In this document: one piece after another, positions 1-64,000 of the stretch
Position numbering within the stretch: position 1 is the stretch's first letter
Layout: each line of letters opens with the position of its first letter
Assembly: GCA_003597955.1 (NCBI GenBank)
Contig: QZJU01000020.1
Location: 62,001 to 126,000, forward strand
DNA length: 64,000 nt
Direction of reading: 5' to 3'
Origin: Candidatus Parcubacteria bacterium
GTDB taxonomy: Bacteria > Patescibacteriota > Patescibacteriia > PEXW01
Notes under the pieces: generated by a model
What the model was told of the DNA's origin: nothing
What the model saw: the letters and a program-made list of their open reading frames with translations, nothing else
Database searches by the model: none
Translations under genes and position numbers: made by a program

Positions 1-110
1 TCGGCTAGCCCGAAACGTTAACGAACCGCAGTTCCTCAACTTTGTTCAATTCTCATTTCCCAACCCCTACCCACCTGCCTCAAGTCCCACAAAAAATTTT
101 TATACACTAA

Positions 111-140
111 AACTCCCATCTGCGAAGATGGGAGTTTTTT
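111..140. terminator. Hairpin terminator at left edge
   Basis: Ten-base arms AACTCCCATC and GATGGGAGTT enclose a short loop and are followed by TTTTTT on the plus strand. It probably ends a plus-strand gene lying left of the window. Positions 1-110 and 141-338 hold no open frame I can support. Confidence 0.75.
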
Positions 141-338
141 AAATAAACTTTAGAAATACTTTCTGGGTTTACCCGCAACTAATTGCTTATCCGGAAATAG
201 GTTTTGGGGATATTGCCTTTGCTGTCAGTGATGGCAAAATTCCAATATCATTTATAGAAATTTGCTTGACTTATACAAGAATTTAACCTAAGGTCAAGAA
301 AATCAAAAAATAAAGTACTTTAAAAAGAAGGAGATAAA

Positions 339-1271
339 ATGCTAAATAGTCAAATCGCTTTAGGTAGCGTAATTCATACAAGCGATGATGCGTTTTGGTA
401 TTGTGCTGGGCACTGGAAAATTAACAATATCCAAGATGCATGCCCTTGTATTTTGGCATACATTCCATTAGAAGAGGCAAGAAGCAATTCTCTTAAGGTA
501 GAGAAAACTCTCGAATTTAATGGCCGTATATATGTTAAAGTTTTTGGCCGCTATGGGCAAACTCTTGAAATATATAGAAAGGTATTAATTGCCACACGGC
601 ATAAGCTTATTTGGCCTTTACACCTAGGAAGATCGGCATTTGTAAAATATTCAGCAATAGTGGAAGTCCGCGATCCAAGGAGTTTTCTCCACGTCTTTAC
701 GGCAAATTTGGATGATGCAGAAGAAATATTTTCAGAGTTATCAAAAATATTACAAGTCCCTTTAAATCAAATGGGACTCAGTGGAAGCAACTTAGTCATT
801 AATGTGCCTATGTGGAGACATGAGAATGATTTTGTTATTTACGGTACCTCTACGAGTCGAAACGCTTTTAATCTAATTGAAGCCAACCGTGATGAAAAAA
901 CATTTTCTCGAAGTGCATTACCGCCATTCCACACCCAATTTAAATTTAAAAACATGTGGTTTGACCCAATATTTAGCCCAGAAGTAGAAACTAGGCATTT
1001 CTTTGATGGATGTTTATTGGAAGTTGGGGAATCAATCGGAGAAGTGACCTCCATTATAAGTGAGGATAAAGATGGAATTTTCTTTCCGGCGGTATATACA
1101 TTACAAAACGGGATTAGGCTATTTTCTTTTCGAATTAGCCATAGAGGATTATTTACAAAAAATAGGCCGGTCTCCTTTTCTTCTTTATCACGAATAATAC
1201 TGACATACCCCGACGGTCACAAAGAAGACGCTTATGGTATACTTGACGATGAATGGGCCACACCCGGATAA
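339..1271 (+). CDS. Hypothetical protein, 310 aa
   Basis: A complete gene with a strong ribosome binding site (AAGGAG, 6 bases before the ATG). I do not recognise a family. The protein looks soluble, with no signal peptide or membrane segment, and is rich in aromatic residues: WYCAGHWK near the N-terminus and HFFDGCLLEVGE in the C-terminal third. Codon use is more AT-rich than in the housekeeping genes to the right, which may mean recent acquisition. Its last 19 bases overlap the start of a Nudix hydrolase in another frame, so the two are probably translationally coupled and may act in one nucleotide-related process. That link rests on gene position only. Confidence 0.7.
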   Translation: MLNSQIALGSVIHTSDDAFWYCAGHWKINNIQDACPCILAYIPLEEARSNSLKVEKTLEFNGRIYVKVFGRYGQTLEIYRKVLIATRHKLIWPLHLGRSAFVKYSAIVEVRDPRSFLHVFTANLDDAEEIFSELSKILQVPLNQMGLSGSNLVINVPMWRHENDFVIYGTSTSRNAFNLIEANRDEKTFSRSALPPFHTQFKFKNMWFDPIFSPEVETRHFFDGCLLEVGESIGEVTSIISEDKDGIFFPAVYTLQNGIRLFSFRISHRGLFTKNRPVSFSSLSRIILTYPDGHKEDAYGILDDEWATPG

Positions 1272-1759
1272 GTCCACAAGTTGTCGTACTTCGTCATAAC
1301 CAACAAGGCTATGAAGAGGTATTGTTAATCCAACGAGCTGATACGGGAATTTGGACAATACCCGGCGGCACTGTTGAAACTGGAGAATCTTTGGAACAAG
1401 CTGCGATTCGGGAGACCAAAGAAGAAACTGGGTATGATGTAAGTTTAATTCACCAAGTCGGAAAATATAGCCTCCCCCATATGCAATTCTTGGGAGAGGC
1501 TATTGTTTTTGTTGGAAAAATTAACGGCGGCGAATCTAAAATTGGCCTTGAATCCACTCAGGTTGTTTGGTTCAATGTTAACCGCTTGCCATATAAATTA
1601 CTGCCTTTCCAAAAACCAAAAATTAAAGACGCCCTGGCGGGTAAAACCAAAATAAACAAAGAATTACCAACCACGACTTGGCAGGTTTTAAGGCATTACC
1701 TTATTTTCCCGCGAATTTTCTTCAGGCTCTTAAAGTTTTACCGGAAATACAAAAAGTAA
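1253..1759 (+). CDS. Nudix hydrolase, 168 aa
   Basis: A complete Nudix box (GX5EX7REUXEEXGU) is visible at residues 38-60: GGTVETGES, then RETKEETGY. The REXXEE glutamates bind the divalent metal used to cleave a nucleoside diphosphate linked to another group. The substrate cannot be read from the sequence. The basic C-terminus (FRLLKFYRKYKK) extends past the core domain. No separate ribosome binding site is seen; the ATG lies inside the upstream 310-residue gene, so initiation probably depends on translational coupling. The gene converges on the NHL-repeat gene 17 bases downstream. The family call is secure; the role (nucleotide pool cleaning or cofactor hydrolysis) is open. Confidence 0.9.
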   Translation: MGHTRISPQVVVLRHNQQGYEEVLLIQRADTGIWTIPGGTVETGESLEQAAIRETKEETGYDVSLIHQVGKYSLPHMQFLGEAIVFVGKINGGESKIGLESTQVVWFNVNRLPYKLLPFQKPKIKDALAGKTKINKELPTTTWQVLRHYLIFPRIFFRLLKFYRKYKK

Positions 1760-1776
1760 AACTTGTGAATGCTGAA

Positions 1777-4137
1777 TTACTCACTAATCCGGAAAAATTT
1801 TCGGGGTATGTTTCCCTTGCTATCGGTAATGGCAAACGCGCCTTTTTTGATTACTTGCTGGGTGTCGCGATTGACGATTTTCACATCATAAAGACCCGGC
1901 TGCATTTTGCCGTATGGGATCAACATATTTATGTTCGTGCTGCTTTTAACAAAAGTTTTCAAACGGTAAGGTCCAATTGTTACTTGGGTGCCGTTTCGGA
2001 AATTTTTGCCAAAAATATCCAGATACGCTTTTTGCGTGGCAGAACTTACCTGCTTTAGCCGCGCCACCAAGAAGCGGGAATAAACCGGGCCAGGCTGGCC
2101 GAATTTCGGGCCGCCCACCAAATCCACAGTTCGAATCAAGTCGTTGGTACTATCCGCAACATATAAAGTGTTGCCGTCGCGGCTGACGGCCAGGCTGGCC
2201 AGACCGTTAAACTTGGCTTGGAAGCGCGTGCCATTCCGATAGCCGGTTTCGCCGGCGCCGGAAACCAAGGTCATTATGCCGGTTTGGGTATTAACCACGG
2301 TAATCCGGCTCGAACCAGCATTACTAATATACAAAAGGTTATTCTGGCCCATGGCCAAGCCGACTGGCACAGAAAGGGCCGCGTTTACGCCTTTGCCTTC
2401 GGCGTAGCCGACGCGGTTACCCACCAAGGTGGTTACGGTTTGAGTTGCCAGGTCGATCACCCGGATCCGATGGCTGCCTTGCTCGGCAACATACAAAGTC
2501 AGGCCGTCTTCGGAAATCGCCAAACGCCTGGGTTGATTAAAGCTGGCCAAATCCCCAACGCCGTTTGTCGAGCCAGCTGCACCCGAGCCCGCGATTAAAG
2601 TAGTCAGGCCGTCGGAAATCCTGACGCTACGAATCCGGTTATTGCCCGTGTCGGCTATGTATAAAATTTGGCCGTCAGGCGAAATTTCAATGCCTTGGGG
2701 TCCGCGGAAATAAGCACAACCCGCAACGCTAAGATCTTGGGTTTCGCATTTCGTACCTTCTTGGTAGCCGTTATTCATCGCGCCCGTGGAATTTATCAGA
2801 CCCGCTCCGGTAATCAGCGAGGATGTTGGCGTGCCGGCCAAGGTGACTTTGCGAACTCTATTGTTCCAACGATCGACTAAATACAAAGTGGCGTCATCAG
2901 AACTTAGTACAATCGAGGAGATGGTGCTAAATCTCACCCGAGTAGTTTCTTGATTTGCCGGCCCTTCCCCGTAATCGTCGACCATGTCGCCAATAACCGT
3001 GGTGGTTTCGCCGGTGGCTAAAATAATTTTCTTAATCTGGTTATTAACCGCGGCGTACATAATTGAACCGTCTGTAGTCATGGCAAAGGCCGCGGGTCGG
3101 CCGAGTAAAACCCCGCCTTTGATGTCGTCTACATTCCCAAACCGAGTTGAGCCAATGAAACCTTCTTCATCCGTAGGTAAAGATTTGCTGTAACGGTGAA
3201 TTGTGCCTATGCCGGAATTCGCCACATAGACATTGTTGCCATAAACCCTTAAGCCGCAAGGAAAATTCAAATCTTGCATGCGAAAATCTGTGGCAAATAA
3301 CGAAGTTTGTTTGGTGGTTAAATCAATGGCCCGCACATAATCAGTCAGGCCATTGCCGTCGCTGACATACAAAGTGTTGCCGTCGCGGGTAATGCCCCAG
3401 ACATTCTGGAATATTGCCTCTTCACCCACTCCTTCCCAATACCCTGAAATGCCTGAGCCAGCAATAACACTTGCTTGGCCAGTGGCAATGTTAACGCTTA
3501 AAACTCGGTGTGAGCCGCTGTCGGCCACATATAATTCAAGCCCATCAGCTGACAAGGCCAGTTTTTTCGGCGCCTTAACCTGCGTGGAAACCGTTAGTAG
3601 CCGACCGCCGGTTATGCTGATTTTCCGAATGGCATTATTGTCTGTATCCGCTATGAATAGGGTTGACCCATTAACTAAAACGCCCTGGGGGTTCTTTAGG
3701 CCAGTTCTAACCAAGGTTGAAACTGTACCATTGGTTTTAACGACCCGAATGCGATTATTGGCTGAATCCGCTACATATAAATTGCCATTTGTGTCTCTGG
3801 CCAAACCCCGCGGCAAGGCAAAATTTGCACCACGCGCCACGCCGTCACGGTTTCCGTACCCACCGTTTCCGGCATAAGTTGAAACTGTGCCATCCGGTGA
3901 AACTTTTCTAATGACATTGTTGTATGTGTCGGCGATAAAAAAAGTGCCGTCAGCCGTTATTTCCAAATCTTCGGGAAAATCTAAAAGCGCTTGGGTTCGA
4001 CCCAAACCGTCACCCGCGTAGATCTTCCCCAAAAATGTCGTGGTGTCGCCATAGGCCGCTAATGACATTTTTGGCAAAACCAAAGCTCCCGCGCTTAAAA
4101 CCAGAGCGGAAATCAGAAGTTTTAAATAAAGCTTCAT
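1777..4137 (-). CDS. Exported NHL-repeat protein with C-terminal IPT/TIG domain
   Basis: A 786-residue protein with a signal peptide (KLLISALVLSAGALVLP) and about a dozen NHL-type beta-propeller repeats, each carrying a version of LYVADSGNNRIR-V. Residues from about 690 (PGPVYSRFLVARL onward) form an IPT/TIG immunoglobulin-like domain with a typical IFGKNFRNGTQVTIG stretch. It is exported and probably folds into one or two propellers on the cell surface or in the envelope. NHL propellers bind proteins, glycans or RNA; no catalytic motif is visible. It is transcribed alone; a TATAAT element lies about 42 bases upstream (plus-strand 4179-4184). Product class is firm, ligand unknown. Confidence 0.85.
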   Translation of the reverse strand: MKLYLKLLISALVLSAGALVLPKMSLAAYGDTTTFLGKIYAGDGLGRTQALLDFPEDLEITADGTFFIADTYNNVIRKVSPDGTVSTYAGNGGYGNRDGVARGANFALPRGLARDTNGNLYVADSANNRIRVVKTNGTVSTLVRTGLKNPQGVLVNGSTLFIADTDNNAIRKISITGGRLLTVSTQVKAPKKLALSADGLELYVADSGSHRVLSVNIATGQASVIAGSGISGYWEGVGEEAIFQNVWGITRDGNTLYVSDGNGLTDYVRAIDLTTKQTSLFATDFRMQDLNFPCGLRVYGNNVYVANSGIGTIHRYSKSLPTDEEGFIGSTRFGNVDDIKGGVLLGRPAAFAMTTDGSIMYAAVNNQIKKIILATGETTTVIGDMVDDYGEGPANQETTRVRFSTISSIVLSSDDATLYLVDRWNNRVRKVTLAGTPTSSLITGAGLINSTGAMNNGYQEGTKCETQDLSVAGCAYFRGPQGIEISPDGQILYIADTGNNRIRSVRISDGLTTLIAGSGAAGSTNGVGDLASFNQPRRLAISEDGLTLYVAEQGSHRIRVIDLATQTVTTLVGNRVGYAEGKGVNAALSVPVGLAMGQNNLLYISNAGSSRITVVNTQTGIMTLVSGAGETGYRNGTRFQAKFNGLASLAVSRDGNTLYVADSTNDLIRTVDLVGGPKFGQPGPVYSRFLVARLKQVSSATQKAYLDIFGKNFRNGTQVTIGPYRLKTFVKSSTNINMLIPYGKMQPGLYDVKIVNRDTQQVIKKGAFAITDSKGNIPRKFFRISE

Positions 4138-4178
4138 AAATTTTTAATAGTTTAAATTTTTATTTTTTTGCTAATATT

Positions 4179-4184
4179 ATTATA
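4179..4184 (-). promoter_or_regulatory. -10 element for the NHL-repeat gene
   Basis: The minus strand reads TATAAT about 42 bases before the start codon, in a very AT-rich spacer. Only a poor -35 (TTTATT) lies 16 bases upstream. Confidence 0.4.
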
Positions 4185-4204
4185 GCATATTTTAAATAAA
4201 AAAT

Positions 4205-4236
4205 AAAGGGGCGAACTTTTAAGTTCGTCCCTTTGA
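4205..4236 (-). terminator. Terminator of the 4247-7097 operon
   Basis: A hairpin with arms CGAACTT and AAGTTCG, plus flanking GGG/CCC pairs, is followed on the minus strand by TTTATTTTTTATTT. It lies just after the stop codon of the last gene of the operon. Confidence 0.75.
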
Positions 4237-4246
4237 AAAAACAATG

Positions 4247-5266
4247 TTATTTTAACGCTAAATCCGGAATAAACCGGATCTCGCGCTTAATGCGAACCAC
4301 GCCCTGATTCCCGTCAAAGCCGTTCTGAACATCATTGATGGTCAGTTCGACTTCTTTGGGATTAGGACTGTCGTTCACCACGGCAACATTGGCGCCCATT
4401 CTTAAAGGCTGCCAATCGCCGTCGAATTCCCGATAAATCAAAGCGTACCGATTCAGGTTAGCCGCGATATAATCCCCAACCCTATTCGATTCAGTGAATT
4501 TGGCACTGGCTTCCAGGCCGTTGCCGTCGCACCAGAATTCCTGACTCGTGCCATACGTAAAGCTCAAAAAGACATCGGGCATATACCAGGCTGAATCGAT
4601 TTCTAAGGTTAGTATTGAACTTGGCGGAACCGTTATTGTCTCCGGGTTGTTATTCGTGACATCAAGCTCAATAACCACGGTATCCTGGGTTTGCGCTTGA
4701 GCTTGCCTGGTTTTGCCTGGCAGTGTAATGCCAGCGCTATCCATAACAGCCTCAATACTTCTTTTGGCTTTCTGAATATCGGTGCCGACTTTAAGAAAGT
4801 CAGCTTCAACCACCGAATCCATGACAATGGAATCAGCCGATTGCTTGACCAATGCCGCTCGCACGCGTTTCTCGGTGGCTTGGGCGGATTTTTGGACAAA
4901 AACCTGTAATCCGCCGATAACCACGCTCTGTTGAGCCGCGACCGGATTAAATAATTTGGCGGCTTCGGTGTTTTGATCAGACAATACATCAAGCATTTTG
5001 GAATACTCAATGGTCGGCTGCAAAGATCGGTACCATTTAACGCCTTGATAGACAATCACTATGGCGCAGAAAGCCGCCACGACCACGCCCGCCCAGCGAT
5101 GAATGGTAAAGCCAATGGCCAGTAAGGAAACAATCACGATTGCTTCCAATGCCTTACTGTTATACTCACCAATAAAAAATTTAGTGAGTATGGCCAAGAT
5201 AAGCATAACTGCTAAAAAGGCCGAGAGCTTGGGATACCGTTTAATATATTCCCTCAAGGTTTTCAT
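4247..5266 (-). CDS. Hypothetical membrane-anchored protein, 339 aa
   Basis: Third gene of a three-gene operon, 9 bases after its neighbour, with AGGAG before the ATG. Three hydrophobic segments fill residues 15-90 (LSAFLAVMLILAIL; LEAIVIVSLLAIGFTIH; GVVVAAFCAIVIVYQGV). A predicted extracytoplasmic part follows: a helical stretch (about 95-190) and a beta-rich C-terminal domain (about 195-339). I recognise no family. Conserved operon structure with another membrane protein and an Ig-like carrier protein suggests an envelope complex; its function is unknown. Confidence 0.7.
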   Translation of the reverse strand: MKTLREYIKRYPKLSAFLAVMLILAILTKFFIGEYNSKALEAIVIVSLLAIGFTIHRWAGVVVAAFCAIVIVYQGVKWYRSLQPTIEYSKMLDVLSDQNTEAAKLFNPVAAQQSVVIGGLQVFVQKSAQATEKRVRAALVKQSADSIVMDSVVEADFLKVGTDIQKAKRSIEAVMDSAGITLPGKTRQAQAQTQDTVVIELDVTNNNPETITVPPSSILTLEIDSAWYMPDVFLSFTYGTSQEFWCDGNGLEASAKFTESNRVGDYIAANLNRYALIYREFDGDWQPLRMGANVAVVNDSPNPKEVELTINDVQNGFDGNQGVVRIKREIRFIPDLALK

Positions 5267-5275
5267 GTTTTTCTC

Positions 5276-6121
5276 CTATGCTTGCCCTTTCTTGCTTTTT
5301 CGAAGCTCAAATATCTCATCAATTACAAACAGTGAGGCAATGATTTCCCCCGCGTTCTTCTTAATGAATTTTAAAAACTTAATCCAGGGAATTGGTTTTT
5401 CGGCCTCTGTGGCTGCGGCAGTTTGTCCACCTGAGCCGGCCACAACGAAAGTAGGTGCTGGCCAATTAATCACGCTAGTTGTGCCAGAGCTCTCCTTGCC
5501 CTCGGTTTTACCCCGTTCCGCAAAATTGCTAATGCCTTCGCGGATTGAAGCAAACATATTCTGGATAAATTCCCAGCTTTCCTCCCTTAAAGAAATCAAG
5601 CCGTAGGCCAAGGTAATTAGCCAACCTAAAGGCAGAGCAACAAACCACCAAACTAACCAGAAAATTATCCAACCCCAGGAAGTTTGCCGATTAGCCACAT
5701 CTTGGGTGTCGGCAGAATCCTGTTTAGCCTGTGCATAGCCGAAAAATTTCTCCGCATCGGGTAAATACCCAGTGTGGATTACTGATCGGTCCATGGAAGG
5801 AATTGGGTCATTGGCCTGGATCGGCGGAGAATCATGGGTTATAACCAGCGCGGCAACCGTAATGACTGAAGCCAAAGTCAGGACAAACATGAAAATCAAT
5901 AAAACACGAGCGCGGGCATTGTTAGTGCTCATTTGCCTGGCAAACCATCGACCTAACCAGGTCGAAAAACTTTCTTTGGGCGTTTCGATTGGCGTCCCCA
6001 TATCGCCTTCTCTAACTCGACTTGCAACTCGCATGGCAGACTTAAATATTAGTTTTAATATTGCTATTAAAACGATTATTGCTGCCAAGATTAAACCTAA
6101 AAACAATAATACATATCCCAT
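5276..6121 (-). CDS. Hypothetical membrane protein, 281 aa
   Basis: Second gene of the operon; its ATG is one base past the stop of the upstream gene, with AAGAGG as ribosome binding site. It starts with a membrane helix (VLLFLGLILAAIIVLIAILKLIF), has a second at about 72-92 (VLLIFMFVLTLASVITVAALVI) and a hydrophobic hairpin at about 148-175 (WGWIIFWLVWWFVALPLGWLITLAYGL). A Gly/Ala-rich linker and a basic tail end the protein. No family is recognised. The tight spacing on both sides argues that the three products are made in fixed proportion. Confidence 0.7.
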   Translation of the reverse strand: MGYVLLFLGLILAAIIVLIAILKLIFKSAMRVASRVREGDMGTPIETPKESFSTWLGRWFARQMSTNNARARVLLIFMFVLTLASVITVAALVITHDSPPIQANDPIPSMDRSVIHTGYLPDAEKFFGYAQAKQDSADTQDVANRQTSWGWIIFWLVWWFVALPLGWLITLAYGLISLREESWEFIQNMFASIREGISNFAERGKTEGKESSGTTSVINWPAPTFVVAGSGGQTAAATEAEKPIPWIKFLKFIKKNAGEIIASLFVIDEIFELRKSKKGQA

Positions 6122-6122
6122 A

Positions 6123-7097
6123 TCAACCTCTTATTCTATTCCGTTCATCCTGAAAGCCAGCCCAAAAACCTTGAACCGGTTTTTTTGCCGAGCTTTCAGT
6201 TACGGCTTTGGCCGCAGCGGGTTTTTTGATGTTTCCGACTTTCGGCGCAAAACCTTCCACATACATTGTGTATTTGGTCAACCTGCCCTTTGGCTCAAAG
6301 TTGAAGGGTCCCAGAGAAACTTGGCCAGTTGCATCAGTTTTGTCCTCTTTTGGTTTTTGTGAACCGCAGCGGACAACCACTTTACAATTTGGCACTGGCT
6401 CACCGGTTTTAGTTTGCCAGACCGTGCAGGTAACTCGGAAGGTGCCCTCGTCAATAACCGAATCCAGAATTTTAAATTCCCTCGCCGGCCAAGACTTAGA
6501 CACTCGAATCACCTGACGTCGTTCGCCAGTCTGCAAAGTGGACGCGACAATTTCGTAATCTCTATCCTCTTCAATCGGGCCAAAATACGCTTCACACCGA
6601 CCATTGGCATCCGTCAGCAAATTTTGTTCAGCAAAACCTTTTACCCGCAGTTTTACTGAACAACCCACAACCGGCCGGCTTGCGCTGGTAACCTGCGTCC
6701 CTACCGCTAATTTCTTGACTTTCATGTCATCGATCTTAGCGTCAAAAACATTTGTTACTAAAGTAAGCGCAACCGCATTTGTCGGCGCGGTAAACGGGAC
6801 ATCTCGGGTAAGTTCCCAAGTCTCCCCGCCAATCTCCAAAGTTGCCTGAACGCGGGGCTGTTGGCTTAAATCCGAAATCGGAACCGAAACAACGGTCTGG
6901 CCTTCTTTGGCCAAATCCGCCTCAAAAGTCTGGCCATAAGCCGTGCCTTTGATGGTCCCGCTTTCGCCCTTCAGGTGATTGGGAATTTTCGGGCTGAACT
7001 TAAGAACTAAAGCAAGGTTGCCCCCGCGCATTTCCCAAGTCTGCCCAACCAAAGCCAATGACAACTTATTCGCGTTGTCTTTGTCTGGTTTTGCCAT
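6123..7097 (-). CDS. Hypothetical multi-domain Ig-like protein, 324 aa
   Basis: First gene of the operon, with AAAGGAG 6 bases before the ATG. It has no signal peptide. Two segments look like carboxypeptidase-regulatory or transthyretin-like Ig folds: residues about 125-195 (SRPVVGCSVKLRVKG then TDANGRCEAYFGP) and about 220-295 (GEPVPNCKVVVRCG then TDATGQVSLGPF). Such folds usually sit in exported or surface proteins, so the lack of a leader is odd; export may depend on the two membrane proteins encoded downstream. The Lys/Ala-rich tail is probably disordered. The fold is inferred from the repeated pattern, the function is unknown. Confidence 0.65.
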   Translation of the reverse strand: MAKPDKDNANKLSLALVGQTWEMRGGNLALVLKFSPKIPNHLKGESGTIKGTAYGQTFEADLAKEGQTVVSVPISDLSQQPRVQATLEIGGETWELTRDVPFTAPTNAVALTLVTNVFDAKIDDMKVKKLAVGTQVTSASRPVVGCSVKLRVKGFAEQNLLTDANGRCEAYFGPIEEDRDYEIVASTLQTGERRQVIRVSKSWPAREFKILDSVIDEGTFRVTCTVWQTKTGEPVPNCKVVVRCGSQKPKEDKTDATGQVSLGPFNFEPKGRLTKYTMYVEGFAPKVGNIKKPAAAKAVTESSAKKPVQGFWAGFQDERNRIRG

Positions 7098-7215
7098 GAC
7101 TAACTCCTTTCGTTTATAGTATTGTTTATGTTCTTAATTGTTGATTAAATTTTCAACGAACTTCCAACCTCATCGGCTGGAGCTATAACCTGGAAAGCCA
7201 TGGCTATAACAATCC

Positions 7216-7244
7216 AAGCTAACATTTATTTGCGAATTTGTCAA
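7216..7244 (-). promoter_or_regulatory. Promoter of the 4247-7097 operon
   Basis: The minus strand reads TTGACA, 17 bases, TAGCTT. The leader that follows is about 120 bases long and contains the small palindrome AGCCATGGCT. Confidence 0.6.
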
Positions 7245-7352
7245 GGTTTTTTGGAGGGGTAAATATTTTACACATTCACTTGATTAAAAACACAGTCTAC
7301 ACTCTTCTTATTTGTATTTCGTATATTCCCGCCCGTTTCGCCTTGTGAAGCG

Positions 7353-7390
7353 ACCCGCCCGACTGAACGACTTCAGTCGTTCGGGCGGGT
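7353..7390. repeat. GC-rich palindrome in AT-rich spacer
   Basis: Arms ACCCGCCCG and CGGGCGGGT enclose a second inverted pair AACGAC/GTCGTT, with a 4-base bulge (ACTG) on the left side. It lies in the roughly 420-base spacer between two divergent genes. It is not followed by a T run, so it does not look like a simple terminator. Related CCCGCC/GGCGGG palindromes occur beside the tRNA genes at 46.3-46.7 kb and 63.2 kb. Confidence 0.6.
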
Positions 7391-7444
7391 GGCGAGCAGA
7401 CGTACTTTTATTTGTAATTCGTAGACAATTCCATAACCGGTAAC

Positions 7445-7473
7445 TTGACATTTATACAATTTCCTGCTAGTCT
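7445..7473 (+). promoter_or_regulatory. Promoter of the SPFH gene
   Basis: TTGACA, 17 bases, TAGTCT, located about 50 bases before the chosen start codon. Confidence 0.65.
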
Positions 7474-7521
7474 CACGAGAATAAATCAAAAACAAAACGC
7501 ATGAATTCAAAGGAGGAAATC

Positions 7522-8448
7522 ATGCCGCTAATACTGTTCTTACTATTTGGATTGCTCGTGGCTTGGGGCATAAGGTTCGTGCCCAGTCAAAAACAGTGGC
7601 TGCCTATCTTTTTGGGCAAAAGATTGCATATTCGTCTGCTTGAAGGACCGGTTTGGCTGCCAAGATGGCTTTATACATACACGGAAGTTCCCATAACCGA
7701 AAACGAACTCGTAGTTTTGCGTGACGATCAAGAACCCGGGCGACAGTCGGAAACTATTATGACTACGAATGGCGTAATGGTGGAAATCAGGAATGTTTCG
7801 GTTTTTTGGAGCATCAAGCGCCAAGACGATCAGCCTTTTAAAGGCTGGCGAAAAATTTTGAGCTTGCTCGGTTGGCATCCAGGTAACCAACTCTTTGATT
7901 TTACCCAGATTGGGGACAAAATCTTCACTGAACGGATAAAAACGATAACCCTGCAAGAGCAGCGAAAGCATGTCCAAGTTTATTCTTTCCAAGAACTGCT
8001 GGGTATAACTTTGGAAGGTTTGGATATGCCGGCGGCTGACCGTGATAAAGTCATTGCCACTCGCAGCGAGTTGCATTTAAAAATCGCGGTGGCTGTTAAC
8101 CAGGAAACGAACCGCTGGGGCGCCGAGATCTATCGGGTTAGTATCGGCGATATTGATCCGGATCCGGTGATTAAAAAAGCCTTGGAAGAAAAAACGCAGG
8201 CGCTGGGGCATAAAATGCAGGTTATGGTCCGCTTGAGCGCTGACCTGGAACGGGTAAAACAGTTACTCGAACTTGCCAATCAGCCAGCCACGTCTGAAAA
8301 CATCATGAAAGCCTATGAGCTTATCCGGTCTTTGGATAACAACCGCATAGGCAACGAACAGCTCGGACTGCTCGCGGATGTCTTCAAGCGCTTGGCAGGC
8401 CGACCTGTAGCCGAGATTATTCCCAAAATTGCCGAGGCTATGAGCTGA
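7522..8448 (+). CDS. SPFH/band 7 domain protein
   Basis: A 308-residue protein with one N-terminal membrane helix (LILFLLFGLLVAWGIRFVP) followed by an SPFH/prohibitin-like beta domain (about 45-150) and an alpha-helical, coiled-coil-prone C-terminal part (about 170-290). SPFH proteins form ring or cage oligomers in membranes and often hold proteases or organise membrane domains. I chose the ATG at 7522 because AAAGGAGG lies 5 bases before it; the ATG at 7501 has no such signal. There is no NfeD partner next to it, which is usual for many SPFH genes. It is transcribed alone between its own promoter and a bidirectional terminator. Confidence 0.75.
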   Translation: MPLILFLLFGLLVAWGIRFVPSQKQWLPIFLGKRLHIRLLEGPVWLPRWLYTYTEVPITENELVVLRDDQEPGRQSETIMTTNGVMVEIRNVSVFWSIKRQDDQPFKGWRKILSLLGWHPGNQLFDFTQIGDKIFTERIKTITLQEQRKHVQVYSFQELLGITLEGLDMPAADRDKVIATRSELHLKIAVAVNQETNRWGAEIYRVSIGDIDPDPVIKKALEEKTQALGHKMQVMVRLSADLERVKQLLELANQPATSENIMKAYELIRSLDNNRIGNEQLGLLADVFKRLAGRPVAEIIPKIAEAMS

Positions 8449-8453
8449 TCCAC

Positions 8454-8485
8454 AAGCCTTTGTCTTTATAGACAAAGGCTTTTTT
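8454..8485. terminator. Bidirectional terminator
   Basis: Perfect arms AAGCCTTTGTC and GACAAAGGCTT with a 6-base loop, followed by TTTTTT on the plus strand. It ends the SPFH gene and touches the stop codon of the convergent metallo-beta-lactamase gene. Confidence 0.85.
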
Positions 8486-9350
8486 ATTTATGAGAAATAA
8501 TTATTAAACGCTCCTTCGTGCTTTGCGCCAGTATCTCGCCCTCCAAATCCGTCCGGTGGATTTCTGCATTGCTTTTCTGTAAACGCTCTAAAACGCTTGG
8601 CGCCGGATGGCCATATCGGTTTTTGGCGCCAACTGAAAGAATCGTATATTGCGGCTTGGTTGCATTTAGGAATTCTTCACTGGTTGAGGATTTACTGCCG
8701 TGATGTCCGACTTTTAACACTTCAACTGGGCGAAGCTGATTGGCGTCAACCAGCCGACTTTCGACTTTGTCTGGCGCGTCTCCGGTAAATAAAAAATCTA
8801 CTTCGCCATACGAAAGCTCCAAAACAATCGAGCCGAGATTCAAATTCTTAGGGTCAAAAGAAAAATCTTTCGGCGGCCAGAGAATCTTCGCCCGGACCTG
8901 GCCGAAAAAAATTTCCAGGCCTTGCGCGCCGTTAATTACCGGCAGGTTTTTCGCGGCGATTTCAGCCAAAAAATTTTTTGACAATGCAGAATCGCTAAAC
9001 GCTTCAGTCATCAACACGCGTTTAACCCGGCCAGTTTTTAAAAGCGCCAGCAAGCCCGTAATATGATCAGCGTCCAAGTGCGTGGCAACCAGCAAATCAA
9101 CATTCCGGTCAGTCAAGGGCAATTTCGCGTCGACTTGCTCCACGAATTTCTGGCTTGGGCCACCGTCAATAATAATGGTTTCCTGGCTGGGCGTGCGGAT
9201 AATTATGCCGTCACCTTGGCCGACATCGGCAAACCAAACTCTTAAAGTCTGGTCTGCACGGCTTTGCCAAAACCAAATTCCAAGGCTCAAAACCAAGAAA
9301 CCAATCAGGCTTAAGGCGAATTTTTTACTAATCAAAAAGCGGTTTGACAT
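8484..9350 (-). CDS. ComEC-type metallo-beta-lactamase fold hydrolase
   Basis: A 288-residue protein with one N-terminal membrane segment (FALSLIGFLVLSLGIWFW) and a metallo-beta-lactamase domain of the ComEC C-terminal type. Metal ligands are visible in THLDADHITG (HxDxDH) and VGHHGSKSS; an early VGQGDG motif is also typical. In many bacteria this domain is the C-terminal part of ComEC and is thought to degrade the non-transported DNA strand. Here it is a separate gene that starts 23 bases inside the 3' end of the ComEC channel gene, so the two are translationally coupled. Location: outer face of the cytoplasmic membrane. Confidence 0.88.
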   Translation of the reverse strand: MSNRFLISKKFALSLIGFLVLSLGIWFWQSRADQTLRVWFADVGQGDGIIIRTPSQETIIIDGGPSQKFVEQVDAKLPLTDRNVDLLVATHLDADHITGLLALLKTGRVKRVLMTEAFSDSALSKNFLAEIAAKNLPVINGAQGLEIFFGQVRAKILWPPKDFSFDPKNLNLGSIVLELSYGEVDFLFTGDAPDKVESRLVDANQLRPVEVLKVGHHGSKSSTSEEFLNATKPQYTILSVGAKNRYGHPAPSVLERLQKSNAEIHRTDLEGEILAQSTKERLIIISHK

Positions 9351-10719
9351 ATTTACCGAATAAAATTCGCAAAACCAAGACGATTGCGAAAACCAAAGTG
9401 ACTGCCAGCCAGAGCGGCATTATCAAGCTAGCACCGGGCAAACGCGATCCGAAGACCGAAACCAGCTCGACAAATTTTAAAAAACCCCAAGTCGCTAGAC
9501 CGACCAATTGGGCTGTGGGCGGCCAAACCAAATTTGCCAGGCCGACAAAGCTTACCAAGCCCATAATCCATGGCACCAGCGGTACGACAATTAGGTTGGT
9601 AATGGGACTGATGATGGAAATTTGCTGAAAATTTATCAAAACCACTGGCAGGGTTCCGCAAGTCGCGGCCAAAGTCGCGCTTAAAACTTCACGCACAAAT
9701 TTCGGCAACCTGGCCAACCAAATTTGAAACGGCTGGCTAAAAGCAATTAGCCCGAAAGTCGCGCCAAAGGAAAGCTGGAAGCCGAGATTATCCCAAAGCA
9801 AAGTTGGGTTTATTATCAACAAAACCGCGGCCGCGGCGAATAAAACATTCAGGCCGGAAACCGGCCGGCCGATATTCTGTATCGCTAAAGCCAAAATCGC
9901 CATTACCGCCGCGCGTAAAATTGAAGCTTCACCCCCGGTCAGGATTACAAAACTAAAAGCCAGAACCGAGATTAGGCCGATTCTGATAATTTTTGGAAAG
10001 TATTTGTTGAAAACAAAAATAAACAAAATCAATATCAGGGAAAGGTTTTGGCCAGAAACCGCAATTAAATGACTAAGCCCGGTCCGTCTGAATTCGTCAA
10101 GGCTGGTCTGGGAAAAAAATGACGTTTCACCGATGGTCATGCCCGCAGCCAGACTGGCCTCTTGGAACGGTAAAACCTTTTGCAGGCTTTTAATAAATTT
10201 CATCCGACCTTGCCAGATAAGATCCCGGTAATTAAAACTGGCCGCCGCAATTACTTTTACGCGCGGGTTTGCGCAAAATCCGGAAATTCGCTCACGCCGG
10301 ATCTGCGCAGGGGTTAATTTTGGTTCGGAAATCTCCCGGCAAAAAACTTCAAGCGTATCATTAATTTTTATCTCCCGATCTTGAATTGTCGCCAAAACCC
10401 GGAATCCTTTTTCCAGTTCAATGATGAGTTGCTGCCGGTTTGTGCTTTTTAAAGTGATGTTTTTAACCGACCCCCGGCCGGTAAAATCGCTTTTTACCAG
10501 CTTAGGAAAATTTAAAGCCTGCTGGGTTCGCAAAAAAATTAAACCTATCAAAAGTAGGCTGCAAAATATGCCGCGCAAACCCGCGCGCCAGATAATAACC
10601 CAAACTAGTAAAAAAATCAGCCAAGCCGCTTTTAACCAAATCGAAACCCCCGGATACCCAAGAGTGATTCCGGCGCAGACGGCGAAGGTTGAAATAAAAA
10701 GCCAGCGAGAGGGCGTCAT
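9328..10719 (-). CDS. comEC: ComEC/Rec2 competence channel protein, without MBL domain
   Basis: Polytopic membrane protein of about 463 residues with an N-terminal OB-like region (about 50-150), then the Competence domain with the hallmark EFRRTGLSHLIAVSGQNLSL and about ten helices. It is the predicted inner-membrane channel for single-stranded DNA uptake. The frame is open to 10776, but a TTGACA-N17-TAAATT promoter covers 10748-10776, so I prefer the ATG at 10719 (MTPSRWLFISTFAVCAG). The C-terminal nuclease-like domain is a separate overlapping gene. With DprA at 54.3 kb this suggests natural transformation. Confidence 0.88.
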   Translation of the reverse strand: MTPSRWLFISTFAVCAGITLGYPGVSIWLKAAWLIFLLVWVIIWRAGLRGIFCSLLLIGLIFLRTQQALNFPKLVKSDFTGRGSVKNITLKSTNRQQLIIELEKGFRVLATIQDREIKINDTLEVFCREISEPKLTPAQIRRERISGFCANPRVKVIAAASFNYRDLIWQGRMKFIKSLQKVLPFQEASLAAGMTIGETSFFSQTSLDEFRRTGLSHLIAVSGQNLSLILILFIFVFNKYFPKIIRIGLISVLAFSFVILTGGEASILRAAVMAILALAIQNIGRPVSGLNVLFAAAAVLLIINPTLLWDNLGFQLSFGATFGLIAFSQPFQIWLARLPKFVREVLSATLAATCGTLPVVLINFQQISIISPITNLIVVPLVPWIMGLVSFVGLANLVWPPTAQLVGLATWGFLKFVELVSVFGSRLPGASLIMPLWLAVTLVFAIVLVLRILFGKYVKPLFD

Positions 10720-10747
10720 ATTGCCTGCTCGTCCGCTTGTCTTTTTT

Positions 10748-10776
10748 AATTTAATAGAAACATTTAAAGATGTCAA
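10748..10776 (-). promoter_or_regulatory. Promoter of comEC-MBL
   Basis: The minus strand reads TTGACA, 17 bases, TAAATT. Its -35 lies directly after the T-rich end of the glmS terminator hairpin. Confidence 0.6.
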
Positions 10777-10777
10777 A

Positions 10778-10805
10778 ACACCCTAACTTCTTTAAGTTAG
10801 GGTGT
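10778..10805 (-). terminator. glmS terminator
   Basis: Perfect 12-base arms (ACACCCTAACTT and AAGTTAGGGTGT) with a 4-base loop, 14 bases past the glmS stop. The downstream strand continues TTTGACA, so terminator tail and next -35 merge. Confidence 0.8.
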
Positions 10806-10819
10806 AATAAATGTTCAAA

Positions 10820-12673
10820 TCACTTAACCGTCACGCTCTTAGCCAGGTTGCGCGGTTTATCCGGGTTCAGGCCGCGGAGCCGGGCAATGTGGTAGGCAAA
10901 GAGCTGCAGAGGCACGACCGCAAGGATCGGCGTTAGGTAATAATCAATCTGCGGAATCCAGATAACATCATCCACGCAATTTTTAATTTCATCGTCGCCA
11001 TCGGTGGCCACGGCGATGATCCTGCCTCGGCGGGAACGAATCTGCTGGATGTTTGTGGTTATCTGGGAATAATAATCGTCTTGTTTTGGTGCGATGACCA
11101 AAGTCGGAAAACCGCCGTCGATCAAAGCGATCGGCCCGTGTTTCATTTCGCCGGCGGAATAACCAATGGCATTCACATAGGCAATCTCTTTGAGTTTTAA
11201 AGCGCCTTCCAAGGCCACGGGATAATTCACGCCCCGGCCTAAATACAGAAAATTGGGATAACCGGCATACCGCTTGGCCGCGTCTATTATTTCGTTTTCA
11301 CGATTTAAGACTTCGGTCACCAGCAAAGGCAGTTTGCGCAAATCGGCGAGAAGCCGATCATGCCAATTGATTTTTGGCAAACCGCGAATTTGGCGCAAAT
11401 ACATCGCAATAAGGAAGAGTGTCACGAGCTGATTGGTAAACGCCTTAGTGGAGGCCACGGCGATTTCCATGCCAGCGTGAATGTAAACGCCTTTACCGGT
11501 AAGCCTGGCGATTTCACTGCCGACCTTGTTGACAATGCCAAAGCAAGGCAGATCCTGCTGCTTGAGGGTTTTTAGCGCGTCCAGCAGGTCTTTAGTTTCA
11601 CCAGACTGGCTAATCGCCCAAAACGCGGTTTGGACAGGGAATATCGGTCGCTTTTGGTTGGCCAATTCCGAAGCGCTTTCCCAATCGGCCGACAACTCGG
11701 CAAGCTCTTGGAAAAAAATCTTCGATATCATACCGGCGTTTAAGGAAGTTCCGGCGCCCACAAAGACATGGTTTTGCATCATACGTAAAAGTTCTTGGTG
11801 CGAGTCTAGTCCGCCGAGTTTAACTGTACCGTCATCCAACAGTCGACCGCGCAGAGCTTGCGTAAGCACTTGAGGCTGCTCCTTAATCTCCTTGCTCATA
11901 AAATGGTCATGTTCGCCTTTTTCCGCGGTTTCTAATGACCAAGGAATTGTTTCGACCTCGTTTTCCACTTTATCGGCGTTCATATTCACCACTTGATAGT
12001 CTGAACCTGAAATCCAGCCTAAGTTCCCATCTTCCAGATTGACCATGCGGTCAGTGTAGAACCGAAACGCCAACGGATCCGAGGCGATAAAATTACCCTT
12101 GAGGCTCAAGCCTAATGCCAGGGGCGCGCCATTTCGCGCAAAAAAAATCCTATCGGAAAAACCCGCCATCAGCACGGCCAGGCCAAAAGTGCCTTGCACT
12201 TGCTGCAGCGCGGTCCGCAGAGCCAGCACAGGATCATCTTTGTAAACTTCAGCGATCAGGTGAACCAGCAATTCCGTGTCCGTTTCGGAACGCAGAACGT
12301 GTCCGCGCTTGAGAACGAGGCTTTTTAAAGTCTCAAAATTATCCAGAGTACCGTTGTGAACCAGCGCTATCTGGATTTTACACGCTTGGCCGTTTCCACA
12401 CCCCCGGTGCGGGTGCGCGTTTGTTTCATTCGGCTCGCCGTGCGTCGCCCAACGGGTGTGGGCAATGCCGGCGGTAATGTTTGGACGGCATAATTTTTGC
12501 GTGGTGGTTTCTAAACCGTTAACCGATCCAGCCTGCTTGATTACGCAAAGCTCTTTGTCGTCAAAGACGGCAAGGCCGGCTGAATCATAACCTCGATATT
12601 CCAGCTTTTTCAGCCCAGAAATCAATCTGGGGAGGGCTGGCTCTTTGCCGACATAACCAACAATTCCACACAT
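10820..12673 (-). CDS. glmS: Glutamine-fructose-6-phosphate aminotransferase (isomerizing)
   Basis: A 617-residue enzyme, normal length for the family. The N-terminal glutaminase domain begins MCGIVGYVG with the catalytic Cys2 after Met removal, and carries the RWATHGEPNETNAHPH motif. Two SIS sugar-isomerase domains follow: FVGAGTSLNAG (about residue 300), AISQSGETKDL, and LYLGRGVNYPVALEGALKLKE in the second. It ends in the conserved DKPRNLAKSVTVK. It makes glucosamine-6-phosphate for peptidoglycan and surface sugars. It is transcribed alone, with GGCGG-type ribosome binding site. No glmS ribozyme signature is visible in the short leader. Confidence 0.96.
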   Translation of the reverse strand: MCGIVGYVGKEPALPRLISGLKKLEYRGYDSAGLAVFDDKELCVIKQAGSVNGLETTTQKLCRPNITAGIAHTRWATHGEPNETNAHPHRGCGNGQACKIQIALVHNGTLDNFETLKSLVLKRGHVLRSETDTELLVHLIAEVYKDDPVLALRTALQQVQGTFGLAVLMAGFSDRIFFARNGAPLALGLSLKGNFIASDPLAFRFYTDRMVNLEDGNLGWISGSDYQVVNMNADKVENEVETIPWSLETAEKGEHDHFMSKEIKEQPQVLTQALRGRLLDDGTVKLGGLDSHQELLRMMQNHVFVGAGTSLNAGMISKIFFQELAELSADWESASELANQKRPIFPVQTAFWAISQSGETKDLLDALKTLKQQDLPCFGIVNKVGSEIARLTGKGVYIHAGMEIAVASTKAFTNQLVTLFLIAMYLRQIRGLPKINWHDRLLADLRKLPLLVTEVLNRENEIIDAAKRYAGYPNFLYLGRGVNYPVALEGALKLKEIAYVNAIGYSAGEMKHGPIALIDGGFPTLVIAPKQDDYYSQITTNIQQIRSRRGRIIAVATDGDDEIKNCVDDVIWIPQIDYYLTPILAVVPLQLFAYHIARLRGLNPDKPRNLAKSVTVK

Positions 12674-12740
12674 AAGCGTTTCCGCCTTTCTTATTTAGTT
12701 GTCAAAGCAATTCTCTATTTTTTGGTTTAAGTCAAAAACA

Positions 12741-12764
12741 CCTTAGCGCATTCCCCTGCTAAGG
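12741..12764 (-). terminator. prfB terminator
   Basis: Arms CCTTAGC and GCTAAGG on the minus strand, followed by TGTTTTTGACTT. The T run overlaps a possible -35 (TTGACT) for glmS. Confidence 0.7.
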
Positions 12765-12777
12765 TCAAAAATATGGT

Positions 12778-13873
12778 TTATTTTTTGCCGGCTGACCAAC
12801 GCAGATACCCTTCAATAAACTTGTCCAAATCCCCGTTTAAAACCTCGTCGGGCTGGTGGCTTTCAACCTCGGTTCGATGATCTTTGACTAATTTGTACGG
12901 CTGTAAAACATAGCTTCGGATTTGGTTGCCCCAGGCGGCTTCACTGTATGCTCCGCGCAATTCTTGTTTTTCAGCTTGCTGTTTGTTAAAGGAAATTCGG
13001 TGAAGCTTGGCCCTCAAGATTTTCATAGCCGTTTCCTTGTTTTGTTTTTGCGACCTTTCGTTCTGGCAGGTTACGACGATATTCGTTGGAATATGCACAA
13101 TTCTCACGGCCGAGTAAGTCGTCTGTACGCTTTGACCGCCGTGGCCTGATGACAAAAAAGTGTCTATCCGCAAATCTTTTTCCTCAATAGGAATCTCTTC
13201 CACTTCATTAAATTCCGGCAAAACCTCCACTAAAGCAAATGAAGTATGCCGCATTTTTTCCGCATCATAAGGAGAAATCCTGACCAAGCGGTGAACGCCG
13301 GCTTCTGATTTTAAATAGCCATAAGCATATCGACCTTCCACGATCACGGTAGCGCTTTTTATGCCGGCTTCCTGGCCGCGGGATTCATCGACAATCTTTG
13401 CAGCCCAGCCCTTCTTTTCGCAAAACCTGATCAGCATGCGCAAAAGCATTTCGGCCCAATCCTGGGCGTCAACGCCGCCAGTGCCCGCATGTATCGCAAA
13501 AATCGCATTTTTTTCATCATGCTGGCCAGCCAGTAAAACTTGGAATTCCAATTTTTCATATTGGTTCTTCAGCTCAAAATATTTTTTTTCAATCTCCGCT
13601 TGTAAATCCGCCTCCGCTTTCGCTTCTTCCGAAAATTTTAGCAATTCATCCAGATTTTTACGCAGATCCGTCCAGGCTTTTATTTCCTGACGCATTTCTT
13701 CCGCATGGCGGCTGACGGCTTTAGCATTAACCGTGTCCGCCCAAAAATCCGGCTGACTCATTTGGTCATCCAGTTCTTGAATTTTTTGTTTTCTTTGGTC
13801 TAAGTCAAAGCAACCTCCAAGTCGAAGTCAGCTTCGCCTGGAGGTCTTGAATCTGATTAAGAATTGCGGGCAT
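12778..13873 (-). CDS. prfB: Peptide chain release factor 2 with programmed +1 frameshift
   Basis: RF2 reads UGA and UAA stop codons. The long frame (13761 down to 12778) starts only at MSQPDFW, but an ATG at 13873 opens a 22-codon leader (MPAILNQIQDLQAKL...) that ends at CTT TGA C (13810-13804). Shifting +1 there continues as DLDQRKQKIQELDDQMSQPDFW, which restores the standard RF2 N-terminus. GGAGG lies 3 bases before CTT, the spacing known for this autoregulatory site: low RF2 favours the shift. The catalytic GGQ is in SSGHGGQSVQTT. The last part carries the normal C-terminal RF2 fold. The full gene should be annotated with a join across the TGA. Confidence 0.96.
13804..13844 (-). promoter_or_regulatory. 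RF2 frameshift site with hairpin-held internal Shine-Dalgarno
   Basis: The frameshift signal is GGAGG-TTG-CTT-TGA-C on the minus strand. The GGAGG is the 3' arm of a hairpin: CCTCCA (13839-13844 on plus) pairs with TGGAGG (13814-13819 on plus), and CGAAG/CTTCG pair inside, closed by CTGA. The hairpin is perfect apart from a small internal loop. Confidence 0.85.
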
Positions 13874-13896
13874 ACTTAAATCTTAACAATTCTGCG

Positions 13897-15165
13897 CTAC
13901 TGCTTCAATTCCGCCAAAGTGACTTCGATTGTTTTTTCTTTACCGCCGCTTAAAATTTTCAGGGTGACCGAATCGCCTGGGGCGTGTTTTTGGATTTCCG
14001 AAGCCAAAGAATGGTCGTCGTCAATCTTCACACCATCAAGTTCCAAAATAATGTCGTCGGCCTGCAGACCGGCTTTTTCTGCTGGGCTGCCTGGCACGAT
14101 TGCGGGCTCATTGACCCCGGAACCTTTCTGAATCAAGGCCCCGTAGTCCACGCTTAATTTTTCTTGTGCTTGAATTTCTTGGGTGACTTGGACGTACCTA
14201 ACTCCCAAATACGGCCTAACTACCTTGCCGGTTTTTCTTACGCTTTCAAACACCTTGCTGGCTTCGTTGGAAGGTATGGCAAACCCAATCAGCTGGCCTT
14301 CCTGGCTGACTGCCGTATTCACTCCGATCACGGCACCGCTTAAATCCACCAAAGGTCCGCCTGAATTTCCCGGGTTTATAGCGGCATCAGTTTGGATGAC
14401 ATCCGAAAGGTTTTCCGAGCTATTGCCGTCACCGGCCGTCACTTCCCGCGCTAAACCCGAAACAATGCCTTTAGTGACTGTATTTTCATACTGACCTAAA
14501 GCGTTCCCAATAGCAATGACCGTCTGGCCGATCTGCAAGGCATCGGAATTTCCCAATTGCAAAGACTTGAGGTTGTTTGCCTCGATCTTAACCACGGCCA
14601 GATCATTAAATGGATCTGTGGCTACGACTTTGGCCGCGTAAGTTTTACCGTCATTGGTGACTACGGAATATTCAGCTTGATCATCGTTAACCACATGCTT
14701 GTTGGTCATGATGTAACCATCGGCCGTCAAAATAAAACCTGACCCACCGCCAACTTGTTGCAAGCCTTGCCTTGGTTGGGGACCAAAAAAGAAACTGTAG
14801 GGGCCGGACTGGCTGTAAATTTTACTTAAATCTTTGCTGATGATGATGCTGACGACAGATGGCTGGACTTTTTTTACTACTTCCACGGTTTCCGACTCTT
14901 CTTTCACGCTTAGGGTCTGCGTCGTGTCAGACGGGGCACTGGTCTTATTGGAAAAAGTTTTATTAAACCATTTGTCGAATTGCCCCGTGGCAAAAAGCCC
15001 GGCTACGGCCCCGCCGAGCGTGCCTAAAACCAAACTCAAAATCACGGCCACGACCAAGGTTTGATATGTGATCGCAGGCTGGCGCGGGGACTTTTGCGTT
15101 TTAGCCAAGTCAGCTGGCCGATTTTCCGGATTCCCCGGTTCGGGATTTGGGTTTTGGATAAACAT
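13897..15165 (-). CDS. HtrA/Deg-family serine protease with PDZ domain
   Basis: A 422-residue membrane-anchored protease. A cytoplasmic Asn/Pro-rich N-terminus precedes one helix (LVVAVILSLVLGTLGGAVAGLFA, about 35-60). The trypsin-like domain shows the full triad: His in TNKHVV, Asp in NDLAVVKI, Ser in GNSGGPL. A PDZ domain follows at about 325-415 (PGSPAEKAGLQADDIILELDG). HtrA proteins degrade or refold damaged envelope proteins. Typical length. No clear ribosome binding site. Expressed from a single-gene unit or together with prfB downstream; 23 bases separate it from the prfB start, so cotranscription is possible. Confidence 0.92.
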   Translation of the reverse strand: MFIQNPNPEPGNPENRPADLAKTQKSPRQPAITYQTLVVAVILSLVLGTLGGAVAGLFATGQFDKWFNKTFSNKTSAPSDTTQTLSVKEESETVEVVKKVQPSVVSIIISKDLSKIYSQSGPYSFFFGPQPRQGLQQVGGGSGFILTADGYIMTNKHVVNDDQAEYSVVTNDGKTYAAKVVATDPFNDLAVVKIEANNLKSLQLGNSDALQIGQTVIAIGNALGQYENTVTKGIVSGLAREVTAGDGNSSENLSDVIQTDAAINPGNSGGPLVDLSGAVIGVNTAVSQEGQLIGFAIPSNEASKVFESVRKTGKVVRPYLGVRYVQVTQEIQAQEKLSVDYGALIQKGSGVNEPAIVPGSPAEKAGLQADDIILELDGVKIDDDHSLASEIQKHAPGDSVTLKILSGGKEKTIEVTLAELKQ

Positions 15166-15266
15166 AATTTAAGGGTAATTTATTAAGCTTAGAAAAACCT
15201 GAAAAAACGGGGATAAAGAAAAGCCTGGATATTATACCACAGCCCGTAGTAAGGGCTTAAAAAAAT

Positions 15267-16226
15267 TTAGGCTGGCAAAATCTTTTCGGGGGCAACTTGA
15301 GTCGGACTTTGGTTTAGATTTTGATTTGTTTCCTGGGAATTCACATTAGCCGGAGTATTTACATTACTGCTGGTATTGTTTATTTTTGCCAGGTTGAATA
15401 ATTCAGTCAAGCTGACAAAACGATAGCCCATAGCTTGCAAATCGCTGACGATTTTAGGCGTGACGGTGGCAGCCAAATCACTGCCGGCGTGCAACAAGAT
15501 TATCCCGCCGGGTTTAATGTAGGTTTTTATTCGCGTGGCAACTGAATCCAGGGTCGCACTCGAAGAAATATCCAACCCGTCAACGGTCCAGGTCAAAGGG
15601 CAATACCCAGCCTGGCGCATGGTTTCCACCACGGCCGGCGTGCTCTCGCCAAATGGCAAACGCGCAAAGGGCTTGGCCGACACTCCGCTCACGCTTTTAA
15701 TCAAATCTTCCGTGGCCTGCAGTTGGGCTTGGATTTCCTTATCGGACAAGGTGGTAAATTTCAAATTGTCGTAAGAATGATTGTAGATGGGAAAACCAGC
15801 GGCATGAATGTTTTCGATCAGCGGTTTGTTCGTTTCAATTATTTTGCCTGTGACGAAAAACGCAGCCGGTACATTGGCGGCCTTGGCCGCCGGCAAAGTT
15901 TTTTCCAGATCCCCGGGTAAAGTACCGACATCATAAGTTAAAGCCACGGCTTTTTCCGTAGTGCTGGCAACACTAATCACGCCCGGGCAATCCGCTGTCG
16001 TCAAGCTGGCTTGAGCAATAGCCGCGTTGGTTGATGGCAAATTCAAATTGGCGATATCTTCGTTCTGGTTTTCCACCTTTTTGCCGGATTTCAAATAAGC
16101 GATAAACAGCAAAATCAAAACCAGAATAATAAAACCCACGGTTAGAGGGCTTTTGCCAAGCCGGTGTGGCCGGCCTTGGCCAAGACCGCCCCGGGGACCG
16201 GGCGTATAGCGGTAATAGTGTCGCAT
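15267..16226 (-). CDS. Polysaccharide deacetylase (NodB homology domain)
   Basis: Membrane-anchored protein of 319 residues: a basic N-terminus, one helix (LTVGFIILVLILLFIAYL), then a NodB domain from about residue 95 (KAVALTYDVGTLPGD, PAAFFVTGKII, NHSYDNLKF, ARLPFGES, GGIILLHAG). The usual metal-binding Asp-Asp of motif 1 reads YDVG, so one acidic residue is replaced; the His pair (NHSYD) and the PFG motif are kept. Such enzymes remove N- or O-acetyl groups from peptidoglycan or surface glycans. The tail is an Asn-rich linker (NNTSSNVNTPANVN). The ATG at 16226 is preferred over an upstream TTG. Confidence 0.85.
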   Translation of the reverse strand: MRHYYRYTPGPRGGLGQGRPHRLGKSPLTVGFIILVLILLFIAYLKSGKKVENQNEDIANLNLPSTNAAIAQASLTTADCPGVISVASTTEKAVALTYDVGTLPGDLEKTLPAAKAANVPAAFFVTGKIIETNKPLIENIHAAGFPIYNHSYDNLKFTTLSDKEIQAQLQATEDLIKSVSGVSAKPFARLPFGESTPAVVETMRQAGYCPLTWTVDGLDISSSATLDSVATRIKTYIKPGGIILLHAGSDLAATVTPKIVSDLQAMGYRFVSLTELFNLAKINNTSSNVNTPANVNSQETNQNLNQSPTQVAPEKILPA

Positions 16227-16297
16227 GCCCGCAATTTTACTGCGAAATGACAAAAAAAGCAATTACCGGCTGGCATAAACTTTAAGGCGATAATTAG

Positions 16298-16834
16298 CTA
16301 GGTCCGAATGGTAACTTTTCTTTTCTGCCAGGCTAAAACCAACTCCATTACGCCGAAAAATACCCCGGTGTAAAACAGATCGCCCAGCACAGTGTTTCGG
16401 AAAAACGGCAAGCCGTATTCATACGCCAATATCAATCCCGAAAAATTGAAGGCATAGAATTCGCCGTGATTGAAAAACCAGACCGCGGCATTGGTAACCA
16501 AAAAGAAAATCACTGAACCAAGCAAGATCCCGCCCGCGATTGTGTAAACATTTTTTTTCTTTCTAACAACCCGGCCGATTAGGCCCGACAAAATCATACA
16601 CCCCCAAGTGAAAAAAATTAGGTTATGCAAGCCCAAAAAGATGTCCGAAGCCATCATGGCCAGCACTGGCACGACAATGGAGGCGCGCTTGCCCAAATAT
16701 ACGCCGCTGAACATGGCCACGGCTGCCACGGGCGCGAAATTCGCCGGGTGAGGCAAAAATCTGGCCGCCACGGCAAAGGCAATCAAAATTCCGGCTGTAA
16801 GATTTTGGGTAGTAAGATATTTTTTAATCATCAT
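16298..16834 (-). CDS. DUF6580-like putative membrane transporter (ECF S-component-like)
   Basis: A 178-residue protein with about five or six helices, resembling the DUF6580 family of putative transport proteins, which look like substrate-binding (S) components of ECF vitamin transporters. Visible features are NFAPVAAVAMFSGVYLGKR, MASDIFLGLHN and NTVLGDLFYTGVFFG. It follows a B12-binding-like lipoprotein by 4 bases and both lie downstream of a cobalamin riboswitch. From this I infer cobalamin or cobinamide uptake. No ECF ATPase or EcfT gene is in the window; those subunits would have to be elsewhere. The family assignment is from memory of the pattern, not from a search. Confidence 0.7.
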   Translation of the reverse strand: MMIKKYLTTQNLTAGILIAFAVAARFLPHPANFAPVAAVAMFSGVYLGKRASIVVPVLAMMASDIFLGLHNLIFFTWGCMILSGLIGRVVRKKKNVYTIAGGILLGSVIFFLVTNAAVWFFNHGEFYAFNFSGLILAYEYGLPFFRNTVLGDLFYTGVFFGVMELVLAWQKRKVTIRT

Positions 16835-16838
16835 AAAA

Positions 16839-17243
16839 TTAAAAAGTGATTAATTTCCATTCGATTTGATCATCCGTCTTGGTTTGATATTGACCCGCGC
16901 CGACTGGTGCGGATTTTCCGTTAACATAAAAACCCCAATATTCTTTTTCGCCGGCCTCGCGGCCATTAATGCCGGTCACATATTCGCCCTGGCCCGAAGT
17001 TTTTGTGGTTACGCCTTGAAATTTGGACTTAAGCAATTCCAAAGCGGTTTTGCCAGCTTCGCCAACATAAGAAACGCTCGGCACGGCATTAGTGTTTTGC
17101 TGGCTGACATTGGCGTTTGCGGTATTGGTGTTGGCGTTTTGATTTAAATTTTGGTTTTGATTGGAAATTGGCGTACAAGCCACCAACGCAACAACTAAAA
17201 CAACCAAAAGGCCAAAGGGTTTGATAGAATTTATATAATTCAT
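16839..17243 (-). CDS. Lipoprotein with transcobalamin-C-terminal-like DUF4430 domain
   Basis: A 134-residue lipoprotein: signal peptide ending in the lipobox LVAC (Cys about residue 23), then an Asn-rich linker (NQNQNLNQNANTNTANAN), then a DUF4430 domain at about 60-134 (TALELLKSKFQG, GEYVTGINGREA, YWGFYVNGKSA, DDQIEWK). DUF4430 matches the C-terminal domain of transcobalamin and intrinsic factor, which covers bound B12. Placement 23 bases after the terminator of a cobalamin riboswitch makes a surface B12-binding role likely. It would pass ligand to the membrane protein encoded next. No convincing ribosome binding site is seen. Confidence 0.82.
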   Translation of the reverse strand: MNYINSIKPFGLLVVLVVALVACTPISNQNQNLNQNANTNTANANVSQQNTNAVPSVSYVGEAGKTALELLKSKFQGVTTKTSGQGEYVTGINGREAGEKEYWGFYVNGKSAPVGAGQYQTKTDDQIEWKLITF

Positions 17244-17265
17244 AAATTTTTTAAGGTTAAGAATT

Positions 17266-17450
17266 AAAAAAAGCCTGGCGGCTTCAGGTTAGCCGTCAGG
17301 AAAGATATCCGATCCTATTCGACCTTTTCCCGAAGGATTTGTCTTAATCCGCCGATGAGGCGGAAAGGCGTCGGACTCTCACGACCTTCCAGCAGGAAGG
17401 GCGGAATACCGTGGCGGGACCGTTCCGGATTCGCACCGGATTGCCTGGTT
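17266..17450 (-). ncRNA. Cobalamin riboswitch with intrinsic terminator
   Basis: On the minus strand the segment reads AGGCAATCCGGTGCGAATCC, then GGAACGGTCCCGCCACGG, which matches the conserved cobalamin aptamer core (GGUGnnAAUCCG and GGUCCCGCCACUG; the last bases are CGG here instead of CUG). GAGAGTCCGACGCCT follows at the expected place. The expression platform ends in a 9-pair hairpin (CCTGACGGC/GCCGCCAGG, plus-strand 17274-17300) and seven Ts, so B12 should stop transcription before the lipoprotein gene. This is the off-switch type usual for uptake genes. Confidence 0.88.
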
Positions 17451-17481
17451 AAATTGTTAAGTAAAAGAAAGATACCATACC

Positions 17482-17509
17482 TTGACAAAGCCCGCAAATT
17501 TGCTAGGCT
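17482..17509 (+). promoter_or_regulatory. Promoter of the 17558 gene
   Basis: TTGACA, 16 bases, TAGGCT. It lies back to back with the start of the riboswitch transcript on the other strand. Confidence 0.6.
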
Positions 17510-17557
17510 AATTTGAAAATTAAAAAATAACCAAAAACGACACAAAGGAGCTTGAAA

Positions 17558-18133
17558 ATGGGAAATACCCAATCCGAACGAACAATGCCTTATGCTTTGG
17601 AATTTCTGGGCAAAAACACAGATGAAATCACCAAGCAGGCTACCCAAATCTTGGGTGTTCTGGTTAATCTGCCGGAATACGACCGGAAGGATCGAAAAGG
17701 CGGGATTCTGACCCTTATGGGATTGCGCGGAAGTTTTCTGGTTGGGTTCGCCATTGGCGAAGTGCCAAAAAATGACCCGGCCAAGTATTACGAAATTGCT
17801 TGCAAGAAATGCCGCTTATTACACAATCTACATTATAATGACCATTTTTCCGACGAAAAAGAAAAACCGCCCATCAGTTCGTTTGTACGGCGAAATGAAA
17901 AGTATGAGATATACGGTGGCGGGATCCCTTTGGGTACGTTTTATTCCTCAGATCCTTGTAAATATAACTGTGGTTTTCTGGCCTTTTCCGGCCTGCCTGA
18001 ACTGGCTGATGAAGCCCTGGTTCTAGTGCTGGCGCTGGACATGGAGTGGATTAAATTAGACCTGGCGCGGGAGATCGCCCAGGCCTCAACAAATCCATAC
18101 TTTGAAGCTTTACTTAAAGCTTCTCGAGCGTAA
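17558..18133 (+). CDS. Hypothetical protein, 191 aa
   Basis: Complete single-gene unit with AAAGGAG 7 bases before the ATG and its own promoter and terminator. I recognise no family. The protein looks soluble. It has a Cys pair (ACKKCRLLH) near residue 85 and another pair (DPCKYNC) near residue 138, which could bind a metal together. The C-terminus is helical. It lies divergent from the B12-uptake transcript, sharing a roughly 300-base control region; that position is the only clue and does not prove a B12 role. Confidence 0.7.
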   Translation: MGNTQSERTMPYALEFLGKNTDEITKQATQILGVLVNLPEYDRKDRKGGILTLMGLRGSFLVGFAIGEVPKNDPAKYYEIACKKCRLLHNLHYNDHFSDEKEKPPISSFVRRNEKYEIYGGGIPLGTFYSSDPCKYNCGFLAFSGLPELADEALVLVLALDMEWIKLDLAREIAQASTNPYFEALLKASRA

Positions 18134-18150
18134 ATCACTATCGTTCCTAA

Positions 18151-18180
18151 AAGCGTCGCTTAACCAAGTGACGCTTTTTT
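18151..18180 (+). terminator. Terminator of the 17558 gene
   Basis: AGCGTCGCTT pairs with AAGTGACGCT (one G-U pair) around AACC, followed by TTTTT. Confidence 0.85.
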
Positions 18181-18190
18181 ATTATATAAA

Positions 18191-18218
18191 AAGTGGGAAG
18201 AAAATTTTTCTTCCCACT
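18191..18218 (-). terminator. Terminator of the 73 aa gene
   Basis: Arms GTGGGAAG and CTTCCCAC; the minus strand continues with TTTTTATA. It faces the preceding terminator, closing a convergent pair. Confidence 0.75.
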
Positions 18219-18222
18219 AAGT

Positions 18223-18444
18223 TTACTTTGTGACTCTTGTTTCGGCATCAAGATGACCGTTGATGGCGCTTATTACTAATAGCGAGAGAAACACAACACC
18301 CATAAGTAGACCTGGGACTTCCTTAATCAGCTTATTCAGAAAAACCTGATAAGGTTCCCAGAAAAGCAGCGGGTTCAGATCTGACGCTTGCAAAATAACC
18401 AACGAAGCCGCCAAACCAATTGCATAGAACAGTTTTCTCTTCAC
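18223..18444 (-). CDS. Small membrane protein, 73 aa
   Basis: Starts with GTG, 7 bases after a perfect AGGAGG. Two hydrophobic segments are visible: LFYAIGLAASLVILQA (5-20) and VPGLLMGVVFLSLLVISAING (43-63). A TTGACA-N17-TAAGCT promoter lies upstream on the minus strand (near 18500-18520). No family is recognised. The strong translation signal and private promoter and terminator argue that it is a real gene. Confidence 0.65.
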   Translation of the reverse strand: MKRKLFYAIGLAASLVILQASDLNPLLFWEPYQVFLNKLIKEVPGLLMGVVFLSLLVISAINGHLDAETRVTK

Positions 18445-18542
18445 TTACCTGCCTCCTATTTTTTTATTTTTTAGAACTTATGTAATGTCAGCTTAAGCTG
18501 TAGAGATGAAATTGTCAATGTAAAAAAATCAAGCTTGGAACA

Positions 18543-19118
18543 TCAATAATCAATCCCCTTCACGGCTAAGTACCCCTTATAAAAAGGGTGTTTAACCATT
18601 TTCATTTCCGTAATCAAGTCACAAAGCTTTGCCAGTCGTGGATATTTTTCGTGACCCGTAATTACCAAATGGATAGCTTTTAATTTTTTCGACCTGGCTT
18701 TAAGTTTCAGCAAATCAACAACTTGTTTTTCGGCCAACAAACCGACTTCTAAACATGAAACTATTTCATCGAGTATTACGACCTGATATTTCCCCGAGGC
18801 TAATAACCGCTTGGCTAAGCTAAGCGCCCGCACAGCCAAGCGCTGGTGTTCAGCAAATGATTTCCGGTCGCCCCAGATGCCAACAAAACCCGCCCCGTGA
18901 ATTTCAACTTTTACGCCCAGTTTTTCCAAGGAGATCCTTTCGCCGGAAGGCCATTTGGGATTTTTGAAAAATTGGAAAAACAAAACTTTCAAACCATAGC
19001 CAACGGCTCTGACCGCCAAACCAATAGCGGCAGTGGTTTTGCCCTTGCCTCGGCCCCAATAGTAAACATTTATACCTTGGGGAAAAACCTTTAATTTGGG
19101 AATAGATTTTTCTGGCAT
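18543..19118 (-). CDS. cobO: Corrinoid adenosyltransferase (CobO/CobA/BtuR type)
   Basis: A 191-residue P-loop enzyme that transfers the 5'-deoxyadenosyl group of ATP to cob(I)alamin or other corrinoids, making adenosylcobalamin. The P-loop is GRGKGKTTAAIGLAVRA (about 20-36), followed by VLFFQFFK, the conserved HGAGFVG region, and the Walker B stretch VVILDEIVSCLEVGLL, and LVITGHEK. Length is normal. No B12 synthesis gene is in the window, so it probably acts in salvage, feeding the B12-dependent reductase at 24.9-28.4 kb. It lies 1.3 kb downstream of the cobalamin riboswitch start but on its own transcript. Confidence 0.93.
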   Translation of the reverse strand: MPEKSIPKLKVFPQGINVYYWGRGKGKTTAAIGLAVRAVGYGLKVLFFQFFKNPKWPSGERISLEKLGVKVEIHGAGFVGIWGDRKSFAEHQRLAVRALSLAKRLLASGKYQVVILDEIVSCLEVGLLAEKQVVDLLKLKARSKKLKAIHLVITGHEKYPRLAKLCDLITEMKMVKHPFYKGYLAVKGIDY

Positions 19119-19170
19119 ACAAGCTTTGGCTTAATATAGCTTACTTAATGCCGCAAAAAAGCGCAAAATT

Positions 19171-19198
19171 TTGAAAAAAATAAAGTTTAAGGTATAAT
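19171..19198 (+). promoter_or_regulatory. Strong promoter upstream of candidate RNA
   Basis: TTGAAA, 16 bases, TATAAT. No coding frame follows, only a structured stretch. Confidence 0.65.
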
Positions 19199-19204
19199 AT
19201 TTTC

Positions 19205-19320
19205 GGAGAATCGCCGATAAAAGTCATTTCTCCAAAGCCCCTTAAACTTCGCTAGCGAATCCTAAAACTAACGAAGTGTTCCTTCATCCGCCTGCTCGCT
19301 CCCAACCGGGCAGGCTTCTT
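19205..19320 (+). ncRNA. Candidate small RNA, about 115 nt
   Basis: Begins after a strong promoter and ends at a hairpin GCCTGC/GCAGGC (19290-19315) followed by TTCTT. Inside, GGAGAA pairs with TTTCTCC and ACTTCG with CGAAGT. No open frame is present. Family not recognised; it could also be a leader of the RNA that follows. Confidence 0.4.
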
Positions 19321-19325
19321 CATGT

Positions 19326-19353
19326 TTGCTTTAACTAAAAACTGTCATATACT
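19326..19353 (+). promoter_or_regulatory. Promoter of the second candidate RNA
   Basis: TTGCTT, 16 bases, TATACT. Confidence 0.5.
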
Positions 19354-19359
19354 GATAGC

Positions 19360-19602
19360 AGATTACCTGATGGTTTAGAGCTCCTTTCCCGCTCAAGGAA
19401 GCACATGGAATGCGACCATCAGGATTTCCCAGGCCAAAAAACGCTTCAAAACACACGCTCGTTGTTTTTTAGGAAGCAATCGCCGTATCGGCCTCCCGGC
19501 CCAACTAAATGGGTGGGGTTGCATTCCAAATTTAGGGACTCGGCTTTTACAAAAGCCGCCTATCATTCCAAGCCCTCAATATCATTGAGGGCTTCTTTTT
19601 GC
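19360..19602 (+). ncRNA. Candidate structured RNA with pseudoknot, about 240 nt
   Basis: No coding frame. CCTGATGGT (19366-19374) pairs with ACCATCAGG (19415-19423). The segment TGGAATGC (19406-19413), inside that loop, is fully complementary to GCATTCCA (19521-19528), which gives a pseudoknot. Further hairpins are CGGCTTTT/AAAAGCCG and the terminator AAGCCCTCAAT/ATTGAGGGCTT plus CTTTTT (19570-19600). I looked for tmRNA, RNase P and SRP signatures and found none, so the family is unknown. Confidence 0.55.
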
Positions 19603-19678
19603 CATAGGTCGGGGCTTGACAATAACGCAAGACCATGCTAACCTTAGCGGTTTTGAAATTAAATTATTTTTATATTAT

Positions 19679-19813
19679 ATGGAAGAATTACAAGCGCACG
19701 CTGAAAGCATAATTTCACGAACCCAAACTAATGACTTGGGTTTAGATGGGGTGATTCAGGCTCTGGCCGAATTGCACGATGAGCTTAAAAAACACTCCGA
19801 AACTACGGCTTAA
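19679..19813 (+). CDS. Small orphan protein, 44 aa
   Basis: The frame is open from 19616, but a promoter (TTGACA 19616-19621, 17 bases, TAACCT) covers that part, so the first usable ATG is at 19679. The product (MEELQAHAESIISRTQ..., ELHDELKKHSETTA) is a short, acidic, mostly helical protein. No ribosome binding site is visible, so translation is uncertain. A strong terminator follows. First member of a run of small single-gene units. Confidence 0.5.
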   Translation: MEELQAHAESIISRTQTNDLGLDGVIQALAELHDELKKHSETTA

Positions 19814-19833
19814 GCTTAGAACTAAAAAACGAA

Positions 19834-19866
19834 AATCCCCTCTCGTTAAAATCAGGGGATTTTTTG
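19834..19866 (+). terminator. Terminator of the 44 aa gene
   Basis: AATCCCCT and AGGGGATT arms followed by TTTTT. Confidence 0.85.
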
Positions 19867-19891
19867 TACGAAAAATCTTGACCACACTCTT

Positions 19892-20000
19892 AACCCCGCA
19901 CCACTTTCCAAATTAAACCTTAAGTTTAGTGCAAGGTTGTTTGCCTAGTAAATATCTTAGTACTAAGTGTTGGCGCTTTACTGGAAAGTGGTGCGGGGTT
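19892..20000. repeat. Inverted repeat with 19-base perfect arms, next to a promoter
   Basis: AACCCCGCACCACTTTCCA (19892-19910) and its exact complement at 19982-20000 flank a 71-base AT-rich centre that holds smaller palindromes. The right arm runs straight into the TTGACA of the next gene. The inner part of the arms recurs at 50567-50609, again touching a TTGACA. Confidence 0.85.
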
Positions 20001-20027
20001 GACAAAAGCCATTTTTTGGCTTATGCT
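19999..20027 (+). promoter_or_regulatory. Promoter of the 20067 gene
   Basis: TTGACA, 17 bases, TATGCT. Its -35 overlaps the last two bases of the inverted repeat arm. Confidence 0.7.
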
Positions 20028-20066
20028 GTCTTGAAAATAAAGGTAAGCTTTTTTCAAGGAGGAAAA

Positions 20067-20288
20067 ATGCGGGTAAACTTCATACTGCATATGCAGAACG
20101 CCGTGGTTAACGGTAAGTCTTATGACGAATTGATAATTGATTGGTTCGAAGAAATGAACTGGGAAGAAGTTAATGCCGTTTCCCAGAAATGGCTAAAGGA
20201 TCACAATTTTTTGACCAGCCGGATGTCGGGCTTAACCCGAGTCAGTGATTCCAGTCTGAGCATAGAGCCGATGGAAGAAGCTAAGTAA
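20067..20288 (+). CDS. Small orphan protein, 73 aa (paralogue of 20451 gene)
   Basis: Starts at ATG 20067, 5 bases after AAGGAGG. The frame extends further upstream but through the promoter and repeat. The product begins MRVNFILHMQNAVVNG, has an acidic middle (IIDWFEEMNWEEVNAV) and ends in SSLSIEPMEEAK. It aligns over its whole length with the next gene (shared pattern VxFxL, IIxWxEE, WLxxxNxLTxRMxGLxxVxxxSLxIEP), so the two form a tandem family. No known domain recognised; small alpha/beta fold likely. Confidence 0.75.
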   Translation: MRVNFILHMQNAVVNGKSYDELIIDWFEEMNWEEVNAVSQKWLKDHNFLTSRMSGLTRVSDSSLSIEPMEEAK

Positions 20289-20294
20289 TTTTTT

Positions 20295-20321
20295 AACCCC
20301 CTTGAGGCTTTCTTGGGGGTT
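20295..20321 (+). terminator. Terminator fused to next -35
   Basis: AACCCCC and GGGGGTT arms; the T run continues directly as TTGACA (20322-20327). Confidence 0.8.
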
Positions 20322-20350
20322 TTGACAAAAATTTCGGTCCACGCTAGTGT
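20322..20350 (+). promoter_or_regulatory. Promoter of the 20451 gene
   Basis: TTGACA, 17 bases, TAGTGT, beginning inside the T run of the preceding terminator. Confidence 0.65.
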
Positions 20351-20450
20351 GAGGAGAAAATAAGAAACTTAACACTGTTCAGCAATCGGAACCGCTGAAT
20401 TCACCCGCGCATTGGATGCCCAAAAACTTATTTTAAAGAAAGGGCAAAAA

Positions 20451-20663
20451 TTGCAGGTGAAATTCAAACTCATTATGGACGGCTTGCTGGTTATGGGCAA
20501 TTGGTTGGATCGGGTAATTATCGAGTGGGAAGAAGAAGCCGACGAGGTCCGCGTCCAGGAAATCGCCAATGAATGGCTAACAACCCGGAATTACTTAACC
20601 CAAAGAATGCTGGGATTACATTCCGTAGCCGAGGCAAGCCTGACTATTGAACCGCAAGAATGA
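20451..20663 (+). CDS. Small orphan protein, about 70 aa (paralogue of 20067 gene)
   Basis: Paralogue of the gene before it. Aligned to that gene, the protein should start at TTG 20451 (LQVKFKLIMDGLLV...), with AAAGGG 6 bases upstream; a TTG at 20412 in the same frame is also possible. There is no in-frame ATG at the expected place. A good GAGGAG at 20351-20356 is followed by ATAAGA rather than a start codon, so the original start may have been lost or moved. The C-terminus SLTIEPQE matches its sister. May be a weakly translated or decaying copy. Confidence 0.6.
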   Translation: MQVKFKLIMDGLLVMGNWLDRVIIEWEEEADEVRVQEIANEWLTTRNYLTQRMLGLHSVAEASLTIEPQE

Positions 20664-20680
20664 TCTCTTTAACCTTTTTG

Positions 20681-20710
20681 GCCTGCCTGGATTCTCCGGC
20701 AGGCTTTTTT
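20681..20710 (+). terminator. Terminator of the 20451 gene
   Basis: GCCTGCC and GGCAGGC arms followed by TTTTTT. Confidence 0.85.
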
Positions 20711-20785
20711 GTTTGGTTTCAGCTTGACTTTATATCAAACCTCATTTAAATTTAATTTTCCAAAAACCAGAATCATGGAGGATGA

Positions 20786-20989
20786 ATGGATATTGACACC
20801 TTACAAAAAGCTGTTCGCGACAAAAAGGTCCCGAATGCGGAAATCGTGAAAAAACTCAATGCTTACCTAAAAAGCCGGCATTCCACCGGTGGCTTGATCG
20901 GGTTTTTGCACATCTTGGAAAAGCACCGACCAGGCCTTTTTAAACAAATCCATCAGGCCATTCGGCAAAAAGCAAAGGGATTCAAATAA
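20786..20989 (+). CDS. Small orphan protein, 67 aa
   Basis: GGAGG lies 4 bases before ATG 20786; a TTGACT-N17-TAAATT promoter lies upstream. The product is basic and helical (MDIDTLQKAVRDKKVPN..., HRPGLFKQIHQAIRQKAKGFK). No family recognised. Its charge would suit nucleic-acid binding, but that is a guess. Own terminator follows. Confidence 0.65.
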   Translation: MDIDTLQKAVRDKKVPNAEIVKKLNAYLKSRHSTGGLIGFLHILEKHRPGLFKQIHQAIRQKAKGFK

Positions 20990-21004
20990 AATACGTTCAG
21001 TTTT

Positions 21005-21042
21005 AACCCCTCTGAAAGTAAGTTAAAGAGGGGTTTTTATTT
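21005..21042 (+). terminator. Terminator fused to next -35
   Basis: AACCCCTCT and AGAGGGGTT arms, then TTTATTTT, then TTGACA (21043-21048) for the next gene. Confidence 0.8.
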
Positions 21043-21113
21043 TTGACAAACCTTTGGGTATTTGAGAAAATATAGTAAACAAACTGAACATTGCAAAAAA
21101 CGGAGGGCATAAC

Positions 21114-21527
21114 ATGGCCAACCCGGATGTTGAGCTAAAAAAATTCTGCCAAGAAATAAACCAAATTCTTGCCAAAGCCAAGCCGGAAGAACGCCAAAAC
21201 TCAATCTTGGATCTTTATCGAACATACGCCAAGCGGGAAGAAAACTCCAAGATCGTGCCGGATTTGACCACGATTACCTGCCGGTGCGTTTCGGCGGACT
21301 GCATTATTCTGGAAGCCATTGAAAAACCGCAAATTCCAGATGAGCTTATCGAAAGATTCTTTTTTGAAGCCGTGGGCGGTTTAGAGACTGAGGAATTACG
21401 CAAAGCTTTCAAGCTTTTAAAGCTGTATCGTTACAAGGCTTTTGATTCCGTGGTGAATAAATATTTGATCCTCAAAGACCAAGAGGAATTTTTCGGCGAC
21501 CTGATTAAGCCGCATTCTCGGGCCTGA
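21114..21527 (+). CDS. Orphan protein, 137 aa
   Basis: CGGAGGG precedes ATG 21114. The product is soluble and mostly helical, with two nearby cysteines in TCRCVSADC that could bind metal. The second half (LIERFFFEAVGGLETEEL, LLKLYRYKAFDSVVNKYL) looks like paired helices. No family recognised. It is a single-gene unit with its own TTGACA promoter and terminator. Confidence 0.7.
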   Translation: MANPDVELKKFCQEINQILAKAKPEERQNSILDLYRTYAKREENSKIVPDLTTITCRCVSADCIILEAIEKPQIPDELIERFFFEAVGGLETEELRKAFKLLKLYRYKAFDSVVNKYLILKDQEEFFGDLIKPHSRA

Positions 21528-21536
21528 AAAATTTGT

Positions 21537-21563
21537 AAAGCCCCGAGCAAACTTGGGGCTTTT
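21537..21563 (+). terminator. Terminator of the 21114 gene
   Basis: AAGCCCC and GGGGCTT arms followed by TTATATTT; a TTTACA follows within a few bases and may be the next -35. Confidence 0.8.
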
Positions 21564-21633
21564 ATATTTACAAAGTTTAATACCCAGTGTAAGTTAAGAT
21601 TATAAAAAAAATACCAAAATTCCTGGAGGAACA

Positions 21634-21960
21634 ATGCACTTTACTTTATTCTGGCTTTCCGTCAGCGCCGTATCTATTGTTTGTCTTTTTCGCATCGATA
21701 AACACTTCCAAAAAAAAGCGCTACAAACCCGCCGGCAAACGCTTTACAAAAACTTGTTTCTGACAGCACAGTTCTTGACGATTTTTTTCGTCATTTCTGC
21801 GCTTCAATTTCTGGTTTTTGATGCCGGGGCCTATAGCAATTTCATGAGCGCTTTGGCTTGCGCCTTGCTGGTCTGTCTAATCGGTTTCAGAGCTGACTCT
21901 CGGGCTTTTTATTGCAGGGTTGAAAAATTGCGGGAGGAGATTTCGACCACCAGAGTATAA
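21634..21960 (+). CDS. Small membrane protein, 108 aa (paralogue of 22076 gene)
   Basis: GGAGG precedes ATG 21634. Three hydrophobic segments: LFWLSVSAVSIVCLF, LFLTAQFLTIFFVISALQFLVF, and FMSALACALLVCLIGF. The cytoplasmic tail ADSRAFYCRVEKLREEIS matches the tail of the next gene (SDSKEFISAVEKLQQN), and the spacing of membrane segments is the same, so both belong to one small family. Function unknown. Confidence 0.7.
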   Translation: MHFTLFWLSVSAVSIVCLFRIDKHFQKKALQTRRQTLYKNLFLTAQFLTIFFVISALQFLVFDAGAYSNFMSALACALLVCLIGFRADSRAFYCRVEKLREEISTTRV

Positions 21961-21967
21961 CTTTAAT

Positions 21968-22002
21968 ATGACCCAAGAAAATTCTTCAAGGGTCATTTTT
22001 TA
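21968..22002 (+). terminator. Terminator of the 21634 gene
   Basis: ATGACCC and GGGTCAT arms followed by TTTTTT. Confidence 0.75.
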
Positions 22003-22075
22003 ATCCCTTCTTGACCAAACCACAGAATTAAGATAAGGTTATGTAAAATAAAACAAAAAAATAAGGAGGTTTTAA

Positions 22076-22432
22076 ATGCTCCTTTCAATTACCTATGTCT
22101 TGTGTTTGATTTTGGCATGCACACTCGCTCTTTTCTGCGCTTATGTGATGAGGCCCTGGTTCCACCGCAAGGCTGTAACCAAAGCTAAAGTGAAGCCTTT
22201 CCTCGGCTTTTTCTTGCTGCTGCAATTCCTGCTCTTATTCTTGTTCTTTATTTTTGGCCATCTACTTGCGGAACAAATGGGTTGGATAGACGAAGAAGGG
22301 TGGGTTATTAACTTGGTCGTCTCGCTTATCGGAGCAGCGGCTATCTGTTTACCTTTTCTAAAAAGCGATTCTAAGGAATTTATTTCAGCCGTGGAAAAAC
22401 TGCAGCAAAACGCGATGGGCATAAGCCAATGA
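22076..22432 (+). CDS. Small membrane protein, 118 aa (paralogue of 21634 gene)
   Basis: AAGGAGG precedes ATG 22076. Three hydrophobic segments: ITYVLCLILACTLALFCAYVM, GFFLLLQFLLLFLFFIFGHLL, and LVVSLIGAAAICLPFL, then the shared tail SDSKEFISAVEKLQQ. Compared with its neighbour it has an added acidic loop (EQMGWIDEEGW) before the last helix. No known family. Tandem duplication of a small membrane gene is the simplest history. Confidence 0.7.
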   Translation: MLLSITYVLCLILACTLALFCAYVMRPWFHRKAVTKAKVKPFLGFFLLLQFLLLFLFFIFGHLLAEQMGWIDEEGWVINLVVSLIGAAAICLPFLKSDSKEFISAVEKLQQNAMGISQ

Positions 22433-22442
22433 CCCCCCTTTA

Positions 22443-22478
22443 AATGACCATTTGAAGATTCAGATGGTCATTTTTTTT
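22443..22478 (+). terminator. Terminator of the 22076 gene
   Basis: AATGACCAT and ATGGTCATT arms followed by TTTTTT. TTGACA for the next gene lies about 10 bases further on. Confidence 0.85.
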
Positions 22479-22549
22479 CAAGGGTTGACAAAATTTTTTA
22501 AAGTATTAAATTTTTTCCATAAAACCAGAAACCAAAAAAGGAGTTTTAA

Positions 22550-22924
22550 ATGGCATTAATACCCTTGACCGAACACAAGGATTGGCCGCTGCATGTCAGA
22601 ATCTGGAATCTGACTGCCGAAGAAATTGCCGAGCACGCCAAGGATTTGGAAACACGCATTTGGAACAATTTCGGCTTCGCCTTGGGGTATGACAGCTCCA
22701 AACACGACATTTTATTCTCTTTCCCCACCGAGGCCGGCTTGGAAGCCAGCGCTGAAATCCCCATCCGGATTGAAATTGCCATCCGGCACAAAGCCAAGGG
22801 TCTTGCGCTTGACCGGCACCTTAAAGCCATACTGCGCGAAAGGTCGGGGTGCGTCGCTCAACGCATCAAAAAGTGGAAAAATCGGCAGGATGTTCCGATT
22901 ATTTTTGACCTTAGCACTCCTTAA
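22550..22924 (+). CDS. Orphan protein, 124 aa
   Basis: GGAG precedes ATG 22550; a TTGACA lies about 65 bases upstream. The product (MALIPLTEHKDWPLHVRIWN...) is soluble, with an acidic first helix (AEEIAEHAKDLETRIW) and a basic C-terminal part (RHKAKGLALDRHLKAILRERSG, RIKKWKNR). No family is recognised. Last of the plus-strand run of single-gene units before the minus-strand gene at 23.0-24.0 kb. Confidence 0.7.
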   Translation: MALIPLTEHKDWPLHVRIWNLTAEEIAEHAKDLETRIWNNFGFALGYDSSKHDILFSFPTEAGLEASAEIPIRIEIAIRHKAKGLALDRHLKAILRERSGCVAQRIKKWKNRQDVPIIFDLSTP

Positions 22925-22933
22925 GTTTTTTTA

Positions 22934-22962
22934 AAGAGCGATCCAGCTGGATCGCTCTTATT
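22934..22962 (+). terminator. Terminator of the 22550 gene
   Basis: A perfect 26-base palindrome (AAGAGCGATCC and its complement around AGCT), followed by ATT. Confidence 0.75.
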
Positions 22963-22969
22963 GCTATAA

Positions 22970-22999
22970 AAAAAGGACTGCCACCAGGCAATCCTTTTC
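22970..22999 (-). terminator. Terminator of the 23005 gene
   Basis: AAAGGATTGCC and GGCAGTCCTTT arms on the minus strand, with TTTT following. Confidence 0.75.
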
Positions 23000-23004
23000 A
23001 ATGA

Positions 23005-23955
23005 TCAAAACAAACTGACTTTCTGGTTATCCTGATACTGCTGGGCACGCTCCGCTTCATTGAGCGCAGACCAACCAGCAGTCAGGTCAACTACGAGTGA
23101 CCGGATTTCTTCCACTGTGCCGCTCATGCTGTGCAGGCCAACATTGTAGTATTCGCCTTCAGCAACCGCAAAGGTCAGATCGTGTGAGCCGCGTTGCAAA
23201 GTCAAAGCGACTCTGCCCGCGGCCACCCAGCTCATGAGCTCCACACCGTTAAAGGTGCCGGACATGCCACGTATTTTTGACCTATCAATAAGCGCCTTCA
23301 GTCCCTTCGCATAAACCTGCGTGCTAAATTCCTTGGCGATCTTGTTAAGCTCAGCGTGAAATCGCTGCACATCTGGCCGCTCAGGGCGACAACCCAAAAT
23401 AATTACATCAATCATTCGCTCAATGGGTACATTTTTGCTGAGGTCTGTCGAGACCAGGAGCTCATACCACCCGCACTTTGGCGCCTGATAAATAATTATC
23501 TCCAGATCAGTCCCTTGGTACTCACCCAGGTTGCTTGCCGCAGTGAGCACATCCTGCTCTTTGTGCCAGGTAAGAACGCTTAGCAAAATAATCCGATTGA
23601 TAGCCGGCAATTTCGATGTGCGGGCAAGCAGCAGATCAATGCAGAACGCCTTGCGGAAATCCTTATAAGCGATTTCGTCGTTAATAGCGCCATTCGCTTC
23701 AACAAAGAAAAGAAATTGGTACCGCGTAGCGACGCAACCTTTCCGAAGGGTTTCATCATTGAACGGAGCAACATAATTTCGCTCGCCATCAGCAATCTCT
23801 GCGTAACTGTACAGGAACGCAGGATCAGCCCGTTGGACTAAAATGCTAGTCCGGTGCGCTGGGCCGTCGCCGCGTTTAAAACGCTCAATAATATGCTTGA
23901 GCTCTGGGAACTGCGCTTGCAGCTGCTGCACGCGCTTGGGTGTTTGGTACCGCAT
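23005..23955 (-). CDS. Hypothetical protein, 316 aa, possibly acquired
   Basis: Starts at ATG 23955, 6 bases after a perfect AAAGGAGGT; a GTG at 23973 overlaps that site and is unlikely. The product (MRYQTPKRVQQLQAQF...) is soluble; no known domain is recognised. It uses CAG and GAG codons more than its neighbours, which prefer CAA and GAA, and its GC content looks higher, so it may have been acquired. The leader carries two hairpins with identical GGAAG loops. Promoter: TTGACA-N17-TAAATT on the minus strand near 24055-24085. Confidence 0.7.
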   Translation of the reverse strand: MRYQTPKRVQQLQAQFPELKHIIERFKRGDGPAHRTSILVQRADPAFLYSYAEIADGERNYVAPFNDETLRKGCVATRYQFLFFVEANGAINDEIAYKDFRKAFCIDLLLARTSKLPAINRIILLSVLTWHKEQDVLTAASNLGEYQGTDLEIIIYQAPKCGWYELLVSTDLSKNVPIERMIDVIILGCRPERPDVQRFHAELNKIAKEFSTQVYAKGLKALIDRSKIRGMSGTFNGVELMSWVAAGRVALTLQRGSHDLTFAVAEGEYYNVGLHSMSGTVEEIRSLVVDLTAGWSALNEAERAQQYQDNQKVSLF

Positions 23956-23979
23956 GTGGGTACCTCCTTTCACATCCGC

Positions 23980-24032
23980 TCTGGCCTTCCGCCAGAATTG
24001 GTTTTAGGATAACCAGCCAGCCTTCCGCTGGC
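23980..24032 (-). promoter_or_regulatory. Twin leader hairpins with GGAAG loops
   Basis: On the minus strand, GCCAGC-GGAAG-GCTGGC (24016-24032) and TCTGGC-GGAAG-GCCAGA (23980-23996) stand in tandem just upstream of the ribosome binding site of the 316 aa gene. Loop sequence and loop closing pair are the same, stems differ, which points to selection on the loop. Confidence 0.65.
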
Positions 24033-24189
24033 CGAGTGTCAAAGAACAGTCTGCCGAATTTAACAAAGTTTAATTTCTTTGTCAATACTATGACTAAAGC
24101 CTGTTATTATCTTTAGACAGTATTACGGTTTGATAAATCCTTTGTTTCTATCTTAATTATCTTGTGCTATTCTAAAAAAACTTCCCATA

Positions 24190-24385
24190 AAGAAAGCCGT
24201 TCGGCCAATTGGGCCTGGAGTAATAACGGTCTATAAGGTTCTTTTAAAAACTTTATAAGAAGATTATTAAGTTCCTTGGGGCAAGAATACCCCGTATCTC
24301 GTGGGGTTTCCAGGCCCAGAAAAAATAGCCGTCATACCTTTTGACTGATTTTTCTTAAAGAGCGACCGGTTTGTTGCTCGTTCTT
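24190..24385 (+). ncRNA. Candidate structured RNA in a 560-base gene-free stretch
   Basis: TGGGCCTGGA (24210-24219) is the exact complement of TCCAGGCCCA (24309-24318). Nested inside are TAATAA/TTATTA and TATAAGGTT/AACTTTATA. Three G/C runs near 24280-24306 (GGGG, CCCC, GGGG) can pair in two exclusive ways. A hairpin GAGCGA/TTGCTC with a following T-rich run (24360-24388) could be the terminator. No coding frame is seen, and the downstream gene has its own promoter, so this is probably a separate RNA. Rod-like shape recalls 6S RNA, but identity is unproven. Confidence 0.4.
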
Positions 24386-24516
24386 TATTTTCTACTTTAA
24401 ATTGACAAAATTATCTTGTTAGGATAAAGTCATCTATTAAAATTGAACATTAAAAGCGAGGTTTGTACATGATTCAAAACACGAAAGAAATTGAAATCCT
24501 AAAAGGAGGAATACTA

Positions 24517-24699
24517 ATGAGCCTATGTCCAGTTTGTGGAAGAGCGTACTGTGATCACACCCCAAAAGAACGCGGGCAGACTGAAGTGGAAATGACGCGC
24601 CCGCTTACTGACGAAGAGCAGAAAGTCTGGGAAGAAGAGCCGGATGGCTCCCTAAAAAAAATCGCGGTTGCTAAAAAGCATGCTCATGACCCAGTCTGA
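24517..24699 (+). CDS. Small zinc-ribbon-like protein, 60 aa
   Basis: The ATG at 24517 follows AAAGGAGG by 7 bases. An in-frame ATG at 24469 would add MIQNTKEIEILKGGIL, but its binding site is weaker and the added peptide is encoded by the ribosome-binding region itself. The N-terminus holds a CPVCGRAYCDH cluster that should bind one metal ion, followed by an acidic, probably disordered tail. TTGACA-N17-TAAAGT promoter at about 24402. Function unknown. Confidence 0.65.
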   Translation: MSLCPVCGRAYCDHTPKERGQTEVEMTRPLTDEEQKVWEEEPDGSLKKIAVAKKHAHDPV

Positions 24700-24711
24700 C
24701 ACACGACCTTT

Positions 24712-24742
24712 AAGAGCGGACCTTACCGGCCCGCTCTTTTTT
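24712..24742 (+). terminator. Terminator of the 60 aa gene
   Basis: AAGAGCGG and CCGCTCTT arms followed by TTTT. Confidence 0.85.
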
Positions 24743-24850
24743 CATTTTGTCATTGCAACGACTAACGCCGCGATTCCACAAGGGTAAGTGAGGCTGTTGT
24801 CACCGCAGAGCGGGATCCCGCCCATAAATTTTAATAAAGGGTGCGGGAAA

Positions 24851-24876
24851 AGGGAAAACCGTTCAAGGTTTTCCCT
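24851..24876 (-). terminator. Hairpin after nrdJ
   Basis: AGGGAAAACC and GGTTTTCCCT arms 8 bases past the nrdJ stop. The following T run is short, so the hairpin may protect the mRNA end instead of stopping transcription. Confidence 0.55.
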
Positions 24877-24883
24877 ACAAATT

Positions 24884-27800
24884 TTAACTACACCCTGTGG
24901 TTTCCCCGCAATCCAAACAAAGGATGCAGGTGCCGTTTCTTTTCATTTTCATGCTCCCGCAGGCGGCGCACTGGTCGCCGGTGTAGCCCTGCTGCCGGGC
25001 TTCGTCTTTGGAATGCATGCCAAAGGTCACATTGCTGGCGACGGCTTCGGAAATGTTCACTTTGGGCACATTCATGGGCAAAGGCTCTTGCACGGCTTTG
25101 GGTTTGTTTTCCATCTGCGGCGTGGTGTCGGGCTTCACATGCACTAAATCTGTCCGGCCCAAGTATTCAAAGCCCAAAATCCGGAAAACATAATCCAAAA
25201 TCGAAGTAGCCATTTTTACATTCTCATGGCCTTGTACCGGGCCGGCGGGTTCAAAGCGGGTGTAAGTGAAAGTGTCCACATATTCTTCCAGCGGTATGCC
25301 GTATTGCAAACCTTTGGAAATAGAAATGGCGAACATGGAAAGCAAGCTGCGGTAGGCCGTGCCTTCTTTGTACATGTCAATGAAGATTTCGCCCAAACGA
25401 CCGTCGGGATATTCACCCGTGCGCAAATAGACTTTATGGCCGCCGACATAGGATTTCTGCACAAAACCCCGGCGCTTGTTGGGCAAAGCCATTCTAACGA
25501 TCTGGCCGGCCACAGCGTCGGAAACCTGTTTGGGCGTCACGGCTTCGTTTATCTCCTCGGCCTTGGTTTCGGTTTGACCTAATTCGTCCAGACCCGCTAC
25601 AGAATTCAAAGGCTGGGAAAGCTTGGAGCCGTCGCGGTACAATGCTACGGCTTTGAGCATGTATTTCCAGCTTTTGGTGTAGGCATCGGAAATGTCTTTG
25701 ATGCTAGCTTCGTTGGGCATGTTAATGGTTTTGGAAATTGCGCCTGAAAGAAAAGGCTGGGTGGCGGCCATCATTTTCAAATGCGCGTCATAAGCAATAA
25801 AACGTTTGCCTTTGACCCCGCATTTGTTGGCGCAATCAAAAACGGGGTAATGTTCTGGCTTGAGGTGCGGCGCGCCTTCCACCGTCATGGCGCCGCAGAC
25901 ATACTCATTAGCCTCGTTAATCTGCGCTTCCGTAAAGCCCAGGGCTTTTAAAACATTCAGTTCATGATCAGCCAGCTGTTCTTCGCTTAAACCGACTTTT
26001 TTCAAAACTTCTTCGCCCAGGGCATAGGGCGTGAAAGCGAAACGAATGTCAAAAGCGGTTTTTAAATTCTGCTCGATGGCCTGTAGGGCCGAATCGCTAA
26101 AGCCTTTGGCGCGCAGAATTTCCGGGTTTATGCTGGGGCAACCCTGCAAGCTGCCGTGGCCTTTAGCGTAATTTTCAATATCCTGAATCTGCTGTTCGGT
26201 ATAGCCCAGGCGCTTTAAAGCCAAATCCAAAGATTGATTGACGATCTTAAAAAAGCCGCCGCCCGCCAATTTCTTAAATTTCACCATGGCAAAATCCGGC
26301 TCGACGCCGGTGGTATCGCAATCCATAATCAGGCCAATGGTGCCGGTGGGCGCGATAAGCGTAGTCTGCGCATTGCGAAAACCATATTTCTCGCCCAAAG
26401 TAATGGCCCGATCCCAGGCTTCTCGCGTAGCAGCAACCAAATATGCCGGGCTGGCTGCGGGATCAATGCCGGCGGGTTTAATGCTTAAATTTTCATATTC
26501 ATCCTCGGGCGCATTGTAGGCGGCTCGGCGGTGGTTGCGTATCACCCGCAGCATATGCCGCTTGTTCCGTTCGTAGGCCGGAAAAGCGCCCAAAGCGCTG
26601 GCCATCTCCGCCGAAGTGGCATAAGCCTCGCCGGTCATAATCGCCGTCAGGTTCGCGGCCACTGCTCGGCCTTCTTCCGAATCATACGGAATGCCGAGCA
26701 TCATCAAAACCGTGCCCAGATTGGCATAGCCCAACCCCAAGGTGCGGTATTCATAACTCTTGCGCGCAATTTCCCGGCCGGGAAATTGCGCCATCAGAAC
26801 CGAGATTTCCAAAGTAATCGTCCAGAGCCTGATGCTGTGCCGGAAGCTGTCCAAATCAAAAACCCCGGTTTCCGTGTTCAAATACTTAGTCAGATTCATG
26901 GAAGCCAGGTTGCAGGCCGTGTCGTCTAAAAACATATATTCACTGCAGGGGTTAGAGCCGTTTATCCGGCCGTCTTCCGGACAGGTGTGCCATTCATTAA
27001 CCGTGGTATCAAATTGCAAACCCGGATCCGCGCAAGACCAAGCCGCAAAAGAAATCTGATCCCACAAATCCCGGGCGGAAATAGTCTTGGTGACTGCGTC
27101 ATCAAGCCGCCTTCTTAAATTCCAAGGCGCATTGGCTTTGACCGCATCCATAAATTCATTGGTGACCCGGACGGAATTATTGCTGTTTTGGCCGGAAACA
27201 GTTTGGTAGGCTTCGCCTTCAAAATGTGTGTCAAAAACCGGGAAGTCAATGCTGGTTTTGCCCTGCTTGACCAAATCCAAAACCCGCACAATGTAATTTA
27301 AAGGCACGTGGTGGTTAATAGCTTGCTGGACAACATTTTTTAGCTTGGGAGAAGCATTAATTTTGGTAACGCCCTCGGCTTTAGCAACTTGCATAATTTC
27401 ATTTAGGAATCTGGCGTTAATTTTGCTGCCGGCAACCAAATCGGCGACCTTCTGTTCTTCTTTCGCTTTCCAATTCACATATTCTTCAATGTCCGGATGA
27501 TCCGCATTTACGATGACCATTTTGGCAGCCCGCCGCGTGGTGCCGCCGCTTTTGATCGCGCCCGCAGCTTTATCAAAAATCTGCAAAAAAGACATTAATC
27601 CCGAGGAAGTGCCGCCGCCGCTTAATTTTTCGCCTTTGCCCCGGATATCTGAAAAATTACTGCCCGTGCCCGAACCAAATTTAAAAAGCCTGGCTTCTCG
27701 GGTGACTAAATCAAAAATCCCACCTTCATTAACCAAATCGTCCTTAATACTCTGAATAAAGCAGGCGTGCGGCTGGGGGTGAGTGTAAGCATCTTCGGAT

Positions 27801-28381
27801 TTTTTTAATTCACCAGTCGTGGGCTCGACATAATAGTGCCCTTGAGGCTTGCCGGTTATGCCATAAGCAACTTGCAAACCCGTGTTAAACCATTGTGGCG
27901 AATTCGGCGCGCCCATCTGTCGTATTAAAATATGCTCCATTTCATTTTCATACGCCTCGGCGTCTTCGGCTGAAGCAAAATAACCATGACTCTCGCCCCA
28001 CCAGCGCCAACATACAGCCAAACGCTTGACCACTTGTTTTGCGCTCCGTTCCGAACCTAAAATCGGGTTACCTTGAGCGTCCAGCTTTGACTTGCCGTCA
28101 TCATCAAGCATCGGCACATCGCTTTTCCGGAAATATTTTTGGGCCAGGATGTCTGTGGCCACTTGGGACCAAAAGCTCGGCACTTCCACGTCTTTGATTT
28201 CATAAATAATCCGACCGTCGGGATTTTTGATAATTGACGAGCGTTTTTCGTAAATAATCTGCTCTAATGGATCGACCCCGGGCGAGGTGTAGCGACGCTT
28301 AATTCGCAAACCGGTTGGCGGATATTCAAAAACCCTAACCTCGGTTTGAGTCTTGGTTTCCCTTAAATTCGCCTGGGGCAT
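24884..28381 (-). CDS. nrdJ: Adenosylcobalamin-dependent (class II) ribonucleotide reductase
   Basis: A 1165-residue reductase of the large, zinc-ribbon-bearing NrdJ group that makes deoxyribonucleotides using adenosylcobalamin, independent of oxygen. Visible signatures: [21 protein letters not shown] (active-site region), [23 protein letters not shown] (substrate and effector region), and [27 protein letters not shown]. The C-terminus is a CAACGS...CILCLDC ribbon and TTGCS tail, which should renew the active-site disulfide. It follows nrdR by 47 bases, under a promoter with NrdR boxes. It is the only reductase in the window and the likely main consumer of the B12 imported and adenosylated by genes at 16-19 kb. 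Confidence 0.97.
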
Positions 28382-28428
28382 AAGCTTATTTAAAAGTTAA
28401 TAATGAATTATTTGATTTTTTTGAAAAT

Positions 28429-28908
28429 TTAATGACGGTTTTTGCCTTTGGCCCGACGGGGCTTCAATAAATCGTGGAGTTCCCTTTGAAAAGTCTCGAC
28501 GTCTTTAAATGATCGATAGACAGAAGCAAAACGGATGTAAGCTACCTGATTTGCCCTTTTTAGGTGCCGCATGACAATTTCGCCAATCTCTTTGGATTTA
28601 ATCTCGGTCCGGCCGATAATCTGGATATCCCGCTCGATGCGGTTCACTAGCCGCTTGAATTCGTCCTGGGTAATCGACAATTTCTGAAAAGACCGCCTTA
28701 AACCGGTTTCCAGCTTTTCACGGCTGTAGGGTTCGTGCCGGCCGTCCCTTTTGACCACGCTGAGGTTCAAAATTTCAGTCTGTTCAACCGTGGAGAACCG
28801 AAAACCGCACTTTTCGCATTCCCTTCGGCGGCGAATCGTCATACCGTCTTCGATTAGCCGGGAATCCATGACCCGAGTATCTGGTTTATGACAAGCTGGG
28901 CACTTCAT
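28429..28908 (-). CDS. nrdR: Transcriptional repressor NrdR
   Basis: A 159-residue repressor of reductase genes. The N-terminal zinc ribbon has CPACHK...CEKCGFRFST (four Cys), followed by the ATP-cone domain (VVKRDGRHEPYSREKLETGL) that senses ATP/dATP. Length and arrangement are normal. It leads a two-gene operon with nrdJ and lies downstream of a promoter that carries two NrdR boxes, so it should repress itself and the reductase when dATP is high. The leader is about 280 bases long. Confidence 0.97.
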   Translation of the reverse strand: MKCPACHKPDTRVMDSRLIEDGMTIRRRRECEKCGFRFSTVEQTEILNLSVVKRDGRHEPYSREKLETGLRRSFQKLSITQDEFKRLVNRIERDIQIIGRTEIKSKEIGEIVMRHLKRANQVAYIRFASVYRSFKDVETFQRELHDLLKPRRAKGKNRH

Positions 28909-29071
28909 AGGATTAATTCGGAAATTTATCTTACCCCTTTGTTCTGGCTAAAGCAATTCCCTCGGCTTTAAAAAAACAGCGACAAATAACGCCCTGCGTA
29001 AGCTTCGTCACCGCAGCTAGCCAAAGTAATAAAAACCCTAAAAATTAGCGGTGGTTTTTGATTTTTTAAAA

Positions 29072-29103
29072 AGCGTGCGACAAGCTTAATTTTTTTTCAC
29101 GCT
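29072..29103 (-). promoter_or_regulatory. Possible attenuator in the nrdR leader
   Basis: AGCGTG and CACGCT arms with a 20-base loop, followed by TTTTT on the minus strand. It lies about 90-120 bases after the predicted transcript start. The stem is short and the loop long, so this is weak. The rest of 28909-29170 shows small hairpins but no gene. Confidence 0.3.
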
Positions 29104-29169
29104 CCCTCTTAAATCCGGTCGGTAGAGGCTTGCTTAGCCTTGGCCTACCAAATTTCGAGGTTTTGTCTA

Positions 29170-29225
29170 AATACTATATGTTGTGGTATGTATCCTAAGT
29201 ATACCACTACATATAGTATTGTCAA
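29170..29225 (-). promoter_or_regulatory. nrdR-nrdJ promoter with paired NrdR boxes
   Basis: The minus strand reads TTGACA (29220-29225), 16 bases, TATACT (29198-29203). A near-perfect inverted repeat with 20-base arms (29170-29189 and 29201-29220, one mismatch) covers it. Each arm holds an NrdR-box-like 16-mer (ACTATATGTTGTGG and CCACTACATATAGT). One box fills the -35/-10 spacer exactly; the other lies just past the start site, centres 33 bases (about three helical turns) apart. Confidence 0.88.
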
Positions 29226-29381
29226 GCCCAACCAAAAAACGCCCCGATTAGGTTAAAGCCCTTGAAAATATTGGCTATTTTTGTGTCGCTATAATTTACC
29301 AGAACTTTTGAACATCGCTTTTACTGTGCAAAAGCCTCTAAAGAGATGCGCTACAGATCACTGCGCTGTCCCTGGCCGGGA

Positions 29382-30587
29382 TTACATCATTTTCCGACGA
29401 ATAAATGCCGGTATTTCCAAATCTTCTTCGGGCTTCTTGGGCTGTTCAGGCCGGGCGGGCGGAGCTGATTCGAGTTTAGGCGCTGGCCGGGCGGGCGGAG
29501 CTGGCTTGTAAGTTGGCTTGCTTTCAAAAATTGAGGTTTTTCTTTCTGGCTCCTTAGCTTCAAAAGACTCGAGGCCTGTGGGTGTGATTTTTTTTGATAC
29601 CGGCCGGGGCGTAACCGTGCCGCCTTTGCCAAAACCTGTGGCAATGACCGTAATTCTGACCTCGCCTTTCAAATTTTCATCGATTACCGTGCCAAAAATG
29701 ACCTTGGCATTGGGGTCAACCGAAGCCGTAATCACCCGAGCGGCTTCATTGACCTCATACATGCTCAAATCCGAGCCGCCTGTCACGGTAAAAAGAATGC
29801 CTTTGGCCCCGTCAATGGAGAGCTCCAAAAGCGGGCTGTCAATTGCAGCTTTGGCCGCATCCACAGCTCGATTCTCGCCTGAAGCCCGACCAATACCCAT
29901 CAAGGCCGAACCGGCGTCCTCCATAATTGATTTCACATCCGCAAAATCGACATTAATCAGACCGGGAATAGTTATCAACTCTGAAATTCCTTGAACGCCT
30001 TGCCGCAAAACTTCATCCACGGTGCCAAAAGCGTCCAAAAGCGAAGTCTTCTTATCAATAATCTGCAAAAGCCGGTCATTAGGAATGGTAATTAGGGTAT
30101 CCACCCGATCAGCCAGGTCGCTTAAACCATGATCAGAAATGGTTTTTCGCTGAATGCCCTCAAAAGCAAAGGGCTTGGTCACTACAGCCACGGTCAAAGC
30201 GCCCACATCCTTGGCGATTTCTGCCACGATCGGCGATGCGCCCGTACCCGTGCCGCCGCCTAAACCACAAGTAATAAAAACCATATCGGCGCCTTTGAGG
30301 TTTTCGTGAATTTCGTCCTGGCTTTCTTCCGCGGCCTTCCGGCCTAAGTCGGGGTCCATGCCCGCGCCCAAGCCGCGGGTAACGGTTTTGCCAATATGAA
30401 TTTTTGTCGGGGCTTTGGAATGATGCAAGGCCTGCGCGTCAGTATTAATAGCAATGAATTCCACTCCGCGTATTTTGGAGGAAATCATGCGGTCAATAGC
30501 CGAACCGCCCGAACCGCCCACGCCCACCACCTTAATTTTGGCAAAGGTTTCAATGTCGGGTTTAATTTCCATAGCGTTTTTTGGCAT
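29382..30587 (-). CDS. ftsZ: Cell division protein FtsZ
   Basis: A 401-residue tubulin-like GTPase that forms the division ring. Motifs are [16 protein letters not shown] (residue 18 on), the GTP-binding loop [13 protein letters not shown] (about 108-120), and NTDAQAL. A Pro/Ala-rich linker (about 340-385) leads to the conserved C-terminal peptide [13 protein letters not shown], which binds FtsA. It lies 15 bases after ftsA in the same operon. No notable departures from the family. Confidence 0.97.
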
Positions 30588-30602
30588 TGTTGATAATATG
30601 CG

Positions 30603-31844
30603 TTAAGAGGCCAGGTTTTTCATCCACCCTCGTATCTTACCAAGGACTGTATTAACTGTCGAAAATTTCGAGCCGTGGCCCGTACCCGCGCTCTGCAGCG
30701 CCAGACCCCAAAAAGCTAAACCCACGGCGGTAGCATATTCAGGTTCATGGACCTTATCAACGGCGGTGATGATGTTCAAAGGCGTACCCACTGCCGCTGG
30801 CAAACGAAATTCGCGTTTGGCCACATCAATAATGCCGGGTAATTTTGAACCACCACCGATCATGAAAATGCCGGCTGGCAACAAACCCGAACGATCGACC
30901 TTTTGCAATTCCTTGTCCAGCATGGAAAAAATTTCCGAAACCCGGGCTTCGATAATTTCCGCGACATGCCGACGGGAAACTACACCGGTTTCTTTGGGGT
31001 CGATTTCGGCCAGATCAATCTCATCGCGCTTCCCTACCTCATTGGGCAAAGCTGTGCCGTATTCCAGCTTTACTCTTTCCGCCACATCGATTGAGGTGCG
31101 TAAGCCGATGGCAATGTCGTTAGTGATATGGCCGGCGCCTACAGGTAAAATCGCCGTATGCAAGACATCACCTTCTTCAAAAACAATCAGGCTAGTGGTG
31201 GAAGCGCCAATGTTGACCAAGCCAACTCCAATTTCTTTTTGGCGTTTAGTTAAAACACTTTCGGAAGCGGCTAAGACGCCCAAAACCAAATCGTCAATTT
31301 CCACGCCGGTCCGGTAAATGCATTTAGTTAGATTTTTTACTTGCGCCTGCAAGCCCTGGATGATCTGCGCATCAACTTCCAAGCGAATTCCTGACATGCC
31401 AATGGGATCTTTTACGCCTTTTTGATTATCCACGGTGAAAACCCGCGGGATGACATGCAAAACTTCCACATTCGAAGGCGAAACCGTGGTCTGAGCCGCT
31501 TCAATCACTCTTTCCACGTCATCTTCTTTGATTTCCCCGTCAGCTTTGGCCACGGCCACCACGCCATGCACCTCTTGTGAAGAGATGTGCGTACCATTAA
31601 TGCCGACAAACGCGTGCGTGACCGGAATACCAGTCATCCGCTCGGCTTGTTCCAAGGCACTGGAAATGGAAGAGATAGCGTCTTCAATGCTGGTGATGGT
31701 GCCTTTACTAATTCCGTCGGCCGAGTGTTCGCCCACACCTAAAATTTGCAGTTGCTGGGGCTGGCCTTCGGTCGGCTGAGCCACTACAACCCGAATGGTC
31801 GTCGTGCCCAAGTCCAAACCAACAAGGGTATTTTCTCGAGACAT
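30603..31844 (-). CDS. ftsA: Cell division protein FtsA
   Basis: A 413-residue actin-like ATPase that tethers FtsZ to the membrane. The phosphate 1 motif is LVGLDLGTTTIRVV, phosphate 2 LVNIGASTTSLIV, and the adenosine motif AGIFMIGGGSKLPG. The SHS2 (1C) subdomain is at about 85-165. The last residues (GKIRGWMKNLAS) form a plausible amphipathic membrane-targeting helix. It stands directly before ftsZ, the usual order. Confidence 0.96.
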   Translation of the reverse strand: MSRENTLVGLDLGTTTIRVVVAQPTEGQPQQLQILGVGEHSADGISKGTITSIEDAISSISSALEQAERMTGIPVTHAFVGINGTHISSQEVHGVVAVAKADGEIKEDDVERVIEAAQTTVSPSNVEVLHVIPRVFTVDNQKGVKDPIGMSGIRLEVDAQIIQGLQAQVKNLTKCIYRTGVEIDDLVLGVLAASESVLTKRQKEIGVGLVNIGASTTSLIVFEEGDVLHTAILPVGAGHITNDIAIGLRTSIDVAERVKLEYGTALPNEVGKRDEIDLAEIDPKETGVVSRRHVAEIIEARVSEIFSMLDKELQKVDRSGLLPAGIFMIGGGSKLPGIIDVAKREFRLPAAVGTPLNIITAVDKVHEPEYATAVGLAFWGLALQSAGTGHGSKFSTVNTVLGKIRGWMKNLAS

Positions 31845-31890
31845 AGAATGCGCTAAGTATACTATAAAAACGGGCTTTTCACAATTGTTT

Positions 31891-32256
31891 CTAACGGCTT
31901 AAATAAGGCCAAAATACCACCCCGCCAATAACCGCTGCCATGATTGAGGCGAATAAAACCGCCGCTGCCATGGCGTCTTTAACGATTTGCGCCACTGGCG
32001 CCAAGCGGGCGCTGACTAGGTCAGTCAGGTGCTCGACCACGGTGTTGATGAGTTCCAAAATCATCACTAGGGCAATTAGCATCGCCAGGACTATAAAATC
32101 CCGGGTCGTAACTTTTAAGTAAACCATTAAAACAATCACGACCACTGCCGCGACACTTTGGATGCGGAAACTCTGCTGGGTTTGAAAAGTATGCACCAGG
32201 CCGCGAAGAGCGTAACGAAAGCTATTTTTTATTCCGTTGGGCGTGATGACGACCAT
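31891..32256 (-). CDS. Diacylglycerol/undecaprenol kinase (DgkA family)
   Basis: A 121-residue membrane protein with three helices. The family motif ELINTVVEHLTDLVS (E..N..E...D) binds ATP-magnesium. In Gram-positive-like cells this family phosphorylates undecaprenol for cell wall lipid carrier recycling, in others diacylglycerol; the substrate cannot be told here. The N-terminal SFRYALRGLVHTFQTQQSFRIQ is typical. Its start overlaps the end of ybeY by 35 bases, so translation is coupled. Confidence 0.93.
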   Translation of the reverse strand: MVVITPNGIKNSFRYALRGLVHTFQTQQSFRIQSVAAVVVIVLMVYLKVTTRDFIVLAMLIALVMILELINTVVEHLTDLVSARLAPVAQIVKDAMAAAVLFASIMAAVIGGVVFWPYLSR

Positions 32257-32671
32257 AAGGTTTAATTGTTCGAATTAGAACTTGGGTTAAATTTTCCATT
32301 TTCCGGGCCGCGCTTTCTGTTCGGTGTTCGAAACCAAGCAAATGCAACAAACCGTGGATAAAACGATGGATTAGCAAAGACCTAAGCGACATTTTAGGAT
32401 AGCGCCGGGCCAAGAATGCCGGGCAGACAAAGATGTCACCGCTACCATCACGGGGATTTTGTTTGGCAGCGGCAAAACTTAACACATCTGTAGTTTTTGC
32501 TTTTTTGTGGTACCGTCGGTTTAAGCCCTGCATCCGTTTGGGCGTAATAAAAATCAATGCCACGCTAGTTTTGGACCACGCTTGTTGGGAGCGCTCGGTA
32601 GCTTTAAAAATCTGCAGCCACGGCGCGGCAGCCCACCGCTGCCCAGTTTCATTTACAACTCGGAATTCCAT
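32222..32671 (-). CDS. ybeY: Endoribonuclease YbeY
   Basis: A 149-residue metal-dependent RNase for 16S rRNA 3' end maturation and ribosome quality control. The zinc motif H-x3-H-x5-H is visible in HGLLHLLGFEH. TTDVLSFAA is the conserved strand before it. The C-terminus is longer and more basic than usual because it overlaps the dgkA-family gene. Same operon as that gene. Confidence 0.95.
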   Translation of the reverse strand: MEFRVVNETGQRWAAAPWLQIFKATERSQQAWSKTSVALIFITPKRMQGLNRRYHKKAKTTDVLSFAAAKQNPRDGSGDIFVCPAFLARRYPKMSLRSLLIHRFIHGLLHLLGFEHRTESAARKMENLTQVLIRTIKPYGRHHAQRNKK

Positions 32672-32678
32672 CCCCTTC

Positions 32679-33818
32679 TTAGAGGTTGGTATTGCTGTTG
32701 GAATTAAGGTTGCTGTTAAAATTCGCGTTGCTATTCAAATTACTGTTTTGATTCAAATTAGTTGCGTTGTTGGTGTTGAGATTTATCTTGGTAGGATCAA
32801 TGGTTAAACTGCGCGCCAACATTTCGAAGGTCGTTCTAGAATCCACGGTAGGTTTTAGGCCATAACTTAAAGAAACGATATAAAGCTGGCTGCCATTAGC
32901 AAAATAATAAGCCAAACCATCTGGACTGATAATGCCGTTGCTTTTATTGTCCCAGCTGGTGACATCAACTAAGGTAGTTGGGTCAACAGTCGGCGACTGT
33001 TGAATGTACCACTGCTTGGCAGTCAGCCTCGCCGGGTTATCTTGCACGGCCAAGGTGATGGTTTCGTCGGCAGTGGGATTAGCAAATAGTTGCTCGGTGG
33101 CGCTCCGCGCAACATTACTCCAGCTCTTCGGGTAGATCACGCTGGCTCCGTATAAACTATTTGTAAAAGTGGAAATAACTGAAGAAACGGCAATTTTGCC
33201 AGGGCCATTTGGGTGATAGCCAAGTTTAACTTCTTGACCGTCTATAAAACCGTCGCCGTCACTGTCTTGCGAGCTTGGATTGGTGCTGAAAATCGCTTCT
33301 TCCGCATCAGTTAGACCGTCCTTGTCTGTATCCACGCTGCTCTTTGCCTGGGGATTTGAGGAAATATTTGTATTTTGATTGGTGTTGGCGTTCGCGTTCA
33401 GGTTTTGATTGACGTTAGTGTTCAAATTAGAGTTCTGGTTGGCGTTAAGATTGGCGTTGGTATTGACATTTACGTTCTGGTTGGCGTTCGCGTTTAAATT
33501 CATATTCTGATTTAAATTCGCGTTTGTCACCGGGGTATTAATGACCAAATTGGCATTATTGGTGTTGGCCGCGTTCTTATTCAAAACATCCGTAAACATA
33601 ATTGCCGCCGCTGCTCCCAGGCCCACGACTAAAATAATAGCTAGGGCGATTATCAATTTACGGCTTACGCCCTTAGGCTTGTTAGAACTGGGACCGCCGG
33701 TTTTACTGGAACCGCCCAAAAAGCGATCGGGCATAGTGTGGATTTCCAGAGGTGTGGCTGGCGGTGGAGGCGCTTTCGGGCTTTCGTTCTTGGGTTGAGG
33801 TGTCAGGGATTCAAACAT
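32679..33818 (-). CDS. Asn-rich membrane-anchored protein with calcium-type repeats, 379 aa
   Basis: Cytoplasmic Pro-rich N-terminus, one helix (LIIALAIILVVGLGAAAAIMF, about 52-74), then a 70-residue almost pure Asn/Leu/Thr/Val linker (NLNQNMNLNANANQNVNV...). Two thrombospondin type 3-like DxDxDG repeats follow (DTDKDGLTDAEEA and DSDGDGFIDGQEV), then a globular domain at about 215-340 (YGASVIYPKSWSNVAR...), and a second Asn-rich tail. The DxDxDG repeats should bind calcium. The globular domain looks like the small PsbP/DUF1795-type fold but I am not sure. Exposed on the cell surface. Paralogous in design to the next gene. Confidence 0.8.
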   Translation of the reverse strand: MFESLTPQPKNESPKAPPPPATPLEIHTMPDRFLGGSSKTGGPSSNKPKGVSRKLIIALAIILVVGLGAAAAIMFTDVLNKNAANTNNANLVINTPVTNANLNQNMNLNANANQNVNVNTNANLNANQNSNLNTNVNQNLNANANTNQNTNISSNPQAKSSVDTDKDGLTDAEEAIFSTNPSSQDSDGDGFIDGQEVKLGYHPNGPGKIAVSSVISTFTNSLYGASVIYPKSWSNVARSATEQLFANPTADETITLAVQDNPARLTAKQWYIQQSPTVDPTTLVDVTSWDNKSNGIISPDGLAYYFANGSQLYIVSLSYGLKPTVDSRTTFEMLARSLTIDPTKINLNTNNATNLNQNSNLNSNANFNSNLNSNSNTNL

Positions 33819-33834
33819 ATTTTTTAAAAATTAA

Positions 33835-34443
33835 TTATTGATTAGTATTTGAATTGTTTATTTTTGTCTTGGCCGATTCGAAATCCAATAAAGTGCCGGC
33901 TCCCTTTGGATTATACCCCTTTTTCACTTCTTCGCCATCAGTCCGACCGTCGCCATCAGTGTCTGGGGCTTTCGCATCAGTCTGATAAACATTAATCTCA
34001 TCCAAATCACTTAAGCCGTCCTGATCCGTATCAGCCAAATCCGGATTGGTGCCCAAACTCGCTTCTTTTTCGTCAGTCAAGCCGTCGCTATCCTTATCTT
34101 GCGTTTGGGAATCAAGCAACGGAACCGCGGAGGTTGAGGTGTTAGAATTTTGTTGAACAGCGCTTTGGTTGGAATTAGCATTGCTGTTTTGGTTGGTTGT
34201 GGATTCTTCTTCAGAATTCCTTATCCAAATCATGACCAAAATCAAACCAACCACCAGCGCCAAAGTAATGCCGATTAACCAAGGCCAACCCAGTCTTGGG
34301 CGAAAAGGCAACGCGGCCGACGAACCAAATTGATTTGTCATCGGTCGCGGTTTAATAACCGGTTTGGGAGTCGGAGGTTTTGGCTCGGCCGAATTTTTCA
34401 CCGGCTCGATTTCGTCAAATATATCTTGGGGATTTTTTTCCAT
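33835..34443 (-). CDS. Membrane-anchored protein with calcium-type repeats, 202 aa
   Basis: Same plan as the 379-residue protein after it: Pro-rich cytoplasmic part, one helix (WLIGITLALVVGLILVMIWI, about 55-75), a short Asn-rich linker (TNQNSNANSNQ), then three DxDxDG repeats (DKDSDGLTDEKEA, DTDQDGLSDLDEI, DTDGDGRTDGEEV). It lacks the globular domain. Calcium-binding stalk or spacer protein at the cell surface is likely. Sixteen bases separate the two genes, so they are cotranscribed, probably with the giant gene upstream. Confidence 0.8.
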   Translation of the reverse strand: MEKNPQDIFDEIEPVKNSAEPKPPTPKPVIKPRPMTNQFGSSAALPFRPRLGWPWLIGITLALVVGLILVMIWIRNSEEESTTNQNSNANSNQSAVQQNSNTSTSAVPLLDSQTQDKDSDGLTDEKEASLGTNPDLADTDQDGLSDLDEINVYQTDAKAPDTDGDGRTDGEEVKKGYNPKGAGTLLDFESAKTKINNSNTNQ

Positions 34444-34491
34444 AATTTTTTACAAAATTTCCAGAGTAAACACGATACCAATTATCACTTA

Positions 34492-37400
34492 TCACTGTAC
34501 TGTCACGTTTACTGTGGCGCTGTAAAGATTTCCGACCCTGTCTCTAACCTCGGCCAAGAGTTGGTAAGGCCCGGGGGTGACAGTGCCAGTATTCCAACTT
34601 AGAGTCCAATGGCAATTTCCTAAAGTGCAAGAGGCCAACGCTGCGTTACCCAACAGGGTGTTGGCGGGATTATTTCGATAAAGCGTTACGCTTGCCACCC
34701 CGCTTAAATTGTCAAAAGTATTAATATCAATCGTAATGGTGCCCGTAACTACCTGGCCATTTGTTGGCAACCAAAATAGTCCAATGGTCGAATTATCGAT
34801 TCTGATGGCTTGGACTGTGGGACCCGAGGCATCGTTTGGCGGCACCCCCGTGGTGTTATAAGCAATAGCGCTAATATTGTAAATCTGGCCATTCACTGCT
34901 GTTGTCGTGTTCCAGGTCCAATTGCAGGTCAATGGCACGCCAGCCGCTGTTGGGCCATTGCAAGTCTGCACCACGGTGCCATCGCGTAAAATTTCAATTC
35001 GACTAATACCAGAATCAGGATCATTGCCAGTAGCGTCAACGCTCAAGGTGCCACGAGCGTACATAGTGCCGGAAACATTCACTAAAGGCGGGGTAAAATT
35101 TAAGGTCGGCAAGGGCGGGGGCGTAGTGTCAGCTGGCGGCAAAATATTTAGGTAGACTGTCCCTGACTGGCCTGGGTTACCAGCTCGGTCTTCTGTACGT
35201 GCGAAAAATGGCAAATTATTACCATAACCAGGTTGCCCAGTCCAAGTATACAAACCGCCTGACCCAGCTGTACCGACAGGAACCAAAGGGAAGAAATTCC
35301 TAAAAAAGAAAACTGCAGCGATGCCTGAAGCATAACCAGAAGAAAGCGGATCATCGGCTATAGCGCTTAAAGTTGTATCGGGCGGAACATTGATCGAAGT
35401 GCCGTCAGCTGGCGATTGCCAAACGACTGTCGGTGCCAAATTATCATAACCGACCACCAGAGTTTGGGTGGCTCCGTTATTTGCCACATCCCTAACCACA
35501 ACCCGAACTATGTAATCTTTATTCACGCTCGGTACCCAGTTAACTTGACAAGGACTTGTGCTGCAAGTTTGCACAAGCGCGCTGTCAACAAGAATTTCAA
35601 TCGTCGCCAGACCCGAACCGCCGGTATTGTCGTGCGCTGTAACAGTTATAGTTTCGGCAGTTCGAGTATACCGACCACTGCGAAGAGCAGGCGAAAAATC
35701 CACGCTGTCAATTATGGGCTGAGTAACATCATTAATTTGATTACTGACCACAATAGAAATCCGATCGCCGCCGCGGCAACCGGCACTATCCCTAGCAATG
35801 GCATACAAGGTGTGGCGACCGTCTGAAGTGGTTGCGGCCGAAGTCCAATTATAAGTGCAAATATTGGTGGCAACGCTGCAATCGCCTGCCGCTGGATTCA
35901 TCGAATGAAATGGTGTCGTTAAGTTATCCAAATACAAATCTACGGCTTGCACGCCAGCCGGGCTGCAGGAACTTAAAGTCTGGGTGCGGATTAAGACGGT
36001 GGGGTTATCTTGAACCGTATCGTTGTCTCGCGGGGATGTAAAGTTGATGGAAATTTGATTAGTGACATTAACAGTGCGATTAATGGAGGCGATATTATTG
36101 GAAGTATCGTAAAGAATCAGGCTGATGGTGTTGGAACCCAAATTCTCGGGCAAGGTATTCCAGGCGTAATTCAGGCGCCAGCTAGTTGAGCTTATTTGAC
36201 TTAAAGCCCCGCCAGTTAACGCTACATCCTGCCCGTTGATCCGGAGCTGAGCCCGCAACAAACCGGCGTTATCGCTGAGGTCAGCAGAAATCGTCACGAT
36301 ATTTGAAACATTTGTGCCGTCAGCCGGAAGGAAGTTGGAAATAATGGGTCGGGTGGTATCCGGGCCGGTGGCCGTTGAGTAAGTTACATTACTCACGGCC
36401 GTAGCTGAATTGCCCGCGCGGTCATAACCATTAGCTCGAACATTGTGACTTGAGCCGTCCGCGTAAGAGCCGGTTGGCCAAGCATACAAAAATGGCGCCG
36501 TGTAATCAATAAAGTCAGGCGTTAGCGAACCATCAACCAAGAATTCAACGCGATCAATGCCGCTTCCGCCATCAGTAGCATTGACATTAACATCCACATA
36601 ACTTCCGCTGATGCTTGAGCCATTACTAGGCGTTAAAATCTGAACAGTTGGCGCCGTGTTGTCCGAACTGCGATTAAGATTAATCTGCAATTGCCTAATG
36701 GCGGTATTGCCCGAAGTGTCATAAGCCACGGCCGAATATGTATAAACGCCATCGCTGAAACCGGCGATTACCTCGGCTGGCACAGTTACATTAGCCGTGT
36801 AATTTCCGCACCCCGAAGTGCAAGCCGGGTCAGGCGCTTGGGCCAACTTGGAAGTACCCAAATAAAATTCAATCTTGGCAATGCCGACATTGTCCGTGGC
36901 ACTGGCTGAAAGGTTTTTTGCGCCCGCGCCCCAAGTGGTATTTGAATTAGGATTGATTAAAGTAATACTAGGCGCCGTGAAATCGCCAGGTGGATTGTTA
37001 ATAATGTAGTTTCGGTCGGCATTAGGAGAAACATTTCCAGCGCGATCTGTGGCAATCGCCCTTAAAACATAGCTGCCGTTAACCAAAGATCTGGTGTTCC
37101 AAGACCAATGGTATTTACCGTCCCGGCTCGGCGAAGTCACAATCCCCTGTTGGAGCACATTCGTGCCTGACCGAACAGTAAATTCCACCTGAGCCAACCC
37201 ACTGCCGCCCGTGTCCGCGGCCGTGGCAGATGCGTCAACCGTACCCGAAATGTTTCCAGCGGCTGGACCATCAATGCTAACGGTGGGGGCGACAGTATCC
37301 AAAGCTAAAGCCTGGGTTTCGGAATTTATGCTGGCAAAATTACCTCCCGAAACTCGAAAATTAAAGCCAGCGCAACTTGAACCATTCGTACCAGCGCAAG

Positions 37401-40400
37401 GATTTATGCCTGAAATATTTTGCAAAGACGGTGGCTGAATATATTGCAAGGCCAGAGGCATCGCATAGACTAAACCATTCGTGCCAGGAAATTCCAGTGT
37501 GCCGAGTAAAATTGGTGAACCGCCAGAATCAATTGCGTACAGGCTCCCTTGGGATTTTGGTGGCAAAACTCCGTCCGTGGGATAAGTAAATCTTTTTAAA
37601 GTCTCGTTCCAGCAAGTCGCCGGGTCATAACCCGGTGTTGGACAATATTGTTGGACGAGAGTGCTGTTCCAACCAACTTCATCTTTGGGCATACTAAGAT
37701 TCAATTCCCGGCCTAATTCATTTTGCCAGGAGGGCCACTTGTCCGTGCTAATGCCCTTTAAGAAAGAACCGGTTTCCAGTTTCGGGTAAAAACCCTTACT
37801 GGTTTTATAGGCCTCCATCGCGTAAACAATTTCCCAGTAACCTTGCAAACGCTTTACATCCCTTCGAATCGCGGTTTTTTCATTTTGATCCAGCGGCCGG
37901 GAAAGCGAATAACTGACGCCTTGGTTAAAGCGCAAATTTTTCAGAAATTCTTCGAAAATCTGGGTTGTGGCTGGCTGGGCTTTGTCTGTATGGGAAATTA
38001 CATAAACATAAGACAATAAACCCGGCGAGGGTGTACTGGAAAATTCTGTCAAACCAGTGATGTAAACCGTACGACCTTCGCGAATGGCTGGGTAGCCGTC
38101 AATCGTGGTTTTGGATCCAGAAAAATTTTTATTAAGCTGCCGTTTGTACCACCTTTCCGGCGAAAGCAAATTTGGGTTTTCGTATATCCGCACGCCAATA
38201 GCATCGCCAGTGGACCGGAAAACACCATTGCTGTCTTTTTCTTGCACAAACAAGAAATATTCCTTTTTCAAGCCAGGATCATTGAGATTAAAACCTCGAG
38301 TTGGATTGGAAAGCGAGTAATCCCCAAGATTATCGCCGCAAAAACTTGTTTCAAAATTATGACTGCGCAAATCCCCGGCGCCAAAATTTGGATCTTGAAA
38401 CGGCCAGGGGTTGGGCGCGTAAGGCCAGGGATTGGCGCACAAGAAAGAATTTATGGAAATGCTAGCGGTGCCTTCACCCGCGCCGTATGCGCCTGTTAAT
38501 TTAACGGATAGACTTTCTGTCCCGCTTGGCACATTCAAGCTTGTTGCGCAATAACCTTCACCGGGATTTGTGGCCGCGCCCGCGCAAAGTCCACCTGTGT
38601 CGCCGCCCCGGAAAGTGTTTGAGGCGCTACCCGTCGGGTTAGTATCGGCTTCGGTCCAGGCTTGAGCCGTCACCGCAAGAAGATGGTCGTCTTTATCGTA
38701 GGCTTCGGCCCAAAACAAATGGTTATTCTGGGCCACGGCGGCTTCGTCGTCATCCACAAAACCGCCAACCGTGCAACCGCTTGTAGAGCAAAAAAAGGTG
38801 TCGCTGGTTCTGGCTAAGCCGTTCCGGAAAATTTTCACATGATCAACCTTGCAGACAACGGCTGTAACCGCCACATTGTAAACTGCTGGTGCTGACGGAA
38901 AGAAATAATCAGCGCTTAAAAATTTGCCGTCTTCAGCCACTACGCCATTGGCGCCACCCACAATGCGAATGCGGTATTGACCCACGGCCAAAAGCGAGCG
39001 GGGCATAATATCAACTTGAGTTTGAGTGGGGGTATTTATGCCGCGCAGGTCTATCGGCACTTCGGTGTTGGTGCTGACATTAATCAGCCTGACGGTGTTG
39101 GTATTCAAGGTATTAAACTGCATTCGACGAGCAAACAGCACGGAAAATATCTGATTCGTGCAAGTGAGGTTTCCGGCCGGTGGGGTGATGCTTTGAATCA
39201 AGTTGTCTGTGCAAAGCAGAGCTGTAGATTGGCAAGTATTGTTTATGCAACAACCCGAACTTAAACAATCGCTGTTTGCGCTACAACTAATTTGAATCGG
39301 CGTGGGTGTGGCAATGCAATAACCACCCGCGGCTAGAGTACCAACCGTGGCTTGCGGGTTAGGCGATGTCGTGGGCGTGCCTGTACCTACGGGCACGGTC
39401 GCATTGCTGACCTGGGTGGTCGTGAATGTGCCGCCACCCTGGCCCGAGGCTGGGAAATTAGGCTGGCCGGTTTGCGAAAAGAAAGTCTGACCCTGGCCCG
39501 GTACAGCGTTGAATAGATTGCCGTAAAAAGTCACGCGGGAATTCTCCTTGACCGCGCTAGGAGTGATGCTGCACAAAATTGGCACGCCTGTACCAGGTGG
39601 CGTGACTGTGCCCCCGGATTCAGACTGGCACTGGTTGGAAATTGTGTAGGTTAAATTCCCGTTACTGGTTAGGCCGCCGTATTGCGAAGAGGTCCTGACC
39701 GCCACGTTCCAAACCGAAGCACTGGGCGCACTGTTAGGCTGTGCTTGCACCCGAATAATATCATTAGTCCAGTTTTGCGGGCCGCACATCTGAAAACTGC
39801 CGGCATATTGTCCGATTCCTGGGTTATTAAAGTAAACTTCGCCATCCCCTTTGCTGTCACCAAAGAAACAGCCTTTTACATTCACCAAATTCCCGGCAGT
39901 GCCGGTGGGAAATTCAATCTCGTTTATCCAAGGGCCACATCGCTTCGCATTATTATCGCAGTACGAACCCGTGCACTGCAAGCCATAACTGTTAAATCGC
40001 GTTTGGCAATCATTATTGGTCTCGCAGTAAAACCGGTCAACGACCAATTGCCCCACCCCGGTTTTATTATCCAAAGTGGCGCGCAAATCCACAGTCCCGC
40101 TATTGGTGCCTGCTGGCACGATAGCAGTGTTTGTGTCATTCGGCCGGGTGCTGGTGGAAAGATTTATGGGTCCGGATAATGAAGCGTCTGAAGTGGTCCA
40201 GGAAAAACCTGCGGTTCCAGTTAATTCCGAGCAAGTGTTGGTATAACCACCCGCTACAAAAGCTTGGGATTGGCCGGTGTACAAAGGCCCGGCCCGGCCC
40301 GGCGTCACGACCACGGCGTCAACCGTGCAGATTTCCGTACTGTTCCTGACTTTAAAATGCCAGACAAAATCACTGGGCAAGGCGACGCCGGCTGCGCTTA

Positions 40401-42999
40401 AAATCCCGGCTTGAATTCGGCCTTCATACCAATAGCCTGGATCTAAATTCCCTGCAGGCGCAAATTTGACCAAGCTTGGCAGGGGCGCTGTCAAAGTTCC
40501 ATTCAAAACTTGGGGTGAAGTACAGCCAAAATCCGGAGAATTATCGCACCGGCGGAAATTAATGCGGGTGGCATCAGTTAAACTGTTCGCCCCTGAAGTT
40601 TGCATGTTGATATTAAAGCGGGCGCTTAAAATAATGTTTCGGCAGACTTCGGTTGAATTCGGATAAGGATTTGGCGAAGGCAAAACCGAGGCGCTGGGAT
40701 TGCAAGCCGCGTCTTGCACGACTTGCGGCACCGGATCTCGGGGAATTCGGTATTGTAAAGGGTTGGAATAACGGCCGTTAACATTCACTGAAAAATTATA
40801 AGTTCCGTTCGTTAAAGTCGCGTTCGGGGTGGAAGTTAAAGACTTGCCGTCGGCCGCCACATTGCTGGCCGTGCCTGCGATCGTGTTGTAAACGGTGGAA
40901 ATCGTTCCGCTAAAACCGTCGCCCGTGGCGTTTAAAGAAGCATTGCCGTTATTGCTGCTGGTGGGGTTTATCGAACACAAACTTGGTGCGTCTATATCTT
41001 TCACATCAAACCGGGCAAGGTTGCTCATGCCTCTGACATCGGCAAAACGGTCCGAATCTACTTGGATGTAGGCAATATCATTGATATTCAAACCTTCGGG
41101 CACTTGTACGATTATCTGGTTGTCGGTCCAGCCGCTGGTAGCGCAGGTTGGCACCGAAGCCGCAACATCAGTGCTTGTCGGCCGACGGAATCTTATAGTG
41201 CCATTAGTGCCAAAACCCGAACCAGTTATAGTCACTAGTCTGCCGGGTTTACCTTCTTGAGGGTAAACTCTTTCAATTCTGGGGTTTTGAATGTCTATAG
41301 CCGCCGCCGATGCTGGACTTGATTTATTTCCGACTTCAACCGTTATTGGTCCGTCAACAGCGCCATTTGGCGTAGGTCCTAAAGGTCCAGCCGGGATAAT
41401 GCTCTGAATTTGGGTGTGAGTGGCATTGACGCTTTGAACGCAAGCCACTGAACTAGCTTGATTTGGCAAAAACAAATTATTGAAGCACAGGCTGGTGGAA
41501 CCGGTGTTCTGGTCGGCAATTACATTGCCGGCAAACCTAATAATCGGGCTGATGCCAAAATTCGAGCCCGTAATCGTCACCCTCTGTTGATTTGCGATAT
41601 TGCCGTAATGGTGGGGAGCAGCGGAGAGCCCAGTGATAACCGGCGTGCAATCAACCGTATCCGTGTCCGCAGTCTGAAATTCCCAAATATAATTATCAGC
41701 CGGATCATCGTCGGAATTACCGTCGCCGTTGCAGGAACCTATTCCGCCTTCGCAGTCCAAAGCGTTTAAACAGGTATCTTTGTAGCCGCTATATTTGCCG
41801 TTGTTTAAAGTGTTATCGGTCTCCGCGCTTAAAGTTACGCGATATCGGATGTTTCTCACTAAAGGCTGGTTTAAGGTTACGGAAATCACCGAAGGCGTTG
41901 GCATGCTGACATTGGAAATCTGTGCTGTCACGGGCTGGCCATCAACCCTTTCCAGTTTGAGGTTGGCGGGATTCAATGCCGACAAAACATGCAAAGGCTC
42001 GGTGAACTGAACTTCAATTACCGGTGAAAGACACTGAATAGTTTCATTGTGTCCGGGTGAAGTAAGTGGATTATTACTGGTATCCAAAGCTACCCGCGGC
42101 GGGGTGCTGTCGCTGGTTGTGCCTGTGGTAAAACTCCAAGCGCCCGCCAAAGGAAAGCTGGAAGGTATGCTGCCCGGGGGCACGCTGCGAATGCCGGTCG
42201 CGTCAACTTGGTAAACCGTGTTGGGCGCATAATCATTGGCTGGAGTAAAAGCGACATATTCACCAGAAAAGCCCACGACGCCGTTAACATTCGTGCCCCC
42301 GCTATCTGCCACGGAAAACGCGCTGGCTGGATCAATATCGTTTGCGTTTGGATTCGCCGCGGTCGGGGTCAAGCCGCCATAACGCGCCTGGACCGTTGCG
42401 CATAAAGACACATTGGTTTGCTGATCATTTGGATCCAACCATTGGGCACGGTATTGTTGAGTTGTCGGATTTACGCAGGTCGGATCTGGAATCAAAGTGC
42501 CCAGACCATTAGTCGGATCGCCGTCGCCATTTTCATCACATAAAGTGCAGGTCGGCGTTGGGTTGCCCACCACACAGCCTGCCGCCGAGGCTGACCCACC
42601 CGTGGTTTGGGTAATGAACCTTTGGATGAACAAAACAATTGCCCAGGCCACCAAAATAATCACCAGGCCAATGGCGCCGTTGATTAAAATCTTTTTGGCT
42701 TTGTCGATTTGCTGCTGGTTGCCGCGCGCCATCATCCATACGAACCCACCATAGATCATAACAATCACTGCCACCAGGCCGACAATGCCCAAAACCCATT
42801 TGATGACATTGATGATGGTTTCTTTCAAATCCGCGCTGCCCAAACCCAAACTCGCCCCCACATCTTCAAAGCTCAAGGCTTTGGCCAGCAAAGGCAAAGC
42901 CAAAACTCCCAAACCAACCAGACTAAGACCGGCTAAGCCAAATAGAATTTGTTTTACAAGTTTGCTTTGAATTTTTTTCATGCTTTTTTTAGCCGACAA
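34492..42999 (-). CDS. Giant surface protein with pilin-like membrane domain and Ig/TIG repeats, 2835 aa
   Basis: An N-terminal signal-like helix (LFGLAGLSLVGLGVLALPLLA) is followed by a two-helix TrbC/VirB2/Mbov_0395-pilin-like segment (INVIKWVLGIVGLVAVIVMIYGGFVWMMARGN, then IGLVIILVAWAIVLFIQ; about 58-135). The rest is extracellular: Ig-like and IPT/TIG domains (TVDCTPVITGL..., VTITGSGFG), Cys-rich patches (CSANSDCLSSGCCINNTC), a possible non-repetitive insert at about 1590-1880, and at least eight Big_3-like domains (VEFLVDGS..., DRAGNVS). It is most likely an adhesin or attachment protein. It leads an operon with two surface proteins. The largest gene in the window. Confidence 0.85.
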   Translation of the reverse strand: MSAKKSMKKIQSKLVKQILFGLAGLSLVGLGVLALPLLAKALSFEDVGASLGLGSADLKETIINVIKWVLGIVGLVAVIVMIYGGFVWMMARGNQQQIDKAKKILINGAIGLVIILVAWAIVLFIQRFITQTTGGSASAAGCVVGNPTPTCTLCDENGDGDPTNGLGTLIPDPTCVNPTTQQYRAQWLDPNDQQTNVSLCATVQARYGGLTPTAANPNANDIDPASAFSVADSGGTNVNGVVGFSGEYVAFTPANDYAPNTVYQVDATGIRSVPPGSIPSSFPLAGAWSFTTGTTSDSTPPRVALDTSNNPLTSPGHNETIQCLSPVIEVQFTEPLHVLSALNPANLKLERVDGQPVTAQISNVSMPTPSVISVTLNQPLVRNIRYRVTLSAETDNTLNNGKYSGYKDTCLNALDCEGGIGSCNGDGNSDDDPADNYIWEFQTADTDTVDCTPVITGLSAAPHHYGNIANQQRVTITGSNFGISPIIRFAGNVIADQNTGSTSLCFNNLFLPNQASSVACVQSVNATHTQIQSIIPAGPLGPTPNGAVDGPITVEVGNKSSPASAAAIDIQNPRIERVYPQEGKPGRLVTITGSGFGTNGTIRFRRPTSTDVAASVPTCATSGWTDNQIIVQVPEGLNINDIAYIQVDSDRFADVRGMSNLARFDVKDIDAPSLCSINPTSSNNGNASLNATGDGFSGTISTVYNTIAGTASNVAADGKSLTSTPNATLTNGTYNFSVNVNGRYSNPLQYRIPRDPVPQVVQDAACNPSASVLPSPNPYPNSTEVCRNIILSARFNINMQTSGANSLTDATRINFRRCDNSPDFGCTSPQVLNGTLTAPLPSLVKFAPAGNLDPGYWYEGRIQAGILSAAGVALPSDFVWHFKVRNSTEICTVDAVVVTPGRAGPLYTGQSQAFVAGGYTNTCSELTGTAGFSWTTSDASLSGPINLSTSTRPNDTNTAIVPAGTNSGTVDLRATLDNKTGVGQLVVDRFYCETNNDCQTRFNSYGLQCTGSYCDNNAKRCGPWINEIEFPTGTAGNLVNVKGCFFGDSKGDGEVYFNNPGIGQYAGSFQMCGPQNWTNDIIRVQAQPNSAPSASVWNVAVRTSSQYGGLTSNGNLTYTISNQCQSESGGTVTPPGTGVPILCSITPSAVKENSRVTFYGNLFNAVPGQGQTFFSQTGQPNFPASGQGGGTFTTTQVSNATVPVGTGTPTTSPNPQATVGTLAAGGYCIATPTPIQISCSANSDCLSSGCCINNTCQSTALLCTDNLIQSITPPAGNLTCTNQIFSVLFARRMQFNTLNTNTVRLINVSTNTEVPIDLRGINTPTQTQVDIMPRSLLAVGQYRIRIVGGANGVVAEDGKFLSADYFFPSAPAVYNVAVTAVVCKVDHVKIFRNGLARTSDTFFCSTSGCTVGGFVDDDEAAVAQNNHLFWAEAYDKDDHLLAVTAQAWTEADTNPTGSASNTFRGGDTGGLCAGAATNPGEGYCATSLNVPSGTESLSVKLTGAYGAGEGTASISINSFLCANPWPYAPNPWPFQDPNFGAGDLRSHNFETSFCGDNLGDYSLSNPTRGFNLNDPGLKKEYFLFVQEKDSNGVFRSTGDAIGVRIYENPNLLSPERWYKRQLNKNFSGSKTTIDGYPAIREGRTVYITGLTEFSSTPSPGLLSYVYVISHTDKAQPATTQIFEEFLKNLRFNQGVSYSLSRPLDQNEKTAIRRDVKRLQGYWEIVYAMEAYKTSKGFYPKLETGSFLKGISTDKWPSWQNELGRELNLSMPKDEVGWNSTLVQQYCPTPGYDPATCWNETLKRFTYPTDGVLPPKSQGSLYAIDSGGSPILLGTLEFPGTNGLVYAMPLALQYIQPPSLQNISGINPCAGTNGSSCAGFNFRVSGGNFASINSETQALALDTVAPTVSIDGPAAGNISGTVDASATAADTGGSGLAQVEFTVRSGTNVLQQGIVTSPSRDGKYHWSWNTRSLVNGSYVLRAIATDRAGNVSPNADRNYIINNPPGDFTAPSITLINPNSNTTWGAGAKNLSASATDNVGIAKIEFYLGTSKLAQAPDPACTSGCGNYTANVTVPAEVIAGFSDGVYTYSAVAYDTSGNTAIRQLQINLNRSSDNTAPTVQILTPSNGSSISGSYVDVNVNATDGGSGIDRVEFLVDGSLTPDFIDYTAPFLYAWPTGSYADGSSHNVRANGYDRAGNSATAVSNVTYSTATGPDTTRPIISNFLPADGTNVSNIVTISADLSDNAGLLRAQLRINGQDVALTGGALSQISSTSWRLNYAWNTLPENLGSNTISLILYDTSNNIASINRTVNVTNQISINFTSPRDNDTVQDNPTVLIRTQTLSSCSPAGVQAVDLYLDNLTTPFHSMNPAAGDCSVATNICTYNWTSAATTSDGRHTLYAIARDSAGCRGGDRISIVVSNQINDVTQPIIDSVDFSPALRSGRYTRTAETITVTAHDNTGGSGLATIEILVDSALVQTCSTSPCQVNWVPSVNKDYIVRVVVRDVANNGATQTLVVGYDNLAPTVVWQSPADGTSINVPPDTTLSAIADDPLSSGYASGIAAVFFFRNFFPLVPVGTAGSGGLYTWTGQPGYGNNLPFFARTEDRAGNPGQSGTVYLNILPPADTTPPPLPTLNFTPPLVNVSGTMYARGTLSVDATGNDPDSGISRIEILRDGTVVQTCNGPTAAGVPLTCNWTWNTTTAVNGQIYNISAIAYNTTGVPPNDASGPTVQAIRIDNSTIGLFWLPTNGQVVTGTITIDINTFDNLSGVASVTLYRNNPANTLLGNAALASCTLGNCHWTLSWNTGTVTPGPYQLLAEVRDRVGNLYSATVNVTVQ

Positions 43000-43042
43000 G
43001 CTAACTTTTGGGCATGCCTTCCCGCGAAAAGCAGGAGAAATT

Positions 43043-43486
43043 TTAAGTGAGTAATTTTTTTACTAGAACCTGAACCATCTTGCCGTCCGCCTGGGTGCCA
43101 ACTTTGGCCATAACTGATCCCATGACCTTGCCAAAATCCCTCGGGCCCTGGGCGTTAACAGCGCCAATCTGTTCGCGGATAATCTTTTCGATTTCCGCCT
43201 CGGGCAATTGTTCTGGCAAATACTTTTTCAAAATTTCCAAGGCCTGCGTGTCTTTTTGGGCCAAGTCTTCGCGGCCGCCAGCCTGAAATTGCGTAATTGC
43301 TTCGGTTCTTCTTTTTATTTCCGAGGCAATCTGCTTTTCCACCTCGGCATTGGTCAAGTCTTCCCTTTTGGCAATCTTGGCATTATGCAGGACGCTTTTC
43401 AGAAACCGCAAAACTTCAACCTTATCGGTTTCTTTATTTTTCAAAGCTCCCACCAGGTCCGCTTCAATTTTCTCCGATAAATTCAT
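43043..43486 (-). CDS. GatB/YqeY domain protein
   Basis: A 147-residue YqeY-like protein: small helical domain related to the tail of GatB that binds tRNA. Recognised by LSEKIEADLVGALKNK, VLRFLKSVLHN, EILKKYLPEQLPEAEI and VMGSVMAKVGTQADGK. Exact role unsettled in the family; involvement in tRNA-dependent amidation is assumed. Its ATG overlaps the rpsU stop by one base (TAATG), the common rpsU-yqeY pairing. Confidence 0.93.
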   Translation of the reverse strand: MNLSEKIEADLVGALKNKETDKVEVLRFLKSVLHNAKIAKREDLTNAEVEKQIASEIKRRTEAITQFQAGGREDLAQKDTQALEILKKYLPEQLPEAEIEKIIREQIGAVNAQGPRDFGKVMGSVMAKVGTQADGKMVQVLVKKLLT

Positions 43487-43773
43487 TATTTAAGCTTTAC
43501 GTTCAAGAGTTTGGCTAAACTTCTGACCCTACCTCGGCCTTTGGACTTGGCCATTATCTCGTCTAGGCGGCCAATTTTTCTTAAATACTCTTTTTTGTCA
43601 GAAATTTTGGCCTTGCGAATGGCTTTTTCCTTATTTTGTCTTTCGTTTGGCGCGGGCACATAATATTGGCCCTTTTTGGTGCGCAGCAAAATTCCGCTTT
43701 GCTGAACGCGTCGGTTAAATCGGCGAATTAAACTCTCGGATGATTCATTGTCTTTCTTCTTTACTTCAACCAC
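43486..43773 (-). CDS. rpsU: 30S ribosomal protein S21
   Basis: A 95-residue S21. The core VEVKKKDNESSESLIRRFNRRVQQSGIL is typical; the basic C-terminal part (KAKISDKKEYLRKIGRL..., GRGRVRSLAKLL) is longer than in Escherichia coli, where the protein has 71 residues. AAGGAGG lies upstream of the start. S21 sits near the anti-Shine-Dalgarno region of 16S rRNA. Forms an operon with the YqeY-like gene. Confidence 0.9.
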   Translation of the reverse strand: MVEVKKKDNESSESLIRRFNRRVQQSGILLRTKKGQYYVPAPNERQNKEKAIRKAKISDKKEYLRKIGRLDEIMAKSKGRGRVRSLAKLLNVKLK

Positions 43774-43902
43774 GATATTAAGACACCTCCTTACAAGGGA
43801 TTAAAAATAAAAATTTGAGTGAATTGAATATAACATTTCCACCAGTGTATGTCAAACCAAAAAATCCAAAATTTTATTGGATCAAAGTTTGCTCAAAAAT
43901 AT

Positions 43903-44229
43903 TTAAAAATGCGTGCCGTGCAAAATATGGATATGCAGATGTTCGACTTCCTGACCGCCGTCCCGACCGGTCCGGATCAGGGTTTGAAACCCCGAGTGCT
44001 TCAATTTCAGAATTTTCGCGACCTGACCTATGCCAGCGATAATTTCGGCCATAAGCTTTTGGTCAACTGGCTCAAAATCCACCAGGCTGGCAATGTGCTT
44101 TTTGGGAATCAACAAAACATGCACCGGCGCCATGGGGTGAATGTCTTTAAACGCCACCAGGGTTTCACTCTCCCAAACAATTTCGCTGGGAATTTCTTTT
44201 TGGGCGATTTTGCAAAAAATACAAACCAT
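43903..44229 (-). CDS. HIT-family nucleotide hydrolase/transferase
   Basis: A 108-residue histidine triad protein. CIFCKIAQKEIP starts the HINT-branch fold, and the triad is HLHIHIL (H-x-H-x-H) near the C-terminus. These proteins hydrolyse aminoacyl-AMP or other purine phosphoramidates; the exact substrate is unknown. The C-terminus is short. It follows hisS by 8 bases, so the two share a transcript. Confidence 0.94.
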   Translation of the reverse strand: MVCIFCKIAQKEIPSEIVWESETLVAFKDIHPMAPVHVLLIPKKHIASLVDFEPVDQKLMAEIIAGIGQVAKILKLKHSGFQTLIRTGRDGGQEVEHLHIHILHGTHF

Positions 44230-44237
44230 AAAAAAAT

Positions 44238-45602
44238 TTACTTCACCTCGGGATTCAAGATGATTTTGTCACCGTTCGTTTTTTTTATTCGTTTCTGAAT
44301 CTCGGGTATAGCCTTGGAAAAATCAATCACTTCCTGAATGCCGCTTTCCATATCCCGAACGAGAACTGTCCCGTCAACCATTTCTTTTTGACCCAAAATT
44401 AAGGTAAAGGGCGCGCGTAAGCGATTGGCGGCTTCCAATTGAGTCTTGATGCTAGTCTTAGAAAAAGTTGCGGCCACCTTGACACCCAGCGCCCGAAATT
44501 CCCGGAAAAGTTTTAAAGTTTTTTTCCGAGCGGCATCGCCCAGCTGCGCCAAAAATACATCGGGCCGCGGCGGCGTCGGCGGCTGAATACCTCGCGCTTT
44601 CATCTGAATGATGACTCTTTCGATGCCGCAGGCAAAACCTATTGCCGGCGTGGGTCGTCCGCCGAAAGTTTCCACCAAACCATCATAGCGCCCGCCGCCA
44701 CCCAAAGCCGATTGCTGTTTCTCTGTGCCGACATCATCAGCTGGAATGTATTCGAAAGCCGTGTGGGTATAATAATCCAGACCTCTGACGATCCGGGGGT
44801 TTAGATCATAGACAACCTCCATATCGTCCAAATGTTCCAGGACTTTGGTGAAATGCTCTTTAGCTTCTTCCGAAAGATGATCCAAAAACGCGGGCGCGTC
44901 TTGCACCAAAGTCTGACAAGTCTCAACCTTGCAATCCAAAACCCGCATGGGATTTTTTAGCATCCGCTTTTTGCAGTCTTCACACAATTGACTCTTTCGG
45001 GATTTTAAATATTCGGTCAAAACTTTCACATAGGCAATCCGCGAAGCGGCGTCACCGACCGAGTTAATCTGAACTTTCACCGGCAGACCCAGCTCTTGTA
45101 AAATAGTCGCGCCCAAAGCCACGGTTTCCGCGTCAACCACAGGGTGACCGTCACCAATGATTTCAAAACCAAATTGCCAAAACTGCCGGTACCGACCACT
45201 CTGGGGCCGGTCATAGCGGAACATCGGACCTAAGTAAAACAACTTGATGGGCTGCGGCAAAGACATAAATCCGTGCTCCAGGTAAGCCCGAACCACACTG
45301 GCCGTGCCTTCGGGCCGCAAAGCAATATTATCGCCGCCGCGGTCGGTGAAGACAAACATCTCTTTTTCGATAATATCAGTGTCTTTGCCGACCGACCGCA
45401 CAAAAAGATTTTGTTCCTCCAAAATGGGGGTTTCAATCCTTTCAAAACCAAAATCTGAAGCAATGGAAACAACCTTGTTCATTACTAAATTCCACCAAGG
45501 CCAATCCACAGGCAGAATGTCTTTCATGCCTCGAACGAGGTTGGGTGTTTTACCTTTTTTGAGAATGAAAACTTCTGGGGCGGGGGTTTTTTTAGGCAAC
45601 AT
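44238..45602 (-). CDS. hisS: Histidyl-tRNA synthetase
   Basis: A 454-residue class II synthetase. Motif 1 lies around VMNKVVSIASDFGFERIETPILE, motif 2 is FRYDRPQSGRYRQFWQFGFEI, motif 3 is PTPAIGFACGIERVI. HisA-type loops are RGLDYYTHTAFEY and GGGGRYDGLVE. A cluster of four Cys (CEDCKKRMLKNPMRVLDCKVETC) is the insertion seen in many bacterial HisRS. The anticodon domain is at the C-terminus. The N-terminus has about 20 extra residues. Confidence 0.97.
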   Translation of the reverse strand: MLPKKTPAPEVFILKKGKTPNLVRGMKDILPVDWPWWNLVMNKVVSIASDFGFERIETPILEEQNLFVRSVGKDTDIIEKEMFVFTDRGGDNIALRPEGTASVVRAYLEHGFMSLPQPIKLFYLGPMFRYDRPQSGRYRQFWQFGFEIIGDGHPVVDAETVALGATILQELGLPVKVQINSVGDAASRIAYVKVLTEYLKSRKSQLCEDCKKRMLKNPMRVLDCKVETCQTLVQDAPAFLDHLSEEAKEHFTKVLEHLDDMEVVYDLNPRIVRGLDYYTHTAFEYIPADDVGTEKQQSALGGGGRYDGLVETFGGRPTPAIGFACGIERVIIQMKARGIQPPTPPRPDVFLAQLGDAARKKTLKLFREFRALGVKVAATFSKTSIKTQLEAANRLRAPFTLILGQKEMVDGTVLVRDMESGIQEVIDFSKAIPEIQKRIKKTNGDKIILNPEVK

Positions 45603-45616
45603 ATTTTTAAAAGCCC

Positions 45617-46225
45617 TTAAGGATTAATGAGTTGATAACTCGGCAGGGTATCGTTCTGAAAAGTATAGGACGGGGTGCGGAAACGCGTTAAGCGATCAAA
45701 CGGCCAAGCGCGAATCCAGGTTTTCCCAACAATGTATTTCCGCGCAACTGGCCCGAAAATTCTGGAATCCAAGCTGGCTGGCCGGTTATCACCCAAAAGC
45801 AAATATTGATCCGGGCCTAAACTTATGTTCAATGAGCCGGTTGTTAAAACAGTATTGGCTAAATACGCTTCTTCAAGCAAGCCTTGGCCATTTATGTAAA
45901 CTTTATTATTGCTGATCGAAACATTCTCGTTTGGCAAGCCGATTACGCGCTTAATGAAATACTGGCTGGGATCTTTCGGGTATTTAAAAACCACCACTTC
46001 GCCGCGTTTAGGATCTCGAAAGTGATAAGTTAGCTCATCAATCAGTAAGTACTCGTGATCTTCGTAATTCGGTTCCATGGAAGCGCCTTTTACATAAAAC
46101 GGCTGCAACAAAAGATACCGAACCGGAATAATGATGGCTAAAGAAATGGCCACAACTTTGATGGCTTCCCAGAGTACTAACCAGCCGGACATTGCTTGGG
46201 GATCTTTTTGGGGCGGATTTGGCAT
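45617..46225 (-). CDS. lepB: Signal peptidase I
   Basis: A 202-residue protease with one N-terminal membrane helix (AIKVVAISLAIIIPVRYLLLQPF). Catalytic Ser is in VKGASMEPNYEDHEYLL and Lys in YFIKRVIGLPNE; YLLLGDNRPASLDSRIFGPV is the box E motif (GDN...S.DSR). It removes signal peptides from exported proteins such as the NHL and giant surface proteins. Fourteen bases upstream of hisS. Confidence 0.97.
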   Translation of the reverse strand: MPNPPQKDPQAMSGWLVLWEAIKVVAISLAIIIPVRYLLLQPFYVKGASMEPNYEDHEYLLIDELTYHFRDPKRGEVVVFKYPKDPSQYFIKRVIGLPNENVSISNNKVYINGQGLLEEAYLANTVLTTGSLNISLGPDQYLLLGDNRPASLDSRIFGPVARKYIVGKTWIRAWPFDRLTRFRTPSYTFQNDTLPSYQLINP

Positions 46226-46259
46226 AAGTTATTTTTAAGGAAAAAAATTTATTATTAAA

Positions 46260-46328
46260 TGGTGGCCACTGCTGGACTCGCCTGTCCTCCGCAGAAGCAC
46301 CCGTCTGCTTCGCAGGATGGAAACCAGC
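46260..46328 (-). other. tRNA 3' fragment with a 41-base insertion in the T loop
   Basis: Read on the minus strand: T-stem GCTGG, loop bases TT, a 41-base hairpin-forming insert (46321-46281), then CGAGT, T-stem CCAGC, acceptor AGTGGCC, A, CCA. Removing the insert restores the canonical loop TTCGAGT. A possible partner acceptor (GGCCACC, 46604-46598) lies on the other side of tRNA-Val. Confidence 0.55.
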
Positions 46329-46334
46329 GACTTT

Positions 46335-46350
46335 CCCGCCGTACGGCGGG
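46335..46350. repeat. CCCGCC-GTAC-GGCGGG palindrome
   Basis: Perfect 16-base palindrome beside the tRNA 3' fragment. Confidence 0.8.
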
Positions 46351-46385
46351 ACGCTAGGGCCCGCTTAGTCTGCTGATTATATTTC

Positions 46386-46462
46386 TGGTGGGGACGAGAG
46401 GACTCGAACCTCTGACCTTACGGATGTGAACCGTACGCTCTAACCAACTGAGCTACGTCCCC
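46386..46462 (-). tRNA. tRNA-Val (anticodon CAC)
   Basis: Complete cloverleaf of 77 bases with encoded CCA: acceptor GGGGACG/CGTCCCC, D loop AGTTGGTTA, anticodon loop TTCACAT, T loop TTCGAGT. Reads the GUG codon. Confidence 0.96.
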
Positions 46463-46527
46463 GAAACAAATTACAAGATATGAAACTTAGCATTGTTGAA
46501 GAGACGAAGCAGGCGCGGCGGGTAACT

Positions 46528-46543
46528 CCCGCCATTCGGCGGG
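46528..46543. repeat. CCCGCC-ATTC-GGCGGG palindrome
   Basis: Second member of the same palindrome type, inside the spacer upstream of tRNA-Val. Confidence 0.75.
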
Positions 46544-46546
46544 ATC

Positions 46547-46585
46547 CCCGATATTTCCGAAATCGAAGATTTCGGAAATATCGGG
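46547..46585. repeat. Perfect 18-base inverted repeat hairpin
   Basis: CCCGATATTTCCGAAATC and its exact complement, separated by 3 bases. No T run follows, so it is not a terminator. It directly abuts the tRNA 5' fragment. Confidence 0.9.
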
Positions 46586-46586
46586 A

Positions 46587-46604
46587 CAGCTGAGCTAGGT
46601 GGCC
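46587..46604 (-). other. tRNA 5' fragment
   Basis: The minus strand reads GGCCACC-TA-GCTC-AGCTG: acceptor strand, bases 8-9, D stem and start of a D loop. It is cut off by palindromes. Its acceptor pairs with six of seven bases of the 3' fragment at 46264-46270. Confidence 0.5.
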
Positions 46605-46643
46605 GCGACGGACTAACCAACTGCCTGTTTGCACACCGACCTA

Positions 46644-46690
46644 CCCGCCAATGCTAAGCGAGAGCTGGCGGGGCTTGCAAGGTAGGCGGG
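46644..46690. repeat. Nested palindrome CCCGCCA/TGGCGGG within CTACC/GGTAG
   Basis: CCCGCCA (46644-46650) and TGGCGGG (46666-46672), with outer CCTACC/GGTAGG pairing. The whole 46226-46835 spacer holds only tRNA material and such palindromes. Confidence 0.7.
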
Positions 46691-46835
46691 CCCTCCTATC
46701 AAACCCCAATAAATATAGGCGAATGTGCGGAATTCTAACACATTTTCAAGTTTTGGCAAGGGCGAAGTCTAAAAATCTTAACGACTTGACGGATTATTAG
46801 AAAATTGTTACGGTCAACATACAAACAGCGGTTCT

Positions 46836-48383
46836 ATGCCAGAAATGACAAAGTCAAAACGGGTTGAACCTCAACCTGCCGACCAGCCCGGACCGGAGAC
46901 CAAAAACTCTCCGAGGATTTTGTTGTCTAAAGCTACGGAAAAACCCAAAAATAAATTGCGGATTCATTGGTGGCGGTTGGGTTTCATCGCGTTCGGGATT
47001 TTTGCGATTGCCATTATTTTGGTGGGCTGGCGTGTGCTGACGGTCGGCACCCAGGTTTTTCACGGCAACAACAATGCTTCAGCTTTAAGCCAATTGGGCA
47101 GATTAATTGTGCCGGGTGATCGAGAATTAAAAAATGACGGGAATAAACGCACTAATTTTCTTTTTGTGGGCCACGGAGGCGAAGGCCACGACGGCCCTTA
47201 CTTGGCTGACACCATTATTTTCGCAAGCCTGGACCAGAACCAAAATTCCGTCGCTATGCTTTCGATTCCCCGCGATTTTTTGGTCGACCTGCCGGGCTAT
47301 GGCTACCGGAAGATCAACAACGCCTTGGCCTTCGGTCTGACCGAGGCCAACCCCAGCGGCGGAGACGAACTAATGCTAAAGGTCGTGGAAAGCATCACTG
47401 GACAAAAAATTCACTATTATATGCGGATTGATTTCAACGGCTTTAGAAAAGCAGTTGACGATTTGGGCGGCATCGAGGTGAATGTTGAAAATTCTTTCAC
47501 GGATTACCAATACCCAACCTACAATTATGGCTACCAAACCATAAAATTTGAGGCCGGCGAACAACATTTCAACGGCGAAAAAGCCCTGCAGTTTGCGCGT
47601 TCCCGTCACGGCACCAATGGCGAGAATTCCGACTTTGCCCGCTCTATTCGCCAGCAAAAATTACTTTTTGCTTTTCGAGAAAAAGCCTTGACTTTAGGCA
47701 CACTGACCAATCCCGGAAAAATCAATGCCCTCCTGAAAACTCTGGGCGACCATGTTTCCAGCAACTTGGAGCTTTGGGAAGTTCTACGCCTAGCTGAAGT
47801 CGCAAAAAATCTTTCGACTCATAGCGTAATCACCCGAGTTTTGGAAACCGGTCCGACAGGTCTGGTTAAAGCAGCTACTGGCTTGGATGGCGCATATGTT
47901 TTGCAGCCAAGAATCGGCCTTGGTAATTACCAAGAAATTCAAGAACTAACTAAAGACATTTTTATTTTAAATCAAGTGGCTAAGGAGGCGGCCCCAATTC
48001 AAATTCAAAACGCAACCAGCGAAAAAGGCTTGGCCGAAACTGCGGCCACAACTCTTAATGGCTTTGCTTACGAAGTTACTTCAGTGACTAACCTAAAAAC
48101 TACCCGCTACGACCAAAGTTTTGTTGTGGATCTTTCCAACGGCCATGCCGTGCAAACCGTAGCGCAATTAAAAAAACGCTACAACGCAGAAGTAGTCACG
48201 GAACTGCCGGCCGATATCACTTTGCAACTAAATCAAAACCTCAACGGCAACTTGAATCAAAACCGAAACTTGTCTCTGAACCCGCCAAAAATAATCTTGG
48301 TTTTGGGCCGTGCGTCCGTGACAACGGTCAACAATCAAGCAAAACCCCATCTACAAAAAGCTTCACCGACTAGTTCAATTTAG
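46836..48383 (+). CDS. LytR-CpsA-Psr (LCP) family protein
   Basis: A 515-residue membrane protein: basic cytoplasmic start, one helix (LGFIAFGIFAIAIILVGWRVL, about 50-70), an LCP domain (about 105-290) with NFLFVGHGG, ADTIIFASLD, MLSIPRDFLVDLPGYGYRKINNA and LQFARSRHG; these Arg/Asp residues bind the polyprenyl pyrophosphate. A LytR C-terminal domain follows at about 395-465, then an Asn-rich segment (NQNLNGNLNQNRNLS). LCP enzymes attach glycopolymers to peptidoglycan. Start: ATG 46836 or 46845; no clear ribosome binding site. Five bases before der. Confidence 0.92.
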   Translation: MPEMTKSKRVEPQPADQPGPETKNSPRILLSKATEKPKNKLRIHWWRLGFIAFGIFAIAIILVGWRVLTVGTQVFHGNNNASALSQLGRLIVPGDRELKNDGNKRTNFLFVGHGGEGHDGPYLADTIIFASLDQNQNSVAMLSIPRDFLVDLPGYGYRKINNALAFGLTEANPSGGDELMLKVVESITGQKIHYYMRIDFNGFRKAVDDLGGIEVNVENSFTDYQYPTYNYGYQTIKFEAGEQHFNGEKALQFARSRHGTNGENSDFARSIRQQKLLFAFREKALTLGTLTNPGKINALLKTLGDHVSSNLELWEVLRLAEVAKNLSTHSVITRVLETGPTGLVKAATGLDGAYVLQPRIGLGNYQEIQELTKDIFILNQVAKEAAPIQIQNATSEKGLAETAATTLNGFAYEVTSVTNLKTTRYDQSFVVDLSNGHAVQTVAQLKKRYNAEVVTELPADITLQLNQNLNGNLNQNRNLSLNPPKIILVLGRASVTTVNNQAKPHLQKASPTSSI

Positions 48384-48388
48384 AAGTT

Positions 48389-49720
48389 ATGGCTTATCCA
48401 GCCGTCCTGATTTTGGGACGGACTAATGTGGGCAAATCGACCTTATTCAACCGCCTCTCGGGCGGACGCTTTGCCATCACTCACGCATCGGCTCACACCA
48501 CCCGGGATCTTCAAAAACAACCTGTCAGCTGGAACAATAAACTTTTTACCTTAATTGACAGTGGGGGTTTTGACCTGCGACCAGACACCGACTTGTCCGC
48601 CGCAGTCCTCAAACAAATTGAAAATGCCAGCCAGGCAGCTGAAGTGGTTGTCTTAGTGATCGACGGTGGCTTTGGCTGGAGCCAGGCGGAAAATCAGCTT
48701 TTTAAAAAACTTGCCAAAGCGCAGAAAAAAATAATTATTGCTGTTAATAAAATGGATTCCCCCGCAGCAAGAAACCAGTCGGAATTAACCCAGCGCTTGA
48801 AGCGGGGACCGGATAAGCCGATTTTTGTTTCGGCAAAAAACGGCGGCGGCACAGGTGACTTGCTGGACGCGATTACGGCCAAACTGGAAGCGAATTACCC
48901 CCCTGCCAAGGCCGCGACGACTTGCAAAGTCGCAATCGTTGGCAAAACTAATGTCGGCAAGTCCGCCTTAACCAATGCTTTATTAGGTGAAGAGGTTCGG
49001 GTGGTTTCCGGCCTGCCCCACACCACTCGGGACGTTGCCGAATATGAGATAATTTTTCAGAAACAGGCAATTATCCTGATTGATACCGCGGGCGTTAGAA
49101 CTCGCGGCCGCACGGCTGACCAGATTGAAGCGTTAAGCCTGAAGGCCACTTTAAACGCTTTGGCCGAAGCGGATATCGCGATGCTGGTCTGGTCGGCAAA
49201 TGAAAAAATCGGCTTGGTGGAAAAAACCCTGGCCGGTTATGCCGCCAAGAATCAAAAGGGCTTGTTGCTTGTGGCTAACCAAGTTGATAAATTGCCAAGC
49301 CGTGATTCTCGAGAACTTAAGCATTTGGAAAAAATTTATCGGTGCAGCCTGGCTTATGTAAATTGGGCACCCTTGCTCTTTGCCTCCGCCCTGAAAAAAA
49401 CCGGCCTGGAAAAAATCCTAGATGTTCTGCTGCAAATCCGGCTGGAAAACAGCAAGCGCCTGACCCTGGAGCAGTTAAACCAAATCCGCAAGGAAATTAT
49501 TAGGAGTTTGAATTTTAAAACCTCTTGGCAGAAAAAAATTTCTGCGCGGCTAGAACAAACGCCCAGTCCCAGCCCGAATTTTGAGCTTAAGGTCGACGGG
49601 CGCCACGCCTTACCGGAAGCGATTATTAAAATCGCCGAAAAAAAACTGCGGGAAAAACATGGATTTGTGGGCGTGCCTTTAGGTTTAAAATTACTTCAAC
49701 CTTTTGCGAAAAAAATATGA
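48389..49720 (+). CDS. der: Ribosome assembly GTPase Der (EngA)
   Basis: A 443-residue protein with two GTPase domains in tandem. Domain 1: P-loop GRTNVGKST, switch TTRDL, DSGG (normally DTGG), NKMD. Domain 2: GKTNVGKSA (about 185), HTTRDV, DTAGV, NQVD. A KH-like C-terminal domain follows. It helps assemble the 50S subunit. The Ser in DSGGF of the first domain is a small departure. Overlaps pth by 4 bases. Confidence 0.95.
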   Translation: MAYPAVLILGRTNVGKSTLFNRLSGGRFAITHASAHTTRDLQKQPVSWNNKLFTLIDSGGFDLRPDTDLSAAVLKQIENASQAAEVVVLVIDGGFGWSQAENQLFKKLAKAQKKIIIAVNKMDSPAARNQSELTQRLKRGPDKPIFVSAKNGGGTGDLLDAITAKLEANYPPAKAATTCKVAIVGKTNVGKSALTNALLGEEVRVVSGLPHTTRDVAEYEIIFQKQAIILIDTAGVRTRGRTADQIEALSLKATLNALAEADIAMLVWSANEKIGLVEKTLAGYAAKNQKGLLLVANQVDKLPSRDSRELKHLEKIYRCSLAYVNWAPLLFASALKKTGLEKILDVLLQIRLENSKRLTLEQLNQIRKEIIRSLNFKTSWQKKISARLEQTPSPSPNFELKVDGRHALPEAIIKIAEKKLREKHGFVGVPLGLKLLQPFAKKI

Positions 49721-50349
49721 AACCCTTTATAATTCTCGGACTTGGCAACCCAGGCAAAAAATATTTGAACCACCGTCACAATGTGGGTTTTCGGATTTTA
49801 GACGCGCTGGCCGCCAAATGGCAGCTTAGTGGCTTCCAGGAAAATTCGGATTTAAACGGCGCCTGGGCTAGCAAACCTGGCGACCCAATAGTCTATTTGG
49901 TTAAGCCTCTGACCTTTATGAATGAATCCGGGCACGCCGCCCAAAAATTCAGCAATTTTTACAAAATCCCGCCCGAAAATCTTTGGGTAATTCATGATGA
50001 TATGGATCTGCCTTTCGAGCAAATTAAAATCCACCGCGATATCTCCGCCGGCGGACACAACGGGGTAAAATCAATCATTGAAAATTTGCATACCCAAAAT
50101 TTCTGGCGTTTCCGAATCGGCATAAGCCGGCCGCGGTTAGGAGACTTAAATGCCGATGGTCGTATTGATTCCCGAGAGTGGGCCATTGCTAGATATGACA
50201 GTGCCGATTATGTTTTGGCGGATTTTGACCCACAGCAACAAAGTGCCTTGCCAGATATCCTAAACCGAACCTTGGCCGCGATTGAAATGGCTTTAGCCGA
50301 AGGACCGGCCAGGGCTGCCAATTTTTATAACCAAAAAACCAGCTCTTAA
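49717..50349 (+). CDS. pth: Peptidyl-tRNA hydrolase
   Basis: A 210-residue enzyme that cleaves peptidyl-tRNA released by stalled ribosomes. Motifs are LGNPGKKYLNHRHNVGFRILD (catalytic His in RHNVG), KPLTFMNESG, VIHDDMDLPF and SAGGHNGVKSI. An insert RLGDLNADGRIDSREWAIARYDSADYVL is longer than usual. Start overlaps der (ATGA-type). The C-terminus overlaps the terminator of a minus-strand RNA candidate. Confidence 0.96.
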   Translation: MKPFIILGLGNPGKKYLNHRHNVGFRILDALAAKWQLSGFQENSDLNGAWASKPGDPIVYLVKPLTFMNESGHAAQKFSNFYKIPPENLWVIHDDMDLPFEQIKIHRDISAGGHNGVKSIIENLHTQNFWRFRIGISRPRLGDLNADGRIDSREWAIARYDSADYVLADFDPQQQSALPDILNRTLAAIEMALAEGPARAANFYNQKTSS

Positions 50350-50531
50350 ACTCCGGCTGGCTTTGGTCACTCTTCTCTTATACCCCGCGTCCACGCTCAA
50401 GACACATCGGAAAACCGAGGAATCTTGGTTAAAGCAATCGCTGAGGAATAGGAGGGGTACCCCAGGATCACGGTGTGGACGCAGGATAGAAGAGAACAGT
50501 TTAGGAAATTTTAATCTTCTTTGATTTTCGA
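50335..50531 (-). ncRNA. Candidate 6S-like RNA, about 195 nt
   Basis: A minus-strand promoter (TTGACA 50561-50566, 17 bases, TAGGTT 50538-50543) is followed by a gene-free stretch that ends in CCAGC/GCTGG (50339-50360) and TTTTTT. The ends pair: GCGTCCAC (50387-50394 on plus) with GTGGACGC (50475-50482), plus TCTTCTCT/AGAAGAGA further out, giving a long rod with a large internal bubble. That shape and length fit 6S RNA. Sequence alone cannot prove identity. Confidence 0.5.
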
Positions 50532-50537
50532 AAAATT

Positions 50538-50566
50538 AACCTAACATTATTTATTTTTTTTGTCAA
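50538..50566 (-). promoter_or_regulatory. Promoter of the 6S-like candidate
   Basis: TTGACA-N17-TAGGTT on the minus strand; its -35 touches the palindrome at 50567. Confidence 0.65.
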
Positions 50567-50609
50567 CCCCGCACCACCTCGTACCATATTGATGCAGGGT
50601 GGTGCGGGG
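50567..50609. repeat. CCCCGCACCACC inverted repeat
   Basis: Twelve-base perfect arms with a 19-base loop. The arm shares GTGGTGCGGGGTTGACAAAA with the element at 19892-20000, including the -35 of the promoter that follows. Confidence 0.85.
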
Positions 50610-50661
50610 CCAACCCTTTTGATTAAATTTGATAAAAACCCTGAATTCAAACCTAGCCTTC

Positions 50662-53600
50662 ATGTCAAATTCCAATTCTAAAAATCAAACTGAGTTTTTG
50701 GCTTTACCGCTGGAACCCGAAGTCGTAAAAAAAATCAAAGCCGGCAAACGGGTACAAACCGGCGGAATCCCCGAAATCACGGCTCAAGTCGCCTTAGTCA
50801 AAAACGTTTTAAACACTGCAAAACGAGCGTGTTTACTGTGGTTAGTTGACGATGAAGAACACCAGCGCCGCGTTGTTGCGGCAGTTGCGTCTCTGGGGCT
50901 TAATAAAAACCGCCAATTACGAACCGAAGTAACCCCGCCGGTTTTAACCGAACTGCTGTTTAAAGAACCGTTAATCTTGGTAATTAACGCTCGCAATTTT
51001 TTAACCCCCCTGCCGCAACCCAAGCATTTTACCGATGGGATTCTAAACCTCCGGCCAAAAATGATTTTGACTCCCACCGACCTCTCTCGCCATTTGGTCG
51101 CACACGGCTACATGGCGGAATCCATGGTGGCAGGGCCGGGTGAATTTGCGCGCCGGGGCGGGGTTTTAGATATTTTCCCGGTTGGTTCCGGCTTTCCGGT
51201 GCGAATAGAATTCACTAATCGAGAAATCCAATCCTTGCACACGGTGGATCATGCGAACAAATCCGGCGACGAAATTACCAGCACCCTGATTCCGCCCGCT
51301 CGCATGCCGGCTCGCGACGAAAACTTCAATTTAGGCGCCTATCTGGACGCCAAAGAAACTTTGGCGGTTGTTACCGATGCGGAAGATGCGGTTTCGGCGG
51401 AAGCTAGCACGGTACTTGGCAATTTGAGCAAGTTCCCGCTCTTGTGTTTGAGGACTTTTGGCAATAGCGAGGCCGATATTAATCTTGATATTCGACCCGC
51501 GCCGCTTTATGCCGGCCAATATACCCGTTTGGTCAGTGATATTAACTCTTGGTCCGACAAAAAACTACTTATCTTAACCGCCCGCAAAAAACAAATCGAA
51601 AAATTATTCAGCGAACACAAAATTCGCCAGCCGGAATGCTGGGAAATTCCCTTTAATGCTCCGGTTTCCGGGTTCCGCTGCGATTCGGCAAAATTATTAG
51701 TTCTGACTGACCGAGAAATTTTTCCGCGCGAGTCCCCCGGCATCAGAACGCGAGGCTTAGACACTTCTTTTCTGGCCGAATTAAAACCTGGAGATTATGC
51801 CGTTCACTTGGATCACGGTATAGGTATTTTTAAAGGCATGCGGACCGAAGCCATCAATGGCATTGCCAAGGAATACTTTGTTCTAGAATATGCAGAAAAA
51901 GATCGTTTGTCCGTACCAGTTGAGCTGGCAGAAAAGCTCTCTAAATATATTGGCGTTGCTCACCCGCCCCTGCATCGGCTTTCCGGTTCCAATTGGTACC
52001 AAGTCACCCGGAAAGTCCGCGAAGACACTCGGGCTTTGGCTAAAGAGTTGGTGAGGCTATATGCGGCGCGCGAGCTGATTAGAGTCGCACCCATGCAACC
52101 CATGACTGAAGAAGAAAAAGCCTTGGCTGACTCTTTTCCTTTCCAAGAAACCCCGGATCAAGAAAGAGCCATTGAAGAAGTTTTTACGGATATGCAATCC
52201 GACCGACCTATGGACCGGCTGGTCTGCGGTGATGTGGGTTTCGGCAAAACCGAAGTGGCAATTCGCGCCGCATACAAAGCCTTGGTAAACGGCTACCAAG
52301 TGGCTATGCTGGCGCCGACGACCATCTTAACCCAACAACACTTTGACACTTTTCAAAAAAGGCTGGCTGGCGCCAAAGTAAAAATCGGCCTGCTTTCCCG
52401 CTTTGAATCATTAAAAGAACAGCAAGAAACCATTGAAAAAATCAACCGAGGCGAGGTGCAAATCGTCATTGGCACGCACCGACTGCTTTCTCGAGACGTA
52501 AAATTTCAGAGACTGGGTTTAATCATCATTGACGAAGAGCAAAGATTTGGCGTTGAACAAAAGGAGAAGCTAAAGCAGTTCCGGCTGCAAGCACACGTTC
52601 TAACCATGTCGGCCACACCCATTCCCCGAACTTTGAATCTGGTTTTATCAAATTTGCGTGATGTCAGCATGATCGAAACCCCGCCCGAAGGCCGGCAACC
52701 CATTGAAACCACGATCGCGCCGTTTTCTGAAGATTTAATCAAAGAAGCGGTCACGCGGGAAATCTCCAGACAAGGACAAATTTATTACCTATATAACAAT
52801 GTGGAAACCATTCATGAAAAAGCCGTGGAAATTCAAGAGCTTTTCCCCAGAGCCAGAATTGGAGTTGCACACGGGCAATTACCCGAAGAAAAACTAGCCG
52901 AGGTTATGCATAAATTTGACGCCTATGAGCTTGACATATTGGTTTGTTCAACGATTATCGAAAACGGCTTGGACCTTCCAAATGTGAACACTTTAATTGT
53001 TGACCAAGCACCGCGTTTTGGCCTCTCCCAACTTTACCAGTTGCGCGGCCGGATCGGCCGGGGCAACCGACAAGCCTATGCTTATTTCCTCTACCATAGC
53101 CAAAAACTAACGGGTGAAGCCAAACAAAGATTGGTGGGTTTGGAAGAGGCCAAAGCTTTAGGCTCGGGCATGCAGGTGGCTTTGCGGGATTTGGAAATCC
53201 GTGGCACAGGCAATATCTTGGGCAATCAGCAGCACGGCCATGTCGCGGCCATTGGCTTGGGCTTATACACCCGCTTGCTCGCACAGGAAATTACGGAATT
53301 AAAACAAGGCACGGCCTTGCCCTCCATCCATGATGTCACAATCGATTTACCGCTGTCCGTAGGCATTCCGCACGACTTTGAGCCTGACGAAAGAAACCGT
53401 CTGCGAATTTACCAAGACCTAGCTAACATGGTCTCCATCGGCGAACTCTGGCACTACCATGATCAATTGGTTAAAGAACGCGTGGCCCCGCAAAGCTTGG
53501 AAGATTTGTTCAAACTTTTGGAATTAAAATTACTGGCGCAAAAAACCGACATTACCAACATCCAGCTGGTCAAGCTCGGCCCAAATGAAAGACTGATTAT

Positions 53601-53814
53601 CCGCTTTTTACGGCCGATTGAGGTAAAAAATTTAAAACCGCTTTTCGAGCTTTTGGATGGTTGGCAACTGGCTCCGGATCAGATAAAAATCGACAAGCCC
53701 AGGTTGGGCAAGGACTGGCTGGCTATGCTTAAAAAAATCATTGCGGTTTTTGAGAAAAAAGACGCTACCGTCAAACCGGAAAAAACCGAATCCAAGAAAA
53801 AAACTAAAAAATAA
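50662..53814 (+). CDS. mfd: Transcription-repair coupling factor Mfd
   Basis: About 1050 residues, shorter than the 1148 of Escherichia coli, mainly in the N-terminal UvrB-like region. It releases stalled RNA polymerase and recruits UvrA. The RNA polymerase-interacting domain shows PGDYAVHLDHGIGIFKGM; the helicase has GDVGFGKTEVAIRAAYKAL (Walker A), IIIDEEQRFGVEQKE (box II), and MSATPIPRTL; the TRCF C-terminal domain follows (about 880-1010). I chose ATG 50662 (MSNSNSKNQTEF); a TTG at 50629 opens the same frame. Bidirectional terminator downstream. Confidence 0.95.
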   Translation: MSNSNSKNQTEFLALPLEPEVVKKIKAGKRVQTGGIPEITAQVALVKNVLNTAKRACLLWLVDDEEHQRRVVAAVASLGLNKNRQLRTEVTPPVLTELLFKEPLILVINARNFLTPLPQPKHFTDGILNLRPKMILTPTDLSRHLVAHGYMAESMVAGPGEFARRGGVLDIFPVGSGFPVRIEFTNREIQSLHTVDHANKSGDEITSTLIPPARMPARDENFNLGAYLDAKETLAVVTDAEDAVSAEASTVLGNLSKFPLLCLRTFGNSEADINLDIRPAPLYAGQYTRLVSDINSWSDKKLLILTARKKQIEKLFSEHKIRQPECWEIPFNAPVSGFRCDSAKLLVLTDREIFPRESPGIRTRGLDTSFLAELKPGDYAVHLDHGIGIFKGMRTEAINGIAKEYFVLEYAEKDRLSVPVELAEKLSKYIGVAHPPLHRLSGSNWYQVTRKVREDTRALAKELVRLYAARELIRVAPMQPMTEEEKALADSFPFQETPDQERAIEEVFTDMQSDRPMDRLVCGDVGFGKTEVAIRAAYKALVNGYQVAMLAPTTILTQQHFDTFQKRLAGAKVKIGLLSRFESLKEQQETIEKINRGEVQIVIGTHRLLSRDVKFQRLGLIIIDEEQRFGVEQKEKLKQFRLQAHVLTMSATPIPRTLNLVLSNLRDVSMIETPPEGRQPIETTIAPFSEDLIKEAVTREISRQGQIYYLYNNVETIHEKAVEIQELFPRARIGVAHGQLPEEKLAEVMHKFDAYELDILVCSTIIENGLDLPNVNTLIVDQAPRFGLSQLYQLRGRIGRGNRQAYAYFLYHSQKLTGEAKQRLVGLEEAKALGSGMQVALRDLEIRGTGNILGNQQHGHVAAIGLGLYTRLLAQEITELKQGTALPSIHDVTIDLPLSVGIPHDFEPDERNRLRIYQDLANMVSIGELWHYHDQLVKERVAPQSLEDLFKLLELKLLAQKTDITNIQLVKLGPNERLIIRFLRPIEVKNLKPLFELLDGWQLAPDQIKIDKPRLGKDWLAMLKKIIAVFEKKDATVKPEKTESKKKTKK

Positions 53815-53816
53815 AA

Positions 53817-53844
53817 AGCGGAAAACTTGGGATAGTTTTCCGCT
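53817..53844. terminator. Bidirectional terminator after mfd
   Basis: Perfect 11-base arms AGCGGAAAACT and AGTTTTCCGCT with a 6-base loop, A/T runs on both sides. Serves mfd and the convergent 97 aa gene. Confidence 0.85.
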
Positions 53845-53853
53845 AAAAATAAT

Positions 53854-54147
53854 TCAATCAACCTTGTATCGGTCAAGATGCCGTTGTTGTTTGGCCATGA
53901 CCGCTTCTTCGTCGTGGAATATTGACCTTTTGCTGCCCTTGGCTTCGCCCAAGTATTTGTCCTTTGGATGCAGCGAGCAATTGGCGTTTAGGTTGAGACA
54001 AAGCTCATTATCGAAATATTGGTTCCGATAACCGTGGCTTAGCGCCCACTTTTTGACAAAGACCCAGGCCTGGGCCTCGGTAAAGGCATGGACAAAACCC
54101 AAGAAAGTCGCGCAATGGTAAACAGCAAAGCACATTTGATTTTTCAA
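53854..54147 (-). CDS. Orphan protein, about 97 aa
   Basis: The frame is open from 54180, but a perfect promoter starts transcription near 54177, so I place the start at TTG 54147, 4-5 bases after GGAGGG; an ATG at 54135 is the alternative. The product (MCFAVYHCATFLGFVHAF...) has four Cys and several His, and a basic end (KAKQQRHLDRYKVD-like). No family recognised. Single-gene unit with the same promoter-terminator design as the 19-24 kb array. Confidence 0.65.
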   Translation of the reverse strand: MKNQMCFAVYHCATFLGFVHAFTEAQAWVFVKKWALSHGYRNQYFDNELCLNLNANCSLHPKDKYLGEAKGSKRSIFHDEEAVMAKQQRHLDRYKVD

Positions 54148-54183
54148 AAAACCCTCCGTTTTTTCTTTTATTTTTAACATCAG

Positions 54184-54212
54184 ATCATAGCGCGAAAATC
54201 CCGTCTTGTCAA
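54184..54212 (-). promoter_or_regulatory. Promoter of the 97 aa gene
   Basis: TTGACA, 17 bases, TATGAT on the minus strand; near consensus. Confidence 0.8.
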
Positions 54213-54316
54213 GCTAAGACAACACCTTTGCCTCGCTTAGACTTGAATCGAAAACTAAACCACGAACTTGCCAACCTCCTAACCCCCGTGCTAGCCTCGA
54301 TTACATAAATTCCTTT

Positions 54317-55411
54317 ATGGATACCTGGGAAAAAATTTATTGGTGTGCGTGGAAAAAAATTTACGCCGTCGGTCCCAAAAGATTTGAACTTTTGCGGCGA
54401 CATTTTGGTTCCATGCAAAATGCCTGGGAGGCTTCCGATTCCGAAATCGCCATGGCCTTAGGCGCGGAAAAAAGCCAAAATCTTGAAGAGATACTGAAGA
54501 CCAAAAGCCAAACCGAGCCTGATGCAAATTGGCAAGCCATGGAAAAACACCAGGTCAAGGCCGTCACCCTGCTCGAGCCAGAATATCCAAAACTGCTGAA
54601 AGAAATCCACTCGGCTCCGCCGGTGCTTTTTTTCAAAGGCGAACTACCAAAGGCCGAAGAGATTTGCCTGGCCGTAGTCGGCACTCGAGCGATGACTAAT
54701 TTTGGCAAAACCGCCACCGATCTTTTGGTCGAACCTCTGGCTCAAGCGGGTTTAGCCATAATCTCCGGCCTGGCTTTGGGCATCGATGGTGAGGCGCACA
54801 AGACCGCGCTCAATGCCGGCGGCCAGACCTTTGCCGTGGTCGGTTCGGGCTTGGACCAAACTTACCCACCCCAACACAAGCAGTTAAGTGAAGAAATGCT
54901 AGCCAAGGGCGGCGGGATAATGAGCGAGTTTACTATTGGCACACCGGCTTTACCCCACCACTTTCCTTTGCGCAATCGAATCATCGCAGGCTTGGCTAAA
55001 GGCACGCTGATTATCGAGGCGGGCGAAAAATCCGGAGCTTTGTTGACGGCACGCAACGCCTTGGATGAAAATCGGGAAGTTTTTGCCGTGCCTGGCGATT
55101 TCACCCGGCCAAGCGCTCTGGGGCCGAATCAGTTAATAAAGCTTGGGGCGACTACAGTCACAAAGCCTGAAGATGTTTTAAATGTTTTTGAGCTGAAAAC
55201 AACGACCGCCACCAAGCCAAAAGCTTTGCCTCGGGCCGATACGCCCGAAGAAGAATTGATAATAAAAAATCTAGTCGCGGGCGCAAAACATGTTGACGAA
55301 CTTTCTAGTTTATGCGATCTTGACCCAAGTATAGTCAACGCGACTTTAATTATGTTGGAATTGAAAGGTCGCATACGCCATTTGGGCGGTTTGCAATACG
55401 AAATTATTTAA
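54317..55411 (+). CDS. dprA: DNA processing protein DprA
   Basis: A 364-residue DprA/Smf protein that guards incoming single-stranded DNA and loads RecA. An N-terminal SAM-like region (about 1-75) precedes the Rossmann-like core: AVVGTRAMTNFGK, ISGLALGIDGEAHKTAL, AVVGSGLDQTYPPQHKQL, SEFTIGTPALPHHFPLRNRIIAGL, and GSALLTARNALDENREVFAVPGD-like motif. A winged-helix DML1-like end follows (about 300-364). With ComEC and its MBL partner it supports natural transformation. Six bases before topA. Confidence 0.95.
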   Translation: MDTWEKIYWCAWKKIYAVGPKRFELLRRHFGSMQNAWEASDSEIAMALGAEKSQNLEEILKTKSQTEPDANWQAMEKHQVKAVTLLEPEYPKLLKEIHSAPPVLFFKGELPKAEEICLAVVGTRAMTNFGKTATDLLVEPLAQAGLAIISGLALGIDGEAHKTALNAGGQTFAVVGSGLDQTYPPQHKQLSEEMLAKGGGIMSEFTIGTPALPHHFPLRNRIIAGLAKGTLIIEAGEKSGALLTARNALDENREVFAVPGDFTRPSALGPNQLIKLGATTVTKPEDVLNVFELKTTTATKPKALPRADTPEEELIIKNLVAGAKHVDELSSLCDLDPSIVNATLIMLELKGRIRHLGGLQYEII

Positions 55412-55417
55412 ACGGTT

Positions 55418-57868
55418 ATGCCAAAAGCTTTAGTCATCGTTGAATCCCCTACCAAAGCCAAAACCATTACCCGATTCCTGGGTAAAGAATTTCTGGTGGA
55501 GCCGTCTTTTGGTCATATTCGCGATCTTCCCAAAAGTCGCATGGGCGTGGATGTGGAAAAAAATTTCGAACCAGCCTACGAGGTTAAAAAAGAAGATAAA
55601 GAGAGGGTGATGCATTTGAAAAAATTAGCCAAGTCCGCGGCTGAAGTCTACTTTGCCACTGACGAAGACCGAGAAGGCGAGGCGATTTCTTGGCATCTGT
55701 CCGAACTTCTAAAAATCCCCAGCTCAAAAATTAAAAGAATAGTTTTCCACGAAATCACCAAGGAAGCCATTTTAAAGGCTTTGGAAACACCCCGGGCTTT
55801 GGATATGAAGCGCGTGGATGCCCAGCAAGCCAGACGGATTTTAGATCGGTTGGTGGGTTATGAACTCTCGCCGTTTTTGTGGCGCAAAGTCGCTCGGGGG
55901 CTTTCTGCTGGGCGGGTGCAATCCGTGGCCGTCAGGCTAATCGTGGAAAGGGAAAGAGAAATTCAAGCTTTTAAGCCCGAGGAATATTGGACTGTTGAAG
56001 CGCTTTTCAAACACCATAATGACGCCTTTCCAGCCAAGCTTTTAAAACTTGATTATAAAAGTTTGGACAAGTTTACCGTTAACACTAAAAAACAGGCGGA
56101 AAAAATCGTGGCGGACTTGAAAAAGGCTGATTTCAAAATTGGGGAGATAATCAACAAAACAACCAACCGCTATCCTAACCCGCCTTTCACCACTTCCACC
56201 CTGCAACAGGACGCCAACCGCCGGCTTGGCTTTTCGGCCAGGCAAACGATGCGTCTTGCCCAACAATTATATGAGGGCGTCAAACTGGGCGAAGCTGGCC
56301 AGACCGGATTGATAACCTATATGCGTACAGATTCTTTGAATCTGGCGGACAAGTTTGTGAACGAAGCCAACGACTTTTTGAAAAAAACTTTTGGTTCTGA
56401 CTATGCCATTGGCGGCCGCAGATACAAAACCCACGCCAAAGGTGCCCAAGAAGCCCATGAAGCCATCCGTCCGACTGATGTAAATCTTAACCCAGAAAAA
56501 ATCCAGGCCTACTTACTGCCTGACCAATACCAGCTTTACGACCTGATTTGGAAGCGCGCTCTGGCTTCGCAAATGCCAGAAGCGATCATAAACCAAACCA
56601 GCGTTGACATAGTCGCAAACCGCCTTGGCGCCGTATTCCGCGCCAACGGCGCCACGGTTCGCTTTACCGGCTTTTTGAAAGTCTACCCGGATGGCGCCAA
56701 AGAGACCTTCCTGCCGGTTTTAAAAAGTAACGACGCAGTGGCTCTTCAAAAAATTGATGGCGTGCAACATTTTACCGAACCGCCGGCGCGTTTTTCAGAC
56801 GCCAGCTTGGTAAAAACCTTGGAAGAATACGGCATCGGTCGGCCCTCAACCTACGCACCGACCATCGGCACGATAATTGACCGCGGCTATGTAATCCGGG
56901 AGGATCGACGCTTGAAACCCACCGAGGTGGCGTATTTGGTAAACGACCTTCTGGTCAAACATTTCCCCGAAATTGTTGATTTTAAGTTCACCGCCAAGAT
57001 GGAAGAGGAGTTTGATGTGATTGCCGAGGGCAAAATAGCCTGGCAGCCCGTCATTAAGGAATTCTACGAACCATTCAAAAAACACCTAATCCAAAAAGAC
57101 GCGGAGATTTCTAAAAAAGACATCACCGAAAAAGCGACAGATCACATTTGCGAAAAATGCGGCCGGCCCATGGTTGAAAAATTCGGCCGCTTCGGAAAAT
57201 TTTTAGCTTGCACGGGTTATCCGGAATGCAAAAACACAATCAACCTTGACGCTAACGGCAATCACGCGACCCGAGCCGAAGCCAAAATTTTGGGTAATCA
57301 CCCGGAAACCGGTGAACCGATATTTTTAAAAACCGGCCGCTTTGGCACTTACATTCAGGTTGGGGAAAAAGCCAAAGGCAAAACCTTGCGCTCCGCTTCC
57401 TTATTATCCGGCATGACGGCAGAAACTTTGACCCTTGAACAGGCTCTGGAATTATTAACCCTGCCAAAACTCCTTGGTCAGACCGATACGGGCGAAGATA
57501 TTATTTCGGCCAATGGCCGCTTTGGGCCATACATAAAAGCCGGCAAAGAAACCCGCAGCATCCCGGCGGACAAATCACCTTTGACCATAACTTTGACCGA
57601 GGCTAAAGAACTGTTAAGCCAGCCCAAATCTTTTGCGGCCAGAAATTCCAAAAAAACATTGTTTGATCTGGGTAAAGACCCGGTTTCTGGCAAAGACATT
57701 AAAATCATGGAAGGCCGTTACGGCATGTACATAACCGACGGCGCCACCAATGCCTCTTTACCCAAAGGCTTAGCTGTGGAAACGGTTTCCTTAAGCCAAG
57801 CTTTGGAAATTCTTGCGGAAAAAGAAAAATCCCCGAAAAAAACCAGACGGAGAAAGAAAAAACCCTAA
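55418..57868 (+). CDS. topA: DNA topoisomerase I
   Basis: An 816-residue type IA enzyme that relaxes negative supercoils. Toprim domain: ALVIVESPTKAKTI and ATDEDREGEAISWHL. The active-site Tyr is in GLITYMRTDS (about residue 300). One Cys4 zinc finger (CEKCGRPMVEKFGRFGKFLAC) is followed by three finger-like repeats that have lost the cysteines (TGRFGTYIQVG, NGRFGPYIKAG, EGRYGMYITDG), and a Lys/Arg-rich tail. Forms an operon with dprA. Confidence 0.97.
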   Translation: MPKALVIVESPTKAKTITRFLGKEFLVEPSFGHIRDLPKSRMGVDVEKNFEPAYEVKKEDKERVMHLKKLAKSAAEVYFATDEDREGEAISWHLSELLKIPSSKIKRIVFHEITKEAILKALETPRALDMKRVDAQQARRILDRLVGYELSPFLWRKVARGLSAGRVQSVAVRLIVEREREIQAFKPEEYWTVEALFKHHNDAFPAKLLKLDYKSLDKFTVNTKKQAEKIVADLKKADFKIGEIINKTTNRYPNPPFTTSTLQQDANRRLGFSARQTMRLAQQLYEGVKLGEAGQTGLITYMRTDSLNLADKFVNEANDFLKKTFGSDYAIGGRRYKTHAKGAQEAHEAIRPTDVNLNPEKIQAYLLPDQYQLYDLIWKRALASQMPEAIINQTSVDIVANRLGAVFRANGATVRFTGFLKVYPDGAKETFLPVLKSNDAVALQKIDGVQHFTEPPARFSDASLVKTLEEYGIGRPSTYAPTIGTIIDRGYVIREDRRLKPTEVAYLVNDLLVKHFPEIVDFKFTAKMEEEFDVIAEGKIAWQPVIKEFYEPFKKHLIQKDAEISKKDITEKATDHICEKCGRPMVEKFGRFGKFLACTGYPECKNTINLDANGNHATRAEAKILGNHPETGEPIFLKTGRFGTYIQVGEKAKGKTLRSASLLSGMTAETLTLEQALELLTLPKLLGQTDTGEDIISANGRFGPYIKAGKETRSIPADKSPLTITLTEAKELLSQPKSFAARNSKKTLFDLGKDPVSGKDIKIMEGRYGMYITDGATNASLPKGLAVETVSLSQALEILAEKEKSPKKTRRRKKKP

Positions 57869-57890
57869 ACCAAGTGGTTTGGGGTTTTTT
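57860..57890 (+). terminator. topA terminator
   Basis: AAACCC-AAACCA and its complement, followed by TTTTTT; it overlaps the last codons of topA. Confidence 0.8.
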
Positions 57891-57904
57891 AAAATACGCT
57901 ATTT

Positions 57905-58378
57905 TTAGAGTAAGGCATAAGCAGTGGTCGTACCAGAACGGGTAATATATTGCAGCCTGACCACTTCTTCCAGAGAGTCGTAAATGCAGCGAATGATCGG
58001 CAAATTGCCGTCTTGGTTGGTGCAGACAATAAATACTGTGCCGATTTTTCCATTCACAATAATTTTTGCCTTGTTAAATATCGTACTCGGCAGGGCTAAG
58101 CCGGTTAGCTTAGTGGCTTCGGTTAAGGCCAAAGAATCATTGACTAACGACTGCGCTTTGGCCTTCCGTAGCAAGACTACGGTAAAAGCAAAAGCTGAAT
58201 CCAAAGTTTGGCGATTTTCCTCACTGCAATCATCCAAAATTGCGGGTTTCTGGCTTAAAACCACGGCTAATTTGGAATCACACGAGTCATTTACTGTGTC
58301 TTCTGCCCGAATTTCTTGATCGAAATCCAGAAAAGGCGGCAACATACTGAACAGCACAAAGCTTGCGATTTTGAACAT
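57905..58378 (-). CDS. Exported orphan protein, 157 aa
   Basis: N-terminal hydrophobic stretch (MFKIASFVLFSMLPPFL) may be a signal peptide. The mature part has four Cys (DSCDSK, DDCSEE, IVCTNQ, IRCIYD) that could form two disulfides. No known family. The first nine codons and the ribosome-binding region are duplicated 700 bases upstream (59061-59087), on the far side of another gene, so its original promoter may have been separated by an insertion. Confidence 0.6.
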   Translation of the reverse strand: MFKIASFVLFSMLPPFLDFDQEIRAEDTVNDSCDSKLAVVLSQKPAILDDCSEENRQTLDSAFAFTVVLLRKAKAQSLVNDSLALTEATKLTGLALPSTIFNKAKIIVNGKIGTVFIVCTNQDGNLPIIRCIYDSLEEVVRLQYITRSGTTTAYALL

Positions 58379-58388
58379 TAAAAGAACC
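58362..58388. repeat. Direct repeat copy A (27 bases)
   Basis: Identical to 59061-59087 over 27 bases and similar for about 20 more. It contains the start codon region of the 157 aa gene. Confidence 0.9.
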
Positions 58389-58532
58389 TTCTATTTTTAT
58401 TTTAGTTCATTTTGCAGAAAGCTTAGTGTTTTTCAACAAACTCTGCAAGTTCTTATCCAGTTAACATTAAGTGGTAATAAGTATTAAAAAGCCACCGGCA
58501 TGGAACCGATGGCAAAGTTACAATATTTTAGA

Positions 58533-58964
58533 CTATGTGGTGGAATTGACGATGGCATCGTTAGAACTACGCCGAAGCTCTCTTGCTTTTTGCACCACTT
58601 CATCAACCTGTTCTGCGGTCAAGACAAGGTGCAGCGCCTGTACCAGTGAGGTGTATTTACGCTCACTATCAGAAATCATCCGCTGCTGACTATTCTCTTT
58701 ACGTCTCAGTCGTAGTTCATTCTGAATGCGCTGGCTGAGCTGCCCTTTCGCACCTTTCGCTGTCATCGCGCGACGGTACCAGTCTGGATCCGCATAAGTG
58801 CCGTTTGTGATACGCTCTGTTCTCGCCTTACCGAGCTGGTCGTTGATAGCGAGGATATCACCATCGATAATACTTTTGAGCTCTAGGAGTTCCTCTGAAT
58901 CGGCGATCTTGATATCGGTCGTACTGATCCGCCGACTGTCCACGTACTTACTGCAAATGTTCAT
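58533..58964 (-). CDS. Orphan protein, 143 aa, inside a repeat-flanked insertion
   Basis: Starts at ATG 58964, 4 bases after AGGAGGT; an upstream in-frame ATG at 59018 has no such signal. The product (MNICSKYVDSRRISTTD...) is helical and charged, with a middle stretch (NGTYADPDWYRRAMTAKGAKG) and a basic helix (RIQNELRLRRKENSQQR). No family recognised. CAG- and CGT-rich codons differ from the neighbours. It has a promoter (TTGACA-N17-TACGAA on the minus strand) and lies between two 27-base direct repeats, so it was probably inserted. Confidence 0.65.
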   Translation of the reverse strand: MNICSKYVDSRRISTTDIKIADSEELLELKSIIDGDILAINDQLGKARTERITNGTYADPDWYRRAMTAKGAKGQLSQRIQNELRLRRKENSQQRMISDSERKYTSLVQALHLVLTAEQVDEVVQKARELRRSSNDAIVNSTT

Positions 58965-58975
58965 TCTACCTCCTA

Positions 58976-58996
58976 GCCCCTCACTTTCGGGGCTTT
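58976..58996 (-). promoter_or_regulatory. Hairpin just upstream of the 143 aa gene
   Basis: AGCCCC/GGGGCT hairpin directly abuts the AGGAGGT ribosome binding site on the minus strand. On the plus strand it is followed by TTGTTTT, so it could also be a terminator. Confidence 0.45.
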
Positions 58997-59060
58997 GTTT
59001 TCCCTCTTCGTACATCATTGCGGATTGGATGTCAATATATTGAATGTCTGCATTACAAAA

Positions 59061-59087
59061 CTTGCGATTTTGAACATTAAAAGAACC
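59061..59087. repeat. Direct repeat copy B (27 bases)
   Basis: Truncated copy of the 5' region of the 157 aa gene; on the minus strand it encodes MFKIASFV and then diverges. Confidence 0.9.
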
Positions 59088-59144
59088 CTCTTTATTATTT
59101 TGGATTTTTAAATTTTAATAACAGCTTAATGGATTTCGGTTTTT

Positions 59145-59174
59145 TTGACAAGCCGCGCACGGTTCCTGTATAAC
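59145..59174 (+). promoter_or_regulatory. Plus-strand promoter antisense to the 91 aa gene
   Basis: TTGACA, 18 bases, TATAAC. No plus-strand gene follows; transcription would run into the 3' end of the gene at 59184-59459. Confidence 0.4.
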
Positions 59175-59183
59175 ACCCCTGGT

Positions 59184-59459
59184 TCAAGAGTTAAGATTTA
59201 CATAAACATCGAACAGAGCCCTCAAAACCACCAAAACTAAACTAGCGATACCGAAAACAAAACTAAGTCTTTGGAACTTTTTAATTGGGGCTTTAAATTT
59301 ATTAATATCACCTGAATCGGTCGGCAAAATATAATCGGGCAACGCGGTGCTCCGCTTTTCCAAATATGCTTTGGCTTGGCGCCACTTTACAAAAAAGAAA
59401 ATTGTCGGTAAAAAAGCTGACAGTATCAAAATTACCGAAATTAAGTGCACTTCATCCAA
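59184..59459 (-). CDS. Small membrane protein, 91 aa
   Basis: Two hydrophobic segments (LISVILILSAFLPTIFFFVKW, 5-25; LSFVFGIASLVLVVLRALFDVYV, 65-87) joined by a charged cytoplasmic loop (YLEKRSTALPDYILPTDSGD). No family recognised. No clear ribosome binding site, so support is moderate. Upstream spacer 59460-59596 contains no further gene. Confidence 0.5.
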   Translation of the reverse strand: MDEVHLISVILILSAFLPTIFFFVKWRQAKAYLEKRSTALPDYILPTDSGDINKFKAPIKKFQRLSFVFGIASLVLVVLRALFDVYVNLNS

Positions 59460-59596
59460 AACGGTTTTTCTAAATTTGTGGTATAAGGCGTGAATAGGCC
59501 CAGTTCGGCAAGAGGACCTGCGCCCTGACTGAATTAAAGCTTGTTAAAATACCTAGGGCCACCAGAAGGGGCACATTTGTTTTCTTTAAATAAATC

Positions 59597-60460
59597 CTAA
59601 GGATTTTCAATCTTTTGAATTATTCCCTCCAGCTCTTCCGCGTCGCCATATTCAATCTGCACCTGACCGCCTTTGCCCCGAGAATTAATTTTGACTTTGG
59701 TGCCCAAGGCTGACCTTAGCCGGGCTTCTTTGGCTTTCAGTTCCAAATCGTCCTTATAGCTGCGGGTGTGTTTACGGACCGAAACCTGCTTTTGCGCTTC
59801 GGTTGACCTGACGGTCAAGCCTTCTTCCAGAATCTTTTTAAATAACTGCAGACGGTTCTTGGGGTCTACAATACCCAAAAGCACTTTGGCGTGGCCTTCG
59901 GAAATTTTTCCGGCCTTCAAGGCGTTTTGCATTTCGGGCGGCAAGGCTAAAAAACGCAGGGTATTTGCCACGGCCGTCCGACTTTGACCGACTTTTTTTG
60001 CCACGGCATCTTGGGTCAAAGAAAATTCGTCAATCAAACGCTGATAGGCTCGCGCTCTTTCGATAGCGTTTAGGTCTTCTCTTTGCAAATTTTCCACCAA
60101 AGCCAATTCCAGCTTTTGCTGGTTAGTGGCGCTGCGGATTATAACCGGCACTTCAGCCAAATTCGCCAAACGCGCCGCCCGCAAGCGCCGCTCCCCAGCG
60201 ATCAATTCATAGCCGCGGGGCGTTTCGCTGACGATTAACGGCTGTAAAATCCCGTGTTCTTTTATGGAACCGACAAGGTCTTCCAAGCCTTGCTTTTCAA
60301 AATTTTCCCTTGGCTGCTGCGGATTAACCATGATTCGGCTCAAGGGGATTTTTTCAACCGGTTCGGTTTTTTTATTAGTGGCTTCGGCGCTCCAATAATT
60401 TTTTCCCGAGGCGCTTGGGATCAGCGAGGATAAACCGCGACCGAGGGTGGTTTTATTCAT
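59597..60460 (-). CDS. parB: Chromosome partitioning protein ParB
   Basis: A 287-residue ParB/Spo0J. The start is ATG 60460 (MNKTTLGRGLSSLIPS), 4 bases after the parA stop; the frame upstream runs inside parA. The CTPase domain has GYELIAGERRLRAARLANL (GERRxRA box) and NPQQPREN. A helix-turn-helix follows (LTQDAVAKKVGQSRTAVANTLRFLALP), then a C-terminal dimer domain (IEYGDAEELEGIIQKI). It binds parS sites; I saw no obvious parS in the window. Confidence 0.95.
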   Translation of the reverse strand: MNKTTLGRGLSSLIPSASGKNYWSAEATNKKTEPVEKIPLSRIMVNPQQPRENFEKQGLEDLVGSIKEHGILQPLIVSETPRGYELIAGERRLRAARLANLAEVPVIIRSATNQQKLELALVENLQREDLNAIERARAYQRLIDEFSLTQDAVAKKVGQSRTAVANTLRFLALPPEMQNALKAGKISEGHAKVLLGIVDPKNRLQLFKKILEEGLTVRSTEAQKQVSVRKHTRSYKDDLELKAKEARLRSALGTKVKINSRGKGGQVQIEYGDAEELEGIIQKIENP

Positions 60461-60464
60461 AAAA

Positions 60465-61244
60465 TCAAGGCTTAATGGTTGGGGGTTCGGTTTCCAAAAT
60501 TTCCCGCGCCAGTTTTTCATAGGCCTTGGCGCCTTTGGATTTTGGGTCAAAATGCTTTATGGGTTTGCCGTAACTCGGCGCTTCCGCCAATCTGACATTA
60601 CGCGGGATAACCGTGCGAAAAATTTTGTTCGGAAAATACTGGTAAAGTTCCTGAAAAACCGCTTGGGCAAGCTTATTCCGATCGTCAAACATGGTCATGA
60701 CTACGCCCAAAACTTCCAGACCGGGCTGTAAATTCTGTTTGATTAAATTTATAGTTTGGGATAATTGGCCCAAGCCTTCCAGGGCATAATATTCGGTTTG
60801 GACGGGAATTAAAATTTCTTCAGCGGCGACCATGCCATTAAGGGTAAGCAAGCCCAGAGACGGTGGGCAGTCAATGATTATGTAATCATATTCATTCCGG
60901 ATTTCCAGCATGCTTTCTCGCAAGCGATGCTCCCGTCTTTCTATGGTAACCATCTCCACATTCGCGCCGGCCAAGTCCAGAGTCGCCGGCGCCATCCGCA
61001 GACCATCCACGGTCGTTGGGTGAATGATTTCCCGGAAATTCTTCAAGCCGGCCAGGGCGTGGTAAACGCCGTGCGGCAATTTCTGATGCTCAAGCCCCAC
61101 GCCCGACGAAGCGTTGCCTTGCGGGTCAATATCCACCAATAAAACAAACTTGCCTAAAGCCGCCAATTCACTGGCTAAATTGATGGCGGTCGTGGTTTTG
61201 CCAACGCCGCCTTTTTGGTTAACAACTGCAATTACCCGCGACAT
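60465..61244 (-). CDS. parA: Chromosome partitioning ATPase ParA (Soj)
   Basis: A 259-residue deviant Walker ATPase. Walker A is NQKGGVGKTTTAINLASELA with the signature Lys, Walker A' DIDPQGNASSG, Walker B IIIDCPPSLGLLTLNGM. It positions ParB-DNA complexes. Forms an operon with parB, its usual partner. Confidence 0.96.
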   Translation of the reverse strand: MSRVIAVVNQKGGVGKTTTAINLASELAALGKFVLLVDIDPQGNASSGVGLEHQKLPHGVYHALAGLKNFREIIHPTTVDGLRMAPATLDLAGANVEMVTIERREHRLRESMLEIRNEYDYIIIDCPPSLGLLTLNGMVAAEEILIPVQTEYYALEGLGQLSQTINLIKQNLQPGLEVLGVVMTMFDDRNKLAQAVFQELYQYFPNKIFRTVIPRNVRLAEAPSYGKPIKHFDPKSKGAKAYEKLAREILETEPPTIKP

Positions 61245-61296
61245 ATGCCTTCATAATACCAAAAAATTCGGTTTTTGAGATGGGTTCTAAATAAAA

Positions 61297-61331
61297 AAGG
61301 ATGCTTAATTTTATAATTAAACATCCTTTAA
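61297..61331 (-). terminator. Terminator overlapping the sigma factor stop
   Basis: AAGGATG...CATCCTT with inner TTAATT/AATTAA, followed by TTTTTTATT on the minus strand. The stop codon of the sigma gene lies within the hairpin. Confidence 0.75.
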
Positions 61332-62249
61332 GAAAGATCTTTGTTTGGGTTTTGGGGGCAATAACAAGCCACCTGATGTTTCGCCGTTATAGGCGGCCAT
61401 TAAAAATTCCCTCCGACTGGAATGCTGCAAGCGTCGCAGAGCCTTTTCTTTTAGTTGCCTAACCCGCTCACGAGTTAGACCAATTCTGTCCCCGATTTCT
61501 TCCAGGGTATATTTTCGGCCGCTGAAACCAAATAACAATTCTAAAATTTCGCTTTCTCTTGGCGGAATAGTTCCTAAGACTTTCCGTACAGCATGACTAA
61601 TTGATTCATTTATCACCAATTCATCGGGTGAGGGCTGGCTATTGTCAACCAAAATATCTTTCAACGTACTGCCATCATCGCTGTCAACCAGCGGATCCAG
61701 TGCAGCCGTTCTATTTCTCATGTTCACGGCCTCAATCACTTCGAATTCCGTCAATTCAAGGTTTTTGGCGATTACCTCAAGACTTGGCGAAAAACCATAC
61801 TGCCTTTCAAAATCTGATTTAAAGCGAAATACCTTACTTACCGAGAAAGCGCGGTTAGACGGCAGCCTGACAATCCGACTCTGTTCTGCTAGGCTTTGCA
61901 AAATCGCCTGTCGAATCCACCAAACGGCGTAAGAAATAAATTTAAACCCTCGTGTTTCATCAAACCGGCTAGCGGCTTTGATCAAGCCGCAGCAACCTTC
62001 ACCAATCAGGTCGCTTAAGCTTAAGCCCTGATTTTGGTATTGCTTTGCCACCAAAACCACAAAACGCAAATTTGCTTCAACCAGCTGTGTTTGCGCTGCT
62101 TTTTCGCCCTTTCTGGCCCGGATTGCAAGCCGCAACTCATCATTTGGTTTTAATAATGGAATTTTATTAATATTCCGTAAAAAGGCCTTCAAAGCGCCAT
62201 CATCGGTCGGAAAAATAATTTCCGGATTCCCTTTCGCGAAATCAGTCAT
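61317..62249 (-). CDS. RNA polymerase sigma factor, sigma-70 family (RpoD-like)
   Basis: A 310-residue group 1/2 sigma factor with no region 1.1. Region 2 has LRFVVLVAKQYQNQGLSLSDLIGEGCCGLIKAASRFDETRGFKFISYAVWWIRQAI, with the -10-melting aromatic residues; region 3 at about 145-200; region 4 with YTLEEIGDRIGLTRERVRQLKEKALRRL (HTH). Small for a primary sigma factor; whether it is the primary one depends on what else the genome holds. TTGACA/TATAAT-type promoters in the window fit this family. Confidence 0.93.
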   Translation of the reverse strand: MTDFAKGNPEIIFPTDDGALKAFLRNINKIPLLKPNDELRLAIRARKGEKAAQTQLVEANLRFVVLVAKQYQNQGLSLSDLIGEGCCGLIKAASRFDETRGFKFISYAVWWIRQAILQSLAEQSRIVRLPSNRAFSVSKVFRFKSDFERQYGFSPSLEVIAKNLELTEFEVIEAVNMRNRTAALDPLVDSDDGSTLKDILVDNSQPSPDELVINESISHAVRKVLGTIPPRESEILELLFGFSGRKYTLEEIGDRIGLTRERVRQLKEKALRRLQHSSRREFLMAAYNGETSGGLLLPPKPKQRSFLKDV

Positions 62250-62350
62250 TTGTACACCACCTCCTCTTTTTTTAATTTTTTAAAGGTTCGGTTTTCAGGG
62301 AATAACATTAGCAAAACCGTTAGATTCGTCAAATTCTCTAAAATACTCCC

Positions 62351-62378
62351 TTGACAAAAATATAATTTTTGCTATGTT
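62351..62378 (+). promoter_or_regulatory. Promoter of the 81 aa gene
   Basis: TTGACA, 16 bases, TATGTT. Confidence 0.65.
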
Positions 62379-62422
62379 TTATCGTAAATAAAAATCTAAC
62401 CCCTTGATAAAAGGATTAAAAA

Positions 62423-62668
62423 ATGGAAGTAAAAGAAATCCAAAAAGGCATGCGGCTTTCTTTTAAAACCATGCAGGACGGAGTCGTCCATATTGGCACA
62501 GTAAATAATGTCTACCAAGAAGACATTGATACCGTGGTCAGTTTCGGGGATGAAAACTTTTCCGGCAATTTGCTGGAAATCTACCTCCGCGCTTCCATTA
62601 CGGTCTGGATGGCTAGATTCAACAAAGTGGAATGGGGCGAGGTGAGGGAGCTGAAAATAGTCCTCTAG
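62423..62668 (+). CDS. Small orphan protein, 81 aa
   Basis: Single-gene unit; AGGA lies about 9 bases before the ATG. The product (MEVKEIQKGMRLSFKTMQDG..., VWMARFNKVEWGEVRELKIVL) alternates polar and hydrophobic residues and probably folds as a small beta barrel. No family recognised. Own promoter, and a terminator that runs into the promoter of the initiator tRNA. Confidence 0.7.
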   Translation: MEVKEIQKGMRLSFKTMQDGVVHIGTVNNVYQEDIDTVVSFGDENFSGNLLEIYLRASITVWMARFNKVEWGEVRELKIVL

Positions 62669-62679
62669 GACGAATTAAT

Positions 62680-62712
62680 AACGCGCTTTTAAAACCAAAA
62701 GCGCGTTTTTTC
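62680..62712 (+). terminator. Terminator fused to the tRNA promoter
   Basis: AACGCGCTTTT and AAAAGCGCGTT arms, then TTTTC, then TTGACA. Confidence 0.85.
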
Positions 62713-62741
62713 TTGACAAAAACCTTGGGTTGCATTATGTT
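62713..62741 (+). promoter_or_regulatory. Promoter of the initiator tRNA
   Basis: TTGACA, 17 bases, TATGTT. Confidence 0.75.
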
Positions 62742-62783
62742 GTGGCAGCACAGCAATAATTGTGGTAATTTAAATTTACTCAT

Positions 62784-62858
62784 CGCGGGATGGAGCAGTA
62801 GCAGCTCGCCGGGCTCATAATCCGGAGGTCGGGGGTGCAAATCCCCCTCCCGCAACCA
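62784..62858 (+). tRNA. Initiator tRNA-fMet (CAT), unusual D and T loops
   Basis: 75 bases with encoded CCA. The C1-A72 mismatch and the sequence start CGCGGGA mark it as initiator. Two departures: the D loop is AGTAGCA, without the G18-G19 pair, and the T loop is TGCAAAT, with G instead of U at position 55. The anticodon stem has G29, G30 paired to C, but G31 is paired with U39, so the usual three G-C pairs are incomplete. Confidence 0.93.
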
Positions 62859-62910
62859 ACGCAAATTTTCTTAAATTGAAAAATTGCGACCAAAAGAATA
62901 AGTAGAGTAT

Positions 62911-62977
62911 AAAAAAGCCGTAGAGCCAGTGCCAGCATACCCAATGTTATACTGGCCTTACTGGTTCTACGGCTTTT
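62911..62977. terminator. Long bidirectional hairpin terminator between tRNAs
   Basis: GCCGTAGA...CCAGT pairs with ACTGG...TCTACGGC, with A run before and T run after. Confidence 0.75.
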
Positions 62978-62989
62978 GCATAAGCCTGA

Positions 62990-63066
62990 GGCAGGGTAGC
63001 TCAGTTGGTTAGAGCACGGGACTCATAAGCCCGGGGTCGAGAGTTCGAATCTCTCCCCTGCTACCA
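62990..63066 (+). tRNA. tRNA-Met (CAT, elongator)
   Basis: 77 bases with encoded CCA. GTAGCTCAGTTGGTTAGAGC, loop CTCATAA and T loop TTCGAAT. The general pattern fits elongator Met; a lysidine-type tRNA-Ile (CAT) cannot be fully excluded by eye. Confidence 0.92.
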
Positions 63067-63160
63067 AATATTTTATGAACTCACTTGTCCGCCAAGGCTT
63101 TAGCGACGACGGATAAGTCTGGGGTCGTCCCGCGTGACAAGACTCCAGGTACCAAAATAT

Positions 63161-63229
63161 GCCGGGATGGCCCCGCCACACCCATCATTAGACGGGGCAG
63201 GTTCGGCGGGGTAAACTCCACTGGTAGAC
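63161..63229 (+). other. tRNA-Leu-like 5' fragment with palindromic insertion
   Basis: GCCGGGA-TGG is followed by a CCCCGCC...GGCGGGG element (63171-63211), then ACTCC and ACTGGTAGAC, which match the D arm of a tRNA-Leu. The acceptor strand is an exact complement of TCCCGGC at 63401-63407. No anticodon arm is seen before the next tRNA starts. Confidence 0.5.
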
Positions 63230-63242
63230 AAAAAATTTTAAT

Positions 63243-63329
63243 GCCGCTGTGGTGGAACTGGTAGACACGCACGACTCAAAATCGTGTGGGAGTAATCCCT
63301 TGTCGGTTCGACTCCGACCAGCGGCACCA
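63243..63329 (+). tRNA. tRNA-Leu (CAA)
   Basis: 87 bases with encoded CCA, class II variable arm (TGGGAGTAATCCCTT), anticodon loop CTCAAAA, T loop TTCGACT. Reads UUG. Confidence 0.95.
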
Positions 63330-63347
63330 ACGTAATTGATTTCAAGT

Positions 63348-63411
63348 GAGATTCCCTGCCCCGCATACGATGAGCAAAGCGAATCGTTGTGCGGGGTCTC
63401 TCCCGGCACCA
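63348..63411 (+). other. tRNA 3' fragment with palindromic insertion
   Basis: GAGA-TT, then a hairpin insert (CCCCGCA...TGCGGGG, 63359-63396, with ACGAT/ATCGT inside), then TCTC-TCCCGGC-A-CCA. The acceptor strand complements the fragment at 63161-63167 in all seven positions. Confidence 0.5.
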
Positions 63412-63470
63412 ATTAGAAATTTGCAGGCAATTTAATATTAAAGCGAGCTAGGTGAAACTATTTTTTCTGT

Positions 63471-64000
63471 ATGTTTCTAAATAGATTGGGATCTGAAGCA
63501 ATCCATGTTCAAAGAACATCACATCTAACATTTTTTCCCGAAGGAATAATGTCAGTAGAAGCTGGTCTCAAAATGTTGGGCTTCCTCCATGAACTCATAA
63601 CTACTCTATTCGACGGGGTTAACATGAAGGAAATATTGCCAACAAAGACCTCCCAACAAATCAATATATTTCACGACCTGAATAATAAATTTATTGCCCT
63701 TGCTTCTGCATACATTGTACATGTTTGCACAATAGATCGCATTATAAGAAAAAGTTACCTCGATATGAAGCGGGGTCTGGAAGAGACGGGGTACGGCTCC
63801 ACTATCCCTGATGACACTCTAGAAATACAAAAACGCGAAAAAGAGATTGAGAATTATAAATGGTACAGAGACAAGGTATTTGCGCACACATCATTCTCAA
63901 AGCCTGTCAAGACCCCCAAAATTAAGACACTTTTTCGACGAGTGGGAGCAGCCGTTGGGCAAACAATACCGGCGGCATTTTCAGTACCGAATGAATACGG
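63471..64000 (+). CDS. Hypothetical protein, partial (runs off window)
   Basis: An open frame of at least 176 codons from ATG 63471 with no stop before the window edge. Product begins MFLNRLGSEAIHVQRTSHLTFF and includes MLGFLHELITTLFDG and WYRDKVFAHTSF. The last pattern (YRDKxxAH) resembles AbiU2-like or HEPN-type proteins, where a short R...H stretch carries the active site, but only part is visible. ATA and CTA codons and AT content set it apart from the housekeeping genes. No clear ribosome binding site. Not closed on the right. Confidence 0.6.
   Translation, partial: MFLNRLGSEAIHVQRTSHLTFFPEGIMSVEAGLKMLGFLHELITTLFDGVNMKEILPTKTSQQINIFHDLNNKFIALASAYIVHVCTIDRIIRKSYLDMKRGLEETGYGSTIPDDTLEIQKREKEIENYKWYRDKVFAHTSFSKPVKTPKIKTLFRRVGAAVGQTIPAAFSVPNEY

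Follow-up and report, generated by a model that had tools for sequence, protein, structure and literature searches.

A DUF4430 lipoprotein and a DUF6580 membrane protein as a putative B12 import pair in Patescibacteria

Closest described systems of B12 import

The ECF-CbrT cluster of Lactobacillales brings together four functions, i.e. a B12-dependent ribonucleotide reductase (RNR), a DUF4430 protein, a B12 S-component and a corrinoid adenosyltransferase. ECF-CbrT (6FNP) is a proven B12 transporter, and in L. delbrueckii the genes are laid out as nrdJ-cbrS-cbrT-pduO with cbrS as the putative DUF4430 counterpart (PMC5997447). In a protein table of L. rhamnosus, there is an entry for an "additional lipoprotein component of putative cobalamin ECF transporter" (PMC9963975), and on lactobacillar and enterococcal plasmids (L194-L196) the genes for NrdJ, the adenosyltransferase, DUF4430 and the B12 S-component lie side by side. 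For BtuM, which does without an ECF module, trapping by BtuR has been put forward (PMC6072759).

The window, i.e. the whole stretch of 64,000 nucleotides of a Candidatus Parcubacteria genome that was analysed, holds the same four functions as the ECF-CbrT cluster. However, lactobacilli possess the ECF module, while none was found in the window genome; CbrT belongs to the Pfam family ECF_trnsprt, while the S-component of the window belongs to DUF6580, the two being homologous; the adenosyltransferase is PduO-type in lactobacilli (L194) but CobO-type in the window; and the custom riboswitch model R1 (below) gave no riboswitch in four lactobacillar/enterococcal loci. BtuM (8ovv, 8c7p) resembles the window system in its S-component fold and, as judged from the genomes, in the lack of an ECF module and an adenosyltransferase nearby, but its invariant Co-binding Cys80 (PMC6072759) has no conserved counterpart in DUF6580. 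BtuCDF with BtuB serves the same task, and in one ignavibacterial locus DUF6580 goes together with a BtuB-like receptor; however, BtuCDF includes a FecCD permease, while the window genome is without one. Finally, the beta domain of transcobalamin, haptocorrin and intrinsic factor is alike in fold to DUF4430, with about 30% identity to human transcobalamin over 77 columns, whereas transcobalamin has an alpha/alpha barrel and the window protein is bacterial, membrane-anchored and without the barrel.

Because lactobacilli carry the nrdJ-cbrS-cbrT-pduO-type layout, a DUF4430 protein next to a B12 S-component already has a precedent and is not a new idea. Thus, the suggestion in an earlier note on this DNA that an importer made of DUF4430 and DUF6580 would be little described stands for the assignment of DUF6580 and falls for the combination of DUF4430 with a B12 S-component. 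What is new is DUF6580 as an S-component, the lack of an ECF module and the distribution of the system across Patescibacteria, and also the larger proteins combining DUF4430 with a barrel in the same loci and the BtuB-like receptor with DUF6580 under a riboswitch in Ignavibacteria. In the open-licence PMC literature searched, DUF6580 is unmentioned and nothing was found on Patescibacteria or CPR together with cobalamin, RNR or riboswitches.

The locus, its riboswitch and its B12 user

The source genome (0.99 Mb, 98.5% complete) is Kerfeldbacteria-like, and at this locus Candidatus Kerfeldbacteria (L114) comes closest among the named relatives, with a DUF6580 protein that is 74% identical. On the minus strand, the order from 5' to 3' is nrdR, nrdJ, several unrelated small ORFs, cobO, an opposite-strand ORF (17552-18133), the riboswitch, the DUF4430 gene and the DUF6580 gene. 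Only the DUF4430-DUF6580 pair, with a gap of 4 bp between the two genes, lies directly behind the riboswitch; cobO and nrdR-nrdJ are upstream of the pair on the same strand, with nrdJ about 6 kb beyond cobO. All parts of the B12 circuit that the earlier note had described as complete in one region were found, but they are neighbours rather than a single operon, cobO and nrdJ not being in one operon with the pair. Between the opposite-strand ORF and a small membrane ORF, two adjoining strong inverted repeats with T-runs (18142-18230) look terminator-like on both strands, and between cobO and nrdJ, small ORFs of similar appearance form two tandem pairs (19929-20663 and 21634-22432) that gave no Pfam match.

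The aptamer core of the cobalamin (AdoCbl-type) riboswitch, at 17361..17451 on the minus strand, matches RF00174 with 25 bits (E 0.0016, 17377-17442). This is below the Rfam gathering score of 31.5, and since a search at gathering level missed the element, we built the custom model R1, which gives 72 bits in the window, itself one of the sequences on which R1 was trained. In an alignment of ten leaders from the class with a three-helix structure (P4, P5, P6 core), 99% of the cells are standard pairs and two-sided changes occur in 6/10 pairs, while pairing drops to 24-46% in shifted controls. Conservation of the leader extends to three more genomes from the same family. An intrinsic terminator, CCTGACGGCT...AGCCGCCAGG-CTTTTTTT (17266..17300, minus strand), is the expression platform and lies before the ATG of the lipoprotein; the hairpin and T-run form in all four family members, and changes in the stem keep the pairing. 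Because of the covariation, the conservation of the leader in relatives and the terminator in all four members, the riboswitch is real despite its RF00174 score below the cut-off, and the earlier claim of a cobalamin riboswitch holds. An L13-like hairpin, CCTTCGGGAAAAGG (17323..17336, minus strand), is also kept in all four family members, and its CGGGA (17328-17332) is complementary to the UCCCG of the L5 loop, which lies within GGTCCCGCC (17413-17421, minus strand) as part of the aptamer core. These motifs would form a kissing loop, as expected for a cobalamin riboswitch. That the terminator sits immediately ahead of the ATG points to an OFF switch at the level of transcription, operated by adenosylcobalamin.

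The adenosyltransferase and the RNR with its repressor, both named in the earlier note, are established by their profile scores. CobO, an ATP:corrinoid adenosyltransferase of the CobO/BtuR type (191 aa, 18543..19118, minus strand), matches PF02572 with E 6.1e-50. NrdJ, the adenosylcobalamin-dependent class II RNR (1165 aa, 24884..28381, minus strand), scores 1812 bits with NF005736 (cut-off 1737) and 603 bits with TIGR02504 (cut-off 400), and the NrdR repressor (159 aa, 28429..28908, minus strand) scores 173.6 bits with TIGR00244 (cut-off 124.65). Residues 304-368 of NrdJ also give a weak match to the YebC/TACO1 N-terminal domain (E 2.6e-4). NrdJ is the only RNR matched by the TIGR02504 profile in its genome, and the B12-binding domain PF02310 was not found there. 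The promoter region of nrdR-nrdJ (29171..29225, minus strand) has a -35 element TTGACA at 29220-29225 and a -10 element TATACT at about 29198-29203, and two NrdR-box-like sites (29204-29219 and 29171-29186, minus strand) upstream of nrdR-nrdJ, not mentioned in the earlier note, overlap or follow this consensus promoter. At three mismatches, the window holds three NrdR-box-like matches versus 0.43 expected, and two of these are the sites at the nrdR-nrdJ promoter. Therefore, control is probably divided, with NrdR acting on the B12 user and the riboswitch on the importer.

The lipoprotein and the membrane protein

The DUF4430 protein (134 aa, 16839..17243, minus strand; PF14478 E 1.2e-17) has the layout of a lipoprotein, with a lipobox LVAC (Cys23), an Asn-rich linker and a transcobalamin beta domain at residues 54-134; by Pfam it contains DUF4430 only, and the alpha/alpha barrel domain is absent. 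Trp103 is invariant in DUF4430. A profile comparison matches DUF4430 to transcobalamin-1 with E 1.5e-6. The structural model matches 5no0, 5np4 and 4zrp with Z about 10 and 29-31% identity, and 5np4 is the isolated transcobalamin beta domain with cyanocobalamin bound. In Foldseek, the top 19 hits are transcobalamin, haptocorrin, intrinsic factor or 3u7z, and VIA Z is about 9-10 for those matches and then falls to 4. A point against a B12-specific reading is that 3u7z, a protein annotated as metal-binding, also holds DUF4430. The lipobox, the Pfam match and the predicted beta domain agree with the earlier description of a lipoprotein with a transcobalamin-like DUF4430 domain, and we propose that it is a putative surface B12 capture protein.

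In several other loci (L057, L058, L134, L152, L130 and others), the riboswitch is followed first by a gene for a protein of about 580-980 aa and then by the small gene for DUF4430 or DUF6580. Several of these large proteins combine DUF4430 with alpha-toroid domains resembling squalene cyclases/prenyltransferases, and one matches the Pfam family "Eukaryotic cobalamin-binding protein". By domain content, the proteins with DUF4430 and an alpha-toroid look like full bacterial transcobalamins.

The membrane protein that the earlier note had placed in DUF6580 (178 aa, 16298..16834, minus strand) belongs to this family with PF20221 E 8e-45. In an hmmsearch of the DUF6580 profile against all PDB sequences, the sole match was 6fnp_A (CbrT; E 6.5e-6), and hhalign against four lactobacillar CbrT-like proteins gave 94.1% and E 1.3e-7 over 143 columns. 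The profile gave no match to the BtuM sequence, and tblastn with the window protein gave no match on plasmids. NCBIfam has no model that matches this protein, nor one for the CbrT-like proteins of lactobacilli or for DUF4430 of L. plantarum. The AlphaFold2 model (pLDDT 93) has the ECF S-component fold: the first Foldseek match is BtuM with hydroxycobalamin (8ovv), and S-components fill ranks 1-8, each with probability 1.00. VIA Z is 14.6 to 12.4 for many S-components, with BtuM at 14.2-14.3 and CbrT at only 9.1; because many S-components score alike and CbrT scores so low, the fold alone does not single out B12. By fold and sequence homology, DUF6580 is predicted to be a CbrT-like ECF S-component, and we propose that the window protein is a putative B12 permease. 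A cysteine chemistry of the BtuM type was rejected because no cysteine is conserved, i.e. no Cys column in the DUF6580 alignment exceeds 24/58, and the column of Cys79 of the window protein has Cys in 7/58 and mostly Ser.

In a diverged DUF6580 subgroup (L024-L028), the motif PNVETxTA stands in place of PHxPNFxPxAA, and RF00174 riboswitches above the Rfam cut-off were found in three of the five genomes. In two Bacteroidetes (L165, L178), the DUF6580 genes lie near a gene for an MgtE-type transporter (mgtE; Pfam checked for L165), and in the stretch examined no riboswitch, BtuB or DUF4430 was seen. Here, DUF6580 possibly has another role, and the missing B12 context counts against a B12 permease.

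Conservation of the pair and a model for B12 scavenging

In a sample of 57 genomes of the class, DUF6580 is present in 27 and DUF4430 in 26, and all 26 genomes with DUF4430 also have DUF6580 (Fisher p 2e-15). Thus, the pairing expected by the earlier note is conserved in relatives, with the two genes adjacent in 23/26 genomes (exceptions G007, G023 and G043). RF00174 riboswitches occur in 17/26 pair genomes vs 0/31 others (p 2e-8). Among 80 named loci across Patescibacteria and some Bacteroidota, Ignavibacteria and Omnitrophota, four of which are also in the class set, there are 58 riboswitch matches; 53 of these are on the strand of DUF6580 and no more than 4 kb upstream of it, a region making up 11% of the search space (p about 1e-45). 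Of the 55 loci with 4 kb of sequence available upstream, 46 have a riboswitch there. The leaders used to train R1 came from these loci, and therefore R1 counts lean towards them, while RF00174 alone is unbiased. By position, control of the pair by cobalamin riboswitches is established. The reading also survived when we asked whether relatives usually carry the pair without a B12 riboswitch or NrdJ, an adenosylcobalamin-dependent RNR being present in 26/26 pair genomes. An RNR of the TIGR02504 type scores over the cut-off in 24/26 pair genomes, G002 being counted by a truncated RNR gene, vs 13/31 others, and the two remaining pair genomes have an RTPR-type RNR on the same contig. CobO is found in 20/26 pair genomes vs 8/31 others. 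Two points count against the reading: six pair genomes are without CobO, and 13 class genomes have a class II RNR without the pair, so that other B12 routes must exist.

In six loci from Ignavibacteria, Bacteroidota and an Omnitrophota MAG (L166, L170, L159, L145, L179 and L160), a B12 riboswitch, a TonB-dependent receptor and DUF6580 occur together without DUF4430, and the best family for the L166 receptor is TonB-B12. In Ignavibacteria, the same riboswitch precedes the BtuB-like receptor and DUF6580.

Based on these data, we suggest that the locus is a B12 scavenging module with riboswitch control, capture by DUF4430, transport by DUF6580 alone and trapping by CobO and NrdJ, a reading in which we have high confidence. 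The minimal B12 import pair proposed in the earlier note is strongly supported by the conserved pairing, the position of the riboswitch, the B12-dependent RNR in all pair genomes and the predicted CbrT/BtuM-like and transcobalamin-like folds. We infer the following steps, in which B12 is the substrate, is handed over between the two proteins, crosses the membrane without ATP and is then trapped. At low adenosylcobalamin, transcription would pass the terminator and the pair would be made, as judged from the anatomy of the leader. The DUF4430 lipoprotein, a transcobalamin lid domain on a membrane anchor, would capture the corrinoid at the cell surface and hand it to DUF6580, the CbrT-like S-component, which would carry it across the membrane, alone and like BtuM, by facilitated transport. 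CobO would then adenosylate the corrinoid and NrdJ would bind it, making transport one-way.

The source of energy is the point on which the leading alternative differs. In this alternative, an ABC-type module encoded at another place in the genome, either diverged or shared, would energise DUF6580 as a true ECF S-component, and DUF4430 would be an accessory lipoprotein as in lactobacilli. The homology to CbrT and the use of such a pair together with an ECF module in lactobacilli (PMC5997447) speak for it, but EcfT (PF02361) is absent from the source genome and from 57/57 class genomes, and from 48/50 further genomes behind the named loci (present in two), while the same profile found a match in 10/14 well-known genomes used as a positive control, and BtuM is a proven case of an S-component that works on its own (PMC6072759). 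We therefore regard an ABC-energised DUF6580 as unlikely. Because no EcfT-type module was found, DUF6580 most likely works alone, probably as BtuM does. The earlier note had called for a check of the full genome for BtuCDF or ECF ATPase machinery, and neither FecCD nor EcfT was found. Import by BtuCDF was rejected since the source genome has no FecCD-type permease (BtuC, PF01032), and import of the BacA/SbmA type was rejected since no such permease gene was found there, ABC_membrane_2 giving no match in this genome.

It is very improbable that the permease carries another AdoCbl-regulated substrate (e.g. cobalt) or a corrinoid precursor (e.g. cobinamide) instead of cobalamin. B12 riboswitches also control cobalt transporters, and cobalt/nickel S-components have the same fold (4m58 vs the DUF6580 model, Z 11.5). 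Moreover, cobinamide is also among the ligands of CbrT and of BtuM (PMC5997447, PMC6072759). However, the sequence homology of DUF6580 is to CbrT and not to the metal S-components, its partners are a transcobalamin-like domain or BtuB, and CbiQ was absent in the same PF02361 search. That the genes adjoin by chance, as the separation of cobO and nrdJ from the operon of the pair in the window might hint, is scarcely credible given the conservation across the class, with the p of 2e-15 for the pairing and an RNR within about 12 kb of DUF6580 in 17/26 pair genomes, often in compact runs (e.g. the order nrdJ-cobO-riboswitch-DUF4430-DUF6580 in G015, G036, G044 and G056).

Returning to the B12 scavenging module, we moderately favor the broader proposal that DUF6580 and DUF4430 are a widespread ATP-independent B12 importer of Patescibacteria, in which an anchored transcobalamin lid would load a solitary S-component and intracellular adenosylation would drive uptake, while in Bacteroidota and Ignavibacteria the same permease would take B12 from BtuB. 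This proposal gives DUF6580 a likely function and suggests how many reduced CPR cells get the B12 needed by their ribonucleotide reductase. It would also link animal transcobalamin to bacterial B12 capture and may provide, after BtuM, a second test case for S-components without an ATPase.

Follow-up and report, generated by a model that had tools for sequence, protein, structure and literature searches.

The initiator tRNA gene in this stretch of DNA raises the question of whether a tRNA elbow has been lost or built from different residues. In ordinary tRNAs, residue 18, intercalated between 57 and 58, is in contact with residue 55, while residue 19 pairs with residue 56 (PMC4810234). The G18–Psi55 pair has been termed invariant or universally conserved (PMC6337575, PMC7912444, PMC4810234). 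Within the window, meaning the whole 64,000-nucleotide stretch of the Candidatus Parcubacteria genome that was analysed, the initiator tRNA carries A at position 18 and G at position 55. The gene, its parts and its neighbors are located as follows.

62713..62741, forward strand: sigma-70-like promoter upstream of the initiator tRNA, TTGACA-17-TATGTT, assigned only by consensus match (10 of 12 positions)
62784..62858, forward strand: initiator tRNA-fMet(CAU) gene with encoded CCA (ARAGORN; Rfam RF00005); C1·A72, A11–U24 and a GGG/CCU anticodon stem read from the sequence
62797..62803, forward strand: seven-nucleotide D loop, A14 G15 U16 A18 G19 C20 A21, with A18 at 62800 and G19 at 62801 (sequence and register of relatives)
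62809..62825, forward strand: anticodon arm CCGGG-CUCAUAA-UCCGG, third pair G31·U39 (sequence; common to near relatives)
62836..62842, forward strand: T loop, U54 G55 C56 A57 A58 A59 U60, with G55 at 62837 and C56 at 62838 (sequence and Rfam alignment)
62990..63066, forward strand: elongator tRNA-Met(CAU), whose D loop (UGG) and T loop (UUCG) are ordinary (G18/U55), a contrast within the same cell (ARAGORN)
63243: tRNA-Leu(CAA), downstream of the elongator tRNA-Met

In standard numbering, the initiator reads CGCGGGA-UG-GAGC-AGUAGCA-GCUC-G-CCGGG-CUCAUAA-UCCGG-AGGUC-GGGGG-UGCAAAU-CCCCC-UCCCGCA-ACCA. It scores 57.8 bits against the Rfam tRNA model, and folding of the strand returned the expected cloverleaf, a result about secondary structure with no bearing on tertiary pairs. 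An unpaired 1–72 position, the purine 11 and pyrimidine 24 of initiators, here A11–U24, and a CAU anticodon are all present; as read from its sequence, C1·A72, A11–U24 and a G–C-rich anticodon stem mark this tRNA as an initiator. Three consecutive G–C pairs (29–41, 30–40 and 31–39) are typical of initiators without defining them. Here the first two are G–C and the third is G31·U39. This run of pairs is also known to vary in mycoplasmas, and nothing in the present data links G31·U39 to the change in the elbow. C1–A72, the G–U pair, the G at position 55 and an upstream promoter had all been noted earlier from the same DNA, and each was found again. The window's own initiator has U33. Many initiators of the class, including L053, L057, L058, L060–L064 and L066, carry C33 in place of the near-universal U33 (loop CCCAUAA); vertebrate initiator tRNAs have C33.

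The earlier note held that the D loop has no G18–G19 and that both contacts with the T loop are lost. The GG dinucleotide is indeed missing and residue 18 is A, but G19 is present, the earlier register having been shifted. The loop sits between the stems GAGC and GCUC in the same seven-nucleotide register as the AGUGGUA and AGUGGCA loops of this genome and its relatives. The partner of G19, C56, is also present, and the two would be expected to pair. When position 19 was allowed to be any base in a search across 379 genomes of the phylum, the 97 initiators with seven-nucleotide D loops were the same as those recovered when G19 was required. All have G19, which is invariant among such initiators in the phylum sample. 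The loss of both contacts is not upheld: G19 and C56 are kept, as are U54 and A58, and departures from the canonical elbow are confined to position 18 (A for G) and position 55 (G for U), altered together. An antiparallel pairing of G19–C20 with G55–C56 was considered and rejected, being opposed by the register of the relatives and the covariation with A18; in addition, many A18/G55 tRNAs have U or A at position 20.

The 97 initiators with seven-nucleotide D loops, counted in an even sample of the phylum (379 genomes), comprise 10 with A18 and G55, 87 with G18 and U55, and none of mixed type. The association is strong (Fisher p = 8e-14), though the sequences are related and independence is thereby overstated. 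G55 initiators were also scanned for across 84,980 species genomes. Among the matches listed, A18 was found in 110 of 114 readable cases (about 96%), a count that includes L140, whose loop AGCGAGCA was assigned A18 and G19 by eye. The remaining four (L077, L106, L170 and L183) have GG and lie outside the lineage of the window; rare intermediates or second copies, at least, can thus have G55 in the absence of A18. Viral contigs gave the same pattern: initiators selected for G55 have A18 in 119/119 readable cases among the matches listed (four were assigned by eye), and those selected for U55 have GG (G18) in 118/119. A scan of all viral contigs for seven-nucleotide loops combining A18 with any base but G at position 55 yielded just two copies of one tRNA.

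Families f32, f43, f53 and f123 each hold both A18/G55 and G18/U55, and the pair has therefore switched several times. A third combination, G18 with A55, occurs in the single initiator (L522) of genome G112, a member of the class. A57 accompanies nine of the 10 A18/G55 initiators as against 6/87 of the G18/U55 ones, a difference that kinship may explain. The change had been suspected of being coordinated, and the covariation confirms this. On comparative grounds, residues 18 and 55 are shown to act as a pair and the change to be compensatory, because both substitutions co-occur recurrently in Patescibacteria, other bacteria and phages.

A structural model for the pair is suggested by the UGNRA lonepair triloop: its G is commonly in contact with an A from outside the loop, which completes a composite GNRA tetraloop (PMC2258182). 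Positions 1–5 of the T loop, U54 G55 C56 A57 A58, agree with UGNRA, and an outside A covarying with G55 is available in the sequence as A18. We infer that these five residues form a UGNRA-type T-loop. A18 would slot between A57 and A58, at the site usually taken by G18, and by analogy would pair side-on with G55 to complete a composite G55-C56-A57-A18 resembling a GNRA tetraloop. The elbow and its exposed G19–C56 face would stay preserved. If the GNRA model holds, G55 would be accompanied by A18 because a GNRA loop ends in A. The search patterns themselves prescribed purine 57 and U54–A58 in part, and the conservation of these residues is no independent test of the model. The geometry of A18/G55 is drawn by analogy, and with it we consider it probable that this is a functional, conserved initiator in which G18–Psi55 has been swapped for A18/G55, G19–C56 and U54–A58 are kept, and a GNRA-like fold is reached through a UGNRA-type T-loop.

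Functionality, which had been thought probable, is supported by the genomic setting. The source genome is a patescibacterial draft assembly of 989,930 bases in 21 contigs, 98.5% complete. It gave 45 tRNA matches; the CAU tRNAs among those read out are two, the initiator and the elongator tRNA-Met at 62990, and the search for a second tRNA-fMet among the 45 returned none. For AUA codons there is a separate tRNA-Ile(UAU). Methionyl-tRNA formyltransferase (Fmt), the enzyme that formylates initiator tRNA, is present (TIGR00460, 247.6 bits; cut-off 201.5). When 95 relatives were searched at the DNA level, copies of the initiator with 99% identity turned up in five other genomes, which belong to its own genus, its own family and a further family (f22). 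These copies share the two unusual bases, and the elongator Met and Leu tRNAs again lie nearby. An identical or nearly identical initiator occurs in the named Candidatus Kerfeldbacteria genomes L119, L127, L128 and L144, and the window thus probably derives from a Kerfeldbacteria-like patescibacterium. The initiator with A18/G55 is very probably functional because it is both the sole initiator and conserved.

The same observations bear on two less favorable readings. The source is a single draft assembly in 21 contigs, and an assembly or base-calling error might be suspected, a concern already attached to this gene; the occurrence of the same two bases in independent assemblies, the four Kerfeldbacteria among them, excludes this for practical purposes. 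Alternatively, the initiator could be a second-copy, pseudogene-like or mobile-element tRNA, with a normal copy doing the work. Such an arrangement would fit Rhizobiales, Burkholderiales, Clostridia and Dependentiae, where an A18/G55 initiator usually stands beside a normal U55 initiator, as well as the many A18/G55 initiators on viral contigs. Here, nevertheless, no other initiator was found among the 45 tRNAs, and copies with 99% identity stand beside the same Met and Leu tRNAs in other genera and families. The cloverleaf and score are likewise not those of a pseudogene, and we regard this reading as highly improbable. In one Prevotella and one Muribaculaceae genome, the A18/G55 initiator is the sole match.

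Several of these occurrences have features of their own. The Rhizobiales A18/G55 initiators (L075, L100, L122 and L123, from Brucella, Phyllobacterium, Mesorhizobium and Falsochrobactrum) include some with U31–A39, which breaks the three G–C pairs. Phyllobacterium and Mesorhizobium also hold normal U55 initiators, which suggests that the extra copy is mobile or phage-derived. In Candidatus Dependentiae OFTM129 (L110), a tRNA cluster (Gly, several Leu, Phe and the initiator) has non-GG D loops and mostly G55. A normal initiator lies elsewhere in that genome, and the cluster has the look of a tRNA array that is virus-like or carried by an element. Viral contigs hold at least 120 initiator tRNAs with G55 (L278–L397), with A18 in every readable one. 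CAU tRNAs with A18/G55 were also seen in DPANN archaeal assemblies (L111 and L150; Diapherotrites, ainarchaeum). One of the genomes, G647, also holds a bacterial-looking initiator, and contamination of the DPANN assembly is possible.

The A18/G55 pair extends beyond initiators. It is found in the tRNA-Gly(GCC) of this genome, and in the relative G027 both the initiator and tRNA-Gly(GCC) have it. Elongator Met tRNAs of Adlerbacteria and other Patescibacteria carry the pair, as do several tRNAs of a Dependentiae genome. A further match in this genome with A18/G55, at G000:C17:38761 (L043, G000:C17:38741-38860), scores 38.9 bits, was called Ile(UAU) by ARAGORN and has a mismatched anticodon stem. 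A18/G55 is best described as a general alternative elbow and not one specific to initiation, because the pair is found in non-initiator tRNAs and in phage-encoded initiators. The proposal in the earlier note that this tRNA is adapted to changed initiation factors or a changed ribosome finds no support in such a distribution, which takes in tRNA-Gly(GCC), elongator Met, Dependentiae tRNAs and phage initiators. The full form of that proposal would have neither 18–55 nor 19–56 forming, leaving a floppy-elbow initiator tuned to altered factors or ribosomes. It can point to the D loop without GG, the T loop without U55 and the unusual G31·U39 in the anticodon stem. It is nevertheless very unlikely, given that G19 and C56 are present with G19 invariant, that positions 18 and 55 covary and do not drift, and that the same pair recurs in tRNA-Gly and phage initiators.

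The replacement of U55 also bears on tRNA modification. TruB is the Psi55 synthase. It was not found in this genome by a search that was positive in 14/14 control genomes. The one SpoU-family methyltransferase of the genome has TrmH as its best NCBIfam match, at 130 bits against a cut-off of 227, and is only a candidate TrmH. An A18/G55 elbow would depend on neither TruB nor TrmH: pseudouridine cannot be made from G55, nor Gm18 from A18. U55 is missing from nine of the 42 unique tRNAs of this genome, six having C55 and three G55. The C55 tRNAs (within the set L001–L045) are Val-UAC, Gly-CCC, Leu-UAA, Arg-CCG, Ser-CGA and Ser-UGA, all elongators. Among relatives, tRNAs other than U55 number 3/45 in G027, which has no TruB, and 2/44 and 0/46 in the TruB-positive G034 and G075.

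These counts give some weight to another course of events: once TruB was lost, U55 would no longer have been selected for, many tRNAs would have drifted at position 55, and A18/G55 would have become fixed wherever it made the tRNA stable again. TruB is absent here, with 9/42 tRNAs lacking U55 against none in G075, and in the class sample it is absent from 16 of 21 G55 genomes as against 41 of 127 U55 genomes (p = 2e-4, not tree-corrected). On the other hand, families f32, f20, f110 and f123 combine A18/G55 with TruB, the hosts of the phage copies may have the enzyme, and G034 has tRNAs without U55 in its presence. In the phylum sample, moreover, the difference is weak (TruB absent in 4/8 G55 and 15/72 U55 genomes, not tree-corrected). 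A18/G55 tends to accompany TruB loss without requiring it, and such loss is possibly a predisposing condition but not a demonstrated cause. Drift after TruB loss is compatible with the preferred reading, a compensated swap of the 18–55 pair, and we hold it to be a reasonable possibility at rather less than even chances. The broadest version of the preferred reading is offered in the same tentative spirit: A18/G55 may be a second natural elbow, Psi-independent and GNRA-like, that arose many times in Patescibacteria and phages and is favored in genomes without the 'universal' TruB, along with a wider loosening of U55 in their tRNA sets.

No earlier report of a natural A18/G55 class was found in the open-licence literature, although an earlier mention is possible. 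Suppressor tRNAs have reportedly been selected from randomised D and T loops. A natural swap in essential single-copy initiators implies that evolution can exchange the 18–55 pair while G19–C56 stays. It would connect the elbow of tRNAs with the UGNRA T-loops that occur in rRNA and riboswitches, and it leads one to expect tRNAs that neither TruB nor TrmH modifies. Patescibacteria without TruB make the need for Psi55, and for U55 itself, testable. In addition, tRNA annotation and the prediction of modifications would go wrong for such genomes and phages wherever U55 is taken for granted.

Compared with the canonical bacterial tRNA-fMet, the present initiator shares C1·A72, A11–U24, the CAU anticodon, a G–C-rich anticodon stem, U54–A58, G19 and C56, and differs in having A18/G55 for G18/Psi55 and G31·U39 as the third pair. 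With the UGNRA T-loops, or type R1 lonepair triloops, of rRNA and riboswitches (for example UGAGA in the TPP riboswitch; PMC2258182), it has in common the T-loop sequence U-G-C-A-A, which fits UGNRA, and A18 is available as a possible outside A. Here, however, the motif would lie within a tRNA elbow, with bulged residues 59–60 and G19–C56 as a second contact. Tertiary-pair replacements (PMC7566577) and the A54 that eukaryotic initiators carry (PMC7912444) are similar as linked natural swaps of 'invariant' pairs in a subset of tRNAs. Both concern positions other than 18/55, and the pairs of the former were reported as unseen in bacteria. Finally, tRNA-Pyl and the metazoan mitochondrial tRNAs without G18G19 or TPsiC (PMC7609411) also depart from G18/U55, but in these neither elbow pair remains and the cloverleaf is unusual, whereas the cloverleaf of the initiator described here is normal and its G19 and C56 are still in place.
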